Positions 1 through 64,000 of a stretch of DNA of 64,000 bases are shown in pieces. Position 1 is the first letter of the stretch. Each line of letters opens with the position of its first letter. The notes beneath the pieces were generated by a model. That model did not search any database. It worked only from the letters and a program-made list of their open reading frames with translations, and was not told where the DNA came from. This DNA comes from Rhizobium glycinendophyticum (lineage in GTDB: Bacteria > Pseudomonadota > Alphaproteobacteria > Rhizobiales > Rhizobiaceae). The stretch spans positions 310,001 through 374,000 of the forward strand of contig NZ_VFYP01000002.1 in assembly GCF_006443685.1 (NCBI RefSeq), in the 5' to 3' direction. The position numbers and the translations under genes are program-made.

Positions 1-158
1 TTGCGGGTGGGTTCGAACTGGCCTCGCTGGAGCGCTTCGCCTTCTACGAGCGCGCGGCAGAAGCGGCCTATATAGTCGCGACGACGGAGCTTCGCATTTA
101 TGGAAACGTCATTCTGAAGAAAGGTGTCGTGTATCCGGAGGAGGCCCATCGGGTCTGA
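1..158 (+). CDS. RbsD/FucU-family sugar mutarotase, C-terminal fragment (gene starts before the window)
   Basis: Reading from base 3 gives an open frame of 51 residues ending at TGA 156-158, with no start in the window. The segment ERFAFYERA followed by IYGNVILKKGV is typical of the C-terminus of the FucU/RbsD family, small proteins that interconvert alpha and beta anomers of L-fucose or D-ribose. This gene lies just upstream of a sugar ABC importer on the same strand, so it probably helps present an imported sugar in the right anomeric form. The FucU branch is favoured over RbsD by the tail sequence, but the substrate is inferred. Confidence 0.72.
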   Translation, partial: AGGFELASLERFAFYERAAEAAYIVATTELRIYGNVILKKGVVYPEEAHRV

Positions 159-256
159 GGAGGCCCGGCGGAAAACTCCCAGAAACAAAAGGGCAAAGCT
201 GGATGGGAGTCCATTTTTGCTCACTTGCATTCTCCAGATTGCTGGAGTAGCTTGCC

Positions 257-282
257 TCGATAAAATGTTTTTTATCGATAAA
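257..282. promoter_or_regulatory. Operator-like palindromes upstream of the sugar transport operon
   Basis: TCGATAAA (257-264) and TTTATCGA (271-278) form a perfect 8-bp inverted repeat around a 6-base spacer. Overlapping it, TTTATCGATAAA (271-282) is itself a perfect 12-base palindrome. The pair lies 70-95 bases before the binding-protein start, in the 193-base gap after the mutarotase gene. This is a likely repressor site for a LacI-, GntR- or DeoR-type regulator that is not in the window. Function is inferred. Confidence 0.5.
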
Positions 283-351
283 GATCATCCCGGTTGCGTT
301 CTGCGGGTTGGTTTCACCGGAGGAACAGGACGCGTTGAGAGGAGAACCCAC

Positions 352-1338
352 ATGACCATTCTGAAGAGCATGACCCGCCGCGCCCTCATGGGCATCGCCG
401 GTGCCGCAATGATGACCTCGATGATGCCGGCTGCCGGCTTCGCTCAGGACGTCACCATCCCGATCATCGTTAAGGATACCACGTCCTTCTATTGGCAGAT
501 CGTGCTCGCCGGCGCTCGCGCCGCTGGCAAGGATCTCGGTGTCAGCGTTCCAGAACTCGGCGCTCAGTCGGAATCCGACATCAATGGCCAGATCAGCATT
601 CTCGAAAATGCCGTCGCTGGTAAGCCGGCTGCCGTCGTCATCTCGCCGACCGAATTCAAGGCACTCGGCAAGCCGATCGACGAAGCTGCAAAGTCCGTTC
701 CGATCATCGGCATCGACTCTAGCGCCGATTCCAAGGCTTTCACCTCCTTCTTGACCACCGACAACGTCCAGGGCGGCCGCATTGCCGCTGACGGTCTTGC
801 CGCGGCCATCAAGGAAGCGACCGGCAAGGAAGAGGGCGAAATCGCCATCATCACCAGCCTGCCGGGCGTCGGCTCTCTCGATCAGCGCCATGAAGGCTTT
901 ATGGAACAGATCAAGGCCAAGTATCCGGGCCTGAAGGTCGTCGCCGACAAATATGCTGACGGCCAGGCCACCACCGGCCTCAACATGATGACCGACCTGA
1001 TCACCGCCAACCCGAACCTCGTCGGTGTCTTTGCGTCCAACCTGATCATGGCGCAGGGCGTGGGCCAGGCGATCGCCGAAAACAAGCTCGGCGACAAGAT
1101 CAAAGTCATCGGCTTCGACTCGGACGAAAAGACCGTCGGCTTCCTGAAAGAAGGCGTGCTGGCCGGCCTGGTTGTCCAGGACCCCTACCGCATGGGCTAT
1201 GATGGCGTGAAGACAGCACTTGCCGTCTCCAAGGGCGAGAAGGTGGAAACCTTCGTCGACACGGGCGCAAACCTCGTGACCAAGGCCAACATGGCTGAAC
1301 CCAAGATCGATGCCCTTCTGAACCCGAAGGTCAACTGA
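352..1338 (+). CDS. Sugar ABC transporter, periplasmic substrate-binding protein
   Basis: A 328-residue RbsB-like binding protein of the periplasmic-binding family Peripla_BP_4. I chose ATG 352 because GGAGAA lies 5 bases upstream and the first 35 residues form a signal peptide (basic MTILKSMTRR, then a hydrophobic stretch, cut near GFAQD); an in-frame start at 124 would bury the signal. The mature protein begins VTIPIIVKDTTSFYWQ, the usual first strand of this fold. It should bind a sugar in the periplasm and deliver it to the permease encoded downstream. The neighbouring mutarotase and dehydrogenase suggest a deoxysugar, pentose or related sugar; the ligand cannot be read from sequence. Confidence 0.9.
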   Translation: MTILKSMTRRALMGIAGAAMMTSMMPAAGFAQDVTIPIIVKDTTSFYWQIVLAGARAAGKDLGVSVPELGAQSESDINGQISILENAVAGKPAAVVISPTEFKALGKPIDEAAKSVPIIGIDSSADSKAFTSFLTTDNVQGGRIAADGLAAAIKEATGKEEGEIAIITSLPGVGSLDQRHEGFMEQIKAKYPGLKVVADKYADGQATTGLNMMTDLITANPNLVGVFASNLIMAQGVGQAIAENKLGDKIKVIGFDSDEKTVGFLKEGVLAGLVVQDPYRMGYDGVKTALAVSKGEKVETFVDTGANLVTKANMAEPKIDALLNPKVN

Positions 1339-1392
1339 TCTGATGATGTCGCGCGCGGCCGAGGGCGGCGCGTGGCAGACCAGGGAACGGCA

Positions 1393-1417
1393 CCCGGGTC
1401 AGCTTGGCTGATCCGGG
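1393..1417 (+). other. Intercistronic hairpin between binding-protein and ATPase genes
   Basis: Bases 1393-1403 pair with 1407-1417 over 11 positions (one G-U pair) around the loop TTG, with no T-tract after it. It sits in the 105-base gap between the binding-protein stop and the ATPase start. Such structures commonly protect the upstream message from 3' exonucleases, so that binding protein is made in excess over the membrane complex. That role is inferred here. Confidence 0.55.
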
Positions 1418-1443
1418 ATGTCCGCTGTCGCGGGAGGATGAAC

Positions 1444-2997
1444 ATGACTGGACTACATGAACTGAGCCACCGGCATGATGGCGAAACGCAATACCTGGAG
1501 ACGGATCGCATCCCGCCGGGAACACCAATTCTCGAACTGATCGGCCTTCAGAAGAAATACGGGGCCGTGGAAGCGCTGAAGCCCGCGACCATTTCCTTTC
1601 TGGCAGGCGAAATCCACGCCATCGTCGGCGAAAACGGCGCCGGCAAGTCCACTCTCATCAAGCTGCTGACCGGTGTGATTCCGCGCACATCCGGCGAAAT
1701 CCGCTGGTGCGGAAAGAATGTAGCCTTGGCAACGCCCAATGAGGCCATCAGCCGCGGAATCAATGCCGTCCACCAGGAAGTCGTGCTTTGCCCGCATCTC
1801 TCGGTGGCAGCCAACATGTTTCTCGGCGACGAAATGTCGTCCGGCGGCATCATGCGCAAGGCCGCCATGACCACGGCCGCGCAGAATGTTCTCGACGATC
1901 TCGGCTTCAACTTGCCTGCCGGTGAAACACTGGCCAATCTCACCATCGGCCAGCAACAGCTGGTCGCCACCGCCCGCGCCGCCATGCGCGGTATCCGTTT
2001 CCTTATTTTCGATGAACCGACGGCCTATCTGACGCGCCAGGAATCGGCTCAACTCTTCCGGCTGATCCGCCGGCTGCAGGCGGAAGGCGTGACCATCGTC
2101 TATATCAGTCACCGCATGGAAGAAGTCTTCGAACTCGCCGACCGCGTCTCGGTCCTACGCGACGGCACCCATGTCGGCACACGCCTGATCGGCGAGACCA
2201 ATGACGCCGAGCTGATCTCGCTGATGATCAATCGCTCGATCGAACAGATCTATCACAAGGAAAAGCTGCCGATCGGCGCGACCATCCTGGAGGCCAAGGG
2301 ACTTTCGGGGCCGGGCTTCAATGATATCTCATTGTCCGTGCGCGCGGGCGAAATCGTCGGCCTCTATGGTCTGATCGGCGCCGGTCGCAGCGAATTCGCG
2401 CTTGGTCTTTACGGCCGCCAGAAGGTGACGGGCGGCGAGGTTTTCTGGGACGGCAACAAGGTCTTGATCGACAACGAGCGTAAGGCGATGGATCTCGGCA
2501 TTGCGCTGGCGCCGGAAAGTCGCCGCGACCAGGGCCTATGTCTAAACCTACCCATCGGCCTCAACATCAACCTGCCGATCTTTGATCGCCTCAGCCGTGG
2601 TCTCACGATCAGCCGCAGTCGCGAACGGGCCAATGCCGACAAGCAGATCAACGACTTGAAGATCAAGACACCGACCCGCGCTGTACTCGCCTCGGCGATG
2701 TCGGGCGGCAATCAGCAGAAGATTGTCATCGGCAAATGGCTGAGCCATGGTGCCAGACTGTTCATTTTCGACGAACCGACGGTCGGCGTCGACGTCGGCA
2801 CCAAGGCCGAAATTTACCGGCTTTTCGCAGAACTCCTGAAGCAGGGCGCGGGCATCATCCTGATCTCCTCCTATCTTCCGGAGGTCTATGAACTCTCCGA
2901 CCGGCTGCATGTCTTCCGCCAGGGGAGATTGGTCGCGAGCCACGACTATCGCGGTGCCTCACATGAAGACGTGCTGACGGAAGCCATCGGCGTGTGA
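1444..2997 (+). CDS. Sugar ABC transporter, double-domain ATPase (RbsA/MglA type)
   Basis: A protein of 517 residues if ATG 1444 is used; GGGAGG at 1432-1437 is well spaced for 1444 but too close for ATG 1438, and a longer frame from 1372 would run through the hairpin at 1393-1417. There are two fused nucleotide-binding domains: the first has an intact Walker A (GENGAGKST) and a signature TIGQQQLVATARA; the second has the degenerate P-loop GLIGAGRSE normal for this family, a canonical signature MSGGNQQKIVIG and a Walker B LFIFDEPT. It powers import of the sugar captured by the upstream binding protein and works with the permease downstream. Confidence 0.92.
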   Translation: MTGLHELSHRHDGETQYLETDRIPPGTPILELIGLQKKYGAVEALKPATISFLAGEIHAIVGENGAGKSTLIKLLTGVIPRTSGEIRWCGKNVALATPNEAISRGINAVHQEVVLCPHLSVAANMFLGDEMSSGGIMRKAAMTTAAQNVLDDLGFNLPAGETLANLTIGQQQLVATARAAMRGIRFLIFDEPTAYLTRQESAQLFRLIRRLQAEGVTIVYISHRMEEVFELADRVSVLRDGTHVGTRLIGETNDAELISLMINRSIEQIYHKEKLPIGATILEAKGLSGPGFNDISLSVRAGEIVGLYGLIGAGRSEFALGLYGRQKVTGGEVFWDGNKVLIDNERKAMDLGIALAPESRRDQGLCLNLPIGLNINLPIFDRLSRGLTISRSRERANADKQINDLKIKTPTRAVLASAMSGGNQQKIVIGKWLSHGARLFIFDEPTVGVDVGTKAEIYRLFAELLKQGAGIILISSYLPEVYELSDRLHVFRQGRLVASHDYRGASHEDVLTEAIGV

Positions 2998-3049
2998 GCC
3001 GAACATCGACACACGGACCATACGAAAAAAGACGACAGGGAGAACGACC

Positions 3050-4021
3050 ATGAGCCTGGACACCACCGAGACGAAAGTTGCGCCGAAGCGAGGTATGAGC
3101 ATCCTGTTCAGCCTGACGCTTCTCGGCCTCTTGCTCTTCCTCTGGCTCATCCTCGGTTTTGCCACCAACAGCTTCTGGACGCCCAACAACATCAGCAACC
3201 TGCTGCGTCAGGGCGCGATGACGGCAATTCTCGCCGTCGGCCAGACCTTTGTCATCATCACCTCCGGCATCGACCTCTCCGTGGGCGCCGTCGTCGGGTT
3301 CGCCAGCGTCATCGTCGCTTGGTTCCTCGCGGCGGGCCTTCCAGTTTGGCTGGCGATCATCCTCACCCTTCTCATGGGTGTCGCGATCGGCATGTTCCAC
3401 GCATTCGGCATTGTTCGGATGGGCCTGCCACCCTTCATCATCACTCTGGCCACGCTGACGTCGTTGCGCGGCATCGGCCTCCTTATCACCAATGGTTCGA
3501 CCATTTCGATCACCGACGAGGCCTTCACCAACTTCGCCCGTGCGGATTTCCTCGGCATTCCCAGCCTCTTCTGGATGGTCATAGTGGTGGCGATCCCGGC
3601 CTATGTCTTCCTGCACTTGAGCCGCTGGGGCCGTTATCTCTTCGCCGTCGGCTCTAACAGTGAAGCCGCGCGCCTGTCCGGCGTCAACGTCAACCGCACG
3701 ATCTACTTGGCCTATATCCTATCTTCGACCTGTGCGGCCTTCGTCGGCATCCTGCTTGCCTCGCGCATCGGCATCGGCAATGCCACCCAGGCTGAAGGCT
3801 GGGAACTACAGGCAATCGCCTCCTCGGTTATCGGTGGCACCAGCCTGTTCGGCGCGGTCGGTTCTGTCCAGGGACCGCTCCTCGGCGCCTTCATTCTCGC
3901 CACCATCAACAACGGCGCGAACCTCTTGAACGTCAACTCTTTCTGGCAGCGCATCATCACCGGCGCCCTGATCATCCTGATCGTCTATTTCGACCAGCTT
4001 CGCCGCCGCGGCAGCCGATGA
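3050..4021 (+). CDS. Sugar ABC transporter permease (RbsC/BPD_transp_2 family)
   Basis: A 323-residue integral membrane protein with eight or more hydrophobic segments, beginning after a short charged N-terminus (MSLDTTETKVAPKRG). The motif ITSGIDLSVGAVVG near residue 70 and VGSNSEAARLSGVNV near residue 200 are hallmarks of the ribose/galactose-type permease family. A GGGAGA ribosome-binding site precedes ATG 3050. It would form a homodimeric channel in the inner membrane with the ATPase encoded 52 bases upstream. Confidence 0.92.
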   Translation: MSLDTTETKVAPKRGMSILFSLTLLGLLLFLWLILGFATNSFWTPNNISNLLRQGAMTAILAVGQTFVIITSGIDLSVGAVVGFASVIVAWFLAAGLPVWLAIILTLLMGVAIGMFHAFGIVRMGLPPFIITLATLTSLRGIGLLITNGSTISITDEAFTNFARADFLGIPSLFWMVIVVAIPAYVFLHLSRWGRYLFAVGSNSEAARLSGVNVNRTIYLAYILSSTCAAFVGILLASRIGIGNATQAEGWELQAIASSVIGGTSLFGAVGSVQGPLLGAFILATINNGANLLNVNSFWQRIITGALIILIVYFDQLRRRGSR

Positions 4022-4028
4022 TCTCAAG

Positions 4029-4056
4029 GCGGGAGGGACAGAAGACTTCCTCCCGC
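4029..4056 (+). terminator. Hairpin after the permease gene (attenuator or partial terminator)
   Basis: GCGGGAGG (4029-4036) and CCTCCCGC (4049-4056) form a perfect 8-bp stem with a 12-base loop, followed by TTTCC. The T-run is short, so partial termination before the dehydrogenase gene is more likely than a full stop. Confidence 0.5.
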
Positions 4057-4099
4057 TTTCCATGCCAGAACAGTGCCTGTTTTCCGAAAGGACAATGTG

Positions 4100-5119
4100 A
4101 TGAAAGCCGCGCTCTGCGTTCAACCCGGTCAGCTTGATATCGTCGAGCGCGTCAAGCCCGCAAAGCCGGGGCCGGGTGAGGCGCGACTAAAGGTCAGCCA
4201 TGTCGGCATCTGTGGCACCGACTACCACATCTTCGAGGGAAAACACCCCTTCCTCGAATATCCCCGTGTCATGGGTCACGAGATATCGGCCGTCGTCGCC
4301 GAAGCCGGCGAGGGCGTCAATCTTGCACCCGGCACGCCTGTCATCGTCAACCCCTACATCGCCTGCGGAACCTGCATCGCGTGCCGCAAGGACAAGCCAA
4401 ATTGCTGCACGGCCATCCGTGTTCTCGGCGTCCATGCCGACGGCGCCATGTGCGAGGAGATCCTCGTTCCTGCCACAAACCTCTATCCGGCGGGCGACCT
4501 GTCTCTGGAAGCAGCTGCGACCGTGGAATTCCTCGCTATCGGTGCCCATGCCGTGCGCCGGTCGATGACACCGGCCGGCTCGCGCTCCCTCGTGATCGGT
4601 GCTGGCCCCATTGGCCTCGGAACTGCAATCTTCGCCCGCATTGCCGGCCATGAAGTGACATTGCTGGACACCAGCCCGGAGCGCCTCACCATGGCTTCCG
4701 AACGGTTGGGCTTCTCTTCAGGCATCCTCGCTGGCAACGGCGTTGACGCAAAAGTTGCTGAACTGACCGGTGGCGAAGGCTTCGACACCGTCTTCGACGC
4801 AACGGGTTACCGCGCCTCGATGGAAAAAGCTTTCCATTTCGTTGCCCATGGCGGAAACCTGGTGCTGGTGAGCGTCGTCAAGGAAGACATCACCTTCTCC
4901 GACCCGGAATTCCACAAGCGCGAAATGATGCTGATCGGCAGTCGCAATGCGACGAGGGTCGATTTCGACCATGTCCGGCAATCGATCGCCAATGGGGCCG
5001 TGCCGGTGGAGCAGTTGATCACGCACCGAACCACGCTGGATGACGTGTCCAGGGACCTGCCGCGTTGGGCGAGCGAAAAGACCGGCCTGATCAAGGCTGT
5101 GATCAAGATCGGCGGATGA
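4100..5119 (+). CDS. Zinc-dependent medium-chain dehydrogenase acting on a sugar or sugar acid
   Basis: A 339-residue zinc alcohol dehydrogenase of the sorbitol/L-galactonate dehydrogenase type. ATG 4100 is chosen because the protein then begins MKAALCVQPGQ, as in the family, with AAGG just upstream. Visible features are the catalytic zinc ligand in GICGTDYH, the GHE motif (VMGHEIS), a structural-zinc cysteine group between residues 90 and 105 (GTCIACRKDKPNCC), and a Rossmann motif GAGPIGLG near residue 170. It is last in the transport operon, so it probably oxidises a catabolic intermediate of the imported sugar. L-galactonate or L-fuconate-type substrates are possible, but this is inference. 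Confidence 0.82.
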   Translation: MKAALCVQPGQLDIVERVKPAKPGPGEARLKVSHVGICGTDYHIFEGKHPFLEYPRVMGHEISAVVAEAGEGVNLAPGTPVIVNPYIACGTCIACRKDKPNCCTAIRVLGVHADGAMCEEILVPATNLYPAGDLSLEAAATVEFLAIGAHAVRRSMTPAGSRSLVIGAGPIGLGTAIFARIAGHEVTLLDTSPERLTMASERLGFSSGILAGNGVDAKVAELTGGEGFDTVFDATGYRASMEKAFHFVAHGGNLVLVSVVKEDITFSDPEFHKREMMLIGSRNATRVDFDHVRQSIANGAVPVEQLITHRTTLDDVSRDLPRWASEKTGLIKAVIKIGG

Positions 5120-5149
5120 CCGGCAGACTGCCGATCCCCTCCGCCGATC
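5107..5149. terminator. Bidirectional terminator between convergent genes
   Basis: GATCGGCGGA (5107-5116) pairs perfectly with TCCGCCGATC (5140-5149), and an inner pair CGGCAG/CTGCCG (5121-5133) nests inside. The outer arm overlaps the last codons and abuts the stop of the dehydrogenase gene, and the structure faces the convergent hydrolase gene ending at 5159. There is no clear T-tract. Confidence 0.5.
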
Positions 5150-5158
5150 TGCAAAGGT

Positions 5159-5764
5159 TCAGGCCTGCAGGAAACGGGTGATCGTGTCGATCTCACCCTG
5201 CGAGATTTCATGTCCACCGGTATGCAGGAAAGTCTCAACCGCCGCTCCCTGCCCGTTGAAATAACCGGCCAGCGCTTCCGTCAGCGGCAACGGGCAGATC
5301 GGGTCCCGTTGGCCGGCCGTGATCAGCACGTTTGCGCCTTTCAAGCCCGGCTGCGGCGCGGGCTGGAATGGGATGAGCGGATGCATGAGAGCGACGCGGT
5401 CGAAGAGATCAGGGGCTTCGAACAGCACCGATGCGAGAATATTGGCGCCATTGGAATAGCCGAGCCCATAAACCGGCCGGTCGGGATGCTGCGCCTTGTG
5501 CGCCCGGATGAACGCGATCATCTGCCGGGTGCGGAGCGCCAGATCCGCCATGTCATAGACGCCCTCGCCGGTGCGGCGGAAGAAGCGGTTGGCGCCATAT
5601 TCGGAAACGTCGCCACGGGGCGATACGACACCGGCATCCGGCAGAATGCGCTCGATCAGCCCCGGAAACTGATGCTCGTCCCCACCGGTGCCATGGAAGG
5701 TGAAGACCAGCGGGGCCGAACCTTTAGGGGCCTCGTAGTGATGGACGTAGCTTGTAGTCGTCAT
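5159..5764 (-). CDS. Alpha/beta hydrolase, phospholipase/carboxylesterase family, MhqD-like
   Basis: A 201-residue serine hydrolase. GGAGG at 5770-5774 (reverse strand) selects the ATG at 5764 over one 6 codons upstream. The catalytic triad is visible: nucleophile Ser in GYSNGAN, Asp in GQRDPICP and His in TGGHEIS near the C-terminus; FTFHGTGGD holds the oxyanion-hole glycines. It lies 67 bases after the MhqO-like dioxygenase on the same strand. In Bacillus, MhqD and MhqO are co-regulated in resistance to hydroquinones and related electrophiles, so the pair here probably handles quinone or aromatic stress. The exact ester substrate is unknown. Confidence 0.82.
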   Translation of the reverse strand: MTTTSYVHHYEAPKGSAPLVFTFHGTGGDEHQFPGLIERILPDAGVVSPRGDVSEYGANRFFRRTGEGVYDMADLALRTRQMIAFIRAHKAQHPDRPVYGLGYSNGANILASVLFEAPDLFDRVALMHPLIPFQPAPQPGLKGANVLITAGQRDPICPLPLTEALAGYFNGQGAAVETFLHTGGHEISQGEIDTITRFLQA

Positions 5765-5831
5765 GATATCCTCCGTCGCCAACGCGACGCCGGCGCTAGG
5801 CCGGCGCCTGCCTTGCGCCTGGTCTCTCGGT

Positions 5832-6764
5832 TCAATCCTGGATCGGGGGCAAATGGGCCTCGATCTGCGAGCGATACTGCTGGTAGCGGGTCGGTAATTT
5901 CAGCGCCTCCCCGAGATGCGCGGTGTCCTCGTCGCGATTGAAACCGGGCTCGTTCGTGGCGATTTCGAACAGCACACCGCCGGGCGTGCGGAAATAGATC
6001 GCCCAGAAGTAATCGCGGTCGATGACCGGGGTCACCTGGTAACCGGTGTCGAGAAGCGCCTTGCGGACTTCGAGCTGGGCGGCACGGTCTTCAACGGCAA
6101 AGGCGACGTGGTGCACGGATCCGGCCCCCTGCGCGGCACGGCTGGCACCCGGCAGCACTTCGAGATCGATATAGTCGGCACCATTGCCGCCTGGCACGGC
6201 GTAGCGGACGAATTCACCCTGCTTCTCCACGGCCTGATAGCCCATGAACTTCAGAAGTTCGCCGGTGGCGCCTTCGTCCCGTAGACGCATGGTTACGCCA
6301 CGAAACCCATGAATGCCTTCCGAAACACCGACAGGTCCATCGGCGAACGGCAGACGATCGTCGCCATCGACTTCAGCCAGTGAAAAACCATCTCCATCCG
6401 GGCCGGCGAATCGCAGCCGGCTTTCACCGAATAGCGAATAGGGAGCAAGTTCCTTGACGCCTTCCTGAGCAAGCCGTTCCTGCCAGAAGCCGAGCGTGCC
6501 TTTTGGCACCGAGAAGACCGTATCCGCGACCTCGCCAGCACCACGTGCACCCTTGCCCATATTCTGGAAGGGAAAATAGGTCATGACCGAACCGGCATTG
6601 CCGACTTCGTCGCCGTAGTAGAGATGATAGACGTCAGGCGCGTCAAAATTGACTGTCTTCTTCACCCGGCGCAGGCCGAGGGTCTTGGTGAAGAAGCGAT
6701 TGTTCTCCTGCGCATCGGCAGCCATCGAGGTGACATGGTGCAGGCCTTTGATCTGGGTAAGCAT
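5832..6764 (-). CDS. Ring-cleaving dioxygenase, VOC family, MhqO-like
   Basis: A 310-residue protein with two vicinal-oxygen-chelate modules, the first starting GLHHVTSMAADAQ and the second VHHVAFAVEDRAA (around residue 215). The metal-binding set of two histidines and a glutamate is suggested by the HH pairs and by GGVLFEIATNEPGF near residue 265. The length and TKTLGLRRVKKTVNFD match the MhqO/YdfO hydroquinone dioxygenase family. It is probably co-transcribed with the hydrolase downstream and controlled by the divergent LysR gene through the 119-base intergenic region. Confidence 0.87.
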   Translation of the reverse strand: MLTQIKGLHHVTSMAADAQENNRFFTKTLGLRRVKKTVNFDAPDVYHLYYGDEVGNAGSVMTYFPFQNMGKGARGAGEVADTVFSVPKGTLGFWQERLAQEGVKELAPYSLFGESRLRFAGPDGDGFSLAEVDGDDRLPFADGPVGVSEGIHGFRGVTMRLRDEGATGELLKFMGYQAVEKQGEFVRYAVPGGNGADYIDLEVLPGASRAAQGAGSVHHVAFAVEDRAAQLEVRKALLDTGYQVTPVIDRDYFWAIYFRTPGGVLFEIATNEPGFNRDEDTAHLGEALKLPTRYQQYRSQIEAHLPPIQD

Positions 6765-6825
6765 GGCTCTGATCCTTTCCCGGCACGACTGCCGGCGGTG
6801 TTGATGGAGCCAATATGCGGTCTGG

Positions 6826-6864
6826 ATTATCGGTTTAGAATAGCGATAATATTGCAGATATTAT
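6826..6864. promoter_or_regulatory. Two overlapping inverted repeats in the divergent mhqO-lysR promoter
   Basis: ATTATCG (6826-6832) and CGATAAT (6844-6850) are perfect inverted arms separated by 11 bases, the spacing usual for LysR boxes. ATAATAT (6846-6852) and ATATTAT (6858-6864) form a second perfect repeat with a 5-base spacer, sharing the central ATAAT. The tandem layout suits a recognition half and an activation half. Binding by the adjacent LysR protein is inferred. Confidence 0.6.
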
Positions 6865-6883
6865 TCCGTCGGGAGCAATAATT

Positions 6884-7795
6884 ATGGGCGAACTGGAATC
6901 GATCCGTACCTTCCTTGCCGTCGCCAATCAGAGCAGCTTCATTGGGGCCGCTCGTCTGCTTGCCAGCACGCCGGCTTCCGTCACGCGCACGGTTTCTGCA
7001 CTCGAAGAAAGGCTGGGTGTGCAACTCCTGCTGCGAACCACCCGAAAGGTGTCGCTGACCTCCGCCGGTGCCGCCTATGCGGCCCGCGTTGCCCCGCTTG
7101 TCGAGGGGCTGGCCCGGGCCACCGAAGAGACGAGAGACTTGCAGAAAGTAACGGCTGGATCGCTGCGGGTATCGGCGCCCATGTCGCTTGGCATGAAGGT
7201 CCTGCCGAGTGTGCTCAGCCAGTTTTCACTCATCCATCCGAAGACAAGCGTCGCGATCGATCTATCCGACCGCTTCGTTGATATCGTTAAGGAGGATTAC
7301 GATCTGGCGATCCGCATCTCCGGCCCGCCCACCGACAAATCGACGATCTGGCGAAAGATCAGACCTGTCCCCCGCCTGCTGGTCGCCTCCCCCAGTTTTC
7401 TCAGCCTGCATGGCGCTCCGCAACAGCCCGAAGACCTGGTAAACCTGGAATGCCTCAGCTACCACGACCATTCTAAGACGGAAATATGGGAACTCACGCG
7501 CAACGGCTATACCCGCATCGTTGAGGCTCGGGGCCGCTTTTCAGTCAACAACGGTGACTTCCTCGGCGAGCTCGCCCTAGCCGGTGAAGGCGTTGCGCTT
7601 TTACCTCGCTTTATCGTCGAAGACCACTTGAGGTCGGGCCGGCTGGTCGAGGTCCTTCCGGACTGGAGCGCGCCGGACATCTGGCTTACACTGTATTACC
7701 CGCCCTACGAGCACCTTCCGCTCAGGGTGGCCACGTTTTCAGATTTCTTCGAAGCCTATGTAAAGGAACGCTGGGGAGAAACAGTAGACGCCTAG
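6884..7795 (+). CDS. LysR-family transcriptional regulator
   Basis: A 303-residue protein with an N-terminal winged helix-turn-helix (residues 2-60; SFIGAARLLASTPASVTRTV is the recognition region) and a LysR substrate-binding domain starting near residue 88 (GSLRVSAPMSLG). It belongs to the large CrgA/DsdC-like group of aromatic- and quinone-responding regulators. It diverges from the MhqO/MhqD-like pair and very probably regulates it and itself. GGGAGC precedes the ATG. Its stop is one base from the stop of the convergent amidotransferase gene. Confidence 0.9.
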   Translation: MGELESIRTFLAVANQSSFIGAARLLASTPASVTRTVSALEERLGVQLLLRTTRKVSLTSAGAAYAARVAPLVEGLARATEETRDLQKVTAGSLRVSAPMSLGMKVLPSVLSQFSLIHPKTSVAIDLSDRFVDIVKEDYDLAIRISGPPTDKSTIWRKIRPVPRLLVASPSFLSLHGAPQQPEDLVNLECLSYHDHSKTEIWELTRNGYTRIVEARGRFSVNNGDFLGELALAGEGVALLPRFIVEDHLRSGRLVEVLPDWSAPDIWLTLYYPPYEHLPLRVATFSDFFEAYVKERWGETVDA

Positions 7796-7796
7796 C

Positions 7797-8483
7797 TCAG
7801 CGCGGGCGCTCGAAAAACTCGCCGATCTCACGCGCGATACGGTCCGTCGCGATGGGTGCGTCGACCTTTTTGACACGCTCAAACAGGCTCTGAGGGATAG
7901 CAGCCTTGCGCGCCTCGGCCAGTCCTTCAAAAAAGCTCGGCGTGAATTCCGGATGCGGTTGATAGGACAGCCCCCAATCGCCGTAGCGGATCACGGCATT
8001 CTCGCAGGCCTCGGTCTTGCCGACAACCTCGGCGCCGTCCGGCACCGTCAGGACCTGGTCCTGGTGCCAGGCAAGCAGAACCTGCTCCTCACCGGTGTCT
8101 GACCGTCTATAGGTGACCGGTCCCGCAGACCACCCGCCCTTGAATTTCTCGACATGGCCACCGAGAGCCTTGGCCATCACCTGGTGTCCAAAACAGATCC
8201 CGACCATAGGCACCTTCGCGGCATGCACATCACGAATGAACTGTTCGAGCCGACGGATCCAGTCATGCTCTTCGTAGACGCCGAACTTCGAACCCGTCAG
8301 CAACCATCCGTCAGCATCCTCGGGGGAGGAAGGAAATTCCCCGTCGACGACGAAGTAACGCTTGAACTGGAAGTCGAATCCGCCGAGCAGGCGCGTGAAC
8401 ATGTCGGCATAATTGCCGTACGTCTCCTCAAGTTCAGCCGGGGAATGGCCGGTAACGAGAATGCCGATGGTCTTCTTTGTCAT
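7797..8483 (-). CDS. Class I glutamine amidotransferase-like protein
   Basis: A 228-residue single-domain glutamine amidotransferase; the start at 8483 (MTKKTIGILVTGHS) has AGGGA upstream, whereas the longer frame adds an atypical N-terminus. The nucleophile elbow GICFGHQVMA (cysteine near residue 95) and the SYQPHPEF motif (catalytic His and Glu near residues 180-184) are intact. No synthase partner is encoded alongside, as with other free-standing GuaA-like amidotransferases that may act on glutamyl compounds. It is divergent from a GntR gene, which may control it. The physiological substrate is unknown. Confidence 0.85.
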   Translation of the reverse strand: MTKKTIGILVTGHSPAELEETYGNYADMFTRLLGGFDFQFKRYFVVDGEFPSSPEDADGWLLTGSKFGVYEEHDWIRRLEQFIRDVHAAKVPMVGICFGHQVMAKALGGHVEKFKGGWSAGPVTYRRSDTGEEQVLLAWHQDQVLTVPDGAEVVGKTEACENAVIRYGDWGLSYQPHPEFTPSFFEGLAEARKAAIPQSLFERVKKVDAPIATDRIAREIGEFFERPR

Positions 8484-8559
8484 GTTCAGTCCCTGGAGCC
8501 GCTCAAGGCACATCCTTCGCGCCGCGCAAATCAACGGCAATGACTATACCAAATGCCAC

Positions 8560-8569
8560 TTTGATCAAA
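8560..8569. promoter_or_regulatory. TTTGATCAAA palindrome between the amidotransferase and GntR genes
   Basis: A perfect 10-base palindrome in the 183-base divergent region, 77 bases upstream of the amidotransferase start and about 98 bases before the GntR start. A second AT-rich stretch with TTGTATCA follows near 8608. It may be an operator for the GntR protein. Confidence 0.35.
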
Positions 8570-8666
8570 TTTCAAGGGAAGCAATGATTGCAAGGTAAAA
8601 TATGCTTGTATCACCGCTTGGCCAGCCCTTTATAGAGATCTCAATCAGACAGTGGTTTGGTCAAAA

Positions 8667-9347
8667 ATGGCAGTGGGCGAACGCAAGACGGAGGAATCAG
8701 TCAAGCAAAGGGTCTATCGGACCTTGCGCGCACGGGTAATGTGTGGCGCTGTCGCTCCAGGGCTTGCGATCACCATTCAGGGCGTAGCGGCCGACCTTAG
8801 TGTGAGCACCATGCCCGTGCGCGAAGCCCTACATCGGCTGGTAGCCGAGGGCGCTCTTGAGCATATGGACAATCGGCGCGTGCGAGTACCGCGCATGACC
8901 CCGGCCAAATTCGAAGAGATCATCGCCGCGCGTCTGGCACTTGAGCCTCTGGCTGCCGAGCGCGCCTTGCCACACATCGACGAAGCGCGCCTTTATCGCC
9001 TTCAGAAGATCGACGCCGATATCGGTGAGGCCTATGCGGCCGACGACCTCTTGCGTTCCACCGAGCTCAATTTCGCCTTTCACCGCACGATGTACGAGCC
9101 AAAGGCCGCCACGGTCCTGCTGGACCTGATGGAATCCGTCTGGCTGCGCCTTGGTCCTTTCATGCGTCTGGCGACGGCCAATCTGGAAGAAAGTTATAGG
9201 ATCGACCGCCATGCCGAAGCCATGGACGCGATCCGATCCGGCGATACCATCGGTTTGAAGACCGCCATCACCGCCGACATTCAGGATGGCATCGGCCACC
9301 TCGGCCGCCTCTTCCTGAGCGACGGCGGGGTGCCATCGAAGGCCTAG
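8667..9347 (+). CDS. GntR-family transcriptional regulator (FadR/FCD subfamily)
   Basis: A 226-residue regulator from ATG 8667; a GTG at 8652 is also possible and neither start has a strong ribosome-binding site. The N-terminal winged helix (residues 1-75, with LSVSTMPVREALHRL as the recognition helix) is followed by an all-helical FCD ligand-binding domain in which Asp/His metal ligands are plausible (FHRTMY, RIDRHAE). FCD regulators usually respond to small carboxylates. The divergent amidotransferase gene is the likeliest target, so the inducer may be an amino-acid derivative; this is inference. Confidence 0.87.
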   Translation: MAVGERKTEESVKQRVYRTLRARVMCGAVAPGLAITIQGVAADLSVSTMPVREALHRLVAEGALEHMDNRRVRVPRMTPAKFEEIIAARLALEPLAAERALPHIDEARLYRLQKIDADIGEAYAADDLLRSTELNFAFHRTMYEPKAATVLLDLMESVWLRLGPFMRLATANLEESYRIDRHAEAMDAIRSGDTIGLKTAITADIQDGIGHLGRLFLSDGGVPSKA

Positions 9348-9393
9348 AGCCGAATAAGAGGTCGACGCCAAGACAAGCGCTGCGCGCTGGCAA

Positions 9394-9855
9394 TCAATCG
9401 GGACAGGGGCGCTTTGGCTTGGTCTTGCCCTGATATGGCTCCACCAGCCCCTCTTCCAGAAGCAGGACAGCCGGTCGCCGTCCGTCTTCGAGGCTGAGAT
9501 CGGCCACCACCCGGCCGAAATACTTGTCACCCGAGATATCCGTCAGACTGACCCGGCGCTGGCCCGCCATCATCGCCCTCAACTGCTCCTGGGCCTGACG
9601 GGCGTTTTCTCTAAATGCTGCACATTTGGACTTGAGCTCCGGTGCATCAATACCACGCAGACGCACATAGGTGCTGATCCTCTGATCCGGCCAAGGCATC
9701 GCTTCGACCAGAACCGTATCTCCGTCGATGACGCGCACGACCTCGGCATTGACGGGTCCATGCACCAAGCGCGAAGCCGCCTCGGAGCCCGTCGCCGAAC
9801 CGAACAACAGGAAATAAATCGCAATGTTCGAGATCTTGTTCATAGAAAGGAACAT
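9394..9855 (-). CDS. Secreted thermonuclease-like (SNase-fold) protein
   Basis: About 153 residues from the ATG at 9855, which has GGGA upstream; the longer frame is unlikely. A hydrophobic signal or anchor (ISNIAIYFLLFGSATGSEA) precedes an SNase domain with VIDGDTVLVE, YVRLRGIDAPEL and DKYFGRVVADL, which carry the metal and phosphate-binding residues of staphylococcal nuclease. Length is normal for rhizobial SNase homologues. It is predicted to act in the periplasm or to be membrane-anchored; whether it is catalytically active on nucleic acid is not certain from sequence. Confidence 0.82.
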   Translation of the reverse strand: MFLSMNKISNIAIYFLLFGSATGSEAASRLVHGPVNAEVVRVIDGDTVLVEAMPWPDQRISTYVRLRGIDAPELKSKCAAFRENARQAQEQLRAMMAGQRRVSLTDISGDKYFGRVVADLSLEDGRRPAVLLLEEGLVEPYQGKTKPKRPCPD

Positions 9856-9895
9856 ATTCCCGAAAATTATGAAGCACAATAGGTATTTTTTCTTA

Positions 9896-10099
9896 TCAGA
9901 AGTCGATTGCCCGACCTTTGATTTCCCAGTCGCCAAACCGTGCTGGATCCGCACCGCCGCGCCCGCCGACCTCAGGAACTGGCTGCAACGGCGTTTCCCT
10001 CTTGCGGCGCTCTTCCGCTTCGGCGAGTGCCCGCTGCGCGGCCGGGCTCAGTTCGCGCGGCCTTTCGTCAACCGGTGTTCTGTCTTGCTCGTCTTGCAT
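9896..10099 (-). CDS. DUF1674 protein, succinate dehydrogenase assembly factor 4-like (SdhAF4/SdhE-flavinylation helper family)
   Basis: A 67-residue protein, MQDEQDRTPVDER through WEIKGRAIDF. The C-terminal block PEVGGRGGADPARFGDWE matches the DUF1674/SDHAF4 signature, in which RYGDWE-type residues contact the flavoprotein subunit of succinate dehydrogenase. In mitochondria SDHAF4 binds flavinylated SdhA and promotes assembly of complex II. The gene is not next to sdh genes here but sits divergent from htpX. I chose the ATG at 10099; a longer open frame to 10621 overlaps htpX and is not real. Confidence 0.85.
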   Translation of the reverse strand: MQDEQDRTPVDERPRELSPAAQRALAEAEERRKRETPLQPVPEVGGRGGADPARFGDWEIKGRAIDF

Positions 10100-10219
10100 G
10101 GTAAGCCACCTCGGATGCGCAATTTCGGCCCCGACATTGAAATTGGGGCATCCGCTTTTTAAATCAACAGACGAAAACAGCAACGTGTAGCGTTGCCGCA
10201 TCACGCCGGAGGACCCGAC

Positions 10220-11179
10220 ATGAACACCATGCGCACCGCCATCCTGCTCGCTTTCATGACAGCACTCTTTATGGGCGTCGGTTTTCTTATCGGCGGTCGA
10301 GGCGGCATGATGATCGCCTTCGTCGTCGCAGCCGGGATGAATTTCTTTTCCTATTGGAATTCCGACAGCATGGTCCTGCGCGCCTACGGGGCCCAGGAGG
10401 TCGATGAACGCACCGCACCGGAGTTCTACCTTTTGGTCCGTGATCTGGTGGCGAAGGCGGGACTGCCAATGCCGAAGGTCTATGTCTTTGACAGCCCTCA
10501 ACCCAACGCCTTTGCTACCGGCCGCAATCCTCAGAATGCCGCTGTAGCTGCGTCTACCGGCCTCCTGCAGCGTCTGACACCCGAGGAAGTCGCAGGCGTC
10601 ATGGCCCACGAGTTGGCCCATATCGAAAACCGCGACACGCTGACCATGACCATCACGGCAACCCTCGCCGGTGCCATCTCCATGCTTTCCAATTTCGCAT
10701 TTCTATTTTCCGGCGGCCGGGACAATCGCAATCCGCTGGGCTTTATCGGCGTTATCCTCGCCATGATTGTCGCGCCGCTTGCAGCCATGGTGGTTCAAAT
10801 GGCGATCAGTCGAACACGCGAATATGCCGCAGATCGGCGCGGCGCAGAAATATGCGGCCAACCCCGCTGGCTCGCCTCTGCCTTGCAGAAGATAGCGGGC
10901 GATGCGTCGCACATCGAAAACATCGAGGCCGAACGCAATCCGGCCACGGCCCACATGTTCATCATCAACCCCTTGAACGGCCAGCGGATGGACAACCTCT
11001 TCTCAACTCATCCCGACACCCGCAACCGCATCGAGGCATTGCTCGCCATGACGGATATTAGCCCGGGGGGATCGACGCCGCCCGAGCCCGCTGTTAAGGC
11101 AACGCGCAAGGCGCGTTCCGTTCCCACCACCGGCTGGGGTCGCGGGCCGAGCGCTTCATCCAAAGGACCGTGGTCTTGA
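10220..11179 (+). CDS. htpX: Membrane zinc metalloprotease HtpX
   Basis: A 319-residue M48B peptidase starting at ATG 10220, with GGAGGA upstream. Two N-terminal membrane segments (residues 5-25 and 28-45), the HELAH zinc site at residues 130-134, and two further hydrophobic segments (around 145-165 and 180-200) match HtpX. The third zinc ligand should be Glu in [10 protein letters not shown], just after the last membrane segment. HtpX degrades misfolded inner-membrane proteins together with FtsH. The final codons overlap the start of rsmB by 10 bases, suggesting co-translation. Confidence 0.95.
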
Positions 11180-12561
11180 ACGACAAAAACGCAGGCATGC
11201 CAAATCCGAAGCGCAACGGACCGCGAAACGGCGGCGAACGCCAGCGTCCCCAATTGGAGGCAAAGCCGGGTCTCGACGCGCGTATGGCTGCAAGTCGAAT
11301 CCTTGGTGCCGTGATTGATCGCAAGACGTCTTTGGACGGAATGCTCGATGCCGAACATGGAAACCCGGCCTTCACGGCCCTCAACGATGCCGATCGGGCA
11401 CTCGTGCGCGCAATCCTGCAGACGGCCCTGCGTCACCTGCCGCGGTTGGAACTGATCCTCAAGGCACTTCTCGACACCCCGCTCCCGGAAGGTGCACGGG
11501 CCTTGCATCACCTGTTGATCGTCGCCGCGACCCAGATGATCTATCTCGATATCCCCGATCACTCGGCAGTCGATCTTGCCGTGGAGCAGGCCAACCGAGA
11601 CCCGCGAAGCCGCCGCTTCGCCAAGCTGGTCAACGCAATTCTCCGCCGTATCGGTCGCGAGAAGCAGGAACTGCTCGATTATGTCTCCGACGTACCCTGC
11701 ATGCCAGACTGGTTCCTCGACCGCCTGACGGAGATCTACGGCGAAGACCATGCGCTGGCGATCGCCGCCGCCCAGCTGGAGCCTGTGACAATTGATCTGA
11801 CGGTCAAGGCGGACCCTGAACAGTGGGCGCAGAAGCTCAGTGGACGCGTTCTCCCGACCGGAACCGTCAGGTTGGACCCCTTCAAGGGCACGATCACCGC
11901 TTTGGAGGGCTTCGATGCGGGCGAATGGTGGGTGCAGGACGCTGCCGCGTCGATCCCGGCGCAGCTATTTAGCGACCTGGATGGCAAACGGGTGGCCGAT
12001 CTCTGCGCAGCCCCAGGCGGCAAGACGGCCCAGCTCGTGCTGGCTGGCGCCCATGTGACGGCGATCGAGCAGTCGCAATCGAGACTTCGCCGTCTCTCGG
12101 CCAATCTCGATCGCTTGCAGTTCCAGGCTGAAACGCGTTGCGTCAACTTACTTGAGCTCGAAGACGAGCAGGGCTTCGATGCAATCCTCCTGGACGCACC
12201 GTGCTCCTCCACCGGAACCACACGTCGCCACCCCGACGTCCTCTGGACGAAGGACAGCGCGGATATTGCCAAGCTTGCGGCGCTGCAGGAACGGCTTCTG
12301 CGCCATGCGATCACATTGCTGAAGCCTGGTGGCCGGATCGTGTTTTCGAACTGCTCGATCGACCCTATCGAGGGTGAGCTTTTGGTCGACAAGGTGACGG
12401 CAGACCATCCCGAACTGCAGATCGTACCGGTAGATCCCGCCAACTGGCACGGGCTCGAAGAGGCCATCACATCACGAGGCGAATTCCGGACGACCCCGGC
12501 CATGTTGGCAAGCGAGGGCGGACTTGACGGCTTCTACGCCTGCGTGATTGCTAAAACTTAA
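11170..12561 (+). CDS. rsmB: 16S rRNA (cytosine(967)-C(5))-methyltransferase RsmB
   Basis: A protein of 463 residues from GTG 11170, with AGGA just upstream; ATG 11197 is an alternative. The N-terminal part carries the NusB-like RNA-binding domain (residues 35-170). The C-terminal Rossmann methyltransferase has the SAM-binding loop [14 protein letters not shown], motif [10 protein letters not shown] and the catalytic-cysteine motif FSNCSIDP, so both RsmB cysteines are present. It methylates C967 of 16S rRNA. It overlaps htpX by 10 bases and is followed by a heparinase-like gene and purH on the same strand. Confidence 0.94.
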
Positions 12562-12594
12562 CGAATCTCTGAATAAACTTTGCGGAATAGACAT

Positions 12595-12617
12595 CCGGGC
12601 GTTCCGAGAGCGCCCGG
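12595..12617 (+). terminator. Hairpin downstream of rsmB
   Basis: CCGGGCG (12595-12601) and CGCCCGG (12611-12617) form a perfect 7-bp stem with a 9-base loop, 33 bases after the rsmB stop. No T-run follows, so termination would be weak or Rho-dependent. Three GGCGCC hexamers follow at 12656, 12665 and 12673. Confidence 0.45.
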
Positions 12618-12754
12618 CACGTGCTTTATGACTTTGTCGTCGAGATGACATCAATGGCGCCCGAGGCGCCGCGGCGCCTTTATCAGTCCTGGCGTCCGGA
12701 CCGGTCTGGTCCGCGGAGAGCCCGATCAGGAAGATTGCGGTAACAGGAACAGGA

Positions 12755-14431
12755 ATGCGGATAACCGACCGTCGGAAATTGATTGGCCTGTATCTCGACG
12801 AGACATGGCGTCGGACGCGGCAGGCAGTTGCCCTTACCGTTCCACCACTCCTGGGGATCGGAAGCTTCAAGGTCACCCGGGTGGTCGTCGCTCCGACTGA
12901 CCTGCGCGCAGTTGACCCCTTTGTCGCGGAGGAAATCCTGCAGGGTCGTTACCCTCTGGCCGGCCGAGTGCTGGATGCCGGTGGGGACTCGCCTTTCTCT
13001 CTTGAACTTCCAACCCACCAGTTCGCGGTGCGACTGCATGGATTCGGCTGGCTCCGTCACATCAGGGCAGACAAGACACCCGAGGCTTGCGACAATGCCC
13101 GGTGGATTGTCGACCAATGGATTGGCCTCCATGGCGTTCGCGCGACGGGCATCGCCTGGGATCCCGAGGTCGTCTCCCGCCGCATCATCAGCTGGCTCTC
13201 CCACTCTCCGGTCGTCCTTCAGGAAGCAGAAGTCGGCTTCTACCGGCGCTTTATCGGCTCGCTGAACAGCCAGCTTCGGTACCTGCAGCGCCGGGTCGAC
13301 CATCTGCCCGAGGGTTTGCCGCGCCTAAAGGCACGGATTGCACTTGCCATGGCTTCGATTTCGACTGAGGCGCGACCGTCGGTGGTTCGCCGCTCCGGCC
13401 GCCAACTCGACCGTGAACTGGAGCGCCAGATCCTGCCGGACGGCACCCATATATCTCGAAACCCCCAGGCCTGCGTCGATCTTCTTTTCGACCTGCTACC
13501 GCTGCGCCAGACCTACATCAATCTCGGCCACGATCTGCCACAGAGGCTGATTTCCGTAGTCGATCGGATCTATCCTGCCGTCCGCTTCTTCCGCCATTCC
13601 GGTGGAGATCTGGCGCTGTTTAACGGAGCGAGCTCGACGCTGGCAACCGATCTCATGAGCGTCCTGCGCTATGACGAGACGGCGGGTCAGCCTTTCAAAG
13701 CACTTCCGCACGGGGGTTACCACCGACTTTCGGGCGGAGATACCGTGCTTCTTGTCGACGCAGGCAAGCCGCACTCGATGCGCCTGTCCGCTAGCGCGCA
13801 TGCCGGCTGCCTGTCTTTCGAACTCTCTTCCGGCCGCAACCGCTTCATCATCAACAGTGGCCTGCCGCGCTTCGCAGGTGAGAAACTGCGGCAGCTGGCC
13901 CGGACCACCGCCGCCCACAGCACCGTCTCGGTGGGCGACGTGTCCTCGGCGCGAGTCATGCAATCGGATTATCTCGGCCCGGTCTTCACCGTCGGCCCCT
14001 TGGCCGTGGACGTGGAGCGCCAGTCGGGGCCGGACGGAAGCGACCGGCTTTCAGCTCGCCATGACGGCTACCTGAAGCGCTTCGGGATCCTGCACGAGCG
14101 GGAAATCCGGATGAACCAGGCGGGAAATAAGATTGCAGGACGGGATCGGCTGCTGCAGCCTGACGGCCAGCCTATCGTAGACCTTCCCTCTGCCGAAGCG
14201 ATAGCGCGCTTCCATATCCATCCCTCAATCGTGCTCGAGCAACTCGATCCGAAGAAAGTGCGACTTTCGGCACCCGACGGCGAAAGTTGGAACTTCTCTA
14301 TTCCACTGGGCGAACTGACGCTCGAGGAAGACGTGTTCTTTGCCGACGTCTCGGGCATCCGACCGTCTCGTCAGATTGAAATCCGCTTTGCAGGCCCCGA
14401 GATCCGTTGGTTTCTCACCCACCACGCCTGA
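12755..14431 (+). CDS. Heparinase II/III-like family protein
   Basis: A 558-residue protein without an obvious signal peptide. The N-terminal half is an alpha-helical toroid-like region (residues 30-300), and the C-terminal half (about 320-550) resembles the heparinase II/III beta-sandwich domain, including GGYHRLSGGD, the ARTTAAHSTVSVGD segment with a conserved His, and SARHDGYLKRFGILHERE. Related proteins eliminate uronic-acid polysaccharides, but the genomic constancy next to purH in rhizobia suggests a housekeeping envelope or polysaccharide-turnover role. AGGAACAGGA upstream of ATG 12755 serves as ribosome-binding site. The substrate is unknown. Confidence 0.85.
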   Translation: MRITDRRKLIGLYLDETWRRTRQAVALTVPPLLGIGSFKVTRVVVAPTDLRAVDPFVAEEILQGRYPLAGRVLDAGGDSPFSLELPTHQFAVRLHGFGWLRHIRADKTPEACDNARWIVDQWIGLHGVRATGIAWDPEVVSRRIISWLSHSPVVLQEAEVGFYRRFIGSLNSQLRYLQRRVDHLPEGLPRLKARIALAMASISTEARPSVVRRSGRQLDRELERQILPDGTHISRNPQACVDLLFDLLPLRQTYINLGHDLPQRLISVVDRIYPAVRFFRHSGGDLALFNGASSTLATDLMSVLRYDETAGQPFKALPHGGYHRLSGGDTVLLVDAGKPHSMRLSASAHAGCLSFELSSGRNRFIINSGLPRFAGEKLRQLARTTAAHSTVSVGDVSSARVMQSDYLGPVFTVGPLAVDVERQSGPDGSDRLSARHDGYLKRFGILHEREIRMNQAGNKIAGRDRLLQPDGQPIVDLPSAEAIARFHIHPSIVLEQLDPKKVRLSAPDGESWNFSIPLGELTLEEDVFFADVSGIRPSRQIEIRFAGPEIRWFLTHHA

Positions 14432-14473
14432 CAGAGGGCTGGTTAAGGTTTCCTCTCGCAACAAGCTGTGCTA

Positions 14474-14511
14474 GGGCGCCCGCATCGCGCCCACGTCACC
14501 TTCGGGCGCCC
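14474..14511. promoter_or_regulatory. Paired GGGCGCCC palindromes upstream of purH
   Basis: Two identical 8-base palindromes GGGCGCCC at 14474-14481 and 14504-14511 lie exactly 30 bases apart, start to start, and end 20 bases before the purH ATG. They could be two operator half-sites on one DNA face, or the arms of an RNA hairpin with a 22-base loop controlling purH. Which, if either, is not known. Confidence 0.4.
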
Positions 14512-14531
14512 CGCAAGCTCGGAGATACACC

Positions 14532-16148
14532 ATGGCCGTCGTTTCAAAGAAGATCCCTGCACCAGACCTCGTGCGTGTCCGCACGGCTCTGCTCTCCGTC
14601 TCCGACAAGACTGGTATCGTTGAATTCGCTCGCGGTCTGCATGAGCGAGGTGTGCGCCTTCTGTCGACCGGCGGCACCCACAAGGCACTCGCAGCCGAAG
14701 GTCTCCCGGTCATCGACGTCTCTGAAATTACCGGCTTCCCCGAGATCATGGACGGCCGGGTAAAGACCCTCCACCCGAAGGTCCATGGCGGCCTGCTGTC
14801 GATCCGGGATGACGTCGAGCATGTCGAGGCCATGAAAGCGCACGGCATTGAGGCCATCGATCTCGCCGTGATCAACCTCTATCCCTTCGAGCAGGTGCGC
14901 AAGGCTGGCGGCGACTACCCCACGACGGTGGAAAACATTGACATCGGCGGTCCCGCCATGATCCGCGCATCTGCCAAGAACCACGCCTATGTCACCGTCG
15001 TGACCGATGCTGCAGATTATCCGGCCGTGATCGCCGCTCTCTCGGACAATGACGGCCAGACCACCTATGCCCTGCGCCAGAAGCTTGCCGCCAAGGCCTA
15101 TGCCCGTACGGCAGCCTATGATGCCGCGATTTCCAACTGGTTTGCCGAGGCCCTGGAGATCGAGATGCCGGCTTATCGCGTCGTCGGCGGCGCGCTTAAG
15201 GAGGCGATGCGCTACGGCGAAAACCCGCATCAGGCCGCTGGCTTCTATGTAACCGGCGACAATCGGCCGGGGGTGGCGACCGCCACCCTCTTGCAGGGCA
15301 AGCAACTGTCCTACAACAACATCAACGACACGGACGCCGCATTCGAACTGGTTGCCGAATTCCCGGCAGAAAATGGCCCCGCCTGCGCGATCATCAAGCA
15401 TGCCAACCCCTGCGGCGTGGCGACCGGTTCGAGCCTGGTCGAGGCTTACAAGCGGGCCCTCGCCTGTGATTCCGTCTCGGCCTTCGGCGGCATCATCGCT
15501 CTGAACCAGATTCTGGATGGAGCGACCGCCACCGAGATCGTCAAGCTCTTCACCGAAGTCATCATCGCCCCAGACGTGACCGACGAGGCCAAGGCGATCA
15601 TCGCCGCCAAGCCCAATCTGCGCCTGCTGACCACAGGGGCATTGCCGGATCCGCGTGCCCGCGGCCTGATGGCCAAGACCGTTTCCGGTGGTCTGCTGGT
15701 TCAGACCCGTGACAACGTCATGGTCGAGGATCTCGATCTGAAGGTCGTCACCAAGCGAGCGCCGACGACGGTCGAACTCGAAGATATGAAGTTCGCCTTC
15801 AAGATCGCCAAGCATGTGAAGTCGAACGCGGTGATCTATGCCAAGGACGGACAGACGGCCGGCATTGGCGCCGGCCAGATGAGCCGAGTCGATTCCGCCC
15901 GGATCGCAGCTCTGAAGGCCGAAGATGCCGCCAAGGCACTGGGCCTTGCCGCACCCTTGACCAAGGGCTCAGCGGTGGCGTCGGAGGCTTTCTATCCCTT
16001 CGCCGACGGTCTGCTCGCAGCGATCGCTGCCGGTGCGACCGCAGTCATCCAGCCGGGCGGTTCGATGCGCGACGAGGAAGTCATTGCGGCGGCCGACGAA
16101 CATGGCGTCGCCATGGTCTTCACCGGCGTTCGCCATTTCCGTCACTGA
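14532..16148 (+). CDS. purH: Bifunctional AICAR formyltransferase / IMP cyclohydrolase PurH
   Basis: A 538-residue enzyme carrying out the last two steps of purine synthesis, from AICAR through FAICAR to IMP. The N-terminal cyclohydrolase domain shows the methylglyoxal-synthase-like fold ([22 protein letters not shown]); the C-terminal AICAR transformylase domain has [11 protein letters not shown], with the catalytic Lys-His pair, and [12 protein letters not shown] near the end. Length is normal. The start at 14532 has GGAG nearby. A strong terminator follows at 16175-16210. Confidence 0.97.
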
Positions 16149-16174
16149 GCCGTTCAGCGCTAGAGTTTAAAGAT

Positions 16175-16210
16175 ACAAAGGGCTGAAAGACCACTCTTCC
16201 GGCCCTTTGT
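16175..16210. terminator. Terminator between purH and the convergent MFS gene
   Basis: ACAAAGGGC (16175-16183) and GCCCTTTGT (16202-16210) form a perfect 9-bp stem with an 18-base loop; the AAAG and CTTTG flanks give T-rich exits in both directions. It lies 27 bases after the purH stop and 18 bases before the stop of the convergent transporter gene. Confidence 0.75.
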
Positions 16211-16227
16211 CTTTGTCTGCATTCCAC

Positions 16228-17619
16228 TCAACTTTCGGCGGTGTTCGTCGCCGGATAAGGTGTCTTCCACAGGAAGGCCAGGCCGACTGTCAAGAATATC
16301 AGCATGCTGGCCATGCCGACCCGCGCAGAACCCGACCATGCCGTCAGCAGCGAGAAAGACAACGTCGCCATGAAGCTGGTTGCTCGGCCCGAAAGAGCAT
16401 AGATGCCGAAATAGCGGCCGGCTTCATGCAATTCGACACTACGAGCTAGGTACGACCGCGACGAGGCTTGAACTGGTCCGAAGGAGACACCGATCAACAA
16501 TCCGTAGAGAATATAGGCCTTCTCTGCCGGCGTGGCGAAAAGACCCTGAGTGGTGCCGACCGGCAGGCTGACCAGGCCGAACAATGTGAAGTCGACGCCG
16601 GTGGAGATGATGCCCAGCGTGGCGAGGATGAGCAGGCTGAGGCTGCTGACCACGACCACCTTCGAACCGAACAGACGGTCGATCCGACCGGCAAGCATGC
16701 AACCAAAGATCGCAATGACGTTGAGGATGATGCCGTAGATGCCGACTTCCATCGTCGACCAGCCAAACATGGCAGCGGCGAAGACTCCGCCGAGGATGAG
16801 CAGTCCATTGACGCCATCCTGATAAATCATACGTCCCACCAGAAATCGCAGCACGGGCGTCCGATGCCGCAGCTCCGAAAGCGTGTGCCCGATTTCCGTG
16901 AAACCGGAGCGAATGGCAGTACCAAGCGCCTTGCCCTTGGCGGCATCGGGCGTGAACAGGAACATCGGTAGTATGTAGATGAAGTACCATATGGCAGAAA
17001 TGGGTCCGGTGATCCGGGCATCCTCGCCAAGAACCGGATCAAGCCCGAACAGCGGCTGCGCACCCAGCAATGTCAGACCGGTAGACGGATTGGCGGCCAG
17101 GAACAGAACCACGAAGATCAGCACAATCATGCCGCCAAGATAACCAAGCCCCCAGGCGATGTTGGAGATCCGTCCGACATCCTGCTGGCCGACCAGCCGC
17201 GGCATCATGGAATCGTTGAAGACGATCGAGAATTCCGCTGCCACACTGGCAAGGATCATCAGGAGCATCACTAGGGCAACCGACGATCCCGGGGCTGCGG
17301 TCCACAGAAGCATGAGGCAGGCGATCTTGATCACCGCGAAGAAGGCGATCCAGGGTTTGCGCGCGCCGGACTGATCCGCGATGGAGCCGAGCACGGGTGC
17401 GAGGATCGCGATCGCGATACCGGAGATGGTGGCCGCATTGCTCCATGCAGTCTGCGCGCTGACCGGATCGGCGGTCATCCGGGAGACGAAATACGGACCG
17501 AAGATGAAGGTCGTGATGACGGTAAAGAAGGGCTGGGCGGCCCAGTCGAAAAACATCCAGCCCGCCACCCCCTTGTCGATGGGGGCCGGGCTGGGGTTTG
17601 TATCTGCACGCGTGTTCAC
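16228..17619 (-). CDS. MFS transporter, UMF1 (Atg22-like) family
   Basis: A 463-residue protein with about twelve membrane segments, beginning after GVAGWMFFDWAAQPFFTVI, the characteristic UMF1/Atg22-type start. The reverse-strand start is GTG at 17619, with GGGGATC upstream. Yeast Atg22 effluxes amino acids from the vacuole; bacterial UMF1 members are mostly uncharacterised. It begins 36 bases after the glutamate dehydrogenase gene on the same strand and may be co-transcribed with it, which would fit transport of an amino acid or peptide product. That link is inference. Confidence 0.85.
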   Translation of the reverse strand: MNTRADTNPSPAPIDKGVAGWMFFDWAAQPFFTVITTFIFGPYFVSRMTADPVSAQTAWSNAATISGIAIAILAPVLGSIADQSGARKPWIAFFAVIKIACLMLLWTAAPGSSVALVMLLMILASVAAEFSIVFNDSMMPRLVGQQDVGRISNIAWGLGYLGGMIVLIFVVLFLAANPSTGLTLLGAQPLFGLDPVLGEDARITGPISAIWYFIYILPMFLFTPDAAKGKALGTAIRSGFTEIGHTLSELRHRTPVLRFLVGRMIYQDGVNGLLILGGVFAAAMFGWSTMEVGIYGIILNVIAIFGCMLAGRIDRLFGSKVVVVSSLSLLILATLGIISTGVDFTLFGLVSLPVGTTQGLFATPAEKAYILYGLLIGVSFGPVQASSRSYLARSVELHEAGRYFGIYALSGRATSFMATLSFSLLTAWSGSARVGMASMLIFLTVGLAFLWKTPYPATNTAES

Positions 17620-17654
17620 GATGATCCCCTGAGCCTATTTTGCTCCGGACAGTG

Positions 17655-20600
17655 TCACCTCGCGTGATCCTGCGCAAGATCGCCGAGCAGCCCTGCAGCG
17701 ACCGCGAGCTTGGAGATGCTCGGCTCGCCGCTGTCGACGATCGCCGATATCTCCTTACCGATCCGCTCCACTTGAGACCTGTCGGCGGCGAGCCAGGCCT
17801 CAACGGGGTGGGCTTCATCCGCATGATCGGTAAGAGCCTTACAGACAATAAGGCGCCGTGCCTGACCGATACGATCAAGGCTGCGTGTCAAAGCGAGGCT
17901 ATCGTAGTGATCCGAAGGCTGTAGTCGCCGCGCGTTCTCGATGATGCGGCCGATCCTGAACGCTTCGGAGACAGCGAAGAAACCTTGCATGGCCGCCGCG
18001 AAATCTGCATCCGTGCGCTCTGCGATCTGCAGAACCTCCGGCAGAAGCTGGAGGGTCTGTAGATTGACGACCTCGGTTGCAATGGCTTCCGGCGCCCCGG
18101 CTTCAACGAGTTCGGCAATCTGCTCGTTGAAATGCTGCCGAAGAACCGCCGGAAGGGCTGCCGCGAAGACAGGCGTCGCGGTCTGCACGGCAGCGGAAAG
18201 CTGCGCGACAGCCTCTCCGAGCGTTCCCTTCGAAAGGCCGGTGTCGATCAGCAGGCGTGTCATCGCAACATAGACTTCCGAGACGATGGAATAGAGCCTG
18301 TTTTGTGTCTGGCCCGGCATCTGGGCATCCAGTGCATCGAGCCTCTCCCAGAGAGCACTGAGCCCCAAAGCATCGCGTGTGACCAGCGCCGCTTTCACCA
18401 CATCGTCGGGCGCCCCCCCTGTGGCATCGCCGACGGAGACGATAAAGGCCGGCCCGCCGCGGTTAATGGCGTGATTGGCAAGCACAGTCGCGATGATTTC
18501 GCGGCGGAGACGATGATTGGCGATATCGCCAGCAAACCGCTCCCGCATCTCGGCCGGGAAATAGTTGAACAAGGTCGCTTCGCAATAGGGGTCATCCGGC
18601 AGGTCGGACTCGATCAGCTGATCGAAGAGTGCGATCTTGGCATAGGAGAGCAGCACGCCAATTTCGGGGCGGGTCAGCGCCTTGCCCGAGACATAACGTT
18701 CCGCAACCGCCGCGCCATCCGGCAGCGTCTCGACCTTTCGGTTTAGGCGCCCCTGACCCTCCAGGTAATCCATAAGCCGGCTAAGTTGCTCGCGATTCCC
18801 TGCCTCTTTTGCCTCTGTCAGCGAGATGGCCAATGACTGCAAATAGTTGTTGCGCAAGACGAGGTGGCCAACCTCATCCGTCATAGCCGCCAGCAGAATA
18901 TTGCGCTTCTCGCGCGGCAGGCGACCATCCTGCATCGCAGGGCTGAGCGCGATCTTGATATTGACCTCGACGTCGGACGAATTAACGCCCGCCGAATTGT
19001 CGATGGCGTCCGAATTGCAGCGTCCACCATTCAGTGCATAGGCAATGCGCCCCTTCTGGGTGACCCCAAGATTGGCCCCTTCGCCGATGACCTTCGCGCG
19101 CACTTCGTCGGCGTTGACGCGGATTGCATCATTGGCCCGATCGCCCACTTCCGCGTCGGTCTCGGTCGGCCCTTTGATGTAGGTCCCGATCCCGCCGAAC
19201 CACAGCAGGTCGACCGGGGCCTGCAGGATCGCCGTCATGATGTCGAAGGGTGTCACAGTTTGCGTAGTCAGGCCGATGGCTTCGGCCGCCTCGGGGGTCA
19301 ATGTGACCGACTTCTCCGAGCGCGAGATGATCATGGCACCCGCAGAAAGCGCTGCCCGATCATAATCCTGCCAGCTCGACCGCGGCAGGGCGAACATCCG
19401 GCGGCGTTCGGCGAACGAGATCGCCGGGTCGGGCTTTGGGTCAATAAGGATGTCGCGATGGTCGAAGGCGGCGATCAGTTTGATCTGCTCGGACAGCAGC
19501 ATGCCGTTGCCGAATACGTCGCCGGACATATCGCCAACGCCCGCAACGGTAAACGGTGTCGTCTGGATATCGACGTCGATCTCGCGGAAGTGTCTCTTAA
19601 CGGTTTCCCACGCTCCCCGCGCGGTGATACCCATTTTCTTGTGGTCGTAGCCGGCAGATCCGCCGGACGCGAACGCGTCGTCCAGCCAGAAACCGGCGGC
19701 CTGTGCGAGACCATTGGCGGTATCCGAGAAGGTTGCCGTCCCCTTGTCCGCCGCCACGACGAAATACGGATCGTCCTCGTCGAGCCGGAGCGTATCGGCC
19801 GGCGGAACGACCTTGCCGGAAACGATATTGTCCGTGATGGAGAGGAGCGTGCGGATATAAGTCTTGTAAGCCTCGGTGCCGGCTGCCAGCCAGGCTTCCC
19901 GGTCGCTCGGCGGCGGCAGGAGTTTCGGAAAGAAGCCGCCCTTCGCGCCGACCGGCACGATGACCGCATTCTTGACCTGCTGCGCCTTCACCAGACCGAG
20001 CACTTCCGTGCGATAATCCTGGGCGCGATCGGACCAACGCAAGCCGCCACGAGCGACCTTGCCGAAGCGCAGATGCACGCCCTCGACCTCGACGCCATAG
20101 ACGAAGATTTCGCGGAAAGGCCTCGGTTCCGGCAGACCATCGAGTTTGTGCGGATCGAATTTGAACGCCAGCATGGGGCGCGCGCTCTGCTGATAGCCCT
20201 TCTGGAAGAAATTCGTCCGCAAGGTCGCCTCGATGGCGTTGATGTAGCGCCGTAAGATCCGATCCTCGTCCAGGCTGCGCACGGCCCCGAGACCGCCTTC
20301 GAGTGAGGCGAGCAACTGTTCGTTCCGCTTTTCCCGCGCCTTCGCAGCCGCCGATGGGTCAAGACGGTTGCGGAACAAAGCGACGAGATCTGCAGCAATC
20401 GCCGGATGCTTGACCAGTGTCTCCGCCATGTAGTTCAGCGGGTAAACGGCACCGGCCTGACGCAGATAGGCGGCATAGGCGCGCAGGATAGAAGCCTCAC
20501 GTGCGGTCAGGCCGGCAGCCAGGACAAGGCGGTTGAACCCGTCATTGTCGACCATGCCGGTGAAGGCTGCGAGGAAGGTGTCCTCGAGCAGTTTTCCGTG

Positions 20601-22442
20601 CTGGCGGATGTCGAAATGGATCGATGAGGGAGCTGCAAGCTCCATATCGTGCAGCACCACCGATTGGCGTTGGTGCCCCGAGGCTGCGATACCGATGTCG
20701 AAGGTGCGTTCGCTGATAACGCCGAAGCCCAGATTTTCCAGGAGCGGCACGCGCCGCGACAGCGGCAGATGATCGCCCGCATGAAAAATCTTGAGATAGA
20801 GCAGGGAGCCCTGCTCCCCATCCACCTGGTGGAACTCCAGCGAAATCGGCGCACCGGCGAGGCACGCTTCTATGTGGCGCAGGTCGTTGACCGCCTGCTC
20901 CGGGGTGAACGCTTCCTGGAACGCTTCCGTCACATCGAGATGGGGAGCCCCGGCCCCGGCCAGAGAAGCGAACCTGTCGCTCCAACGCGCGGTGATCCGA
21001 CGCACGGCCTCTTCCAGCGTCGATTGCTCGATCTGCGGTGTCGTGCCCTCGCGGCGGCCGATGATGATGTGGACACGGGCCACGCCACCTTCCGGAAAGG
21101 CCGGATAATAGGCCGAGACGTGCCCTTTGTAGACCGAGCGGAAATAGTCGCCGATCTTTTCCCGCACCAGTGAATTATAGTCCTCGCGCGGCACATAGAC
21201 GATCAACGAGACGAACCGATCGAAGTGGTCGATGCGCGGCAGAACGCGCACACGTGGGCGCTCGGAGAGATCATTGATCTGCTCGCAGAACTTCGCCAGC
21301 AATTCCGGCGTGATCTGAAACAGGTCGTCGCGCGGATAACTCTCCAGCGTGTTCTGCAGCATCCGCCCGGAATGGCTGCGCGGGTCGAAATCGAAATGCG
21401 AAACGACCTTTTCCACCTTCGCCCGCAGCAGAGGGATCTGGTTGACGGAACGGGTATAGGCGGTTGCGGTAAACAGGCCGACGATGCGCAATTCACCGAC
21501 GACTTTGCCATTGGGGCCGAACCGCTTCACCCCCACATAGTCCATATAGGCCCGACGGTGGACGACGGACTTGACGTTCGCCTTTGTCACGATCAGGAAA
21601 TCGGGGCCCTGCAGGAAGGCCAGAATTTCCGGGGTAGTGGTCACCTGATTCTGGCCCTGGCGCAGAACGAGCACATCGGGATCCGACAGAATGCCGAGGC
21701 CGCTACCAAGATCACGCTCGACCGTCGCTTTCTCGCCTTCACCCGAATAGGTGTATTCGCGCATGCCGAGGAAGGTGAAATTGTTGTTGCGCAACCACTC
21801 GAGGAAGGCAATGGCCTCCTCGCGTTCCGCCTCGCTGCGACCCGCCGAAAGCGCCCGCAATTCGGAGAGCGCCTCTTCGAGAAGGCCGAGCATCGGCTTC
21901 CAGTCGGAAGCAGCCATTTTCACTTGCGCCAGCACGTGGTCGATGCGGCGAATGAGTTCCTCAGCCTGTTCCTGGTTCAAAGGTGCAAGGTGCAACTGGA
22001 TATAGCTGACCTTGATCGCCCCCTCCGGATCCTGGTCCGGATTGGACAGGGAGACGTTGCCGTCCGGCGTGACCGCAAGAATGGGGTGAATGGCCATGTA
22101 GATGTCGCGGTAAGCGCTGGTCACCTCGCCCATCAACGAGTCATAGAGAAACGACTTGTTGTGGTCGACGATCGAGAGCACGCTGACCGGAATACCGTTC
22201 GGTCGTACGGAGGCCAGGGTTTCGATACGGATATGCGGTTTTTGCCTGTCCCAAGCGGCAAGGTCCTCTGCGGCGCGTGCCGAGGAGTGGGCGAGCATAT
22301 CGGCAGGGTAACGGTCGAGGTCGTCGTTGCTGGCGCGACCGAAGATCATGGAAGGAGCGATGAATGCCACTCCCAGCTTGCCGGCGGTTTCATCGGCGGA
22401 TCGCAACAGGTGATCTCGCTTGGGGTTGCCCGTCCTGGTCAT
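17655..22442 (-). CDS. gdh: NAD-specific glutamate dehydrogenase, large 180-kDa class
   Basis: A 1595-residue enzyme of the L-GDH180 class (Streptomyces/Pseudomonas/Caulobacter GdhB type), converting glutamate to 2-oxoglutarate and ammonia with NAD. A long N-terminal regulatory half with ACT-like regions (residues 1-700) precedes the catalytic core, in which RGGLRWSDR, VIVPVGAKGGFFPK and GVGDMSGDVFGNGM carry the substrate-binding lysines and the nucleotide-binding loop. GGAGAGG lies before the reverse-strand ATG at 22442. This enzyme normally serves glutamate catabolism rather than ammonia assimilation. It is divergent from a pyridoxal kinase gene across a 189-base AT-rich region. Confidence 0.96.
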   Translation of the reverse strand: MTRTGNPKRDHLLRSADETAGKLGVAFIAPSMIFGRASNDDLDRYPADMLAHSSARAAEDLAAWDRQKPHIRIETLASVRPNGIPVSVLSIVDHNKSFLYDSLMGEVTSAYRDIYMAIHPILAVTPDGNVSLSNPDQDPEGAIKVSYIQLHLAPLNQEQAEELIRRIDHVLAQVKMAASDWKPMLGLLEEALSELRALSAGRSEAEREEAIAFLEWLRNNNFTFLGMREYTYSGEGEKATVERDLGSGLGILSDPDVLVLRQGQNQVTTTPEILAFLQGPDFLIVTKANVKSVVHRRAYMDYVGVKRFGPNGKVVGELRIVGLFTATAYTRSVNQIPLLRAKVEKVVSHFDFDPRSHSGRMLQNTLESYPRDDLFQITPELLAKFCEQINDLSERPRVRVLPRIDHFDRFVSLIVYVPREDYNSLVREKIGDYFRSVYKGHVSAYYPAFPEGGVARVHIIIGRREGTTPQIEQSTLEEAVRRITARWSDRFASLAGAGAPHLDVTEAFQEAFTPEQAVNDLRHIEACLAGAPISLEFHQVDGEQGSLLYLKIFHAGDHLPLSRRVPLLENLGFGVISERTFDIGIAASGHQRQSVVLHDMELAAPSSIHFDIRQHGKLLEDTFLAAFTGMVDNDGFNRLVLAAGLTAREASILRAYAAYLRQAGAVYPLNYMAETLVKHPAIAADLVALFRNRLDPSAAAKAREKRNEQLLASLEGGLGAVRSLDEDRILRRYINAIEATLRTNFFQKGYQQSARPMLAFKFDPHKLDGLPEPRPFREIFVYGVEVEGVHLRFGKVARGGLRWSDRAQDYRTEVLGLVKAQQVKNAVIVPVGAKGGFFPKLLPPPSDREAWLAAGTEAYKTYIRTLLSITDNIVSGKVVPPADTLRLDEDDPYFVVAADKGTATFSDTANGLAQAAGFWLDDAFASGGSAGYDHKKMGITARGAWETVKRHFREIDVDIQTTPFTVAGVGDMSGDVFGNGMLLSEQIKLIAAFDHRDILIDPKPDPAISFAERRRMFALPRSSWQDYDRAALSAGAMIISRSEKSVTLTPEAAEAIGLTTQTVTPFDIMTAILQAPVDLLWFGGIGTYIKGPTETDAEVGDRANDAIRVNADEVRAKVIGEGANLGVTQKGRIAYALNGGRCNSDAIDNSAGVNSSDVEVNIKIALSPAMQDGRLPREKRNILLAAMTDEVGHLVLRNNYLQSLAISLTEAKEAGNREQLSRLMDYLEGQGRLNRKVETLPDGAAVAERYVSGKALTRPEIGVLLSYAKIALFDQLIESDLPDDPYCEATLFNYFPAEMRERFAGDIANHRLRREIIATVLANHAINRGGPAFIVSVGDATGGAPDDVVKAALVTRDALGLSALWERLDALDAQMPGQTQNRLYSIVSEVYVAMTRLLIDTGLSKGTLGEAVAQLSAAVQTATPVFAAALPAVLRQHFNEQIAELVEAGAPEAIATEVVNLQTLQLLPEVLQIAERTDADFAAAMQGFFAVSEAFRIGRIIENARRLQPSDHYDSLALTRSLDRIGQARRLIVCKALTDHADEAHPVEAWLAADRSQVERIGKEISAIVDSGEPSISKLAVAAGLLGDLAQDHAR

Positions 22443-22631
22443 GTGCCTCTCCTTCGGCAGCGGCTGTTAGCCGTCATGATTCTGCAAATGTTTTGCGAAA
22501 GTATGTATGAATCGAAAATGAGGGCAAATTCGGCGAAAAGCGCTCCGAAAAGTGAGAAAAATCCGATTTTCTCGTAAAAAATAGACGCAAATCGAACCAA
22601 AAGATCGATTTTCAATCCGAAAGTGCCGAAA
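22443..22631. promoter_or_regulatory. AT-rich divergent promoter region between gdh and the pyridoxal kinase gene
   Basis: A marked AT-rich island in a GC-rich window. CGAAAA recurs at 22513, 22534, 22546 and 22627, with related CGATTTT/CGTAAAA elements between. Both flanking genes start at its edges, so it must hold both promoters. The repeated motif may bind a regulator; none can be named. Confidence 0.4.
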
Positions 22632-23513
22632 ATGCATGAGCAGTCGCAGAACGCCGTCATCGTGATTTCCAGCCATGTCGTGCGGGGTTCGGTGGGCAAC
22701 CGTGCCGCCGTCTTCGCATTGGAAACTTTGGGACACCCGGTCTGGGCCATGCCCACGATCGTCATGCCATGGCACCCCGGAAAGGGGCCATCGACGAGGC
22801 TGCGCTTTGCCGACTCAGAGTTCGAGAGCGCGATCGATGATCTGGTGAAAGCACCCTGGCTTGGAGAAGTCTCAGCGATCCTCACGGGCTATTTCGGCAG
22901 TCCCGCGCAACCGGCTGCTGTCGCTAAACTGGTTCAGGCAGCCAAGGCGGCCAATCCGCGGCTCATTTATGTCTGCGATCCGGTCATGGGTGACCTCGGT
23001 GGATTGTATATACCCGAGGAAACGGCGGCGGCAATTCGCGATCACCTCATTCCTCTTGCCGAAATCGCCACTCCCAATCGCTACGAACTTCAGTGGATGG
23101 TCGGCAGCAGCTTGAACAGCAATCAGACGATCATGGAGGCCGCACTTTCGCTCGGACCGCCACGCATGCTCGTGACATCGGCCATACCCATGATGACGGG
23201 GGGCACAGGCAATCTGCTCCTGTCCGGTCGCAACGCCATCCTCGCCGAACATCGCCTGATCGACAACCCACCCAACGGACTTGGTGACTTGCTGGCCGCT
23301 GTCTTTCTGGCGCGCATATTGGAGGGTCTGGGTGAGGAGAAGGCCTTGCAGCTTGCCACCGCCAGCGTCTTCGAGGTCCTGGCCCGAACCACAAAGCGGG
23401 GCGGCGATGAACTGACGCTGGAGAGTGATGCCACCAGTCTGTCCACTCCAATGGCGCTGGTTCAGATGCGTCGCCTGATGCACCCGGCCCAGCGCCCGCG
23501 CAAGCCGGGCTGA
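22632..23513 (+). CDS. pdxY: Pyridoxal kinase (PdxY family)
   Basis: About 293 residues from ATG 22632 (a GTG at 22623 is also in frame; neither has a strong ribosome-binding site). Ribokinase-fold features are VISSHVVRGSVGNRAA at the start (pyridoxal-binding region), YVCDPVMGDLGGLY, TPNRYELQWM, and NPPNGLGDLLAA, whose Asp is the expected catalytic base. It phosphorylates pyridoxal in the B6 salvage route to pyridoxal 5'-phosphate. The usual GTGD anion-hole motif is NGLGD here, a tolerable variant. A role of the neighbouring glutamate enzyme in its regulation is not indicated. Confidence 0.88.
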   Translation: MHEQSQNAVIVISSHVVRGSVGNRAAVFALETLGHPVWAMPTIVMPWHPGKGPSTRLRFADSEFESAIDDLVKAPWLGEVSAILTGYFGSPAQPAAVAKLVQAAKAANPRLIYVCDPVMGDLGGLYIPEETAAAIRDHLIPLAEIATPNRYELQWMVGSSLNSNQTIMEAALSLGPPRMLVTSAIPMMTGGTGNLLLSGRNAILAEHRLIDNPPNGLGDLLAAVFLARILEGLGEEKALQLATASVFEVLARTTKRGGDELTLESDATSLSTPMALVQMRRLMHPAQRPRKPG

Positions 23514-23585
23514 GACAGACATCGAATCGCCCCGCGCAACGGCGCACTGTTGCCTTGGGGCCCCATGCCCTGTAAGCCGAAATCC

Positions 23586-24236
23586 ATGAGCAGCTTTCCG
23601 TCTACCCTCCTTAGCGGTTACCGCAACTTCATGAGTGGCCGCTATGTCGACCAGCGCGAGCGTTACCGCGTCCTTGCCGAGCAGGGACAAAAGCCCCATA
23701 CGCTCGTTGTCGCCTGTTGCGATTCCCGCGCGGCGCCCGAGATGATCTTCGATGCAGATCCGGGCGAGCTCTTTGTCGTGCGCAATGTCGCAAACATGGT
23801 GCCGCCCTACGAGCCGGACGGTCAGTACCACTCGACGTCCGCTGCGCTTGAGTTTGCCGTTCAGGCCCTGCGGGTCAGGGACATCATTGTCATGGGACAC
23901 GGACGCTGCGGCGGCATAAGAGCTGCTCTGGACCCGAATGCCGAACCGCTGTCGCCGGGTGACTTCATTGGCAAGTGGATGAACTTGGTGGCGCCAGCCG
24001 CTGAGCAGATTCAAGGGAATTCCGTAATGACCGCGGTCGAGCGTCAAACGGCGTTGGAGCGCATCTCGATCCGCAATTCCATCAGCAACCTGCGCACATT
24101 CCCTTGCGTGAAGATCCTGGAGGAGCGCGGCAAGCTGCGCATCCACGGAGCTTGGTTCGACATCAGCAATGGTGAACTCTGGCTGATGGACCCGCAGACA
24201 CGCGACTTCGTCCGCCTGGATGGACAGGACGGCTGA
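23586..24236 (+). CDS. Beta-class carbonic anhydrase
   Basis: 216 residues from ATG 23586; an upstream in-frame start would add an unlikely tail. The zinc site is complete: CCDSR at residues 44-48 (zinc Cys 45 and the Asp-Arg dyad) and HGRCGG from residue 105 (zinc His 105 and Cys 108). FVVRNVANMVPPY is the conserved active-site loop. It interconverts CO2 and bicarbonate in the cytoplasm, supplying bicarbonate to carboxylases. It follows the pyridoxal kinase gene by 72 bases on the same strand and is closed by two hairpins. Confidence 0.95.
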   Translation: MSSFPSTLLSGYRNFMSGRYVDQRERYRVLAEQGQKPHTLVVACCDSRAAPEMIFDADPGELFVVRNVANMVPPYEPDGQYHSTSAALEFAVQALRVRDIIVMGHGRCGGIRAALDPNAEPLSPGDFIGKWMNLVAPAAEQIQGNSVMTAVERQTALERISIRNSISNLRTFPCVKILEERGKLRIHGAWFDISNGELWLMDPQTRDFVRLDGQDG

Positions 24237-24271
24237 GCCGAGCACCGTCTCCTGCACTGGTCTTGTCGAAA

Positions 24272-24332
24272 ACCAGCCTCTGCGAGGCTGGTCACGCTAT
24301 TCGTGCGGCGCGACGAGATCTCCGTCGCGCCG
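24272..24332. terminator. Two consecutive strong hairpins between convergent genes
   Basis: ACCAGCCTC/GAGGCTGGT (24272-24280 and 24284-24292, loop TGC) and CGGCGCGACG/CGTCGCGCCG (24306-24315 and 24323-24332, 7-base loop) are both perfect stems. They fill the 105-base gap between the carbonic anhydrase stop and the transglycosylase stop. One probably serves each direction. Neither has a long T-run. Confidence 0.6.
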
Positions 24333-24341
24333 GATTAGCCT

Positions 24342-25163
24342 TTACTCAGCGTCGATACGAGCGCCGATATAGGCGATGGCCTGCTGGTATACGGTAGCCG
24401 CATTCCATCCCTGGATCGCAGCAAAATTCGGTTCGCCCTGCTGATAACCGGCACCGGCCTGCCAGCCATGGCCCTTCAGAAAATTCGCCGTGGAGGCCAA
24501 TGCATCGGCTCTCGAATGCACGAGATCGATGTGGCGATCACCGTCTCCATCGGCACCGAAGCGAACGACGTTGCGCGGCAGAAATTGCGTCTGCCCGATT
24601 TCGCCGTGTGCCGCCCCCTTGGCGTTGATGTCGAGATTTCCGGCCTGAACGAGTTCAAGCGCCGCATAAAGCTGATCGGTGAAGAACTCGCTGCGGCGGC
24701 AATCGAAGGCAAGTGTCGTCACTGCGGACAGGGTGTGCTCCTTGCCGAGGAAGGAACCGAAGCCGGTTTCCATGCCCCAGATGGCAATCAGCGGACCGGC
24801 CGGAACGCCATACTGGCGCTCGATCTTTGCGAAGAGAGCAGCGTTGCTCTTCTTCATGCCTTTGCCACGACTGATGATCGCCTGCCCGCCGCGCTTTTGC
24901 ATGAACTGGTCGAAGGAGAGCTTGAAGCTCTTCTGACCGCGGTCTGCGCTGATCGTGCTGCGGCTGTAGCTGACGGAGCTGAAGACTTGGTCGAGCATGC
25001 GCTGGCTGAAGCCTGCTCCGGCAGCCTGTTCCTTGAAGGCTTCTGTCCATTGCTCAAAGCCGGCGGAGGTATTGCTACAAGCAGCAGCGAGTGCCGAGCC
25101 CGAACCAGCGAATATGGAAACCACTGAAATCAGGGCTGCGGACAATGTGAAGTTCAGTCGCAT
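24342..25163 (-). CDS. Lytic murein transglycosylase (MltB/SLT_2 type)
   Basis: 273 residues from the ATG at 25163, with GAGG upstream (a TTG one codon earlier also opens the frame). The signal peptide is MRLNFTLSAALISVVSIFAG with a cut near ALAAAC; the Cys in AAC could be a lipobox remnant but lacks clear LxxC spacing. The catalytic domain has IAIWGMETGFGSF (catalytic Glu), the GEIGQTQFLP motif and NFLKGHGWQAG, as in the MltB family. It cleaves peptidoglycan glycosidic bonds to 1,6-anhydro ends in the periplasm. No C-terminal peptidoglycan-binding domain is present. Confidence 0.92.
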   Translation of the reverse strand: MRLNFTLSAALISVVSIFAGSGSALAAACSNTSAGFEQWTEAFKEQAAGAGFSQRMLDQVFSSVSYSRSTISADRGQKSFKLSFDQFMQKRGGQAIISRGKGMKKSNAALFAKIERQYGVPAGPLIAIWGMETGFGSFLGKEHTLSAVTTLAFDCRRSEFFTDQLYAALELVQAGNLDINAKGAAHGEIGQTQFLPRNVVRFGADGDGDRHIDLVHSRADALASTANFLKGHGWQAGAGYQQGEPNFAAIQGWNAATVYQQAIAYIGARIDAE

Positions 25164-25297
25164 CAAGGCCTCGTCATTGACTGTTTTGAGTAGGGCGCAC
25201 CATGGCAGCGAAACATGATCATGTCATCAATCAACCCCTAATGAAGCGCAGCACATGCCTGAAAGTGGATCACATTCGCATGAGACAGAAGGGTTCT

Positions 25298-25320
25298 CCG
25301 CCCGGCTGAACGCCGGGCGG
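25298..25320 (-). terminator. Terminator after asd
   Basis: CCGCCCGGC (25298-25306) and GCCGGGCGG (25312-25320) form a perfect 9-bp stem with a 5-base loop, 14 bases after the asd stop on the reverse strand. There is no T-tract. Confidence 0.6.
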
Positions 25321-25334
25321 TCGTCGAGATGCGA

Positions 25335-26369
25335 TCAGTTGGCCCCGGCGCGAGGTGCGATCAGGCCCCGGTTCACCAGCAGTTCGGCGATCTGGATGGC
25401 GTTGAGTGCTGCACCCTTGCGCAGGTTGTCGGAAACGACCCACATGTTGAGACCGTTTTCGACCGTCGCGTCTTCGCGGATACGCGAGATGTAGGTCGCG
25501 TCTTCACCGGCGCATTCGACCGGGGTGATGTAGCCACCGTTCTCGTGCTTGTCGATCACGAGGCAACCCGGCGCTTCGCGCAGGATGTCGCGAGCCTGAT
25601 CCGCCGTGATCTCGTTTTCGAACTCGAGGTTGACGGATTCCGAATGGCCAATGAAGACCGGAACACGCACGGCAGTGCAGGTCACCTTGATCTTCGGATC
25701 CAGCATCTTCTTGGTTTCGGCCAGAACCTTCCACTCTTCCTTCGTATAGCCATCTTCCATGAAGCTATCGATGTGCGGAATGACGTTGAAGGCAATGCGC
25801 TTGGTGAACTTCTTCGATTCGACCGGATCGGCAACGAAGACGGCGCGGGTCTGGGTAAACAGCTCGTCCATGCCTTCCTTGCCGGCGCCGGACACTGACT
25901 GGTAGGTCGAGACGACGACGCGCTTGATCTTTGCAAAGTCATGTAGCGGCTTCAGCGCGACGACAAGCTGGGCGGTCGAGCAATTTGGGTTGGCAATGAT
26001 ATTGCGCTTCTTGAAATCGACCACAGCATCCGGGTTCACTTCCGGAACGATCAACGGCACGTCAGCGTCGTAGCGCCAGGCAGACGAGTTGTCGATGACG
26101 ACGCAACCCTGTGCGCCGATCTTCGGCGACCACTTCTGCGAGATGGTGCCGCCGGCGGACATCAGGCAAATGTCGGTCGTAGAGAAATCATAGTGCTCCA
26201 GGTTCTGAACCTTGAGAACCTTGTCGCCAAAGGAGACTTCGGTACCCTGTGAACGGGCGGACGCCAGTGCGACCACTTCCGACGCCGGAAAGCCACGTTC
26301 GGAGAGGATGTTCAGCATTTCGCGACCGACATTGCCGGTGGCGCCTACGACTGCAATCTTGAAACCCAT
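25335..26369 (-). CDS. asd: Aspartate-semialdehyde dehydrogenase
   Basis: 344 residues, normal for Asd. The N-terminal NADP-binding motif GATGNVGREML, the catalytic Cys 130 in IANPNCSTAQLV, and the later HSESVNLEFE segment with the active-site His are intact. It reduces aspartyl phosphate to aspartate semialdehyde, the branch point to lysine, diaminopimelate, methionine and threonine. It is preceded on its own strand by an unusually long gap (about 430 bases) with GC-rich hairpins, and followed by a hairpin terminator. Confidence 0.96.
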   Translation of the reverse strand: MGFKIAVVGATGNVGREMLNILSERGFPASEVVALASARSQGTEVSFGDKVLKVQNLEHYDFSTTDICLMSAGGTISQKWSPKIGAQGCVVIDNSSAWRYDADVPLIVPEVNPDAVVDFKKRNIIANPNCSTAQLVVALKPLHDFAKIKRVVVSTYQSVSGAGKEGMDELFTQTRAVFVADPVESKKFTKRIAFNVIPHIDSFMEDGYTKEEWKVLAETKKMLDPKIKVTCTAVRVPVFIGHSESVNLEFENEITADQARDILREAPGCLVIDKHENGGYITPVECAGEDATYISRIREDATVENGLNMWVVSDNLRKGAALNAIQIAELLVNRGLIAPRAGAN

Positions 26370-26799
26370 GTCAATGCTCTCTTTCTGTCTCTCCGCGGAT
26401 GGTGAGGAGGAAGCCTGCGAGGGTGCGCAGCCTTACCTGTCCCCGGCCGTGCCGGGGAGAGAGCGGTGGCCGAAGACGTCAGACGGTTTTAGTCGTCGTT
26501 TTGGCCTTGGTCGTGGATGCGAGAGAAATGCATGCGCCGCCGGCAGCAGGTTGCTGCAGGTGGTTTGAGACCGCGAAGGACTGCCCGAAAGCGTGCATGA
26601 ACCGAATTCCTCTTCGCGGCGAGGGATTACAAGGTTTTTGCGTCGAGTCAAGCCGCGCGCGCGCCACAGAAGACGAAAACGCCGTGCGGCAGCGGCAGGC
26701 GGCAGTTCCGCTAGAAGCGCCCGCTGTCCCCATGACATTCCCGCCCTTGCTTGGTCGTGGCTCTCATGGAACAAGACTGCATTTCCCATGGAGCACTGC
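26370..26799. other. Long intergenic region between asd and the acetyltransferase gene; GC hairpins, no supported gene
   Basis: 430 bases separate the two divergent starts. CCCCGGC/GCCGGGG (26441-26457, loop CGT) is a perfect stem, with a smaller CTGCG/CGCAG pair just before it on the plus strand. Both would lie in the 5' leader of asd. Several short frames cross the region on both strands, but they are low-complexity and have no recognisable family. The rest shows nothing I can assign. Confidence 0.4.
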
Positions 26800-27351
26800 A
26801 TGGTCCTTTCCATTCGCGACCTGACGCCTGACGATCTCCCTTCAGTAACGGCCATCTACGCCGATGCCGTCCTCAACGGCACCGCAAGTTATGAACTCGT
26901 GCCGCCGGATCTCGATGAGATGACGGCACGCTTCAAGGCGATCACCGGGAAGGGATATCCCTATATCGCAGCGGTGGACGAGGTGGACACACTGCTCGGC
27001 TATGCCTATGCGTCGGCTTTTCGCACCAGACCCGCCTATCGCTGGCTGGTCGAGGATTCGATCTATGTTGCCGAGCAGGCGCGCGGCCTGGGGGTCGGGA
27101 AAGCGCTCCTCAAGGCGCTGGTGTTACGCTGTGAGGCCCTCGGTTTCCGACAGATTGTGGCGGTCGTTGGAGGTGCGAGCGAAGCCTCTGTTGCGGTCCA
27201 CCGCTCCTGCGGTTTTTCCTTTGCCGGCCGCCTCGACGGCACGGGCTTCAAGCATGGCACTTGGCTCGACACCATCTTCATGCAAAGACCGCTTGGCGAG
27301 GCACAGAGCAGCAATCCTGACCTCTCCACGTATCCGGGTACGCTTGCCTAA
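26800..27351 (+). CDS. GNAT-family N-acetyltransferase, phosphinothricin/methionine-sulfoximine acetyltransferase-like
   Basis: 183 residues from ATG 26800; GGAG at 26789-26793 favours it over the ATG at 26788. The fold features are IRDLTPDDLPSVTAIYADAV at the start, SIYVAEQARGLGVGKALL (acetyl-CoA loop, near residue 90-105) and VHRSCGFSFAGRLDGTGFK, all typical of the PAT/MnaT/YncA group. Members acetylate the amino group of phosphinothricin, methionine sulfoximine or sulfone, so this may confer tolerance to glutamine-synthetase inhibitors. The stop is 3 bases from the convergent DUF2794 stop. Confidence 0.9.
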   Translation: MVLSIRDLTPDDLPSVTAIYADAVLNGTASYELVPPDLDEMTARFKAITGKGYPYIAAVDEVDTLLGYAYASAFRTRPAYRWLVEDSIYVAEQARGLGVGKALLKALVLRCEALGFRQIVAVVGGASEASVAVHRSCGFSFAGRLDGTGFKHGTWLDTIFMQRPLGEAQSSNPDLSTYPGTLA

Positions 27352-27354
27352 CAG

Positions 27355-27753
27355 TCAGTCATGCGCCTTCAGGCTCTTGTCGAAGACCTTCAGCACCTGC
27401 TTCAGGTCATGGCCGCGCTTGAGGATCCGGCCGTCTGTCGCCACCACCGCGAAGGCACCCTGCTTGGCTGCAAGTTTCGGGTTCTTCTCGATGCGATAGA
27501 GTGGATATTCTCCAGCCCGTTTGAACACTGAAAAGACAGCCTTGTCCTTGAGGTGGTCGATGGCATAGTCCCGCCAGTCGCCTTCCCCGACCATGCGACC
27601 GTAGATCCAGAGGATGGCGTCCAACTCGCGGCGATGAAACGTGACGGGCAAGGGATCGAGAGACTGCCGGTAGATCTCCAGATCGACCACGCTTGTCGGA
27701 CTTTTATCGGCGCCCTCGGCGTCCTGACGCTGCCCTTCAGGCTGCTCGGTCAT
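27355..27753 (-). CDS. DUF2794 family protein
   Basis: 132 residues from the ATG at 27753. The conserved core reads VTFHRRELDAILWIYGRMV, WRDYAIDHLKDKAVFSVFKR and LYRIEKNPKLAAKQG, a family found widely in Rhizobiales with no known function. There is no signal or membrane segment. The N-terminal 25 residues are acidic and Gln-rich, likely disordered. Context (between an acetyltransferase and gbpR) gives no clear hint. Confidence 0.85.
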   Translation of the reverse strand: MTEQPEGQRQDAEGADKSPTSVVDLEIYRQSLDPLPVTFHRRELDAILWIYGRMVGEGDWRDYAIDHLKDKAVFSVFKRAGEYPLYRIEKNPKLAAKQGAFAVVATDGRILKRGHDLKQVLKVFDKSLKAHD

Positions 27754-27851
27754 CAATGCTCCTCGAGCTCTCATTCATGACTATCGGAGGACAGTGTGCC
27801 TGACACGGCCTGAAATGCAAGCGCGGAAGGCTCTGAGTCAGGTCACCGGAC

Positions 27852-28790
27852 TCAGCGTCCCCGGTTGAGAAAGCGACTGAGAAGCAGATCTCTGAGACGG
27901 GCGGCGATCGGCGACAGCCGTTTTCCGTTGACGGTGATCAGATGGTAGGGCGTAACCACGATCGGGGTGTCGAGCGGCAGGGTGCAGAGATCGCCTACAG
28001 GGGTTTGCCGACAGAGAAGGTCTGAAACTTCGCGCGACATCGGCGCGATTGCATTGGACGATGCCAGCATCGCGATCATCACAAGCAGAGACGTCGTGTT
28101 AACGATGTTGCGCGGAATTGGTGCGCCCTCTTCGATAAACACATTCTCGACCGCTTGCCGCAGAGGCGTGCCGGGCGCCTGCATGATCCAGGGAAAATGT
28201 GCCATATCGGAGAGATTGAGGCGATCCACATTCACAAGCGGGTGCGTCCGCCGCACCACAATCTCGACCTCCTCCATGGTGGCGCCTTCGACGTGAAACT
28301 GTCGTGCATCGATCCCGGGCGGTATCCGCCCCAGAACGAAATCATATTGCCCCGAAAGAAGGTCACGGATCATCTCGCCGCTGGAGGCCACGTCCACATG
28401 GATGTCCACCGTCGCGGCTTCGGCTTTCAACGCCTTGATAGCAGGAACCACGTAGCCGACCGCACCGCCGGTCACGGCACCGACCCGCACCTTGCCCGTC
28501 AGTCCGCGCCGAATCGCGTCTACCTCCCGCCCCGCTTCGCGAATCTCCTCCAGGACATTCTGCGCCCGGCGGATCAGTGCACTGCCGACCGCCGTCGGCT
28601 CCATACCCTTCGGGGTTCTGACGAAAATTGACGATCCGACATAGCGCTCGATCTCTCCCAGCATCCGGGATGCGGCGGGTTGAGTAAGCGCAAGTGACTG
28701 AGCAGCAAGGCTTAATTGTCCCAGCTCGGCAATCGCGCTGACGAGGCTAAAATGTTTGGGCTGCAGTCGGTAAATATGGTTCTCGGACAT
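27852..28790 (-). CDS. gbpR: LysR-family regulator of the chvE sugar system, GbpR-like
   Basis: 312 residues from the ATG at 28790; the longer frame crosses the promoter. The N-terminal helix-turn-helix (LSLAAQSLALTQPAASRMLGE) and LysR substrate-binding domain (from GKVRVGAVTGGAVGYVVP, near residue 94) are complete. It diverges from a chvE homologue as gbpR does in Agrobacterium, where GbpR activates chvE in response to sugars such as D-galactose and L-arabinose. Assignment to gbpR rests on this context plus family resemblance. Confidence 0.82.
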   Translation of the reverse strand: MSENHIYRLQPKHFSLVSAIAELGQLSLAAQSLALTQPAASRMLGEIERYVGSSIFVRTPKGMEPTAVGSALIRRAQNVLEEIREAGREVDAIRRGLTGKVRVGAVTGGAVGYVVPAIKALKAEAATVDIHVDVASSGEMIRDLLSGQYDFVLGRIPPGIDARQFHVEGATMEEVEIVVRRTHPLVNVDRLNLSDMAHFPWIMQAPGTPLRQAVENVFIEEGAPIPRNIVNTTSLLVMIAMLASSNAIAPMSREVSDLLCRQTPVGDLCTLPLDTPIVVTPYHLITVNGKRLSPIAARLRDLLLSRFLNRGR

Positions 28791-28963
28791 GAACGATATA
28801 TCAACTACGGTATGCAGAAAGTCAAAATAATCATTTGATCGGTATATGAGGCAGGATAAGAGTCCCAACGGAGCTGGGGGCTGCTGCGTCAGCCGCTCGT
28901 TCTTGTTTTTCAGCGAGTGCCAGGAGGAGCTTGGCCTCGCACGGTATGACCAGGGAGGTTACC
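28791..28963. promoter_or_regulatory. Divergent gbpR-chvE promoter region
   Basis: 173 bases between the two starts. The gbpR-proximal part is AT-rich and holds the palindrome GATATATC (28795-28802) and ATCA-TT-TGAT around 28831-28840. The chvE-proximal part is GC-rich and ends in a strong GGGAGG ribosome-binding site (28953-28958). In Agrobacterium, GbpR acts from this interval; the exact box cannot be fixed from one sequence. Confidence 0.5.
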
Positions 28964-30034
28964 ATGAAGAAACTTGGAGCCCTGATTGCATCTTTTGCAA
29001 TCGGCATCGCATCCTTTACACCCTTCGCCTATGCACAGGACAAGGGCGTCGTCGGCATTTCCATGCCGACCAAGACCTCGACCCGCTGGATCTCCGACGG
29101 CGAGACCATGGAAAAGCTGTTCAAGGAAGCTGGCTACACGCCGGACCTGCAGTTCGCTGACGACGATATCCCGAACCAGCTCGCCCAGATCGAAAACATG
29201 GTCACCAAGGGTGCCAAGGTTCTCGTCATCGGCGCTATCGACGGCACGACCCTCTCCGACATCCTGCAGAAGGCTGCTGATGCCGGCGTCAAGGTTATCG
29301 CTTATGACCGCCTGATCCGCGACTCGGGCAATGTCGACTACTACGCTACCTTCGACAACTTCCAGGTCGGCGTTCTCCAGGCCACCAGCCTTGTCAACGG
29401 TCTGAAGGCAAAGTTCCCGGACACCAAGCCGTGGAACGTTGAACTCTTCGGCGGCTCGCCGGACGACAACAACGCCTTCTTCTTCTATGACGGCGCAATG
29501 TCGGTCCTGCAGCCCCTGATCGACAGTGGCGACATCGTCATCAAGTCCGGCCAGATGGGCATGGATCAGGTTGGTACCCTGCGTTGGGACGGCACGGTCG
29601 CCCAGGCTCGCATGGAAAACCTGCTGTCCTCGACCTACACCGAAGACAAGTTGCACGGCGCTCTCTCTCCGTATGACGGCCTGTCCATCGGCATCCTGTC
29701 GGCTCTGAAGGGCGTTGGCTACGGTTCTGGCGACATGACCATGCCGGTCGTCACCGGTCAGGACGCCGAACTGCCGTCCGTCAAGTCGATCCTCGCTGAC
29801 GAACAGTACTCGACCGTCTTCAAGGACACGCGCGAACTGGCAAAGGTTGCCGTTTCGATGGTTGACGCGATCATGGGTGGCAAGACCCCCGAGATCAACG
29901 ACGAAAAGACCTACAACAACGGTGTGAAGGTCGTTCCGTCCTACCTGCTGAAGCCTGTCGCTGTCGACAAGGCCAATGCCAAGGACGTTCTCGTCGGCGC
30001 CGGTTACTACACGGCCGACCAGATCGACAACTGA
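28964..30034 (+). CDS. chvE: Multiple sugar-binding periplasmic protein ChvE
   Basis: 356 residues, close to the 354 of Agrobacterium ChvE. The signal peptide ([18 protein letters not shown], cut after AYA) precedes [16 protein letters not shown]. Blocks diagnostic of ChvE are present: [59 protein letters not shown] and [11 protein letters not shown]. ChvE binds D-glucose, D-galactose, L-arabinose and several acidic sugars, feeds the GguAB importer, and in agrobacteria also signals to VirA. No vir genes are in this window, so uptake and chemotaxis are the safe roles. Confidence 0.95.
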
Positions 30035-30080
30035 TCCTCAGGATCATTCTCGGGTCCGCGAGCTATCGCGGACCCATTTT
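30032..30080 (+). terminator. Tandem hairpins between chvE and gguA
   Basis: TGATCC/GGATCA (30032-30037 and 30041-30046) starts at the chvE stop codon. Directly after it, GGGTCCGCGA (30052-30061) and TCGCGGACCC (30066-30075) form a perfect 10-bp stem with loop GCTA, followed by ATTTTC. The gap to gguA is 115 bases. It is probably a partial terminator and 3' stabiliser, allowing more ChvE than GguA/B to be made. Confidence 0.7.
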
Positions 30081-30149
30081 CTGTATGCTTTGAAGGAGCT
30101 CGCGCCTTTGGCTTGACACTCGTCGCCAATGGCTGCCGGAATTCTGCCC

Positions 30150-31685
30150 ATGGACAACATCATTCTCGAGATGCGCGGCATCACAAAGACATTTCCGGGC
30201 GTCAAAGCCCTGGACAATGTCAGCTTCAAGGTGCGCGAGGGCGAGATTCACGCGCTCGTCGGCGAAAACGGTGCCGGCAAGTCGACCCTGATGAAAGTGC
30301 TCAGCGGCGTTTATCCCGCCGGAACTTATGACGGCGACATCTTCTATGATGGGGAAGTTCGTCGCTTCAGCACGATTTCGAATAGCGAAGAGCTCGGCAT
30401 CATCATCATCCACCAGGAACTGGCCCTTGTGCCGCTCCTATCGATCGCCGAAAACATTTTCCTCGGCAACGAAATTGCCAACAGTGGCGTCATTCAGTGG
30501 CCCCAAACCTTTGCGCGGACGAAAGAGCTGCTGGCGAAGGTCGGCCTGAAGGACAGCCCCTCTACGCGCATCACCGATATCGGCGTCGGCAAGCAGCAGC
30601 TGGTTGAAATCGCCAAGGCGCTATCGAAGAAGGTCCGCCTGCTGATCCTGGACGAACCGACCGCTTCGCTCAACGAGACGGATTCCGACGCCCTGCTCAC
30701 CCTGCTGATGGAATTCCGTAAGCAGGGGATGACCTCGATCATTATCTCCCACAAGCTCAACGAAATCCGCAAGGTCGCCGACCAGATCACCATTCTGCGC
30801 GATGGCGGCACCGTAGAGACGCTCGACTGTCATACCCAGGAAATCACGGAAGACCGGATCATCAAGGGCATGGTCGGCCGTGACATGGAAGACCGTTATC
30901 CGCCCCGCGACCCGAAGATCGGCGACGTGCTCCTGGAAGTGAAGAACTGGAACGTCTTCCACCAGAACCACCGCGACCGGCAGTTCCTTCACGATGTGGC
31001 CTTCAACGTGCGCGCAGGTGAGGTCGTCGGTATCGCCGGTCTCATGGGTGCAGGTCGCACCGAAACCGCCATGAGCCTCTTCGGCAAGTCCTGGGGCCAC
31101 AAGATCACCGGCGACGTGCTGATGCATGGCAAGCCCGTGGATGTCTCGACAATCCCCAAGGCGATTGATGCCGGCCTCGCCTATGTGACGGAAGATCGCA
31201 AGCATCTCGGCCTGGTCCTGCAGAACAACATTAAGGAAAACACCACGCTGGCAAACCTGAACGGCGTTTCCAACGGTGCCGTCATCGACGACCGCAAGGA
31301 AGCCAAGGTTGCGACCGATTACCGTCAGAAACTTCGCATCCGGTCGCATTCGATCTATCAGGAAGCGGTCAACCTATCGGGTGGCAACCAGCAGAAGGTC
31401 GTTCTGTCCAAGTGGCTGTTTACCAATCCGGAAGTGCTCATTCTCGACGAACCGACGCGCGGCATCGATGTTGGCGCCAAGTTCGAAATTTATACCATCA
31501 TCAACCAGCTTGCCGCCGAAGGTAAGGGCATCCTGATGATCTCCTCGGAGATGCCCGAACTGCTCGGAACCTGCGATCGCATCTACGTCATGAACGAGGG
31601 GCGCATCGTGGCCGAACTGTCCAAGGAAGAAGCAAGCCAAGAGTCCATCATGCGTGCCATCATGCGCTCTGGGGAGAAAAACTAA
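30150..31685 (+). CDS. gguA: Sugar ABC transporter ATPase GguA
   Basis: 511 residues from ATG 30150 ([17 protein letters not shown], as in Agrobacterium GguA); an ATG at 30129 is in frame but gives an extra tail. Two ATP-binding domains: domain 1 with [22 protein letters not shown] and [10 protein letters not shown]; domain 2 with the degenerate loop GLMGAGRTE, signature [15 protein letters not shown] and [13 protein letters not shown]. It energises import of ChvE-bound sugars. The stop overlaps the gguB start by one base (TAATG). Confidence 0.95.
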
Positions 31686-32896
31686 TGGCCATTGATACAA
31701 GAACCGAAACCCCAAAGGTCTCAGTGGGTGATTACCTGCGCAAGAACATCCGCGAATACGGCCTTCTGCTCGCGCTAGTCGTCATCATGGTGCTGTTCCA
31801 GGTTCTGACCGGCGGCGTGCTGTTCCGGCCCGTCAACATCACCAACCTCGTCCTGCAGAACTCGTTCATCGTCATCATGGCCTTGGGCATGCTGCTGATC
31901 ATCGTCGCAGGCCATATCGATCTCTCTGTCGGCTCGATCGTCGCCTTCATCGGCGGCATATCGGCGATCATGCTGGTCAAATGGGGCTGGCATTTTGCTC
32001 TGGTCGTTCCGCTGTGTCTGGTGCTCGGCGCCGCGATGGGTGCCGCCCAGGGCTATTGGGTCGCCTATCAGAAGATCCCGTCCTTCATCGTGACCCTTGC
32101 CGGCATGCTCGTCTTCCGCGGCCTGACCTATGTCGCGCTCGGTGGCCGCCCGATCGGTCCGTTCCCGAAGGAATTCACCCTTCTCTCCACCGGCTTCATC
32201 CCGGACTTCCTGCCACTGACCGACACGGCGGTGACTGGGATCGCGAACCACGTCGCCATTATCGCAGTCGTCGCTCTTGTCGCTCTCGCTATCTATTCGG
32301 GCATGAAGAACCGTCGCCTGAACGATGAACACGGCAGCGAGAACGAGCCATTCGTCTTCTTCGTCGCTCAGATGGGCATCATCAGCGCGGTCGCCATCTT
32401 CCTCGGCTACCAGCTCGCCACCTATCGCGGTCTGCCGAACGTCCTCGTCGTAATGGGCATACTGATCGCGCTCTACTCCTTCGTCACGTCTCGCACGACC
32501 ATCGGCCGCCGGATCTACGCGCTGGGCGGCAACGAAAAGGCTGCCAAGCTTTCGGGCATCAACACCGAACGCCTGGTATTCCTGACCTTCGTGAACATGG
32601 GTGTGCTTGCCGCACTTGCCGGCATGATCATCGCGGCGCGCCTGAATTCTGCGACCCCGAAGGCGGGCGTTGGCTTCGAGCTCGACGTCATCGCGGCCTG
32701 CTTCATCGGTGGCGCGTCGGCATCCGGCGGCGTGGGCAAGATTACCGGTGCAGTCATCGGCGCCTTCATCATGGGTGTCATGAACAACGGCATGTCGATC
32801 ATGGGTATCGGCATCGACTACCAGCAGCTCATCAAGGGCCTCGTGCTTTTGGCTGCTGTCTTCTTCGACGTTTACAACAAGAACAAAGCAGTCTGA
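31685..32896 (+). CDS. gguB: Sugar ABC transporter permease GguB
   Basis: 403 residues, longer than the RbsC class, as expected for the GguB/XylH/MmsB group. About ten membrane segments follow a short cytoplasmic start; IVAGHIDLSVGSIVAFIGG near residue 80 and ALGGNEKAAKLSGINTERL near residue 280 are the family signatures. A charged loop with a Glu-Asn stretch (around 215-225) separates two halves. It forms the membrane channel for ChvE-delivered sugars and is translationally coupled to gguA by the TAATG overlap. Confidence 0.95.
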   Translation: MAIDTRTETPKVSVGDYLRKNIREYGLLLALVVIMVLFQVLTGGVLFRPVNITNLVLQNSFIVIMALGMLLIIVAGHIDLSVGSIVAFIGGISAIMLVKWGWHFALVVPLCLVLGAAMGAAQGYWVAYQKIPSFIVTLAGMLVFRGLTYVALGGRPIGPFPKEFTLLSTGFIPDFLPLTDTAVTGIANHVAIIAVVALVALAIYSGMKNRRLNDEHGSENEPFVFFVAQMGIISAVAIFLGYQLATYRGLPNVLVVMGILIALYSFVTSRTTIGRRIYALGGNEKAAKLSGINTERLVFLTFVNMGVLAALAGMIIAARLNSATPKAGVGFELDVIAACFIGGASASGGVGKITGAVIGAFIMGVMNNGMSIMGIGIDYQQLIKGLVLLAAVFFDVYNKNKAV

Positions 32897-32906
32897 GGAT
32901 AGGCTT

Positions 32907-33872
32907 ATGTTTCTCTCGCAATTGAAGACTGGCGGCGTCATTTGCCGCCAGGGTGAGGCCGCGCGCCTTGTCCCCGGCTACAACACCACTTACGACCTCG
33001 CCAAGGCGGCCATTGCCGCCGGAACGACCGTCGCAGCTATGATTGAAAAGCAGGGCGCAGGCGATACGGTTGACCTGCTCGCACTTGCCGGCGAAGGCAA
33101 ACTCGATTGCCCGGTCCGACATCCGGATCCGGCCCATATGTACCTGACCGGTACGGGTCTGACCCACACCGGTTCGGCATCGGCTCGTGACAGCATGCAT
33201 GCCGACACCGCCGGCATGAGCGACTCGATGAAGATGTTCCGCATGGGCCTCGAAGGCGGCAAGCCGAAGCCCGGCGAAATCGGCGTGCAGCCGGAATGGT
33301 TCTACAAGGGCAACGGCTTCAATGCAGTCGCTCCGGGCGAAGACCTCGTCTCGCCCTCCTTCGCGCTGGATGGCGGCGAAGAACCGGAAATGGCAGGCTA
33401 CTACATTATCGGCGACGACGGCACTGCGCATCGTCTCGGTTTCTCGATCGCCAACGAGTTTTCCGATCACGTGACGGAAAAGCTCAACTACCTGTTCCTT
33501 GCCCATTCGAAGCTGCGCCCGGCCTCATTCGGCCCGGAACTGCGCGTCGGCGCGCTCCCGGATCACGTGGAAGGCACCTCGCGCATTCTCCGTGGCGGCA
33601 AGACCGTGTGGGAAAAGCCGTTCCTGTCGGGTGAGACCAACATGTCCCACACGATCGCCAACCTTGAATACCATCACTTCAAGTATGCGCTGTTCTGCCA
33701 GCCGGGCGACCTGCACGTCCATATGTATGGAACGGCGACCCTTTCCGTGGCGGACGGCTTCGTCACACAGGAAGGCGACGTATTCGAAATCGAGTCCCCG
33801 CAATTCGGTCTTCCGCTGCGCAATCGCCTCGCCAAGGCTGCCGCAGAGACCGTCAAGGTGAAGATGCTCTGA
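32907..33872 (+). CDS. gguC: GguC/AraD1-family protein of the fumarylacetoacetase superfamily
   Basis: 321 residues. No signal peptide or membrane segment: it is a soluble enzyme, not a transporter part. The C-terminal two thirds resembles the FAH fold (NYLFLAHSKLRPASFGPEL, VEGTSRILRGG, EGDVFEIESPQFGLPLRN). FAH-type enzymes use a Mg-bound acidic triad on 2-keto acids, and FAH-family 2-keto-3-deoxy-pentonate dehydratases are known. It lies between gguB (10-base gap) and the arabonate dehydratase gene. I infer it is a 2-keto-3-deoxy-L-arabonate dehydratase; Agrobacterium gguC was long without a function. Confidence 0.82.
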   Translation: MFLSQLKTGGVICRQGEAARLVPGYNTTYDLAKAAIAAGTTVAAMIEKQGAGDTVDLLALAGEGKLDCPVRHPDPAHMYLTGTGLTHTGSASARDSMHADTAGMSDSMKMFRMGLEGGKPKPGEIGVQPEWFYKGNGFNAVAPGEDLVSPSFALDGGEEPEMAGYYIIGDDGTAHRLGFSIANEFSDHVTEKLNYLFLAHSKLRPASFGPELRVGALPDHVEGTSRILRGGKTVWEKPFLSGETNMSHTIANLEYHHFKYALFCQPGDLHVHMYGTATLSVADGFVTQEGDVFEIESPQFGLPLRNRLAKAAAETVKVKML

Positions 33873-33921
33873 GCGGATCGGTCACCGACCCGCCCATTTT
33901 TCCAGAGACAGGACAAAAGCT

Positions 33922-35667
33922 ATGAGCAAGTTCAAACCGGCGGCCTGGCCGCGCCAACTGAGATCTCAGCACTGGTATGGCGGGACGTCCCGCGACACGA
34001 TCTATCACCGTGGCTGGATGAAGAATCAGGGTCACCCGCACGACCTGTTCGACGGTCGCCCGGTTATCGGCATCCTCAACACCTGGTCGGACCTCACGCC
34101 CTGCAACGGTCACCTGCGCGAACTCGCTGAAAAGGTGAAGGCAGGCGTTTGGGAAGCGGGTGGCTTCCCGGTCGAGATCCCGGTCTTCTCGGCATCGGAA
34201 AACACCTTCCGTCCAACGGCGATGATGTATCGCAATCTCGCCGCCCTTGCCGTCGAGGAAGCCATGCGCGGCCAGCCGATCGATGGCGCGGTTCTGCTTG
34301 TCGGCTGCGACAAGACCACCCCGTCGCTCGTTATGGCCGCTGCCTCGACGGACCTTCCGTCGATCGTCGTCACCGGCGGTCCGATGCTGAACGGCTATTT
34401 CCGTGGCGAGCGCGTCGGCTCCGGCACGCATCTGTGGAAGTTCTCCGAAGCCGTCAAGGCGGGTGAGATGACCCAGGAAGAGTTCGTGGAAGCGGAAGCA
34501 TCCATGTCCCGATCGAGCGGCACCTGCAACACGATGGGCACTGCCTCCACCATGGCTTCCATGGTTGAAGCCTTGGGCATGGCGCTCTCCGGCAACGCTG
34601 CCATCCCGGCTGTCGACAGCCGCCGTAAGGTGATGGCGCAACTCTCCGGTCGCCGCATCGTGCAGATGGTCAAGGACGACCTGAAGCCTTCCGACATCAT
34701 GACCAAGGAAGCCTTCGAGAACGCCATTCGTGTCAACGGTGCGATCGGCGGCTCGACCAATGCCGTCGTGCACCTGCTCGCCATGGCCGGCCGCGTCGGC
34801 ATCGACCTGACGCTCGACGACTGGGACCGCCTCGGCCGCGACATCCCAACCATCGTCAACCTGATGCCGTCGGGCAAGTACCTGATGGAAGAGTTCTTCT
34901 ATGCCGGCGGCCTGCCTGTCGTCATCAAGCGCCTCGGCGAAGCCGGCAAGCTGCACAAAGATGCGCTCACGGTTTCCGGCGTCAGCATCTGGGACGAAGT
35001 CAAGGATGTCCGCAACTGGAACGAGGACGTCATTCTTCCGGTCGAAAAGGCACTGACGCAGCAGGGCGGCATCGTCGTCCTGCGCGGCAACCTCGCGCCG
35101 AAGGGTTGCGTGCTGAAGCCATCTGCTGCTTCCCCGCACCTGATGAAGCATCGCGGCCGCGCCGTGGTCTTCGAAGACATCGACGACTACAAGGCGAAGA
35201 TCAACGACGAGGCGCTCGACATCGACGAGACCTGCGTCATGGTGCTGAAGAACTGCGGTCCGCGCGGCTATCCGGGCATGGCCGAAGTGGGTAATATGGG
35301 CCTGCCTCCGAAGGTTCTGCGCAAGGGCATCACCGACATGGTCCGCATCTCCGATGCCCGCATGTCCGGTACCGCCTATGGAACTGTCCTCCTGCACACC
35401 TCGCCGGAAGCTGCCCGTGGCGGTCCGCTCGCCATTGTCCGCAACGGCGACTTCATCGAGATCGACGTCGATGCCCGCAAGGTGCATCTCGATATCTCGG
35501 AAGAGGAAATGCAGCACCGTCTGGCCGATTGGCGCCCCTCGGTCGAACCGCCGGCAAGCGGTTATGCGAAACTCTTCCATGATCATGTCGAGGGCGCCGA
35601 TACCGGTGCAGACTTTGACTTCCTGAAGGGCTGCCGCGGTTCGCCGGTCGGCAAGGATGCACACTGA
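33922..35667 (+). CDS. araD: L-arabinonate dehydratase (IlvD/Edd family)
   Basis: 581 residues, two more than the Rhizobium leguminosarum L-arabinonate dehydratase, which it resembles throughout. It should dehydrate L-arabonate, and also D-galactonate and D-fuconate, to the 2-keto-3-deoxy acid. Cys 61 (DLTPCNGH), Cys 129 (LLVGCDKTT) and Cys 202 (SSGTCNTMG) match the three cysteines of the iron-sulfur site, and the SDARMSGTAYG segment contains the catalytic serine region. Ribosome-binding AGGAC precedes the ATG. The next gene starts 11 bases after the stop. Confidence 0.94.
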   Translation: MSKFKPAAWPRQLRSQHWYGGTSRDTIYHRGWMKNQGHPHDLFDGRPVIGILNTWSDLTPCNGHLRELAEKVKAGVWEAGGFPVEIPVFSASENTFRPTAMMYRNLAALAVEEAMRGQPIDGAVLLVGCDKTTPSLVMAAASTDLPSIVVTGGPMLNGYFRGERVGSGTHLWKFSEAVKAGEMTQEEFVEAEASMSRSSGTCNTMGTASTMASMVEALGMALSGNAAIPAVDSRRKVMAQLSGRRIVQMVKDDLKPSDIMTKEAFENAIRVNGAIGGSTNAVVHLLAMAGRVGIDLTLDDWDRLGRDIPTIVNLMPSGKYLMEEFFYAGGLPVVIKRLGEAGKLHKDALTVSGVSIWDEVKDVRNWNEDVILPVEKALTQQGGIVVLRGNLAPKGCVLKPSAASPHLMKHRGRAVVFEDIDDYKAKINDEALDIDETCVMVLKNCGPRGYPGMAEVGNMGLPPKVLRKGITDMVRISDARMSGTAYGTVLLHTSPEAARGGPLAIVRNGDFIEIDVDARKVHLDISEEEMQHRLADWRPSVEPPASGYAKLFHDHVEGADTGADFDFLKGCRGSPVGKDAH

Positions 35668-35678
35668 GGAACCTGATC

Positions 35679-36608
35679 ATGGCAGATCGTATCCCGCTCG
35701 CGCTCGTGGGCATCGGCAAGATTGCCCGCGACCAGCATATTCCGTCGATCGCTGGTGGTAACGACTTTGTCGTTGCCGCCGGTGTCAGCCGTCACGGCAA
35801 GGTCGAAGGTGCGGAAAACTTCACAGACTTCGATGCCTTTCTGGCTGCCCGCCCGGACATCAAGGTCGTCTCGCTCTGCACGCCGCCGGAAGTCCGTTTC
35901 GACATGGCCAAGGCCGCGATCGCGGCCGGTCGCCACGTATTGATGGAAAAGCCGCCGGCCACGACCTTGGGCGAGGCAGAAGCCCTAAGCGAGATCGCCG
36001 CCAAGGCTGGCGTCACGCTCTTCGCCACCTGGCACTCACGTTTCGCCCTCGGTGTCGAGCCGGCAAAACAGTGGCTTTCGGACAAGGTCATCCAGTCGAT
36101 TTCGATCGTCTGGAAAGAAGACGTCCGCCGCTGGCATCCCGGCCAAGCCTGGATCTGGGAACCGGGTGGTTTCGGCGTCTTCGATCCGGGTATCAATGCT
36201 CTCTCGATCCTGACCGAGATCGTGCCTGGTCACATCATGGTTCAGAAGTCGACGCTTGAGTTTCCGGAAAACAAGAAGCAACCCATTGCCGCGTCCATCG
36301 CCATGCGGACCGTCGAAGGCGCGCCTGTTACGGCCGAATTCGACTGGCGACAGGAAGGCCCGCAGACCTGGGATATCACTGTCCAGACGAATGAAGGCGA
36401 ACTGCGCCTTTCAAAGGGCGGTTCGGAACTCTATATCGGGGGTAAGGAACAGGCGTCTGGCCCGGATCGCGAATATGCGGGCATCTACGAACGCTTCGCC
36501 AAGCTTATCCGCTCTCGCCAGAGCGACACCGACTACCAGCCGCTGCGCATTGTGGCGGATTCCTTCCTCTGCGGAGAGCGGAAAGTCGTCGCTCACTTTG
36601 AAGACTGA
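35679..36608 (+). CDS. D-galactose / L-arabinose 1-dehydrogenase (Gfo/Idh/MocA family)
   Basis: 309 residues, the length of Azospirillum L-arabinose 1-dehydrogenase. The NADP-binding start is LALVGIGKIARDQHIPSI; EKPPATTLGEA holds the catalytic Lys; KEDVRRWHPGQAWIWEPGG and FDPGINALSIL contain substrate residues conserved in galactose/arabinose dehydrogenases. It oxidises the C1 hydroxyl to the lactone, the first step for both sugars. No lactonase gene is in the cluster, so hydrolysis must be spontaneous or encoded elsewhere. Confidence 0.93.
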   Translation: MADRIPLALVGIGKIARDQHIPSIAGGNDFVVAAGVSRHGKVEGAENFTDFDAFLAARPDIKVVSLCTPPEVRFDMAKAAIAAGRHVLMEKPPATTLGEAEALSEIAAKAGVTLFATWHSRFALGVEPAKQWLSDKVIQSISIVWKEDVRRWHPGQAWIWEPGGFGVFDPGINALSILTEIVPGHIMVQKSTLEFPENKKQPIAASIAMRTVEGAPVTAEFDWRQEGPQTWDITVQTNEGELRLSKGGSELYIGGKEQASGPDREYAGIYERFAKLIRSRQSDTDYQPLRIVADSFLCGERKVVAHFED

Positions 36609-36629
36609 AATCAAAAGGAGGCCCCTCCC

Positions 36630-38144
36630 ATGGCCTATACACCGACCGGAAAACACCTGATCGCCGGCAACTGGGTTACCAGCACCGATACTTTCTCTTC
36701 TTCCCCCGCAACCGGCGCATCGCACACCTTCTCAAAGGGTACGCCGGCTTTGGTCGACCAGGCAGCGAAGGCCGCAGAAGAGGCCTTCGAAACCTATGCT
36801 TATTCGACACGTGAAGAGCGTGCGGCCTTCCTTGAGGCAATCGCAGAGGAAATCGATGCGCGCGGCGACGCGATCACCGAGATTGGCAGCCAGGAGTCCG
36901 GCCTGCCGGAAGCCCGGCTGATCGGCGAGCGTGGTCGTACCGTCGGGCAGCTTCGTCTCTTCGCCGCCCACATCCGCAAGGGTGACTACCTCGATCGCCG
37001 CCATGATGAGGCTCTGCCTGACCGCAAGCCCCTGCCTCGCTCAGATCTCAGGATGATTCAGCGTCCAATCGGGCCCGTCGCCGTATTCGGTGCGTCCAAC
37101 TTCCCGCTCGCCTTTTCGACGGCAGGCGGTGACACGGCGGCGGCGCTGGCTGCCGGTTGCCCCGTGGTAGTCAAGGCCCATGATGCTCATCCGGGCACGG
37201 GTGAAATCGTCGCCTCTGCCATCGATGCCGCGATAAAGCGTTGCGGCGTGCATCCGGGCGTATTTTCGCTGGTGCATGGTGGCAGCCGCGAAGTCGGCCA
37301 GGCCCTCGTCCAGCATCCGCTGATCAAGGCGGTCGGCTTCACCGGCTCGCTTGGCGGCGGTCGCGCGCTGTTCGACCTCTGCGCCCAGCGTCCGGAGCCG
37401 ATCCCGTTCTTCGGCGAGCTCGGCTCAGTCAACCCGATGTTCATGCTGCCCAAGGCTGTTGCTACTCGCGGCGAAACCATTGCCAAGGGCTGGGTCGGTT
37501 CGCTCACCATGGGAGCCGGCCAGTTCTGCACGAACCCGGGGATCGTCGTCCTGTTGAAGGGCAGCGATGCGGACAAGTACGTCGAAACGGCAACGGAAGC
37601 GCTGTCTGCTGTCGGTCCGCAGACCATGCTGACGGACGGTATCGCCGATGCTTACCGCAAGGGTGCAACGCGCATTGCCGGCACCGAAGGGGTTCGTTCG
37701 GTTCTGACCTCAACCTGCGACCTGCGGAATGCCACGCCATACCTCTTCCAGACTACAGCCAAGGACTGGCTCGAAAACCACGTCCTCGGCGAAGAAGTAT
37801 TCGGACCGCTGGGTCTCATCGTCATCGCCGACAGCGAAGACGAAATGGTCGCGATGGCGCGGAGCCTGTCGGGACAGCTGACGGCTTCGCTGCACCTGGA
37901 TGCAGGCGACGAAGCGCTTGGAAAGCGCCTAATGCCGATCCTGGAGCGCAAGGCGGGCCGCGTGCTCGCCAATGGCTTCCCGACCGGTGTGGAAGTGGCT
38001 GACTCGATGGTCCATGGCGGTCCCTACCCGGCCTCCACGAACTTCGGCGCTACGTCTGTCGGCACGCTGTCCATCCGCCGCTTCCTGCGGCCGGTCTGCT
38101 TCCAGGACATTCCGGCCGCCCTGCTGCCGGTGGACCTGGCCTGA
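36630..38144 (+). CDS. 2-oxoglutarate semialdehyde dehydrogenase (aldehyde dehydrogenase, NADP-type)
   Basis: 504 residues of the aldehyde dehydrogenase superfamily. The catalytic Cys 300 (MGAGQFCTNPG), the general-base Glu 263 (FFGELGSVNP) and Asn 157 (FGASNFPL) are present. The PF00171 subgroup with this N-terminus (GKHLIAGNWVTS) is the ketoglutarate semialdehyde dehydrogenase type III. It converts 2-oxoglutarate semialdehyde, the end product of the L-arabinose branch, to 2-oxoglutarate. AAAGGAGG just before ATG 36630 is a strong ribosome-binding site. Confidence 0.92.
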   Translation: MAYTPTGKHLIAGNWVTSTDTFSSSPATGASHTFSKGTPALVDQAAKAAEEAFETYAYSTREERAAFLEAIAEEIDARGDAITEIGSQESGLPEARLIGERGRTVGQLRLFAAHIRKGDYLDRRHDEALPDRKPLPRSDLRMIQRPIGPVAVFGASNFPLAFSTAGGDTAAALAAGCPVVVKAHDAHPGTGEIVASAIDAAIKRCGVHPGVFSLVHGGSREVGQALVQHPLIKAVGFTGSLGGGRALFDLCAQRPEPIPFFGELGSVNPMFMLPKAVATRGETIAKGWVGSLTMGAGQFCTNPGIVVLLKGSDADKYVETATEALSAVGPQTMLTDGIADAYRKGATRIAGTEGVRSVLTSTCDLRNATPYLFQTTAKDWLENHVLGEEVFGPLGLIVIADSEDEMVAMARSLSGQLTASLHLDAGDEALGKRLMPILERKAGRVLANGFPTGVEVADSMVHGGPYPASTNFGATSVGTLSIRRFLRPVCFQDIPAALLPVDLA

Positions 38145-38154
38145 GGTAGAAGCA

Positions 38155-39084
38155 GTGACTACAAAGCCGTTTGCCGCCCTGGTCGACTGGGGCACCAGCA
38201 ATCTCCGCCTCTGGCTGACTGACAGCCAGGGCGGGGTCCTCGCCGAGCGGCAATCGGCAGAAGGCATGGGCAACCTCGATCGCTCGGCCTATCCCGCTAT
38301 TCTTGAGGGCCATTTGTCGGCCCTTGGGGCAGAATCTGACTTGCCTGCGGTCATCGCCGGAATGGCCGGGGCTCGGACGGGTTGGCGCGAGGCACCTTAT
38401 GTGGAAACGCCTGCGCCGCTCATTGGCCTCTTTCAGCACGCCGTGATCCCGGATGGCGTTACGCGTCCCGTCTACATCCTGCCGGGCGTTTGCCAACGCG
38501 AGAACGGCCGCTATGACGTTATGCGGGGCGAGGAGACGCAGCTTGCCGGCGCTCTAGAACAGGGCCTCGACAACGCGTTGTTTTGCCTGCCGGGCACTCA
38601 TTCCAAGTGGGCAATGGTAGAAGACGGGCACATTCGCCGTTTCTCCACAGTCATGACGGGTGAGTTGTTCCATCTGATCAGCCGGCAGTCGATCTTGCGG
38701 CTGTCAGTTCCGGAAGATGCGGACGCAGAAGCGGATCCGGACATTTTCAACGCGGCAGTGGACGCTGCTCTCGCGCCAAACTTTGCCTTGACCTCCACGC
38801 TTTTCTCCATCCGCGCCGAAAGTCTTCTGTCCCAAGGGACGAAGATCAATGCCGCCGCCCGCCTCTCCGGACTTCTGATCGGCGCAGAAATTGCCGCCAT
38901 CCAGTCGGATCTGAGACGCTACGGCAAGGCCTACCTGATCGGGACGGGCAAGCTGACGCGTCTTTATGCGCGCGCCATTGCCAGAGCCGGCGGGGAAGCG
39001 GTCATGCTCGATGGCGGGCTGCTGGTCCGTCGCGGCCTGCTCGCTAGCGCTTTTTCATTGTTCGACCACGAATTCAAGGAATGA
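38155..39084 (+). CDS. dgoK: 2-dehydro-3-deoxygalactonokinase DgoK
   Basis: 309 residues from GTG 38155, with GAGG at 38143-38146; a longer in-frame ORF overlaps the upstream gene and is not real. The sugar-kinase start AALVDWGTSNLRLWL and later LPGTHSKWAMVE and IGTGKLTRLYARAI match DgoK. It phosphorylates 2-keto-3-deoxy-D-galactonate with ATP in the DeLey-Doudoroff route. It starts 10 bases after the aldehyde dehydrogenase and ends 4 bases before the aldolase start. Confidence 0.93.
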   Translation: MTTKPFAALVDWGTSNLRLWLTDSQGGVLAERQSAEGMGNLDRSAYPAILEGHLSALGAESDLPAVIAGMAGARTGWREAPYVETPAPLIGLFQHAVIPDGVTRPVYILPGVCQRENGRYDVMRGEETQLAGALEQGLDNALFCLPGTHSKWAMVEDGHIRRFSTVMTGELFHLISRQSILRLSVPEDADAEADPDIFNAAVDAALAPNFALTSTLFSIRAESLLSQGTKINAAARLSGLLIGAEIAAIQSDLRRYGKAYLIGTGKLTRLYARAIARAGGEAVMLDGGLLVRRGLLASAFSLFDHEFKE

Positions 39085-39088
39085 CCCC

Positions 39089-39721
39089 ATGACCTCCACC
39101 GTCGCCTGGCCGTCCCTCCGCCGCAATCTGGTGGCGATCCTGCGTGGCATCAAGCCCGAAGAGATCGAGGCTGCCGTGGACGCTCTTGTCAACGCTGGTT
39201 TCGAGGCGATCGAGGTCCCGTTGAACTCTCCGGAACCCTTCGTCTCGATCGAGAAGGCGCGGAAGCTGGCGCCCGCCAATGTTCTGATCGGCGCAGGCAC
39301 CGTCCTGGAAGTCGCTCAGGTGGACCGCCTCAATGATGTTGGTGGCAACTTGCTGGTGACGCCGAATGTGGAGCCTGATGTGATCCGTCGCGCTGTCGGC
39401 CACGGGATGGTCACCATGCCCGGCGTCTTCACGGCAACGGAAGCGCTTCTAGCCGCGAAAAGCGGTGCGGCCGCGCTAAAATTCTTCCCGGCGAGCGCAC
39501 TGGGTCCGGGTGGCATTTCCGCAGTCAAGGCTATTCTGCCGGCTAACCTGCTGGTTGGCGCTGTGGGCGGTGTCTCGGAGAATAACTTCGCCGACTACTG
39601 GAAAGTGGGTGTTCGCGCTTTTGGCTTGGGCACCAGCCTTTACAGGCCAGGTGATTCGGCATCGTCGATCGGCGAAAAGGCCTTGAAGGCCGCCGCTGCC
39701 TACGATGCGTTGAAGGCCTAA
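39089..39721 (+). CDS. dgoA: 2-dehydro-3-deoxy-6-phosphogalactonate aldolase DgoA
   Basis: 210 residues, a class I KDPG/KDPGal aldolase. The start is MTSTVAWPSLRRNLVAILRG; catalytic Glu is in FEAIEVPLNSP; the Schiff-base Lys is in ALKFFPASALGPGG (near residue 130). It splits KDPGal into pyruvate and glyceraldehyde-3-phosphate. It is the last gene of the chvE-linked catabolic run, four bases after dgoK, and a hairpin follows at 39753-39773. Confidence 0.94.
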   Translation: MTSTVAWPSLRRNLVAILRGIKPEEIEAAVDALVNAGFEAIEVPLNSPEPFVSIEKARKLAPANVLIGAGTVLEVAQVDRLNDVGGNLLVTPNVEPDVIRRAVGHGMVTMPGVFTATEALLAAKSGAAALKFFPASALGPGGISAVKAILPANLLVGAVGGVSENNFADYWKVGVRAFGLGTSLYRPGDSASSIGEKALKAAAAYDALKA

Positions 39722-39752
39722 TGGCCTGAGCTGAAGTCTAGGCAGACCCGAC

Positions 39753-39773
39753 CGCCGCCGGTACACGGCGGCG
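39753..39773 (+). terminator. Hairpin terminator after dgoA
   Basis: CGCCGCCG (39753-39760) and CGGCGGCG (39766-39773) form a perfect 8-bp stem with loop GTACA, followed by TTGTCG. It closes the sugar operon 31 bases after the dgoA stop. Confidence 0.7.
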
Positions 39774-39782
39774 TTGTCGCGC

Positions 39783-39899
39783 CTCGGTGTGACATATGTC
39801 ACTCACCGAGCGAATTATTCGGCCGTCGCCGCATTTTCACCAAACCAGCGCCCCTTTTTGCGATAATGTATAACCAACTTGGTTGGCGCGATGCGCCAA
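39783..39899. repeat. Cluster of perfect palindromes between dgoA and DUF1223
   Basis: CTCGGTG/CACCGAG (39783-39789 and 39804-39810) enclose the 14-base perfect palindrome GTGACATATGTCAC (39789-39802). Seventy bases on, TTGGCGC/GCGCCAA (39883-39899, loop GAT) is another perfect stem, next to CCAACTTGG. No ORF fits here. They may be a terminator pair or protein-binding sites; the T-rich run CCCCTTTTTG at 39851-39860 lies between them. Confidence 0.5.
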
Positions 39900-39969
39900 A
39901 AGGTCCGGTCAGACGCATTGACCCCTTACCCCCAGCCCCCCAATGCTTCGGGCCGGACCGCACCAGGTT

Positions 39970-40761
39970 CTAGAATTTCCTCAACCAGAGACTGTTGTGC
40001 CGTCCCATCATGACGGTTGCGCCGACAATACCCGATGGGTTGCCCTCTTCGTCCGCGCCTTGCAGTAGAACAGCACATCCATCACTTTTGTCCGAACTGA
40101 TCGCCCGCGCCGGAAGAGTTATATCGAGCGGCTCGCCGTTCCAGAGACCCACTGTCTGAACGTCAGTGACACTGTGCCAGTAATCCATGCTCTTACCGAC
40201 ATTTTCGCCCTTGAGCATTTCCACCGTCTGATGTTCGCGAAAATACACCACCACGACATTGGCCTTGCCGATACCGCTGCCGACCGAGATGGCCAGTTGA
40301 TCCCCGTTTTGCCTGGCCTTCACCGGAACCACGAGACCTTTGCCACTGCTGCGCATCCCCTCAAGGCGACGGTTGATCTCGGTCGCATCCGTACCTTTCA
40401 GATGATCGCGGCCGTTCAGCACGGCTTGCGGCGTGTAGACGCCACTACGACCGAATGTTTTGGCATAGGCATATTGCCGCTCGGTATTTTCCGGCGTGCC
40501 CAAAGTGTCCGCCCATCCGAGATAATTCCAATAGTCGACGTGATAGGAAAGCGCGACGATATTACCCTGACGCACCAGTTGCTCGAAGGCGCGATCTGCA
40601 GGAGGGCACGACCGGCAGCCTTGCGAGGTGAAGAGTTCGATAACGCCCTTCGGCTGTACGAAGCTATCGGCAAAGGCCTGAAAGGGCAGAAGCGCCAACG
40701 CCATCGCCACTGCAGATTTGGCGGCCCGATTGATGCACTGGCGTTTGGAAACGGCTTGCAT
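39970..40761 (-). CDS. DUF1223 secreted thioredoxin-like protein
   Basis: 263 residues from the ATG at 40761, chosen because AGGTG lies just upstream and a clean signal peptide follows (basic MQAVSKRQCINRAAK, hydrophobic core, cut after AFA). The mature protein starts with a thioredoxin-like strand and the CRSCPPAD motif (a CxxC pair), then YHVDYWNYLGWAD and FGRSGVYTPQAVLNGRDH, the DUF1223 signature. It is predicted to be periplasmic and redox-active. The physiological role is unknown; lone DUF1223 genes occur across rhizobia. Confidence 0.87.
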   Translation of the reverse strand: MQAVSKRQCINRAAKSAVAMALALLPFQAFADSFVQPKGVIELFTSQGCRSCPPADRAFEQLVRQGNIVALSYHVDYWNYLGWADTLGTPENTERQYAYAKTFGRSGVYTPQAVLNGRDHLKGTDATEINRRLEGMRSSGKGLVVPVKARQNGDQLAISVGSGIGKANVVVVYFREHQTVEMLKGENVGKSMDYWHSVTDVQTVGLWNGEPLDITLPARAISSDKSDGCAVLLQGADEEGNPSGIVGATVMMGRHNSLWLRKF

Positions 40762-40895
40762 GGTCACCTGCAGCATTCGTCTGACTTTTGCCTTCATCCC
40801 TGATGGTGCACTTGATAGACCCTTACACCCTGTGCGCAAAGTCACGATGGGGTGAAACTTTCGTCACAACGGCGGTCGCCAAGATCGGCACAAAA

Positions 40896-40919
40896 AGGCC
40901 GCCGGTACCCCGGCGGCCT
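40896..40919 (-). terminator. Rho-independent terminator of acnA
   Basis: AGGCCGCCGG (40896-40905) and CCGGCGGCCT (40910-40919) form a perfect 10-bp stem with loop TACC. On the reverse strand it is followed by TTTTTG, and lies 23 bases after the acnA stop. Confidence 0.85.
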
Positions 40920-40941
40920 CTCAAAGCAAAGCACAAAACAA

Positions 40942-43635
<2,694 letters not shown>

Positions 43636-43815
43636 GGATAGAAACCCCGCTTAAACTGATAGCCAACACATTCGTGCGGACGCCTATGCACTTCATGCAC
43701 ATCAGGATGCGGGTACGACCATTTCCGCTGTCCGCCCGTGGAAATCGCTTCTGGCGATCTTCAAGTTCGGCACAAGGATGAACTTCACGCCGGCCGCTGG
43801 CGTGGTTGCAGGTCT

Positions 43816-43832
43816 TATAGATAATTTCTAAG
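43816..43832. promoter_or_regulatory. Irr-box (ICE)-like palindrome between acnA and ccmA
   Basis: The 17-mer TATAGATAATTTCTAAG matches the published alphaproteobacterial Irr consensus TTTAGAA-N3-TTCTAAA at 11 of 14 fixed positions. It lies 75 bases before ccmA and 181 before acnA. Both flanking products consume iron (an iron-sulfur enzyme and heme attachment), so repression by Irr in iron limitation is plausible. The match is by eye. Confidence 0.45.
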
Positions 43833-43906
43833 AAAGGTGCCAGACCGACGAAGGGCGAAAACCGAGATTTTTTATGAGGCAGGCCTCATCCTGCCGGAAA
43901 GCGCAC

Positions 43907-44557
43907 ATGATCAGGCTGGTCGCCGATGCTCTGTCTGCCCGAAGGGGCGAAGATCTGATTTTTACTAATATTTCCTTTACCTTGGCAGCAGGAGAGGCGC
44001 TTGTTCTGACGGGACGAAACGGCTCGGGAAAATCGACTTTGCTGCGCGTTATCGCCGGCCTTTTGTTGCCGGAAGCGGGCGAAGCCCGGTGTCACGTGGT
44101 AGGTGAGGAAGGGGTAAGACCCGCCCGCGAATTCAGTCATTATCTCGGTCACCGCAACGGGATGAAGCGCGAACTGACGGTTCTGGAAAACCTGCAATTC
44201 TGGAAACAATATCTCGGCGACGTCGGCCAGGGTCTGAGCCTGAGCATTCAGGACGCCGCCTCGGCCGTCGACCTCGCTGGAATTCTGCACCTCCCTTATG
44301 GATATCTCTCGGCCGGTCAGCAACGCCGATTCGCGATGGCACGACTGCTGGTCGCAAACCGTCCGATCTGGATATTGGACGAGCCGACAGCGGCACTCGA
44401 CAGCCGGGCCGACCGCATGTTCGAGGACCTCGTTCGGCAACACCGAAGGTCAGGCGGCATCGTCCTTGCCGCCACCCACCAGCCGCTCGGCATGGAGGGT
44501 GCCCAGACGCTGGAAATGAAGGGCTTCGAGTTCCACGATCTGGAGCCGCTGGCATGA
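43907..44557 (+). CDS. ccmA: Heme exporter/cytochrome c maturation ATPase CcmA
   Basis: 216 residues from ATG 43907. It has one ABC domain: Walker A TGRNGSGKST, signature LSAGQQRRFAMARLL and Walker B IWILDEPTAALD. CcmA with CcmB and CcmC releases heme from CcmE in cytochrome c biogenesis. It ends in an ATGA overlap with ccmB. A frame 11 codons longer starts at 43874 but the shorter one fits the family. Confidence 0.95.
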   Translation: MIRLVADALSARRGEDLIFTNISFTLAAGEALVLTGRNGSGKSTLLRVIAGLLLPEAGEARCHVVGEEGVRPAREFSHYLGHRNGMKRELTVLENLQFWKQYLGDVGQGLSLSIQDAASAVDLAGILHLPYGYLSAGQQRRFAMARLLVANRPIWILDEPTAALDSRADRMFEDLVRQHRRSGGIVLAATHQPLGMEGAQTLEMKGFEFHDLEPLA

Positions 44558-45213
44558 TGGCGCTTTTCCTTCGCGACCTCAAGCTATCGGTGCGTTCCGG
44601 CGGCGGTGCCTTGATCGGGGTCCTGTTCTTCATGACGGTGGTCGCCGTCATACCGTTCGGCGTTGGCCCCGATCTCAATCTGCTGGCGCGTATCGGCCCC
44701 GCCATCGTCTGGATCGGCGCCCTGCTCTCCGCCCTTCTTGGTCTCGATCGTCTGTTTCAGGCCGAGCGCGACGATGGCTCTCTGGACATCCTTCTGATGC
44801 AGGAGACGCCGCTCGTTCTGACGGTCCTCGTCAAGTGTCTGGCTCACTGGGTTGCGACAGGTTTGCCACTCGTCATTGCCTCGCCTCTGCTTGGCCTGTT
44901 CATGAACATGGATGAGGTGGCAATCGGGGCGGTCATGCTGACATTGCTCGTCGGCTCGCCTGCAATCACCTTCATTGGCGCAGCAGGTGCTGCGGTGGCC
45001 GTGGCCCTCCCCCGAGGTGGTTTGCTTGTGTCCATTCTGGTCTTGCCGCTCGCCATCCCCGTTCTCATCTTCGGCGTCAGCGCATCCTATGCGGCGGTCG
45101 AGGATCCGGCACCCTTCCTGCCGCCCTTCCTCTTCCTCGCCGCCATCACGCTTTTCTTTGCTGTGATCGGCCCCGTTGCGGCAGCGGCCGCGCTTCGCAA
45201 TGCCGCGGATTAA
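44554..45213 (+). CDS. ccmB: Heme exporter membrane protein CcmB
   Basis: 219 residues with six membrane segments, the CcmB length. ALFLRDLKLSVRSGGG begins it, and LPLAIPVLIFGV and FAVIGPVAAAAALRN lie in the C-terminal third. It is the membrane partner of CcmA. Its start overlaps the ccmA stop by four bases; 60 bases separate it from ccmC, where AACGTAACATG gives no strong ribosome-binding site. Confidence 0.94.
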   Translation: MMALFLRDLKLSVRSGGGALIGVLFFMTVVAVIPFGVGPDLNLLARIGPAIVWIGALLSALLGLDRLFQAERDDGSLDILLMQETPLVLTVLVKCLAHWVATGLPLVIASPLLGLFMNMDEVAIGAVMLTLLVGSPAITFIGAAGAAVAVALPRGGLLVSILVLPLAIPVLIFGVSASYAAVEDPAPFLPPFLFLAAITLFFAVIGPVAAAAALRNAAD

Positions 45214-45273
45214 CGGGCGCCGGTTTGACCGTGATCAATTGCAGGCCAATGTGAGACAGGCTAGAAACGTAAC

Positions 45274-46041
45274 ATGACCGACAGCAGCCTTGCCTTCTCC
45301 AAGATCGGCGACCTCGCCAACCCGACACGCTTCCTGGCGCTTGTAGCCCGGATCCTACCGTGGCTGGCCGGCGTGACGCTCGTGCTCTTCGCGATCGGCC
45401 TCGTCATGAGCTTTACGACCGAAGGGGATTATCAGCAGGGTGACACGGTCCGGATCATGTATGTGCACGTGCCTGCGGCATGGCTCTCGATGATGTGTTA
45501 TTCCGTGATGGCGCTGTCTGCGATCGGCACGCTGGTCTGGCGCCATCCCTTGGCGGATGTCAGCCACAAGGCGGCAGCACCGCTCGGCGCCGGATTCACC
45601 TTGATCGCGCTCGTGACAGGGTCACTCTGGGGTAAGCCCATGTGGGGAACCTGGTGGGTCTGGGATGCCCGCCTGACCTCCGTCTTCGTGCTCTTCCTGA
45701 TGTATCTCGGCCTGATCGCCTTCAACCGCGCCATGGATGACCCGTCTCGTGCGGCGCGCGTCAGCTCGGTGCTGATCCTTATCGGCTTCGTCAACATCCC
45801 GATCATCAAGTTTTCGGTCGACTGGTGGAATACGCTGCACCAACCGGCAAGCGTCATGCGTCTTGATGGCCCGACCATCGATCCTGAATTCCTCTGGCCG
45901 CTTCTGGTCATGGCAATCGCCTTTACCTGTCTGTTCTTCACTCTGCATCTGATGGCCATGCGCAACGAGATCTGGCGCCGCCGCGTCACCGCCCAGCGTC
46001 GCATGGCCGCCCGCCAGGCCAACCGGGAGCAAGCGGCATGA
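45274..46041 (+). CDS. ccmC: Heme lyase/exporter protein CcmC
   Basis: 255 residues with six membrane segments and the tryptophan-rich WGKPMWGTWWVWDARLTS motif (near residue 125) that binds heme in the WWD domain. Conserved histidines flank it (VHVPAAWL and the WWNTLHQ region). It loads heme covalently onto CcmE in the periplasm. It overlaps ccmD by four bases (ATGA). Confidence 0.96.
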   Translation: MTDSSLAFSKIGDLANPTRFLALVARILPWLAGVTLVLFAIGLVMSFTTEGDYQQGDTVRIMYVHVPAAWLSMMCYSVMALSAIGTLVWRHPLADVSHKAAAPLGAGFTLIALVTGSLWGKPMWGTWWVWDARLTSVFVLFLMYLGLIAFNRAMDDPSRAARVSSVLILIGFVNIPIIKFSVDWWNTLHQPASVMRLDGPTIDPEFLWPLLVMAIAFTCLFFTLHLMAMRNEIWRRRVTAQRRMAARQANREQAA

Positions 46042-46214
46042 GCCACGCCTTCTATGTCTTTGGATCCTACGGTCTCGCCGCCGGCATCTGCCTCGGGCTG
46101 ACGCTGTGGACCTATCTCGACGGTCGAGCACGCCAGGCAGAACTCAAGCTTCTTGAAGCCCAGGGAATACGCAGAAGGTCACAGGCGACAGCGCCGCAGG
46201 ACCCTGCCGCATGA
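46038..46214 (+). CDS. ccmD: Heme exporter protein CcmD (small)
   Basis: A 58-residue protein. It starts with the ATG overlapping the ccmC stop and ends with TGA at 46212-46214, overlapping ccmG. The reading is MSHAFYVFGSYGLAAG then one membrane helix (ICLGLTLWTYL) and a basic, Arg/Gln-rich tail. This is the usual CcmD form: a single-pass protein that joins CcmABC and helps release holo-CcmE. The four-base overlaps on both sides confirm it is translated. Confidence 0.9.
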   Translation: MSHAFYVFGSYGLAAGICLGLTLWTYLDGRARQAELKLLEAQGIRRRSQATAPQDPAA

Positions 46215-46801
46215 CATCGTCCGAAAACACTCCGAAGCCCGCCGCGAAAGGCCGGATGCGCTACGTCATCGCAGCGCTCCCACTGCTGGTTTTCGCGGCA
46301 CTGGCGATCGCGTTCGCCACTCAGCTCGAATCCGGACGCGACGTCTCGGAAATCCCGTCTGCGCTCCTCGGCACGAAGGCACCCGCTCTCGAACTCGCGG
46401 CACTTGAGGGGTCCGACCGGCCCGCACTCAACACTGCGGCCATTGCCGGCAAACTGACGCTCGTCAATGTCTTCGCCTCGTGGTGCGTCCCCTGCCGGGA
46501 AGAGCACCCCCTGCTCCTCGCCCTGTCGAAGGATCCGCGCATTACCCTTGTGGGCATCAACTACAAGGACCGCAACGACAACGCGCTGCGCTTCCTCGGA
46601 GAACTCGGTAACCCCTTTCAAGCCATCGGTGTAGATCCCAATGGCAAGGCTGCCATTGACTGGGGCGTCTACGGCATTCCGGAAAGCTATCTGGTCGCCC
46701 CGGATGGCACGATTCTGTTCAAGAAGGTCGGTCCTTTCGATCAGCAGTCGATCGACACGCAGTTGATGCCAGCGGTCGAGAAGGCCTTGGCCGGCTCCTG
46801 A
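46211..46801 (+). CDS. ccmG: Cytochrome c biogenesis thioredoxin CcmG/CycY (DsbE)
   Basis: 196 residues: an N-terminal membrane anchor (residues 18-37) then a periplasmic thioredoxin domain with the redox motif WCVPC (Cys 92 and Cys 95) in FASWCVPCREEHP. YGIPESYLVAPDG holds the cis-proline. It reduces apocytochrome c for heme ligation. The gene ends the ccm operon; the convergent DUF2585 gene stops 4 bases away. No ccmE, ccmF or ccmH is in this window; those are encoded elsewhere. Confidence 0.95.
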   Translation: MTSSENTPKPAAKGRMRYVIAALPLLVFAALAIAFATQLESGRDVSEIPSALLGTKAPALELAALEGSDRPALNTAAIAGKLTLVNVFASWCVPCREEHPLLLALSKDPRITLVGINYKDRNDNALRFLGELGNPFQAIGVDPNGKAAIDWGVYGIPESYLVAPDGTILFKKVGPFDQQSIDTQLMPAVEKALAGS

Positions 46802-46805
46802 GGGA

Positions 46806-47396
46806 TCACACCCCGCCTTGCCACACCTTGACCGCCTCAATGGGCCAGACCAGCATCAGGACGTTGAGGGTCAGGTTGTCCCTGATGACCAGCGCGGTCA
46901 GGATCTCGAAGCCAATGGCGATGGCAATGGTGAGCCACACCGGCGCTCGGGCCGCAAAGAAAAAGCCGGCAATCATCGATACCATATCGATCCCTGAATT
47001 CAGGATACTGTCACCCGTGTAGCCGATGGCCATGGTGGCGGTACGATAGCGATCTATCACGATCGGCGAGTTTTCCAGGATCTCCCAACCCGCTTCGATC
47101 AGAGCGGAGAGCGCGAGCCGAGCCGCAACCGGCTTGCGCCGCAGGATCAACCAGCCAAGGCCATAAAAGAGAAAGCCGTGAATGATGTGCGAGGGCGTGT
47201 ACCAGTCAAACAAGTGCTGAGAGTTCCCAGGTGTATTCACGCCGGCCTCGAACAGCTTCACATAGCCACACTCGCAAATCCAGATGCGGCCCATCAGGTA
47301 CTGCGACAGCACCTGAACCAGAATGATGAGCGCGGTCACCACCAGCCAGAAACGGGTTGAAAAATGGTTATCCGTCTGGCTGGTCATCGCGGTCAT
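46806..47396 (-). CDS. DUF2585 family membrane protein
   Basis: 196 residues with five predicted membrane segments and the DUF2585 core [32 protein letters not shown], of which CECGYVKLF and [16 protein letters not shown] are the conserved patches; [11 protein letters not shown] follows. The Cys and His residues could bind metal. Function is unknown, but the gene is constantly next to yciB/ispZ in rhizobia and overlaps it by four bases here. Confidence 0.85.
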
Positions 47397-48034
47397 TTCT
47401 CGTCCTTCTCGTCCAGGGAGTGCTTCATGATCAGCGGCATCTGCGCAAGTGTGAATAGGATGGTGATCGGCATAGTGCCCCAGACCTTGAAGCTCACCCA
47501 GACATCGTCGGAAAAATTGCGCCAGACCACTTCGTTGAGAACGGCAAGAAACAGGAAAAAGACACCCCAGCGCAGGGTCAGCTTCTTCCAGCCTTCTGCA
47601 TCAAGTTGGAATGCCGCGTTGAAGACATAACCGAGCAGCGAGGTGCCGAAGGCGAGGCCGCCGAGAAGGACGACGCCGAACAGCGTGTTGACGATTGTCG
47701 GCTTCATCTTGATGAAGGTCTCGTCCTGCAGCCAGATGGAAAGGCCACCGAAAACCATCACGACCACACCCGAAACCAGCGGCATCACAGGCAGATGCTT
47801 GAAGACGATCTTCGAAACCAGAAGCGAGATCACCGTCGCGGCCATGAAGAGGGCGGTTGCGATCAACAGCGGGCCCCCTATGGCAGTCAGTTCAGGAAAT
47901 GTCCGCGACAGCCATTCCCCACGTAGATTGCCGAAGAAAAACACCATCAACGGGCCGAGTTCCAGCGCCATCTTCAACAGCGGATGCTGCTTGTCGGCCT
48001 TTGAGGCGTGGGTATCGGTCGATGCGTCCGACAT
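47393..48034 (-). CDS. yciB: Inner membrane-spanning protein YciB / septation protein A (IspZ)
   Basis: 213 residues from the ATG at 48034, with AGGA about eight bases upstream; the three-codon longer frame is less likely. Five membrane segments follow [18 protein letters not shown], the family signature (a Gly-Pro segment at the start of the first helix). YciB family members influence cell envelope synthesis and septation. The stop overlaps the DUF2585 start by four bases, so the two are translationally coupled. Confidence 0.92.
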
Positions 48035-48061
48035 AAGTCTCATCCTTGAAGTTGTTGCGCC

Positions 48062-49408
48062 TCAGCGCGCGATCCCGGCGATGGCACTGGCAAAATCTTC
48101 CGCCTCGAAAGGCTCCAGATCGTCGATCCCCTCGCCGACACCGATGAAATAGACAGGCAGTTTGTGCTTGGCCGCAATAGCAACGAGAATACCGCCACGC
48201 GCCGTCCCGTCGAGCTTGGTCATGATCAGGCCGTTGACCCCCGCAATGTTTCGGAAGATCTCGACCTGTTGCAGGGCATTCTGGCCTGTCGTCGCGTCGA
48301 GCGTCTGCAACACGGTATGCGGCGCATCCGGATCGAGCTTGCCGAGAACGCGGACGATCTTTTCGAGTTCCGCCATTAGTTCTGCCTTGTTTTGCAGGCG
48401 ACCGGCGGTGTCGATGATCAGGACGTCGGCCTTGTCGGCCTTGGCTTTTTCGAATGCTTCATAGGCCAAGCCTGCCGCATCGGCGCCGAGCTTGGTGCCG
48501 ATAAAGGTCGAACCGGTGCGATCGGCCCAGATCTTCAACTGCTCGATGGCCGCTGCACGGAAGGTATCGCCGGCCGCGAGCATCACCTTCAGCCCCGAGC
48601 CCGAAAGCTTGGCGGCGAGCTTGCCAATCGTCGTGGTTTTGCCGGTGCCGTTGACGCCAACGACAAGGATCACGTGCGGCTTGTGGCTCAGATCAAGCGC
48701 CAGTGGCTTGGCGACCGGTTTCAGCACCTTGACGATCTCTGTCGCCATGATCTTGGTGACGTCGTCGCCGGTCACATCCTTGCCATAGCGCTCGGAGGCC
48801 AGCGTGTCCGTGACGCGCAGCGCCGTTTCGACGCCGAGGTCGGCCTGGATCAGCAGGTCTTCCAGCTCCTCCAGCGTCTCGTCGTCCAGCTTGCGCTTGG
48901 TGAAGAGAGCGGAGATCTGGCCGGTCAGTTGCGAGGAGGTGCGAAATAGGCCGGCCTTCAGGCGCTGGAACCAGCTCAGCTTTTCGGCCGGGGCAGCGGC
49001 CTCGGGCTCCGGCGCTCTCGCCTCAGCGGTGGCGAAACCCTTGGGCAGCAAGGGGACCACGGGCCCTAAGGCTAAATCCGAGACGGCTTCATTTTCTGCT
49101 TCCGGCTCGTCGGCGGTCGCGGACTCAGCTTCGGCCTTCTCTTCCTCGGCTTCCGCCTCGAGCAGTTCGAGCGGCACCATCGAGAGATCTTCAGGTGACA
49201 GATCGTCGGATGGACCGCCGGCCGTTTCCATCTCCTCCACGAGAACCGGATCTTCGGCCAGAGGCAGGTCTTCGAAGCGATCCTTCGGCTCGCTTTCCGC
49301 CGAAATCGCCACCTCTTCCTCGGCCGTCAACTCCGCCGGCACCGTCGGCGTTTCTGCGGGCTTCTCCTTGCCGAAGGTGAAGACTTTCTTGATGAAGCCG
49401 AGGGCCAT
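48062..49408 (-). CDS. ftsY: Signal recognition particle receptor FtsY
   Basis: 448 residues from the ATG at 49408. The N-terminal 150 residues are acidic and low-complexity (the A domain, e.g. EEEVAISAESEPKD and EAEAEEEKAEAESA). The NG domains follow, with GTPase motifs GVNGTGKTTT, DTFRAAAIEQL and DTAGRLQNK and the TKLDGTARGG loop. FtsY docks the ribosome-SRP complex at the membrane; its partner Ffh is encoded at 57.8 kb. It starts 20 bases after the mtaB stop. Confidence 0.96.
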   Translation of the reverse strand: MALGFIKKVFTFGKEKPAETPTVPAELTAEEEVAISAESEPKDRFEDLPLAEDPVLVEEMETAGGPSDDLSPEDLSMVPLELLEAEAEEEKAEAESATADEPEAENEAVSDLALGPVVPLLPKGFATAEARAPEPEAAAPAEKLSWFQRLKAGLFRTSSQLTGQISALFTKRKLDDETLEELEDLLIQADLGVETALRVTDTLASERYGKDVTGDDVTKIMATEIVKVLKPVAKPLALDLSHKPHVILVVGVNGTGKTTTIGKLAAKLSGSGLKVMLAAGDTFRAAAIEQLKIWADRTGSTFIGTKLGADAAGLAYEAFEKAKADKADVLIIDTAGRLQNKAELMAELEKIVRVLGKLDPDAPHTVLQTLDATTGQNALQQVEIFRNIAGVNGLIMTKLDGTARGGILVAIAAKHKLPVYFIGVGEGIDDLEPFEAEDFASAIAGIAR

Positions 49409-49427
49409 GGTCACTCTATTCCGTCTG

Positions 49428-50720
49428 TCAGGCAGCCGCGCTTGCCGCTGCCGATGCAATCGTCAGATGGCGGCCCGTATGGCCACCGATCGAAACCTCG
49501 ACAAGGCTGCCCGGTTTCATGCCGGGCGCTGCGACGAGGGTGAAGTCTTCCGTATGCGCCATTTCGTTGCGCTCGACCAGCAGCTTCTGGCGCGTGCCGA
49601 CATGCGCGGCGAGATGGATAGCCTGCAATCGATCGGCGACGGCCCGAAGTTCTGCGGCGCGTGCCTTGACGACCGCCCGGTCGAGCTGCGGCATGCGGGC
49701 TGCCGGCGTGCCCGGGCGCGGGCTGTAGGGGAAGACATGCAGATGCGCGATGCCGATCTCCTCGGCGAGGCTGGCGGAGTTTGCCGCCATTTCCTCGGTC
49801 TCCGTCGGGAAACCGGCGATCATGTCGGCGCCGAAGGCAAAGCCGGGGCGCAAGCGCCGGACCTGTTCGGCAAAGGCAATCGCATCGGCGCGCGAATGCC
49901 GCCGCTTCATGCGCTTCAGGATCATGTCGTCGCCATGCTGCAGCGATAGATGCAGATGCGGCATGAAACGCGGCTCATCGGCAATCAGGTCGAAGAGATG
50001 GCTGTCTGCCTCGATGCTGTCGATCGAGGAGAGGCGCAGGCGCAGGATTTCCGGCACCTGCTTGAGCAGTGTCTTGGCGAGAAGGCCGAGCGTCGGATTG
50101 CCGGGCAGGTCGGCGCCATAACTCGTCGCATCCACGCCGGTCAGCACCACCTCGCGATAGCCGTTTTCGACGAGCTTGCGCGCCTGCTCGACGACGGCGC
50201 CCATCGGCACGGAACGTGAATTTCCGCGGCCAAAGGGGATGATGCAGAAGGTGCAGCGGTGATCGCAGCCGTTCTGCACCTGCAGGAAGCCGCGTACATG
50301 ACCATCGATATGCGCCACCATCTGCGGCGCCGTCTCGGTCACGCTCATGATGTCGTTGACGGCCACCTTTTCTTCCGCCGAGACGCCAAAATCCGGCAGG
50401 CGGCGATAGTGTTCGGCCTTGAGCTTTTCCTCATTGCCGAGGACAGCGTCGACCTCGGGCATATCAGCGAAGTTTTGTGCTTCCGTCTGGGCGGCGCAGC
50501 CGGTCACGATGATACGGGCTTCCGGGTTCTCCCGGCGCGCACGTCGGATCGCCTGGCGGGCCTGGCGCACGGCCTCCGAGGTGACCGCACAGGTGTTGAC
50601 GAGGATCGCGTTTTCGAGGCCGGCCTTGGCGGCTTCGGCCTTCATGACCTCGGATTCATAGGTGTTCAGGCGACAGCCGAAGGTGATGACCTCGACGGCG
50701 CCTTTTTGCTCAGACGTCAC
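49428..50720 (-). CDS. mtaB: tRNA (N6-threonylcarbamoyladenosine(37)-C2)-methylthiotransferase MtaB
   Basis: 430 residues from a GTG at 50720, whose stop-start overlap with dapF is four bases. N-terminal UPF0004 cysteines ([20 protein letters not shown]) bind one cluster; the radical-SAM motif CDHRCTFC binds the other; a C-terminal TRAM domain is present ([16 protein letters not shown]). It adds the methylthio group to t6A37 of tRNAs decoding ANN codons. It belongs to the mtaB-dapF run upstream of ftsY. Confidence 0.93.
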
Positions 50721-51625
50721 GGGGTGGCGGCCTCTGCCTGCCCGCTCTCGTCACGCTGCCAGTCCCCGGTCGTAGGATTAACCGTGCCGGACCATTCCCA
50801 TTCGGCGGGACCGGTCATTACGACCTTGTCATCTGGTCGCCAGTCGATGGTCAGCGTGCCGCGATTGGGGCTCGACGCCACCGTGATCGTCACCTTGCGC
50901 TCGGTGCGGCCGGTACGAGCCGCAGAGACGCCGGCGGCACAGGCGGCAGAGCCGCAGGCGAGCGTCAGGCCGGCGCCGCGTTCCCAGGTACGCGTCACCA
51001 TGGATGTCTTCGAGGTCACCTGGGCCAGGGTGATATTGGCCTTTTCCGGGAAGATCGGATGGTTTTCCAGGAGCGGCCCAAAGCGTTCCAGATCATAGGT
51101 CATCGGATCGCGATCGACCCAGAAAACGGCATGCGGATTGCCCATCGACATGGCCGAGGGCGAATGCAGGATCGGCGCGTCGATCGGGCCGATCTGCAGC
51201 TCGATGCGGCTGGTGTCGTGGAATTCTTCAGACAGCGGGATCTTGTCCCAGGCAAAGACCGGCTTACCCATGTCGACGGAGATCGTCCCGTCCTGATGCT
51301 CGACGGCGTTGAGGATGCCGGCGATGGTCTGGAAGGTGAAGCTCTTGCGACCTGTTTCGCTGGCCAGTGCCTGTACCACGCAGCGCGTGCCATTGCCGCA
51401 GGCCTGCGCCTTCGAGCCATCGCAGTTCAGGATGTCGATATAGGCGTCGGTGCCGTCGAGCTTCGGATCGTGGATCGCCATGATCTGGTCAAAGACGGTC
51501 GCGGGATCGGCGGCGAGCGCAATCGCGGCAGCCGGCGTCACCCGGTCGGTGCGACCGCGCATGTCGACGACCAGGATCTTGTTGCCAAGCCCGTTCATCC
51601 TCGCGAATTCGACCCGATCCGACAT
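50717..51625 (-). CDS. dapF: Diaminopimelate epimerase DapF
   Basis: 302 residues from the ATG at 51625, with GGAG five bases upstream; the seven-codon longer frame is disfavoured. The two catalytic cysteines are Cys 76 (ACGNGTRC) and Cys 224 (LACGSAACA). It converts LL- to meso-diaminopimelate, the peptidoglycan and lysine precursor. The gene starts 87 bases after the thiE stop on the same strand, so it may also be reached by read-through from the thiamine operon. Confidence 0.96.
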
Positions 51626-51712
51626 CGTCACTCCAGCAAGCTGCATTTTCAGCCTATATGGCGGAAATGCAAGCGAATTACCAGTAGAGCGGCCAAAACC
51701 ACGCGTGCATGG

Positions 51713-52318
51713 TCAACGCCATGGTTCGGTTACCTCAAGCCATTCCCGGGTTCGCGCCTCAGGATCGGCATGCAAGGTAATGTCTGTCACCACCGCCGCA
51801 CTGTCAGCACCTGCCGCAAAGACGCCGGGTAGCCGGTCGGGACGAAGACCACCGATCGCGACCAGGGGCAGGGGCCTGATCCTTTCCTTCCACACCGTCA
51901 GCCGTTCCAGACCCTGCGGCGCCCAGGGCATTTTTTTCAGGACCGTCGGATAGACGGGGCCGAGAGCGACATAGTCAGGCTTGGCAGCCAGCGCCGTTTC
52001 GAGCTCGGCCTTTTCATGGGTCGAGAGGCCGAGCTTCAGGCCTGCGCTGCGGATGGCTGCGAGGTCTGCCGTTGCCAGATCCTCCTGGCCGAGATGGATA
52101 AAGCCGCAGGCCTCGTCGATGGCGATCTGCCAGTAGTCGTTGACGATGAGGTGGCAGCCGTGGTCGGCGCAGCATTGCCGGGCGCGGCGGATGTGCTGGC
52201 GAAGCACGCTTTCCTCGGCGTCCTTCATCCGCAGCTGCACCAGCTTGACCCCCAGCGGCACCAGCCGCTCGATCCAGTCTGCATTGTCCACGATGAGGTA
52301 GAAGGGATCGAGCTTCAT
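51713..52318 (-). CDS. thiE: Thiamine phosphate synthase ThiE
   Basis: 201 residues of a TIM-barrel. It joins the thiazole phosphate to the HMP pyrophosphate. [11 protein letters not shown] holds catalytic residues, and [12 protein letters not shown] and VALGPVYPT complete the phosphate site. It overlaps the thiG stop by four bases. It is last in the thiCOSGE operon. The N-terminus [15 protein letters not shown] is short, but normal for this rhizobial ThiE type. Confidence 0.93.
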
Positions 52319-53091
52319 ACGAAGACCCCCTTTCCGATGACGGGTGTTGACGGTACCGCCATGTCGCGCGGTTCCAGCATACCGGCTTGACGGGCGATTT
52401 GTCCTGCCTCGATCGCCTTGGCAAAAGCCTCTGCCATCGCGGCCGGATCACCGGCCGAGGCAACAGCGGTGTTGAGCAACACGGCGTCATAGCCAAGCTC
52501 CATCACTGTTGTCGCATGGGAGGGGCGACCGATGCCGGCATCGACGATCAGCGGCACGTCGCGAAATTCCGCCCGCATGGATTTGAGCGCCGGCAGATTC
52601 TGCGGGCCCATGGCACTGCCAATCGGCGCGCACCATGGCATCAGAACACGGCATCCGGCGGCGAGCAGCTTTTCCCCGACCACCAGATCGTCTGTCGTGT
52701 AGGGGAAAACCTCGAAGCCCTCGGAACCGAGGATCTTCGCCGCTTCCACGAGTTCGAAAACGTCAGGCTGCAGCGTGTCGTGATGGCCGATCACCTCAAG
52801 CTTGATCCAGGTAGTGCTGAAGACCTCGCGCGCCATCTTTGCCGTCAGCACCGCCTCTCGGGCGCTGTGGCAGCCGGCGGTGTTGGGCAGGACATGCACA
52901 CCGAGATCGCGGATCAGCTGGAAGAAGGCCCCGCCCGCCTTGCCGCCTGCGGTCTCCCGGCGCAGCGAGACAGTGACGATCTCGGTCTTCGAGCGCCGAA
53001 CGGCTTCGGCCAGGATCGCAGGCGAGGGGTAGCGCGCGGTGCCGAGCAAGAGGCGCGAGGAGACTGCCTTGCCATAGAGTTCCAGGGCCAT
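52315..53091 (-). CDS. thiG: Thiazole synthase ThiG
   Basis: 258 residues. A TIM-barrel enzyme; the Schiff-base Lys is in [11 protein letters not shown] (near residue 98), and [11 protein letters not shown] and [15 protein letters not shown] are conserved phosphate-site segments. It builds the thiazole from deoxyxylulose phosphate, ThiS thiocarboxylate and dehydroglycine. One base separates its start from the thiS stop, and its stop overlaps the thiE start. Confidence 0.95.
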
Positions 53092-53092
53092 C

Positions 53093-53286
53093 TCAGCCTC
53101 CCTGCATGGGCGAAAGGATCTCGATCCGATCGCCCTCCTTCAAGTGATGCGTGGATCGCTCCTCGCGATGAACCAGCTCGCCATTGACGGCGGTTGCCAG
53201 CCAGTCGCCCTCGTAGTCGAGCTTTGCGAGCAGATCGGCCAGATTACCGGCATCGAGCTCCAGGGCTTCTCCGTTGACGGTGAGCT

Positions 53287-53290
<4 letters not shown>
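53093..53290 (-). CDS. thiS: Sulfur carrier protein ThiS
   Basis: A 65-residue beta-grasp protein ending in the diagnostic GG (LSPMQGG), whose terminal Gly becomes the thiocarboxylate sulfur donor to thiazole. It starts [15 protein letters not shown] and overlaps the thiO stop by four bases. It is present as a separate gene here, as in most rhizobial thi operons. Confidence 0.94.
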
Positions 53291-56144
<2,854 letters not shown>

Positions 56145-56212
56145 TCAGCCGGAATGATGGAAAGACGCCACGGGATTCGGGTTTTCGAATCGTCGTTTTG
56201 CAGCGCTTGCAC

Positions 56213-56324
56213 CGTCCCTACGCCAGTATGAACTGGATCAGGTTCAACGGGTCACCGCGCTGCCATGGTCCTTAGCGGGATTGGCGTAGCGATATCTCAG
56301 CCCCTTGTCGGGACACCCCTGGTG
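56213..56324 (-). promoter_or_regulatory. TPP riboswitch (THI-box) upstream of thiC
   Basis: Read on the reverse strand, the leader has the conserved helix start GGGGTGTCC, the sensing element CTGAGA (plus-strand 56295-56300), the pyrophosphate-sensor segment CCCGTTGAACCTGATCC (56235-56251), and the closing GGCGTAGGGA end. These are the core motifs of the TPP aptamer. The aptamer ends about 107 bases before the thiC ATG, leaving room for a ribosome-binding-site-masking platform. Binding of TPP should shut the whole thiCOSGE operon. Confidence 0.95.
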
Positions 56325-56350
56325 AATGCGTGAAGTGTGGTCAAAAGCGG

Positions 56351-56369
56351 TCCCGCTGTCAACGCGGGA
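56351..56369 (-). terminator. Terminator after the metallo-beta-lactamase-fold gene
   Basis: TCCCGC (56351-56356) and GCGGGA (56364-56369) form a perfect 6-bp stem with a 7-base loop. On the reverse strand it is followed by CCGCTTTTGACC. It lies 8 bases after the stop at 56378, just before the riboswitch region. Confidence 0.55.
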
Positions 56370-56377
56370 GGTAACAT

Positions 56378-57463
56378 TCAGGCGCCGGCGCGCGGCACCT
56401 CGAACTGCTGGCCTGGTCGCAATCCCTTGAAGCGGTCATTGCCGATACCCGCTGCCGACATGGCGGTCACAAGCGCCTTCGGCGGATCGTCGATCCCTTC
56501 ATTGGTCAGCTGGAAGGTGCCGAAATGGTGGCCGATGCCGAAGGATGCACCGCTCAAGCGGAAGCCTTCGATCGCCTCTTCCGGGTTCTGATGTTGCGCC
56601 TTCATGAACCAGCGAGGCTCATAGGCACCGATCGGCATGATCGCGAGCCTGATGTCGCCGTGCTTGGCCTTGAGCTCGCGATAATGCTTGCCCTCGGCAT
56701 AGCCGGTGTCGCCGATATGGTAGATCTTGCCGCCCGGTGTCTCCAGAACGAAGGCCGCCCAGAGCGCCATGCGACGGTCGCCCATACCGCGCGCCGACCA
56801 GTGGTGGCAGGGCTCGCAATGAATGGTGACGTCGTTGCCAATCTCGATCCGGTCACCCCAGTCCATGACGTCAGCCTCCAACCGAGGCACGTCGCTGCGA
56901 ATGATCGTGTCGTTTCCGAGCGGCGTGACGAGGCGCGGGCTGTCGCGCTCGATCAGTCGCTTCAGGGTCGCGATGTCGAGATGGTCGTAGTGGTTGTGCG
57001 TGACGATCACGATGTCGATCTTCGGCACATCGTCGAAAGCGACACCCGGCGGATTGTTGCGCTTCGGTCCGGCAAACGAGACGGGGCTTGCCCGTTCCGA
57101 CCAGACCGGATCGGTCAGGATGTTGAGCCCCGCCGTCTGGATGAGAAGCGTTGCATGGCCGACCATGGTGACGACCAGTCGGCTCCCTTCGACACGCGGC
57201 TCCGGCCTGGTCGTAACGAAATCGGCCGCAGCCACGGCCTTCGGCCAGTCTATCTTGCCGCCGCCGAGCTGCCAGCGCAGGAGATCGGTGAAGCCACGGG
57301 GCTCTTCGCCGCCCGGGTTGAAGAACACCTTGCCGTCGAAATGATCCGAGATCGGACCGGTGTAATAGCGATTGCCCGCCTGTGCTTCGCGCAAGCCGAG
57401 ACCTCCGATTGCAGCGGCGACGAGCCCGAAGCCTGACCATTTGAAAAAACTGCGTCTGTTCAT
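56378..57463 (-). CDS. Tat-exported metallo-beta-lactamase-fold hydrolase (NAPE-PLD-like)
   Basis: 361 residues. The N-terminus MNRRSFFKWSGFGLVAAAI has a twin-arginine motif with a hydrophobic core and a cut near AQAG, so Tat export is likely. The metal site is THNHYDHLD (HxHxDH) near residue 157, with further His in CHHWSARG and Asp in HIGDTGY. The WSAR/FVLETPGGKI layout resembles the NAPE-PLD/RomA group that includes phospholipase D-like lipid hydrolases. Reverse-strand neighbour of ffh; the substrate is unknown. Confidence 0.85.
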   Translation of the reverse strand: MNRRSFFKWSGFGLVAAAIGGLGLREAQAGNRYYTGPISDHFDGKVFFNPGGEEPRGFTDLLRWQLGGGKIDWPKAVAAADFVTTRPEPRVEGSRLVVTMVGHATLLIQTAGLNILTDPVWSERASPVSFAGPKRNNPPGVAFDDVPKIDIVIVTHNHYDHLDIATLKRLIERDSPRLVTPLGNDTIIRSDVPRLEADVMDWGDRIEIGNDVTIHCEPCHHWSARGMGDRRMALWAAFVLETPGGKIYHIGDTGYAEGKHYRELKAKHGDIRLAIMPIGAYEPRWFMKAQHQNPEEAIEGFRLSGASFGIGHHFGTFQLTNEGIDDPPKALVTAMSAAGIGNDRFKGLRPGQQFEVPRAGA

Positions 57464-57556
57464 GGCTCACCCATATGTGGTTCTGCCGTTTCTACGGCAA
57501 TAGGCGTGGCGCGGATTGTCGGATGGCCGCGATCTCCCCGGAAATCGGGACTTCGC

Positions 57557-57699
57557 TTGACTTCCCGGGTGTTTTCCTGTTTATCCGCCGCAATCTGCGA
57601 AGAGACGAGAACTCCGAGCCGCCGACCGGGACCCGAAAAGGTGTAAAGAGATCCCGGAGGTCAACACCCGACAGCGCGATGCGCCCTCGGGTGCTTTTT
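57557..57699 (+). ncRNA. Candidate structured leader or small RNA upstream of ffh
   Basis: TTGACT (57557-57562) and TTTATC (57580-57585), 17 bases apart, resemble a sigma-70 promoter. The following stretch folds into CCGGGA/TCCCGG (57626-57657) and CACCCGA/TCGGGTG (57665-57693), the latter enclosing GCGC/GCGC and followed directly by CTTTTT (57694-57699), the form of a Rho-independent terminator. It ends 72 bases before the ffh ATG. It could be an independent RNA of about 110 bases, or an attenuator of ffh. It lacks the SRP RNA apical motif. Confidence 0.5.
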
Positions 57700-57771
57700 G
57701 GCTTTGCGTCTTGTTTTCCGCGTGGAGAAGACCGAGGTTTGGGTTTCCCCGAACCATGCAAGGAAGAGCCG

Positions 57772-59343
57772 ATGTTTGAAAACCTCCAGGACCGTCTTGG
57801 ATCCATTCTGAATGGACTGACCGGCCGTGGCGCACTGTCCGAGGCGGATGTCTCGGCTGCTCTGCGCGAGGTCCGTCGTGCCCTTCTCGAGGCCGACGTC
57901 GCTCTCGAAGTCGTCCGCTCCTTCACCGACAAGGTCCGCGAAAAGGCCGTCGGTGCCGCCGTTCTGAAGTCGATCAAACCCGGGCAGATGGTCGTCAAGA
58001 TCGTCCATGACGAGCTGGTCGAAATGCTCGGCACCGAAGGGGTGTCGATCGACCTCAACGCACCGGCCCCCGTCGTAATCATGATGGTCGGTCTGCAGGG
58101 TTCTGGTAAGACGACCACCACGGGCAAGATCGCCAAGCGTCTGACCGATCGCGAGAAGAAGAAGGTCCTGATGGCCTCGCTCGACACGCGTCGGCCGGCC
58201 GCCCAGGAACAGCTTCGTCAGCTCGGCGTCCAGACCGGCATCGATACGCTGCCGGTGATCGCCGGCCAGTCGCCGACCGATATCGCATCGCGTGCTGTGC
58301 AAGCGGCCAAGCTCGGCGGCCATGACGTGGTCATCCTCGACACCGCCGGCCGTACGCATATCGACGAGCCGCTGATGATCGAGATGGCCGAGATCAAGTC
58401 TCGCGCCAAGCCGCATGAAATCCTGCTCGTCGCCGACTCGCTCACCGGGCAGGACGCCGTCAATCTGGCGCGCAATTTCGACGAACGCGTCGGCATCACC
58501 GGCCTCGTTCTGACCCGCATGGACGGCGATGGCCGTGGCGGTGCGGCGCTCTCGATGCGTGCCGTCACCGGCAAGCCGATCAAGCTGATCGGCGTCGGCG
58601 AAAAGATGACGGAGCTCGACGAGTTCCACCCCCGCCGTATCGCTGACCGCATTCTCGGCATGGGCGACATTGTCTCGCTGGTCGAGAAGGCCGCCGAGAA
58701 TATCGATGCGGAAAAAGCCCGCGCCATGGCCGAGAAGATGGCCAAGGGCAAGTTCGACCTCAACGACCTGGCCGAGCAGATCAAGCAGATGCAGGCCATG
58801 GGCGGCATGGGCGGGATCATGGGCATGATGCCGGGCATGGCGGGCATGAAGGACAAGATTTCCGCCGCCGGCCTCGACGACAAGGTCTTCAAGCGCCAGC
58901 TCGCCATCATCTCCTCGATGACCAAGGCCGAGCGCGCCAATCCGGACATGCTGAAGCATTCCCGCAAGAAGCGCATCGCGGCCGGCTCCGGCACGGATGC
59001 TGCCGACATCAATAAGCTTTTGAAGATGCATCGCCAGATGGCCGACATGATGAAGGCCATGGGCGGCAAAGGCAAAGGCGGCATGATGAAGCAGATGATG
59101 GGCGGCCTGGCCTCGAAAATGGGCCTCGGCGGCATGGTTGGCGGCATGGGCATGCCGGATCTGTCAAAAATGGATCCGAAGCAGCTCGAAGCGCTGGCCA
59201 AGCAGGCGGAAGCCGCCGGCATGAAGCCGGGCGGCCTGCCCGGTCTCGGTGGCGGCGGTCTGCCGGGCCTTGGTGGAGCGAAGCTTCCCGGCCTGGGCGG
59301 CGGTGGTTTCCCGGGCCTTCCCGGCCTGCCGAAGAAGAAGTGA
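57772..59343 (+). CDS. ffh: Signal recognition particle protein Ffh
   Basis: 523 residues from ATG 57772 with AAGGAAG upstream; a frame 99 codons longer reads through the leader hairpins and is not real. The N domain starts MFENLQDRLGSILNGL; the GTPase motifs are GLQGSGKTTT and LDTAGRTHID and TRMDGDGRGG; the C-terminal M domain is Met-rich and is followed by a glycine/leucine/proline-rich tail ending GLPGLPKKK. Ffh with SRP RNA targets ribosome-nascent chains to FtsY. The tail is longer than in E. coli Ffh. Confidence 0.97.
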   Translation: MFENLQDRLGSILNGLTGRGALSEADVSAALREVRRALLEADVALEVVRSFTDKVREKAVGAAVLKSIKPGQMVVKIVHDELVEMLGTEGVSIDLNAPAPVVIMMVGLQGSGKTTTTGKIAKRLTDREKKKVLMASLDTRRPAAQEQLRQLGVQTGIDTLPVIAGQSPTDIASRAVQAAKLGGHDVVILDTAGRTHIDEPLMIEMAEIKSRAKPHEILLVADSLTGQDAVNLARNFDERVGITGLVLTRMDGDGRGGAALSMRAVTGKPIKLIGVGEKMTELDEFHPRRIADRILGMGDIVSLVEKAAENIDAEKARAMAEKMAKGKFDLNDLAEQIKQMQAMGGMGGIMGMMPGMAGMKDKISAAGLDDKVFKRQLAIISSMTKAERANPDMLKHSRKKRIAAGSGTDAADINKLLKMHRQMADMMKAMGGKGKGGMMKQMMGGLASKMGLGGMVGGMGMPDLSKMDPKQLEALAKQAEAAGMKPGGLPGLGGGGLPGLGGAKLPGLGGGGFPGLPGLPKKK

Positions 59344-59353
59344 GAGGGCGCCG

Positions 59354-59674
59354 ATGATTGATCCGTCCGTCAAGGAGCAGCTTTCCGGCTATCGCCAGTC
59401 GATCGACAACATCGACGCGGCGCTGGTCCACATGCTGGCGGAACGCTTCCGCTGCACCAAGGCTGTCGGCGTGCTGAAGGCCACACACGAATTGCCGCCC
59501 GCCGATCCGGCGCGCGAGGAATACCAGATTTCCCGCCTGCGCCGTCTGGCCCAGGATGCCAATCTGGATCCGGATTTCGCCGAGAAGTTCCTGAACTTCA
59601 TCATCAAGGAAGTCATCCGGCATCATGAAGCCATTGCCGCCGAACATGGCGGTGTCACCGAAAAGACCGCCTGA
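59354..59674 (+). CDS. Chorismate mutase (AroQ type)
   Basis: 106 residues of the all-helical AroQ fold, from ATG 59354, 10 bases after the ffh stop. The helix-one pattern LSGYRQSIDNIDAALVHMLAER with Arg and Asp, and KAVGVLKATHELPP, match AroQ active-site helices. It converts chorismate to prephenate for Phe/Tyr synthesis. Its small size and operon position between ffh and rpsP are standard for Rhizobiales. Confidence 0.92.
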   Translation: MIDPSVKEQLSGYRQSIDNIDAALVHMLAERFRCTKAVGVLKATHELPPADPAREEYQISRLRRLAQDANLDPDFAEKFLNFIIKEVIRHHEAIAAEHGGVTEKTA

Positions 59675-59738
59675 CGGCGGCCTCAACAAGAATAGGGTTC
59701 GCTGCGGCGGCCTGAACTAAACCTCAAGGAGTAATTAC

Positions 59739-60113
59739 ATGTCCCTCAAGATTCGTCTCGCCCGCGGTGGTTCCAAGAAGCGCCCGTACTACCAGATCGT
59801 CGTTGCTGACGCCCGCGCTCCGCGCGACGGCCGCTTCCTGGAGAAGGTCGGTTCCTGGAACCCGATGCTCGGCAAGGACAACGAAAAGCGCGTTGAACTC
59901 AACGCTGACCTGATCAAGGAATGGATTGCCAAGGGCGCCCAGCCGACAGACCGCGTTCTGCGCTTCCTCGCTGAGGCCGGCCTGGCCGAACGCGCTGTTC
60001 GCAGCAACCCGGACAAGGCAAAGCCGGGCAAGAAGGCCCAGGAACGCGCTGCCGAGAAGGCACAGAAGGCTGCCGACGCCGCGGCCGCTGCTGCAGAAGC
60101 CGCTGCGGAATAA
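59739..60113 (+). CDS. rpsP: 30S ribosomal protein S16
   Basis: 124 residues: the first 85 form S16 ([21 protein letters not shown], then EKVGSWNPM); the last 35 are an Ala/Lys/Glu tail ([18 protein letters not shown] and so on) absent in E. coli S16 (82 residues). AAGGAG precedes the ATG. A strong terminator follows at 60136-60164, so this message may end before rimM. Confidence 0.96.
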
Positions 60114-60135
60114 TCGATCTTGGATCGTTGCAGGC

Positions 60136-60164
60136 GGGCGGTGGGTCTCCCACCGCCCGTTTTT
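60136..60164 (+). terminator. Rho-independent terminator after rpsP
   Basis: GGGCGGTGGG (60136-60145) and CCCACCGCCC (60149-60158) form a perfect 10-bp stem with loop TCT, followed by GTTTTTG. It stands 23 bases after the rpsP stop, inside the rpsP-rimM gap. Confidence 0.9.
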
Positions 60165-60236
60165 GCGTTTTCTTTGCCCTTGGTTCCGCCTAAAAGGGTG
60201 GAGCGAAGAGAACATGTTTCAGGACTGCATATCGCC

Positions 60237-60815
60237 ATGAGCACGCTGGAAAATCCGATACTGATGGCCGTCATCGGCGCCGCCCAGGGCCTGCGCGGCG
60301 AAGTGCGGGTAAAGACCTTCACCGAAGATCAACTTGGGCTGGCTGATTACGGCGTCCTCTACAGTGCCGATGGCCGCAAATTCGAGATCCTCGACATTCG
60401 CGACGGCAAGACCGTAGCCATTGTCCGGTTCCGTGGCATCAACGACCGCAACGCGGCAGAAGCGCTGAACGGCACCGAACTCTTCGTCAACAGGGACGCG
60501 TTGCCCGACGAGGATCTCGACGATGACGAGTTTTACTATGCCGACTTGGAAGGCCTCCAAGTCTATGACGCCGAGAACAACCATTACGGCGCAGTCACTG
60601 CGGTTTATGATTTTGGCGCCGGCGACCTTCTGGAGCTGAAAGGCCCCGGTAAGCGCCCTGTTCTCATTCCCTTCTCCGAAGCGGCCGTCCTTGAGATCGA
60701 TCTCGAAGGTGGACGCCTGCTGGTCGATCCCATCGCAGCTGGCCTAAAGGACGATGGCGAGGAGAAGCCCTATGGCGCCGGTGGAGGAATGCCGCGCCCG
60801 AATGGGCGTCGCTGA
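60237..60815 (+). CDS. rimM: Ribosome maturation factor RimM
   Basis: 192 residues from ATG 60237; the in-frame upstream extension is unlikely. The N-terminal beta-barrel ([17 protein letters not shown]) and the C-terminal PRC-barrel domain ([25 protein letters not shown]) are complete. RimM binds S19 and matures the 30S head. It lies between rpsP and trmD (3-base gap to trmD), the canonical S16-RimM-TrmD-L19 order. Confidence 0.95.
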
Positions 60816-60818
60816 CCC

Positions 60819-61511
60819 ATGGGTTTCAAGGCTTCGATCCTGACGCTCTATCCGGACATGTTTCCTGGTCATCTGGGCCATGCTCTCGCGGGACGCGCGC
60901 TTGAGCGCGGCGACTGGTCGCTGGAAGCCGTGCAAATCCGCGACTTCGCCGAAGACAAGCATCGAAGCGTCGATGATACCCCCTCCGGCGGCGGCGCCGG
61001 CATGGTCCTTAAGCCCGATGTTCTCGCGCGCGCCATTGATTCCATAGCCGACGATGGAAGACCTCGGCTGCTGATGAGCCCGCGCGGTTGTCCGCTCACG
61101 CAAGAACGAGTCCGCGCCCTTGGCGCTGGCGAGGGGGTGGTAATCGTCTGTGGCCGTTTCGAAGGTGTCGATCAACGCGTAATTGACGCGCGCCAGTTGG
61201 AAGAGGTGTCGGTCGGCGATTATATCCTCTCCGGCGGTGAACCGGCGGCCTTGACCCTTCTCGATGCCGTCGTGCGCATCCTCCCCGGCGTGATGGGTAA
61301 CCAGCTTTCCGGCGTGCATGAGAGCTTCGAGGGCGGATTGCTGGAACACCCGCAATACACCCGGCCCCAAATCTTCGAGGGCATGGAGATCCCGCAGATC
61401 CTCATGTCGGGTAATCACGCGGCCATCGAGAAGTGGCGTCATGAACAGGCTGTTGTCCTGACGCGCGAAAGGCGTCCCGATCTTTTGCCTATTCAGCCGG
61501 TGAAGAAGTAA
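60819..61511 (+). CDS. trmD: tRNA (guanine(37)-N1)-methyltransferase TrmD
   Basis: 230 residues, a SPOUT-fold methyltransferase. The start is [20 protein letters not shown]; the trefoil-knot segments [14 protein letters not shown] and [14 protein letters not shown] and [11 protein letters not shown] bind SAM. It makes m1G37 in tRNAs and prevents frameshifting. Its last 19 bases overlap, tail to tail, the 3' end of the TauE gene on the opposite strand. Catalytic Asp (in DTPSGGG) is present. Confidence 0.97.
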
Positions 61512-62239
61512 TAGGCGGCGAGCCCGAGCCCTGCAGCCACCACCACCCAACGCAGCACGGTCTGCGGCACCTTCTTGGCGACGGCCACCCCGGCATAACC
61601 ACCCACTGCCACGGCCGGAATCATGATGGCGGCATGCAGCCATGACAGCGCACCGGCGCTCGCAAAGATGACGATGGCGACGGCCGCAATGACGATCGAC
61701 AGGAAGTTCTTTAACGCATTCAGCCGGTGATAGTCGCCACCGCTGGCCAAACCAAGCGAGGCCAGCATCATGATGCCCATCCCCGCTCCGAAAAATCCGC
61801 CGTAAAAGGATGTGATGCCTTGCAGACCCAGCCCCAGCGGGCTTGCCGCATGGCTTTCGCCCTGTGTTTTCGGCCGCAGCTTCGGACCGGCTGCGAAAAC
61901 CGCAGTCGCGCCGAGCAGAAGCCAGGGCACCATCGAGCGGAAAGCCGGGTTTGACAGCGAAATGAGGAAAAGGGAACCGCAGACAGCACCTATGACCGAA
62001 ACAATGGCCAGGAGGACAGCACCGCGCCACATGGTCTTGAACTCACGCCTGTAAGCCAAAGTCGAGGTGATGTAGCCGGGAAACTGGATGACCGACGAAG
62101 TCGCATTGGCTGAGATCGGAGGCAGTCCGGCCAAGGTGAGGGCACCGAAGGTAAGAAACGTCCCCCCGCCTGCGATCGCGTTGACAGCACCGGACAAGAA
62201 CCCGGCGACGAACAGAATGGCGATCAGGGCAATGGACAT
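61493..62239 (-). CDS. TauE/SafE-family sulfite/anion exporter-like membrane protein
   Basis: 248 residues, about eight membrane segments in two repeats, [18 protein letters not shown] with [11 protein letters not shown] in the first and [15 protein letters not shown] in the second, as in the TauE/SafE (DUF81) family. Members export sulfite, sulfoacetate or similar anions. It sits on the opposite strand between trmD and rplS, an interruption of the classical order. Substrate unknown. Confidence 0.87.
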
Positions 62240-62511
62240 GTAGGCTTTGTCTCCAACATTGAGGCCGTCTTACGGAGAGCACCCTGCCCAGGACGGGCGC
62301 AACGCCCTGTGCAGCAAGAGAAATTGCGTGACCAAGGGGTGACAAGCCGCCCGCCATAGTGTAATGGCGCCTTCGGACATGGGCACAAGCCCGTCTGCCA
62401 AAACAAAGAACTGCGTATCCGCTCCAGCCTCTCGAGGCAAGATCCCAAGGCAATGACCCAAGGGATGATCGTTGAGCGCTCTGGCTGTTTCAGAAGAAAT
62501 TGAGGTTAGAC
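62240..62511 (+). other. Gap upstream of rplS with several small stems
   Basis: 272 bases hold GGGCG/CGCCC around 62299-62311 and GGGC-ACAA-GCCC and GCCTCTCGAGGC further on. No convincing gene is present on either strand. The rplS ribosome-binding site is the weak GAGGT before ATG 62512. The stems may form an L19 5' leader, but no T-tract or known leader motif was seen. Confidence 0.35.
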
Positions 62512-63048
62512 ATGAACATCATTCAGCAGCTGGAAGCCGAACAGGCCGCCAAGATCGAAGCCAAGCGCAAACTTCCGGATTTCTCCCCGGGCGACACGCT
62601 GCGCGTCAACGTCACCGTCAAGGAAGGCAACCGTACTCGCGTGCAGGCCTATGAAGGCGTTTGCATCGCTCGTTCGGGTGCCGGCATCAACGAGAGCTTC
62701 ACGGTTCGCAAGATCTCCTACGGCGAAGGCGTCGAGCGCGTATTCCCGGTCTACTCGCCGCTCGTCGAAGGCGTCGAAATTGTCCGCCGCGGTAAGGTCC
62801 GTCGCGCCAAGCTGTACTACCTGCGCGATCGTCGCGGTAAGTCGGCTCGTATCGTTGAGAACACCGGCACCCGCGCCCGCAAGCTGAACGACGCCGAACG
62901 CGCCGCTGTTGCCGAAGAAAAGGCACGTCTGGAAGCTGAGAAGGTCGCAGCAGCACAGGCTCTGGCCGCCGAAAAGGCAGCAGCCGAAGCCGCTGAAAAG
63001 GCCGCTGCCGCAGAAGCCGCTGCCGCTGCAGAAACCTCGGCTGAATAA
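62512..63048 (+). CDS. rplS: 50S ribosomal protein L19
   Basis: 178 residues from ATG 62512 (E. coli L19 has 115). The first 118 are L19 ([14 protein letters not shown], then [38 protein letters not shown] and [15 protein letters not shown]). The last 60 are an Ala/Glu-rich tail (for example [16 protein letters not shown]). It stabilises the 30S-50S interface. A terminator lies at 63091-63115. Confidence 0.97.
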
Positions 63049-63090
63049 GCTGATCTGGGCGGATCGTCCGCCCTTTCAAACTCTTTGCGA

Positions 63091-63115
63091 AGGCCCGGCT
63101 CTGTCCGGGCCTTTT
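63091..63115 (+). terminator. Rho-independent terminator after rplS
   Basis: AGGCCCGG (63091-63098) and CCGGGCCT (63105-63112) form a perfect 8-bp stem with loop CTCTGT, followed by TTTGCGTTTCTG. Confidence 0.85.
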
Positions 63116-63151
63116 GCGTTTCTGTAAATAATGAGGATTTGAGGGTTTGCC

Positions 63152-63982
63152 TCAGAGGCTGACACTGATTGCTCCGCCGGCCACAATCAGGCAAGCCAGC
63201 AGCCGCCGGAGCGTCAAAGGCTCACCAAGGACGAGAGCCCCGATCAAGACGGCAAAGACCACGCTTGTTTCGCGCACCGCCGTAACAAGACCGGCCGGAG
63301 CATAAGCGTAGGCGACGACAACCAAACCATAGGCCAGCATGGCGACAACACCGCCACCGGCCGCCTTCCAGGTGGCCGGTGCACGCAGGTCGATGCTCAG
63401 CCCGCGACGGGTGACGATATAGGCGAGCGTGATCATGATACCGAAGAGAAAGAGCACCCAGAGCGCATAGGAAACCGGCTGGGCGACCAGCTTCACACCA
63501 CGGGAATCGACCGTGGAATAACAAGCGATGATCAACCCGGTGGTCAGCGCAAACAGGATCGATGAGGTCGCGGCCCGCGTCTTGCCCAGCGACAGGCTCA
63601 TGATGCCGGCCGCGATCAGCACCACGCCAAGCGTCTGGAACGGCCCGAGCACCTCACCAAAGAACAGAAAGCCTCCCAGCGTCACCAGGAGCGGTACGGT
63701 GCCACGCACGATCGGATAGACCTGGCCGAGTTCGCCATGGCGGTAAGCGGCCACCAGGAAGAGGCTGTAGCCGACCTGAAGGCAGGCGGAGAGCAGAATA
63801 TATGGCCAGGCCGGAGCAGCCGGAAACGGCAATGCGAAGAGAAAGGGTAGCGTGATGATGCTGCCGGCCAGACTCATGATGGTAATCGACCAGAGCCGGT
63901 CCGCACCCGTGCGCAAGAACGCATTCCAGCTGGCATGAAGAATAGCCGCGATCAGGGCTAAACAGACGGCAACGATACTCAC
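63152..63982 (-). CDS. EamA/DMT-family transporter
   Basis: 276 residues, ten membrane segments in two EamA repeats (FLVAAYRHGELGQVYPIVRG in the first, YALVVVAYAYAPAGLVTAV-like segment in the second). The family includes amino-acid and nucleoside-sugar exporters. The first codon I see is GTG at 63982; the frame stays open to the window edge, so the true start could lie outside it. Convergent with rplS; substrate unknown. Confidence 0.85.
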   Translation of the reverse strand: MSIVAVCLALIAAILHASWNAFLRTGADRLWSITIMSLAGSIITLPFLFALPFPAAPAWPYILLSACLQVGYSLFLVAAYRHGELGQVYPIVRGTVPLLVTLGGFLFFGEVLGPFQTLGVVLIAAGIMSLSLGKTRAATSSILFALTTGLIIACYSTVDSRGVKLVAQPVSYALWVLFLFGIMITLAYIVTRRGLSIDLRAPATWKAAGGGVVAMLAYGLVVVAYAYAPAGLVTAVRETSVVFAVLIGALVLGEPLTLRRLLACLIVAGGAISVSL

Positions 63983-64000
63983 GACCGCGACCTGCGGCAG

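Follow-up and report, generated by a model that had tools for sequence, protein, structure and literature searches.

GguC of Rhizobium glycinendophyticum as a predicted FAH-fold L-2-keto-3-deoxyarabonate dehydratase, and its replacement by an unrelated enzyme type in a similar operon

Which gene product dehydrates L-2-keto-3-deoxyarabonate (L-KDA) in the sugar operon of Rhizobium glycinendophyticum? In the oxidative, non-phosphorylating L-arabinose pathway, this step lies between an arabonate dehydratase and a semialdehyde dehydrogenase, and the preliminary description of the window (the whole stretch of 64,000 nucleotides analyzed here) assigned it to GguC, a protein named after a transporter. 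The relevant features are the following.

28931..30034, + strand: chvE, multiple-monosaccharide binding protein (NF040907, 535 bits, cut-off 460); its true start probably lies inside this ORF
30129..31685, + strand: gguA, ABC transporter ATP-binding protein (NF040905, 889 bits, cut-off 810)
31685..32896, + strand: gguB, ABC transporter permease (NF040906, 565 bits, cut-off 450)
32907..33872, + strand: gguC/araD1, predicted FAH-fold Mg-dependent L-KDA dehydratase (NF040903, fold model, conserved residues)
33922..35667, + strand: L-arabinonate dehydratase (IlvD/EDD family), preceding pathway step (NF009559, 951 bits, cut-off 882)
35679..36608, + strand: Gfo/Idh/MocA L-arabinose/D-galactose 1-dehydrogenase, first step (4ew6, 365 bits; 6jnj, 360 bits)
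36630..38144, + strand: aldehyde dehydrogenase (PF00171), probable alpha-ketoglutaric semialdehyde dehydrogenase of the following step, by position
38155..39084, + strand: dgoK, ORF with the GTG at 38155 taken as start, which we take to be a probable 2-dehydro-3-deoxygalactonokinase
39089..39721, + strand: 2-dehydro-3-deoxy-6-phosphogalactonate aldolase DgoA (NF006600, 287 bits, cut-off 207)

The layout is as it had been described: gguC sits between the permease and dehydratase genes, 10 bp after the former and 49 bp before the latter, the 1-dehydrogenase and aldehyde dehydrogenase genes come next, and no DapA-like gene is named among the cluster genes scanned. Intergenic gaps from chvE through gguA, gguB, gguC, and the dehydratase, Gfo/Idh, and aldehyde dehydrogenase genes are 94, -1, 10, 49, 11, and 21 bp, followed by 10 bp to dgoK (if the GTG at 38155 is its start) and 4 bp from dgoK to dgoA. 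Since these gaps are short, chvE through dgoA reads as one operon. The IlvD-type enzyme matches the solved structures 5j83 (1164 bits) and 9evv ("L-arabinonate dehydratase," 1161 bits), and the relatives of the Gfo/Idh enzyme are R. etli galactose dehydrogenase (4ew6) and A. brasilense L-arabinose 1-dehydrogenase (6jnj). For the aldehyde dehydrogenase, none of the 25 NCBIfam families among the matches listed reaches its own cut-off; the dgoK ORF matched no NCBIfam family, and the same scan named no arabinonolactonase among the operon genes (28931-39721). A LysR-family regulator gene (27852-28868, - strand), whose best NCBIfam match is TF_pcaQ at 143 bits, below the cut-off of 304, is divergent from chvE, and we assume from its place that it may encode a GbpR-like regulator of the operon.

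The gguC ORF is intact from ATG to stop and encodes 321 residues, of which 9-321 match the NCBIfam GguC family (NF040903, 509.1 bits, cut-off 340), making it a full-length family member. Its first 66 homologues among the matches listed are 93-96% identical, the named ones carrying Rhizobium, Allorhizobium, Agrobacterium, or broader alphaproteobacterial labels. The assignment to the FAH superfamily proposed earlier stands, but not by way of Pfam: no family was matched at E ≤ 1e-3, and GguC, having no PF01557 match, is therefore not filed under that model, while profile and fold comparison do place it in the superfamily. The predicted structure has an N-terminal domain and the FAH β-sandwich-roll catalytic domain. 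When it was compared with characterized FAH dehydratases, as the preliminary description had proposed, the nearest fold was that of a 2-keto-3-deoxypentonate dehydratase. Indeed, such enzymes are the closest solved relatives of GguC in sequence and fold alike, with a pentonate dehydratase heading the sequence matches as well as both fold lists, although Foldseek ranks two non-dehydratase FAH entries above the xylonate dehydratase. That xylonate dehydratase (9kkt) is longer than GguC (382-383 residues) and has a D-substrate by its title; the Sulfolobus enzyme (2q18) is about 20% identical to GguC and also acts on a D-substrate, whereas an L-substrate is expected for GguC. The GguC profile gave no significant match to a single canonical FAH protein from the same genome (probability 1.1, E 0.051), and hhalign against an alignment of six DHDPS members (probability 0.7, 14 columns) places GguC outside the DHDPS/NAL class I aldolases.

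The active site of the Sulfolobus enzyme, for which the accessible text of a review names residues 143, 145, and 164 as Mg ligands and Glu114 with Lys182 as a pair (PMC9795676), has a counterpart in GguC. Residues 143, 145, and 164 of 2q18 align with E159, E161, and E184, and Glu114/Lys182 with E130/K202. All three predicted acidic metal ligands and both members of the predicted Glu/Lys pair are invariant in 47 of 47 GguC sequences (by choice, 17 of the 64 full-length sequences were left out of alignment A1 and 36 out of A2), and the model is less certain at residues 191-200, which adjoin K202. The third ligand, Glu184 in GguC, corresponds to Glu164 in the review as far as its accessible text goes (PMC9795676), whereas by our own count the aligned chain has Asp there. 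Besides, H87 is invariant, and in a by-eye alignment S90 stands where the His/Glu pair of the hydrolases has its Glu.

If GguC works like the Sulfolobus enzyme, the Mg2+ ion coordinated by E159, E161, and E184 would bind the 2-keto acid, E130 would take the C3 (or C5) proton, and K202 would protonate the C4 hydroxyl, the enol product then giving the semialdehyde. In the pathway as a whole, ChvE-GguAB would import L-arabinose (and galactose), the Gfo/Idh enzyme would oxidize L-arabinose, the IlvD-type enzyme would make L-KDA, GguC would remove water from it to yield 2-oxoglutarate semialdehyde, and the aldehyde dehydrogenase would convert the latter to 2-oxoglutarate.

A further view of this step comes from a draw of 397 Pseudomonadota genomes, in which GguC was found in 59 (two fragmentary matches under the cut-off were dropped) and the A. 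brasilense (DapA/Schiff-base) type of L-KDA dehydratase in 33 (counted at E ≤ 1e-40). In two genomes of one genus, from the same class as the window (G245 and G271), the operon reads gguA-gguB-dehydratase-Gfo/Idh-X-aldehyde dehydrogenase-dgoK-dgoA, with gguC absent. X belongs to the A. brasilense type of L-KDA dehydratase; the G245 protein scores 346 bits against 7c0c, and the G271 protein is 96% identical to it. More broadly, among the 92 of 397 genomes with an arabonate dehydratase (E ≤ 1e-250, a threshold that we set; 32 of the 92 lack a match over the curated cut-off), 42 have GguC only, 26 the A. brasilense type only, 2 both, and 22 neither. The two enzymes thus tend to exclude each other (Fisher P 8e-8, uncorrected for shared ancestry), also when genera are counted (25 GguC only, 14 the other only, 2 both, and 17 neither; n = 58, P 0.0013, likewise uncorrected for ancestry). 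Both types also occur together in one named locus (L192). Of the 59 genomes with GguC, 15 lack a strong dehydratase match (E ≤ 1e-250), as do 5 of the 33 with the A. brasilense type. The 22 of 92 genomes with neither enzyme may solve the step in a third way, follow an aldolase route, or use a different substrate; in examples such as L143-L145, only a Gfo/Idh gene adjoins the dehydratase gene, of the pathway genes searched for. Three genomes (G205, G307, and G303) have chvE-gguA-gguB-dehydratase operons without gguC (L146-L148) and carry gguC elsewhere (L066, L057, and L054).

Nearest fold and sequence, invariant residues, the operon replacement, and the absence of a DapA-type alternative all support the functional proposal of the preliminary description, and GguC is very probably the L-KDA dehydratase of the oxidative, non-phosphorylating L-arabinose pathway. 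The main rival is another protein of the FAH superfamily. The genome encodes three PF01557 proteins, and one of them (L235:7730-8896, - strand, contig C5) is XylX-like, matching the xylonate dehydratase 9kkt at 396 bits; unlike GguC, it is PF01557-positive. It might act on the same substrate. In the rival explanation it would be the L-KDA dehydratase, and GguC would do another step: H. huttiense C785_RS13680, which we take to be of the XylX-like kind, also acts on L-KDP. However, the accessible text of the study on this enzyme reports that C785_RS13680 favors D-KDP 34-fold (PMC6336799), the XylX-like gene lies apart from the arabinose genes, and this explanation does not account for the L-KDA dehydratase found in the place of gguC in G245 and G271. 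We consider it improbable. The XylX-like gene itself clusters with genes for a PRK13017-type IlvD-type dehydratase, a D-erythronate dehydrogenase, and a glycolate-oxidase-like protein.

Equally improbable is a different role for GguC as a hydrolase in the pathway, for instance as an L-arabinonolactonase, or as an FAH-type C-C-bond hydrolase. A pentonate dehydratase leads the sequence comparison and both fold lists, the hydrolase His/Glu pair appears as invariant H87 and S90 in the by-eye alignment, and the enzyme standing in for GguC elsewhere is of the L-KDA dehydratase type.

Still less likely, indeed very unlikely, is that the true L-KDA dehydratase is a DHDPS-family protein encoded at another place in the genome, the finding that the preliminary description had named beforehand as fatal to its proposal. 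The genome is 99.65% complete and has four DHDPS-family genes (L001-L004), two of which (L002 and L004) have no function assigned here. None of the four matches the A. brasilense type at E ≤ 1e-40, and they are only 20-27% identical to the enzyme of that type at L130, so we rejected this candidate. Moreover, the Glu found two residues after the aligned Lys in L130 and L131, which we take to be the catalytic Glu, is absent from all four. L001 is DapA and L003 a keto-deoxygalactarate dehydratase of the 4ur7 type (539 bits); according to the accessible part of PMC13398020, DHDPS dehydratases of the glucarate and arabinonate types show high selectivity, each for its own substrate. In L239:6932-9139 (contig C8), L004 is followed by a galactonate-dehydratase-like gene (PRK14017, 253 bits, below the cut-off of 311).

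The company that gguC keeps in other genomes bears on its transport-derived name. A neighbor was counted when a homologue scoring 200 bits or more lay within 6 kb, and the counts are raw. At the 63 survey loci, i.e., all full-length GguC matches from the 397-genome draw except the window, the dehydratase or aldehyde dehydrogenase is present in 46 (48 when the threshold is lowered to 60 bits) and ChvE or GguB in 26; 31 have enzymes only, 11 the transporter only, and 6 neither. A second set consists of 80 named loci, those most similar to a distant GguC out of 584; most come from Pseudomonas, and contig ends truncate some of them. An enzyme is present in 71, the transporter in 3, and neither in 9. 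From these counts, gguC travels more with the enzymes than with the transporter. Although gguC starts 10 bp after gguB and has ChvE or GguB nearby in those 26 survey loci, its product is extremely unlikely to be an auxiliary component of the sugar transporter, the role that the name suggests: the predicted fold is that of an enzyme, and gguC has the enzymes but not ChvE or GguB beside it at 31 of the 63 survey loci and at 68 of the 80 named loci kept from 584. The remark that the gene name denotes a transport role that the sequence does not support was therefore apt, but not the word "unknown," because the NCBI product name of NF040903 is "AraD1 family protein." One apparent fusion of GguC with an aldehyde dehydrogenase (P0163, 463 aa, PF00171) was set aside, its middle reading as out-of-frame sequence.

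On pSymB of Sinorhizobium meliloti 1021 (L154), the order is chvE-gguA-gguB-gguC-aldehyde dehydrogenase-dehydratase. The aldehyde dehydrogenase there (about position 9000 of L154) scores only 80 bits against that of the window, so different enzymes stand beside gguC. The accessible text on R. leguminosarum araABCDEF has araE as the semialdehyde dehydrogenase, followed by the arabonate dehydratase, and this is the gene order on pSymB (PMC4495286). By position in the operon, gguC would correspond to araD.

How does this compare with known systems? In Agrobacterium tumefaciens, deletion of gguC reportedly impairs growth only on L-arabinose, and the gene is said to have been renamed araD1, both in work attributed to Zhao and Binns 2011 (J Bacteriol 193:6586). 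That protein bears the same NCBIfam family name, and the available sources have chvE next to gguABC in strain C58, as in the window. In the window, the genes for arabonate dehydratase, 1-dehydrogenase, aldehyde dehydrogenase, and DgoKA directly follow gguC, and the case made here for fold and active site draws on sequence and model. FAH/MhpD-type L-KDP dehydratases have been purified from H. huttiense (C785_RS13710) and P. mimosarum (A19U_RS0104695) by Watanabe et al. 2019, in what the accessible text calls the first such study (PMC6336799). FAH-type keto-deoxypentonate dehydratases are thus known, as had been claimed; with the family already named AraD1, the novelty that was implied falls away. 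The same reaction is expected for these two proteins as for GguC, from the same superfamily, and the catalytic Glu138 of C785_RS13710 falls within the range 130-143 of the aligned GguC proteins (PMC6336799, accessible text). Neither species appears in the best 80 of 584 GguC loci or among the names available for 120 of 8000 proteins, most of the 120 being nameless. A. brasilense AraD (7c0c, 3fkk/3fkr) has the same predicted reaction and pathway place as GguC but an unrelated fold, that of the DHDPS/NAL superfamily, to which hhalign finds no relation. In the accessible part of a 2022 review, the only solved structure for an L-substrate is that of the DHDPS-type enzyme; further L-KDP dehydratases, picked as homologues of the A. 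brasilense enzyme, have been characterized (PMC7374468, accessible text). A literature search without most subscription journals yielded no assayed GguC protein among the matches listed, "GguC" as a word mostly being an RNA string (in the accessible texts, a gene list only in PMC6637203 and an RNA motif in PMC8913705).

Together, the comparisons make a good case that the functional reading of the preliminary description is right as far as they go, and that the outcome is no surprise but the pairing of a known family with a known reaction, plus an enzyme replacement. We lean slightly towards a wider reading in which GguC represents the most widespread kind of L-KDA dehydratase in Pseudomonadota and forms an L-specific FAH-fold lineage that swaps with the unrelated Schiff-base enzyme in one operon. 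The sequence marks of this lineage would be a Glu as third metal ligand and an invariant H87-x-x-S90 where hydrolases have their His/Glu pair. A bolder extension is that, in operons with dgoK-dgoA, GguC decides that L-KDA goes to 2-oxoglutarate, leaving the galactose-derived hexose analogue to the kinase.

If GguC is the L-KDA dehydratase, this would close the pathway gap in rhizobial and agrobacterial ara/ggu operons, give a chemical reaction to a gene that is databased under a transport-derived or empty name, and provide a clean example of two unrelated enzymes substituting for each other in one operon. It would also offer more enzymes for the production of 2-oxoglutarate from hemicellulose sugars. 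Use of L-arabinose bears on root colonization: by RB-TnSeq, araD (RL3614) of R. leguminosarum promotes it, and from the operon order RL3614 would be gguC.
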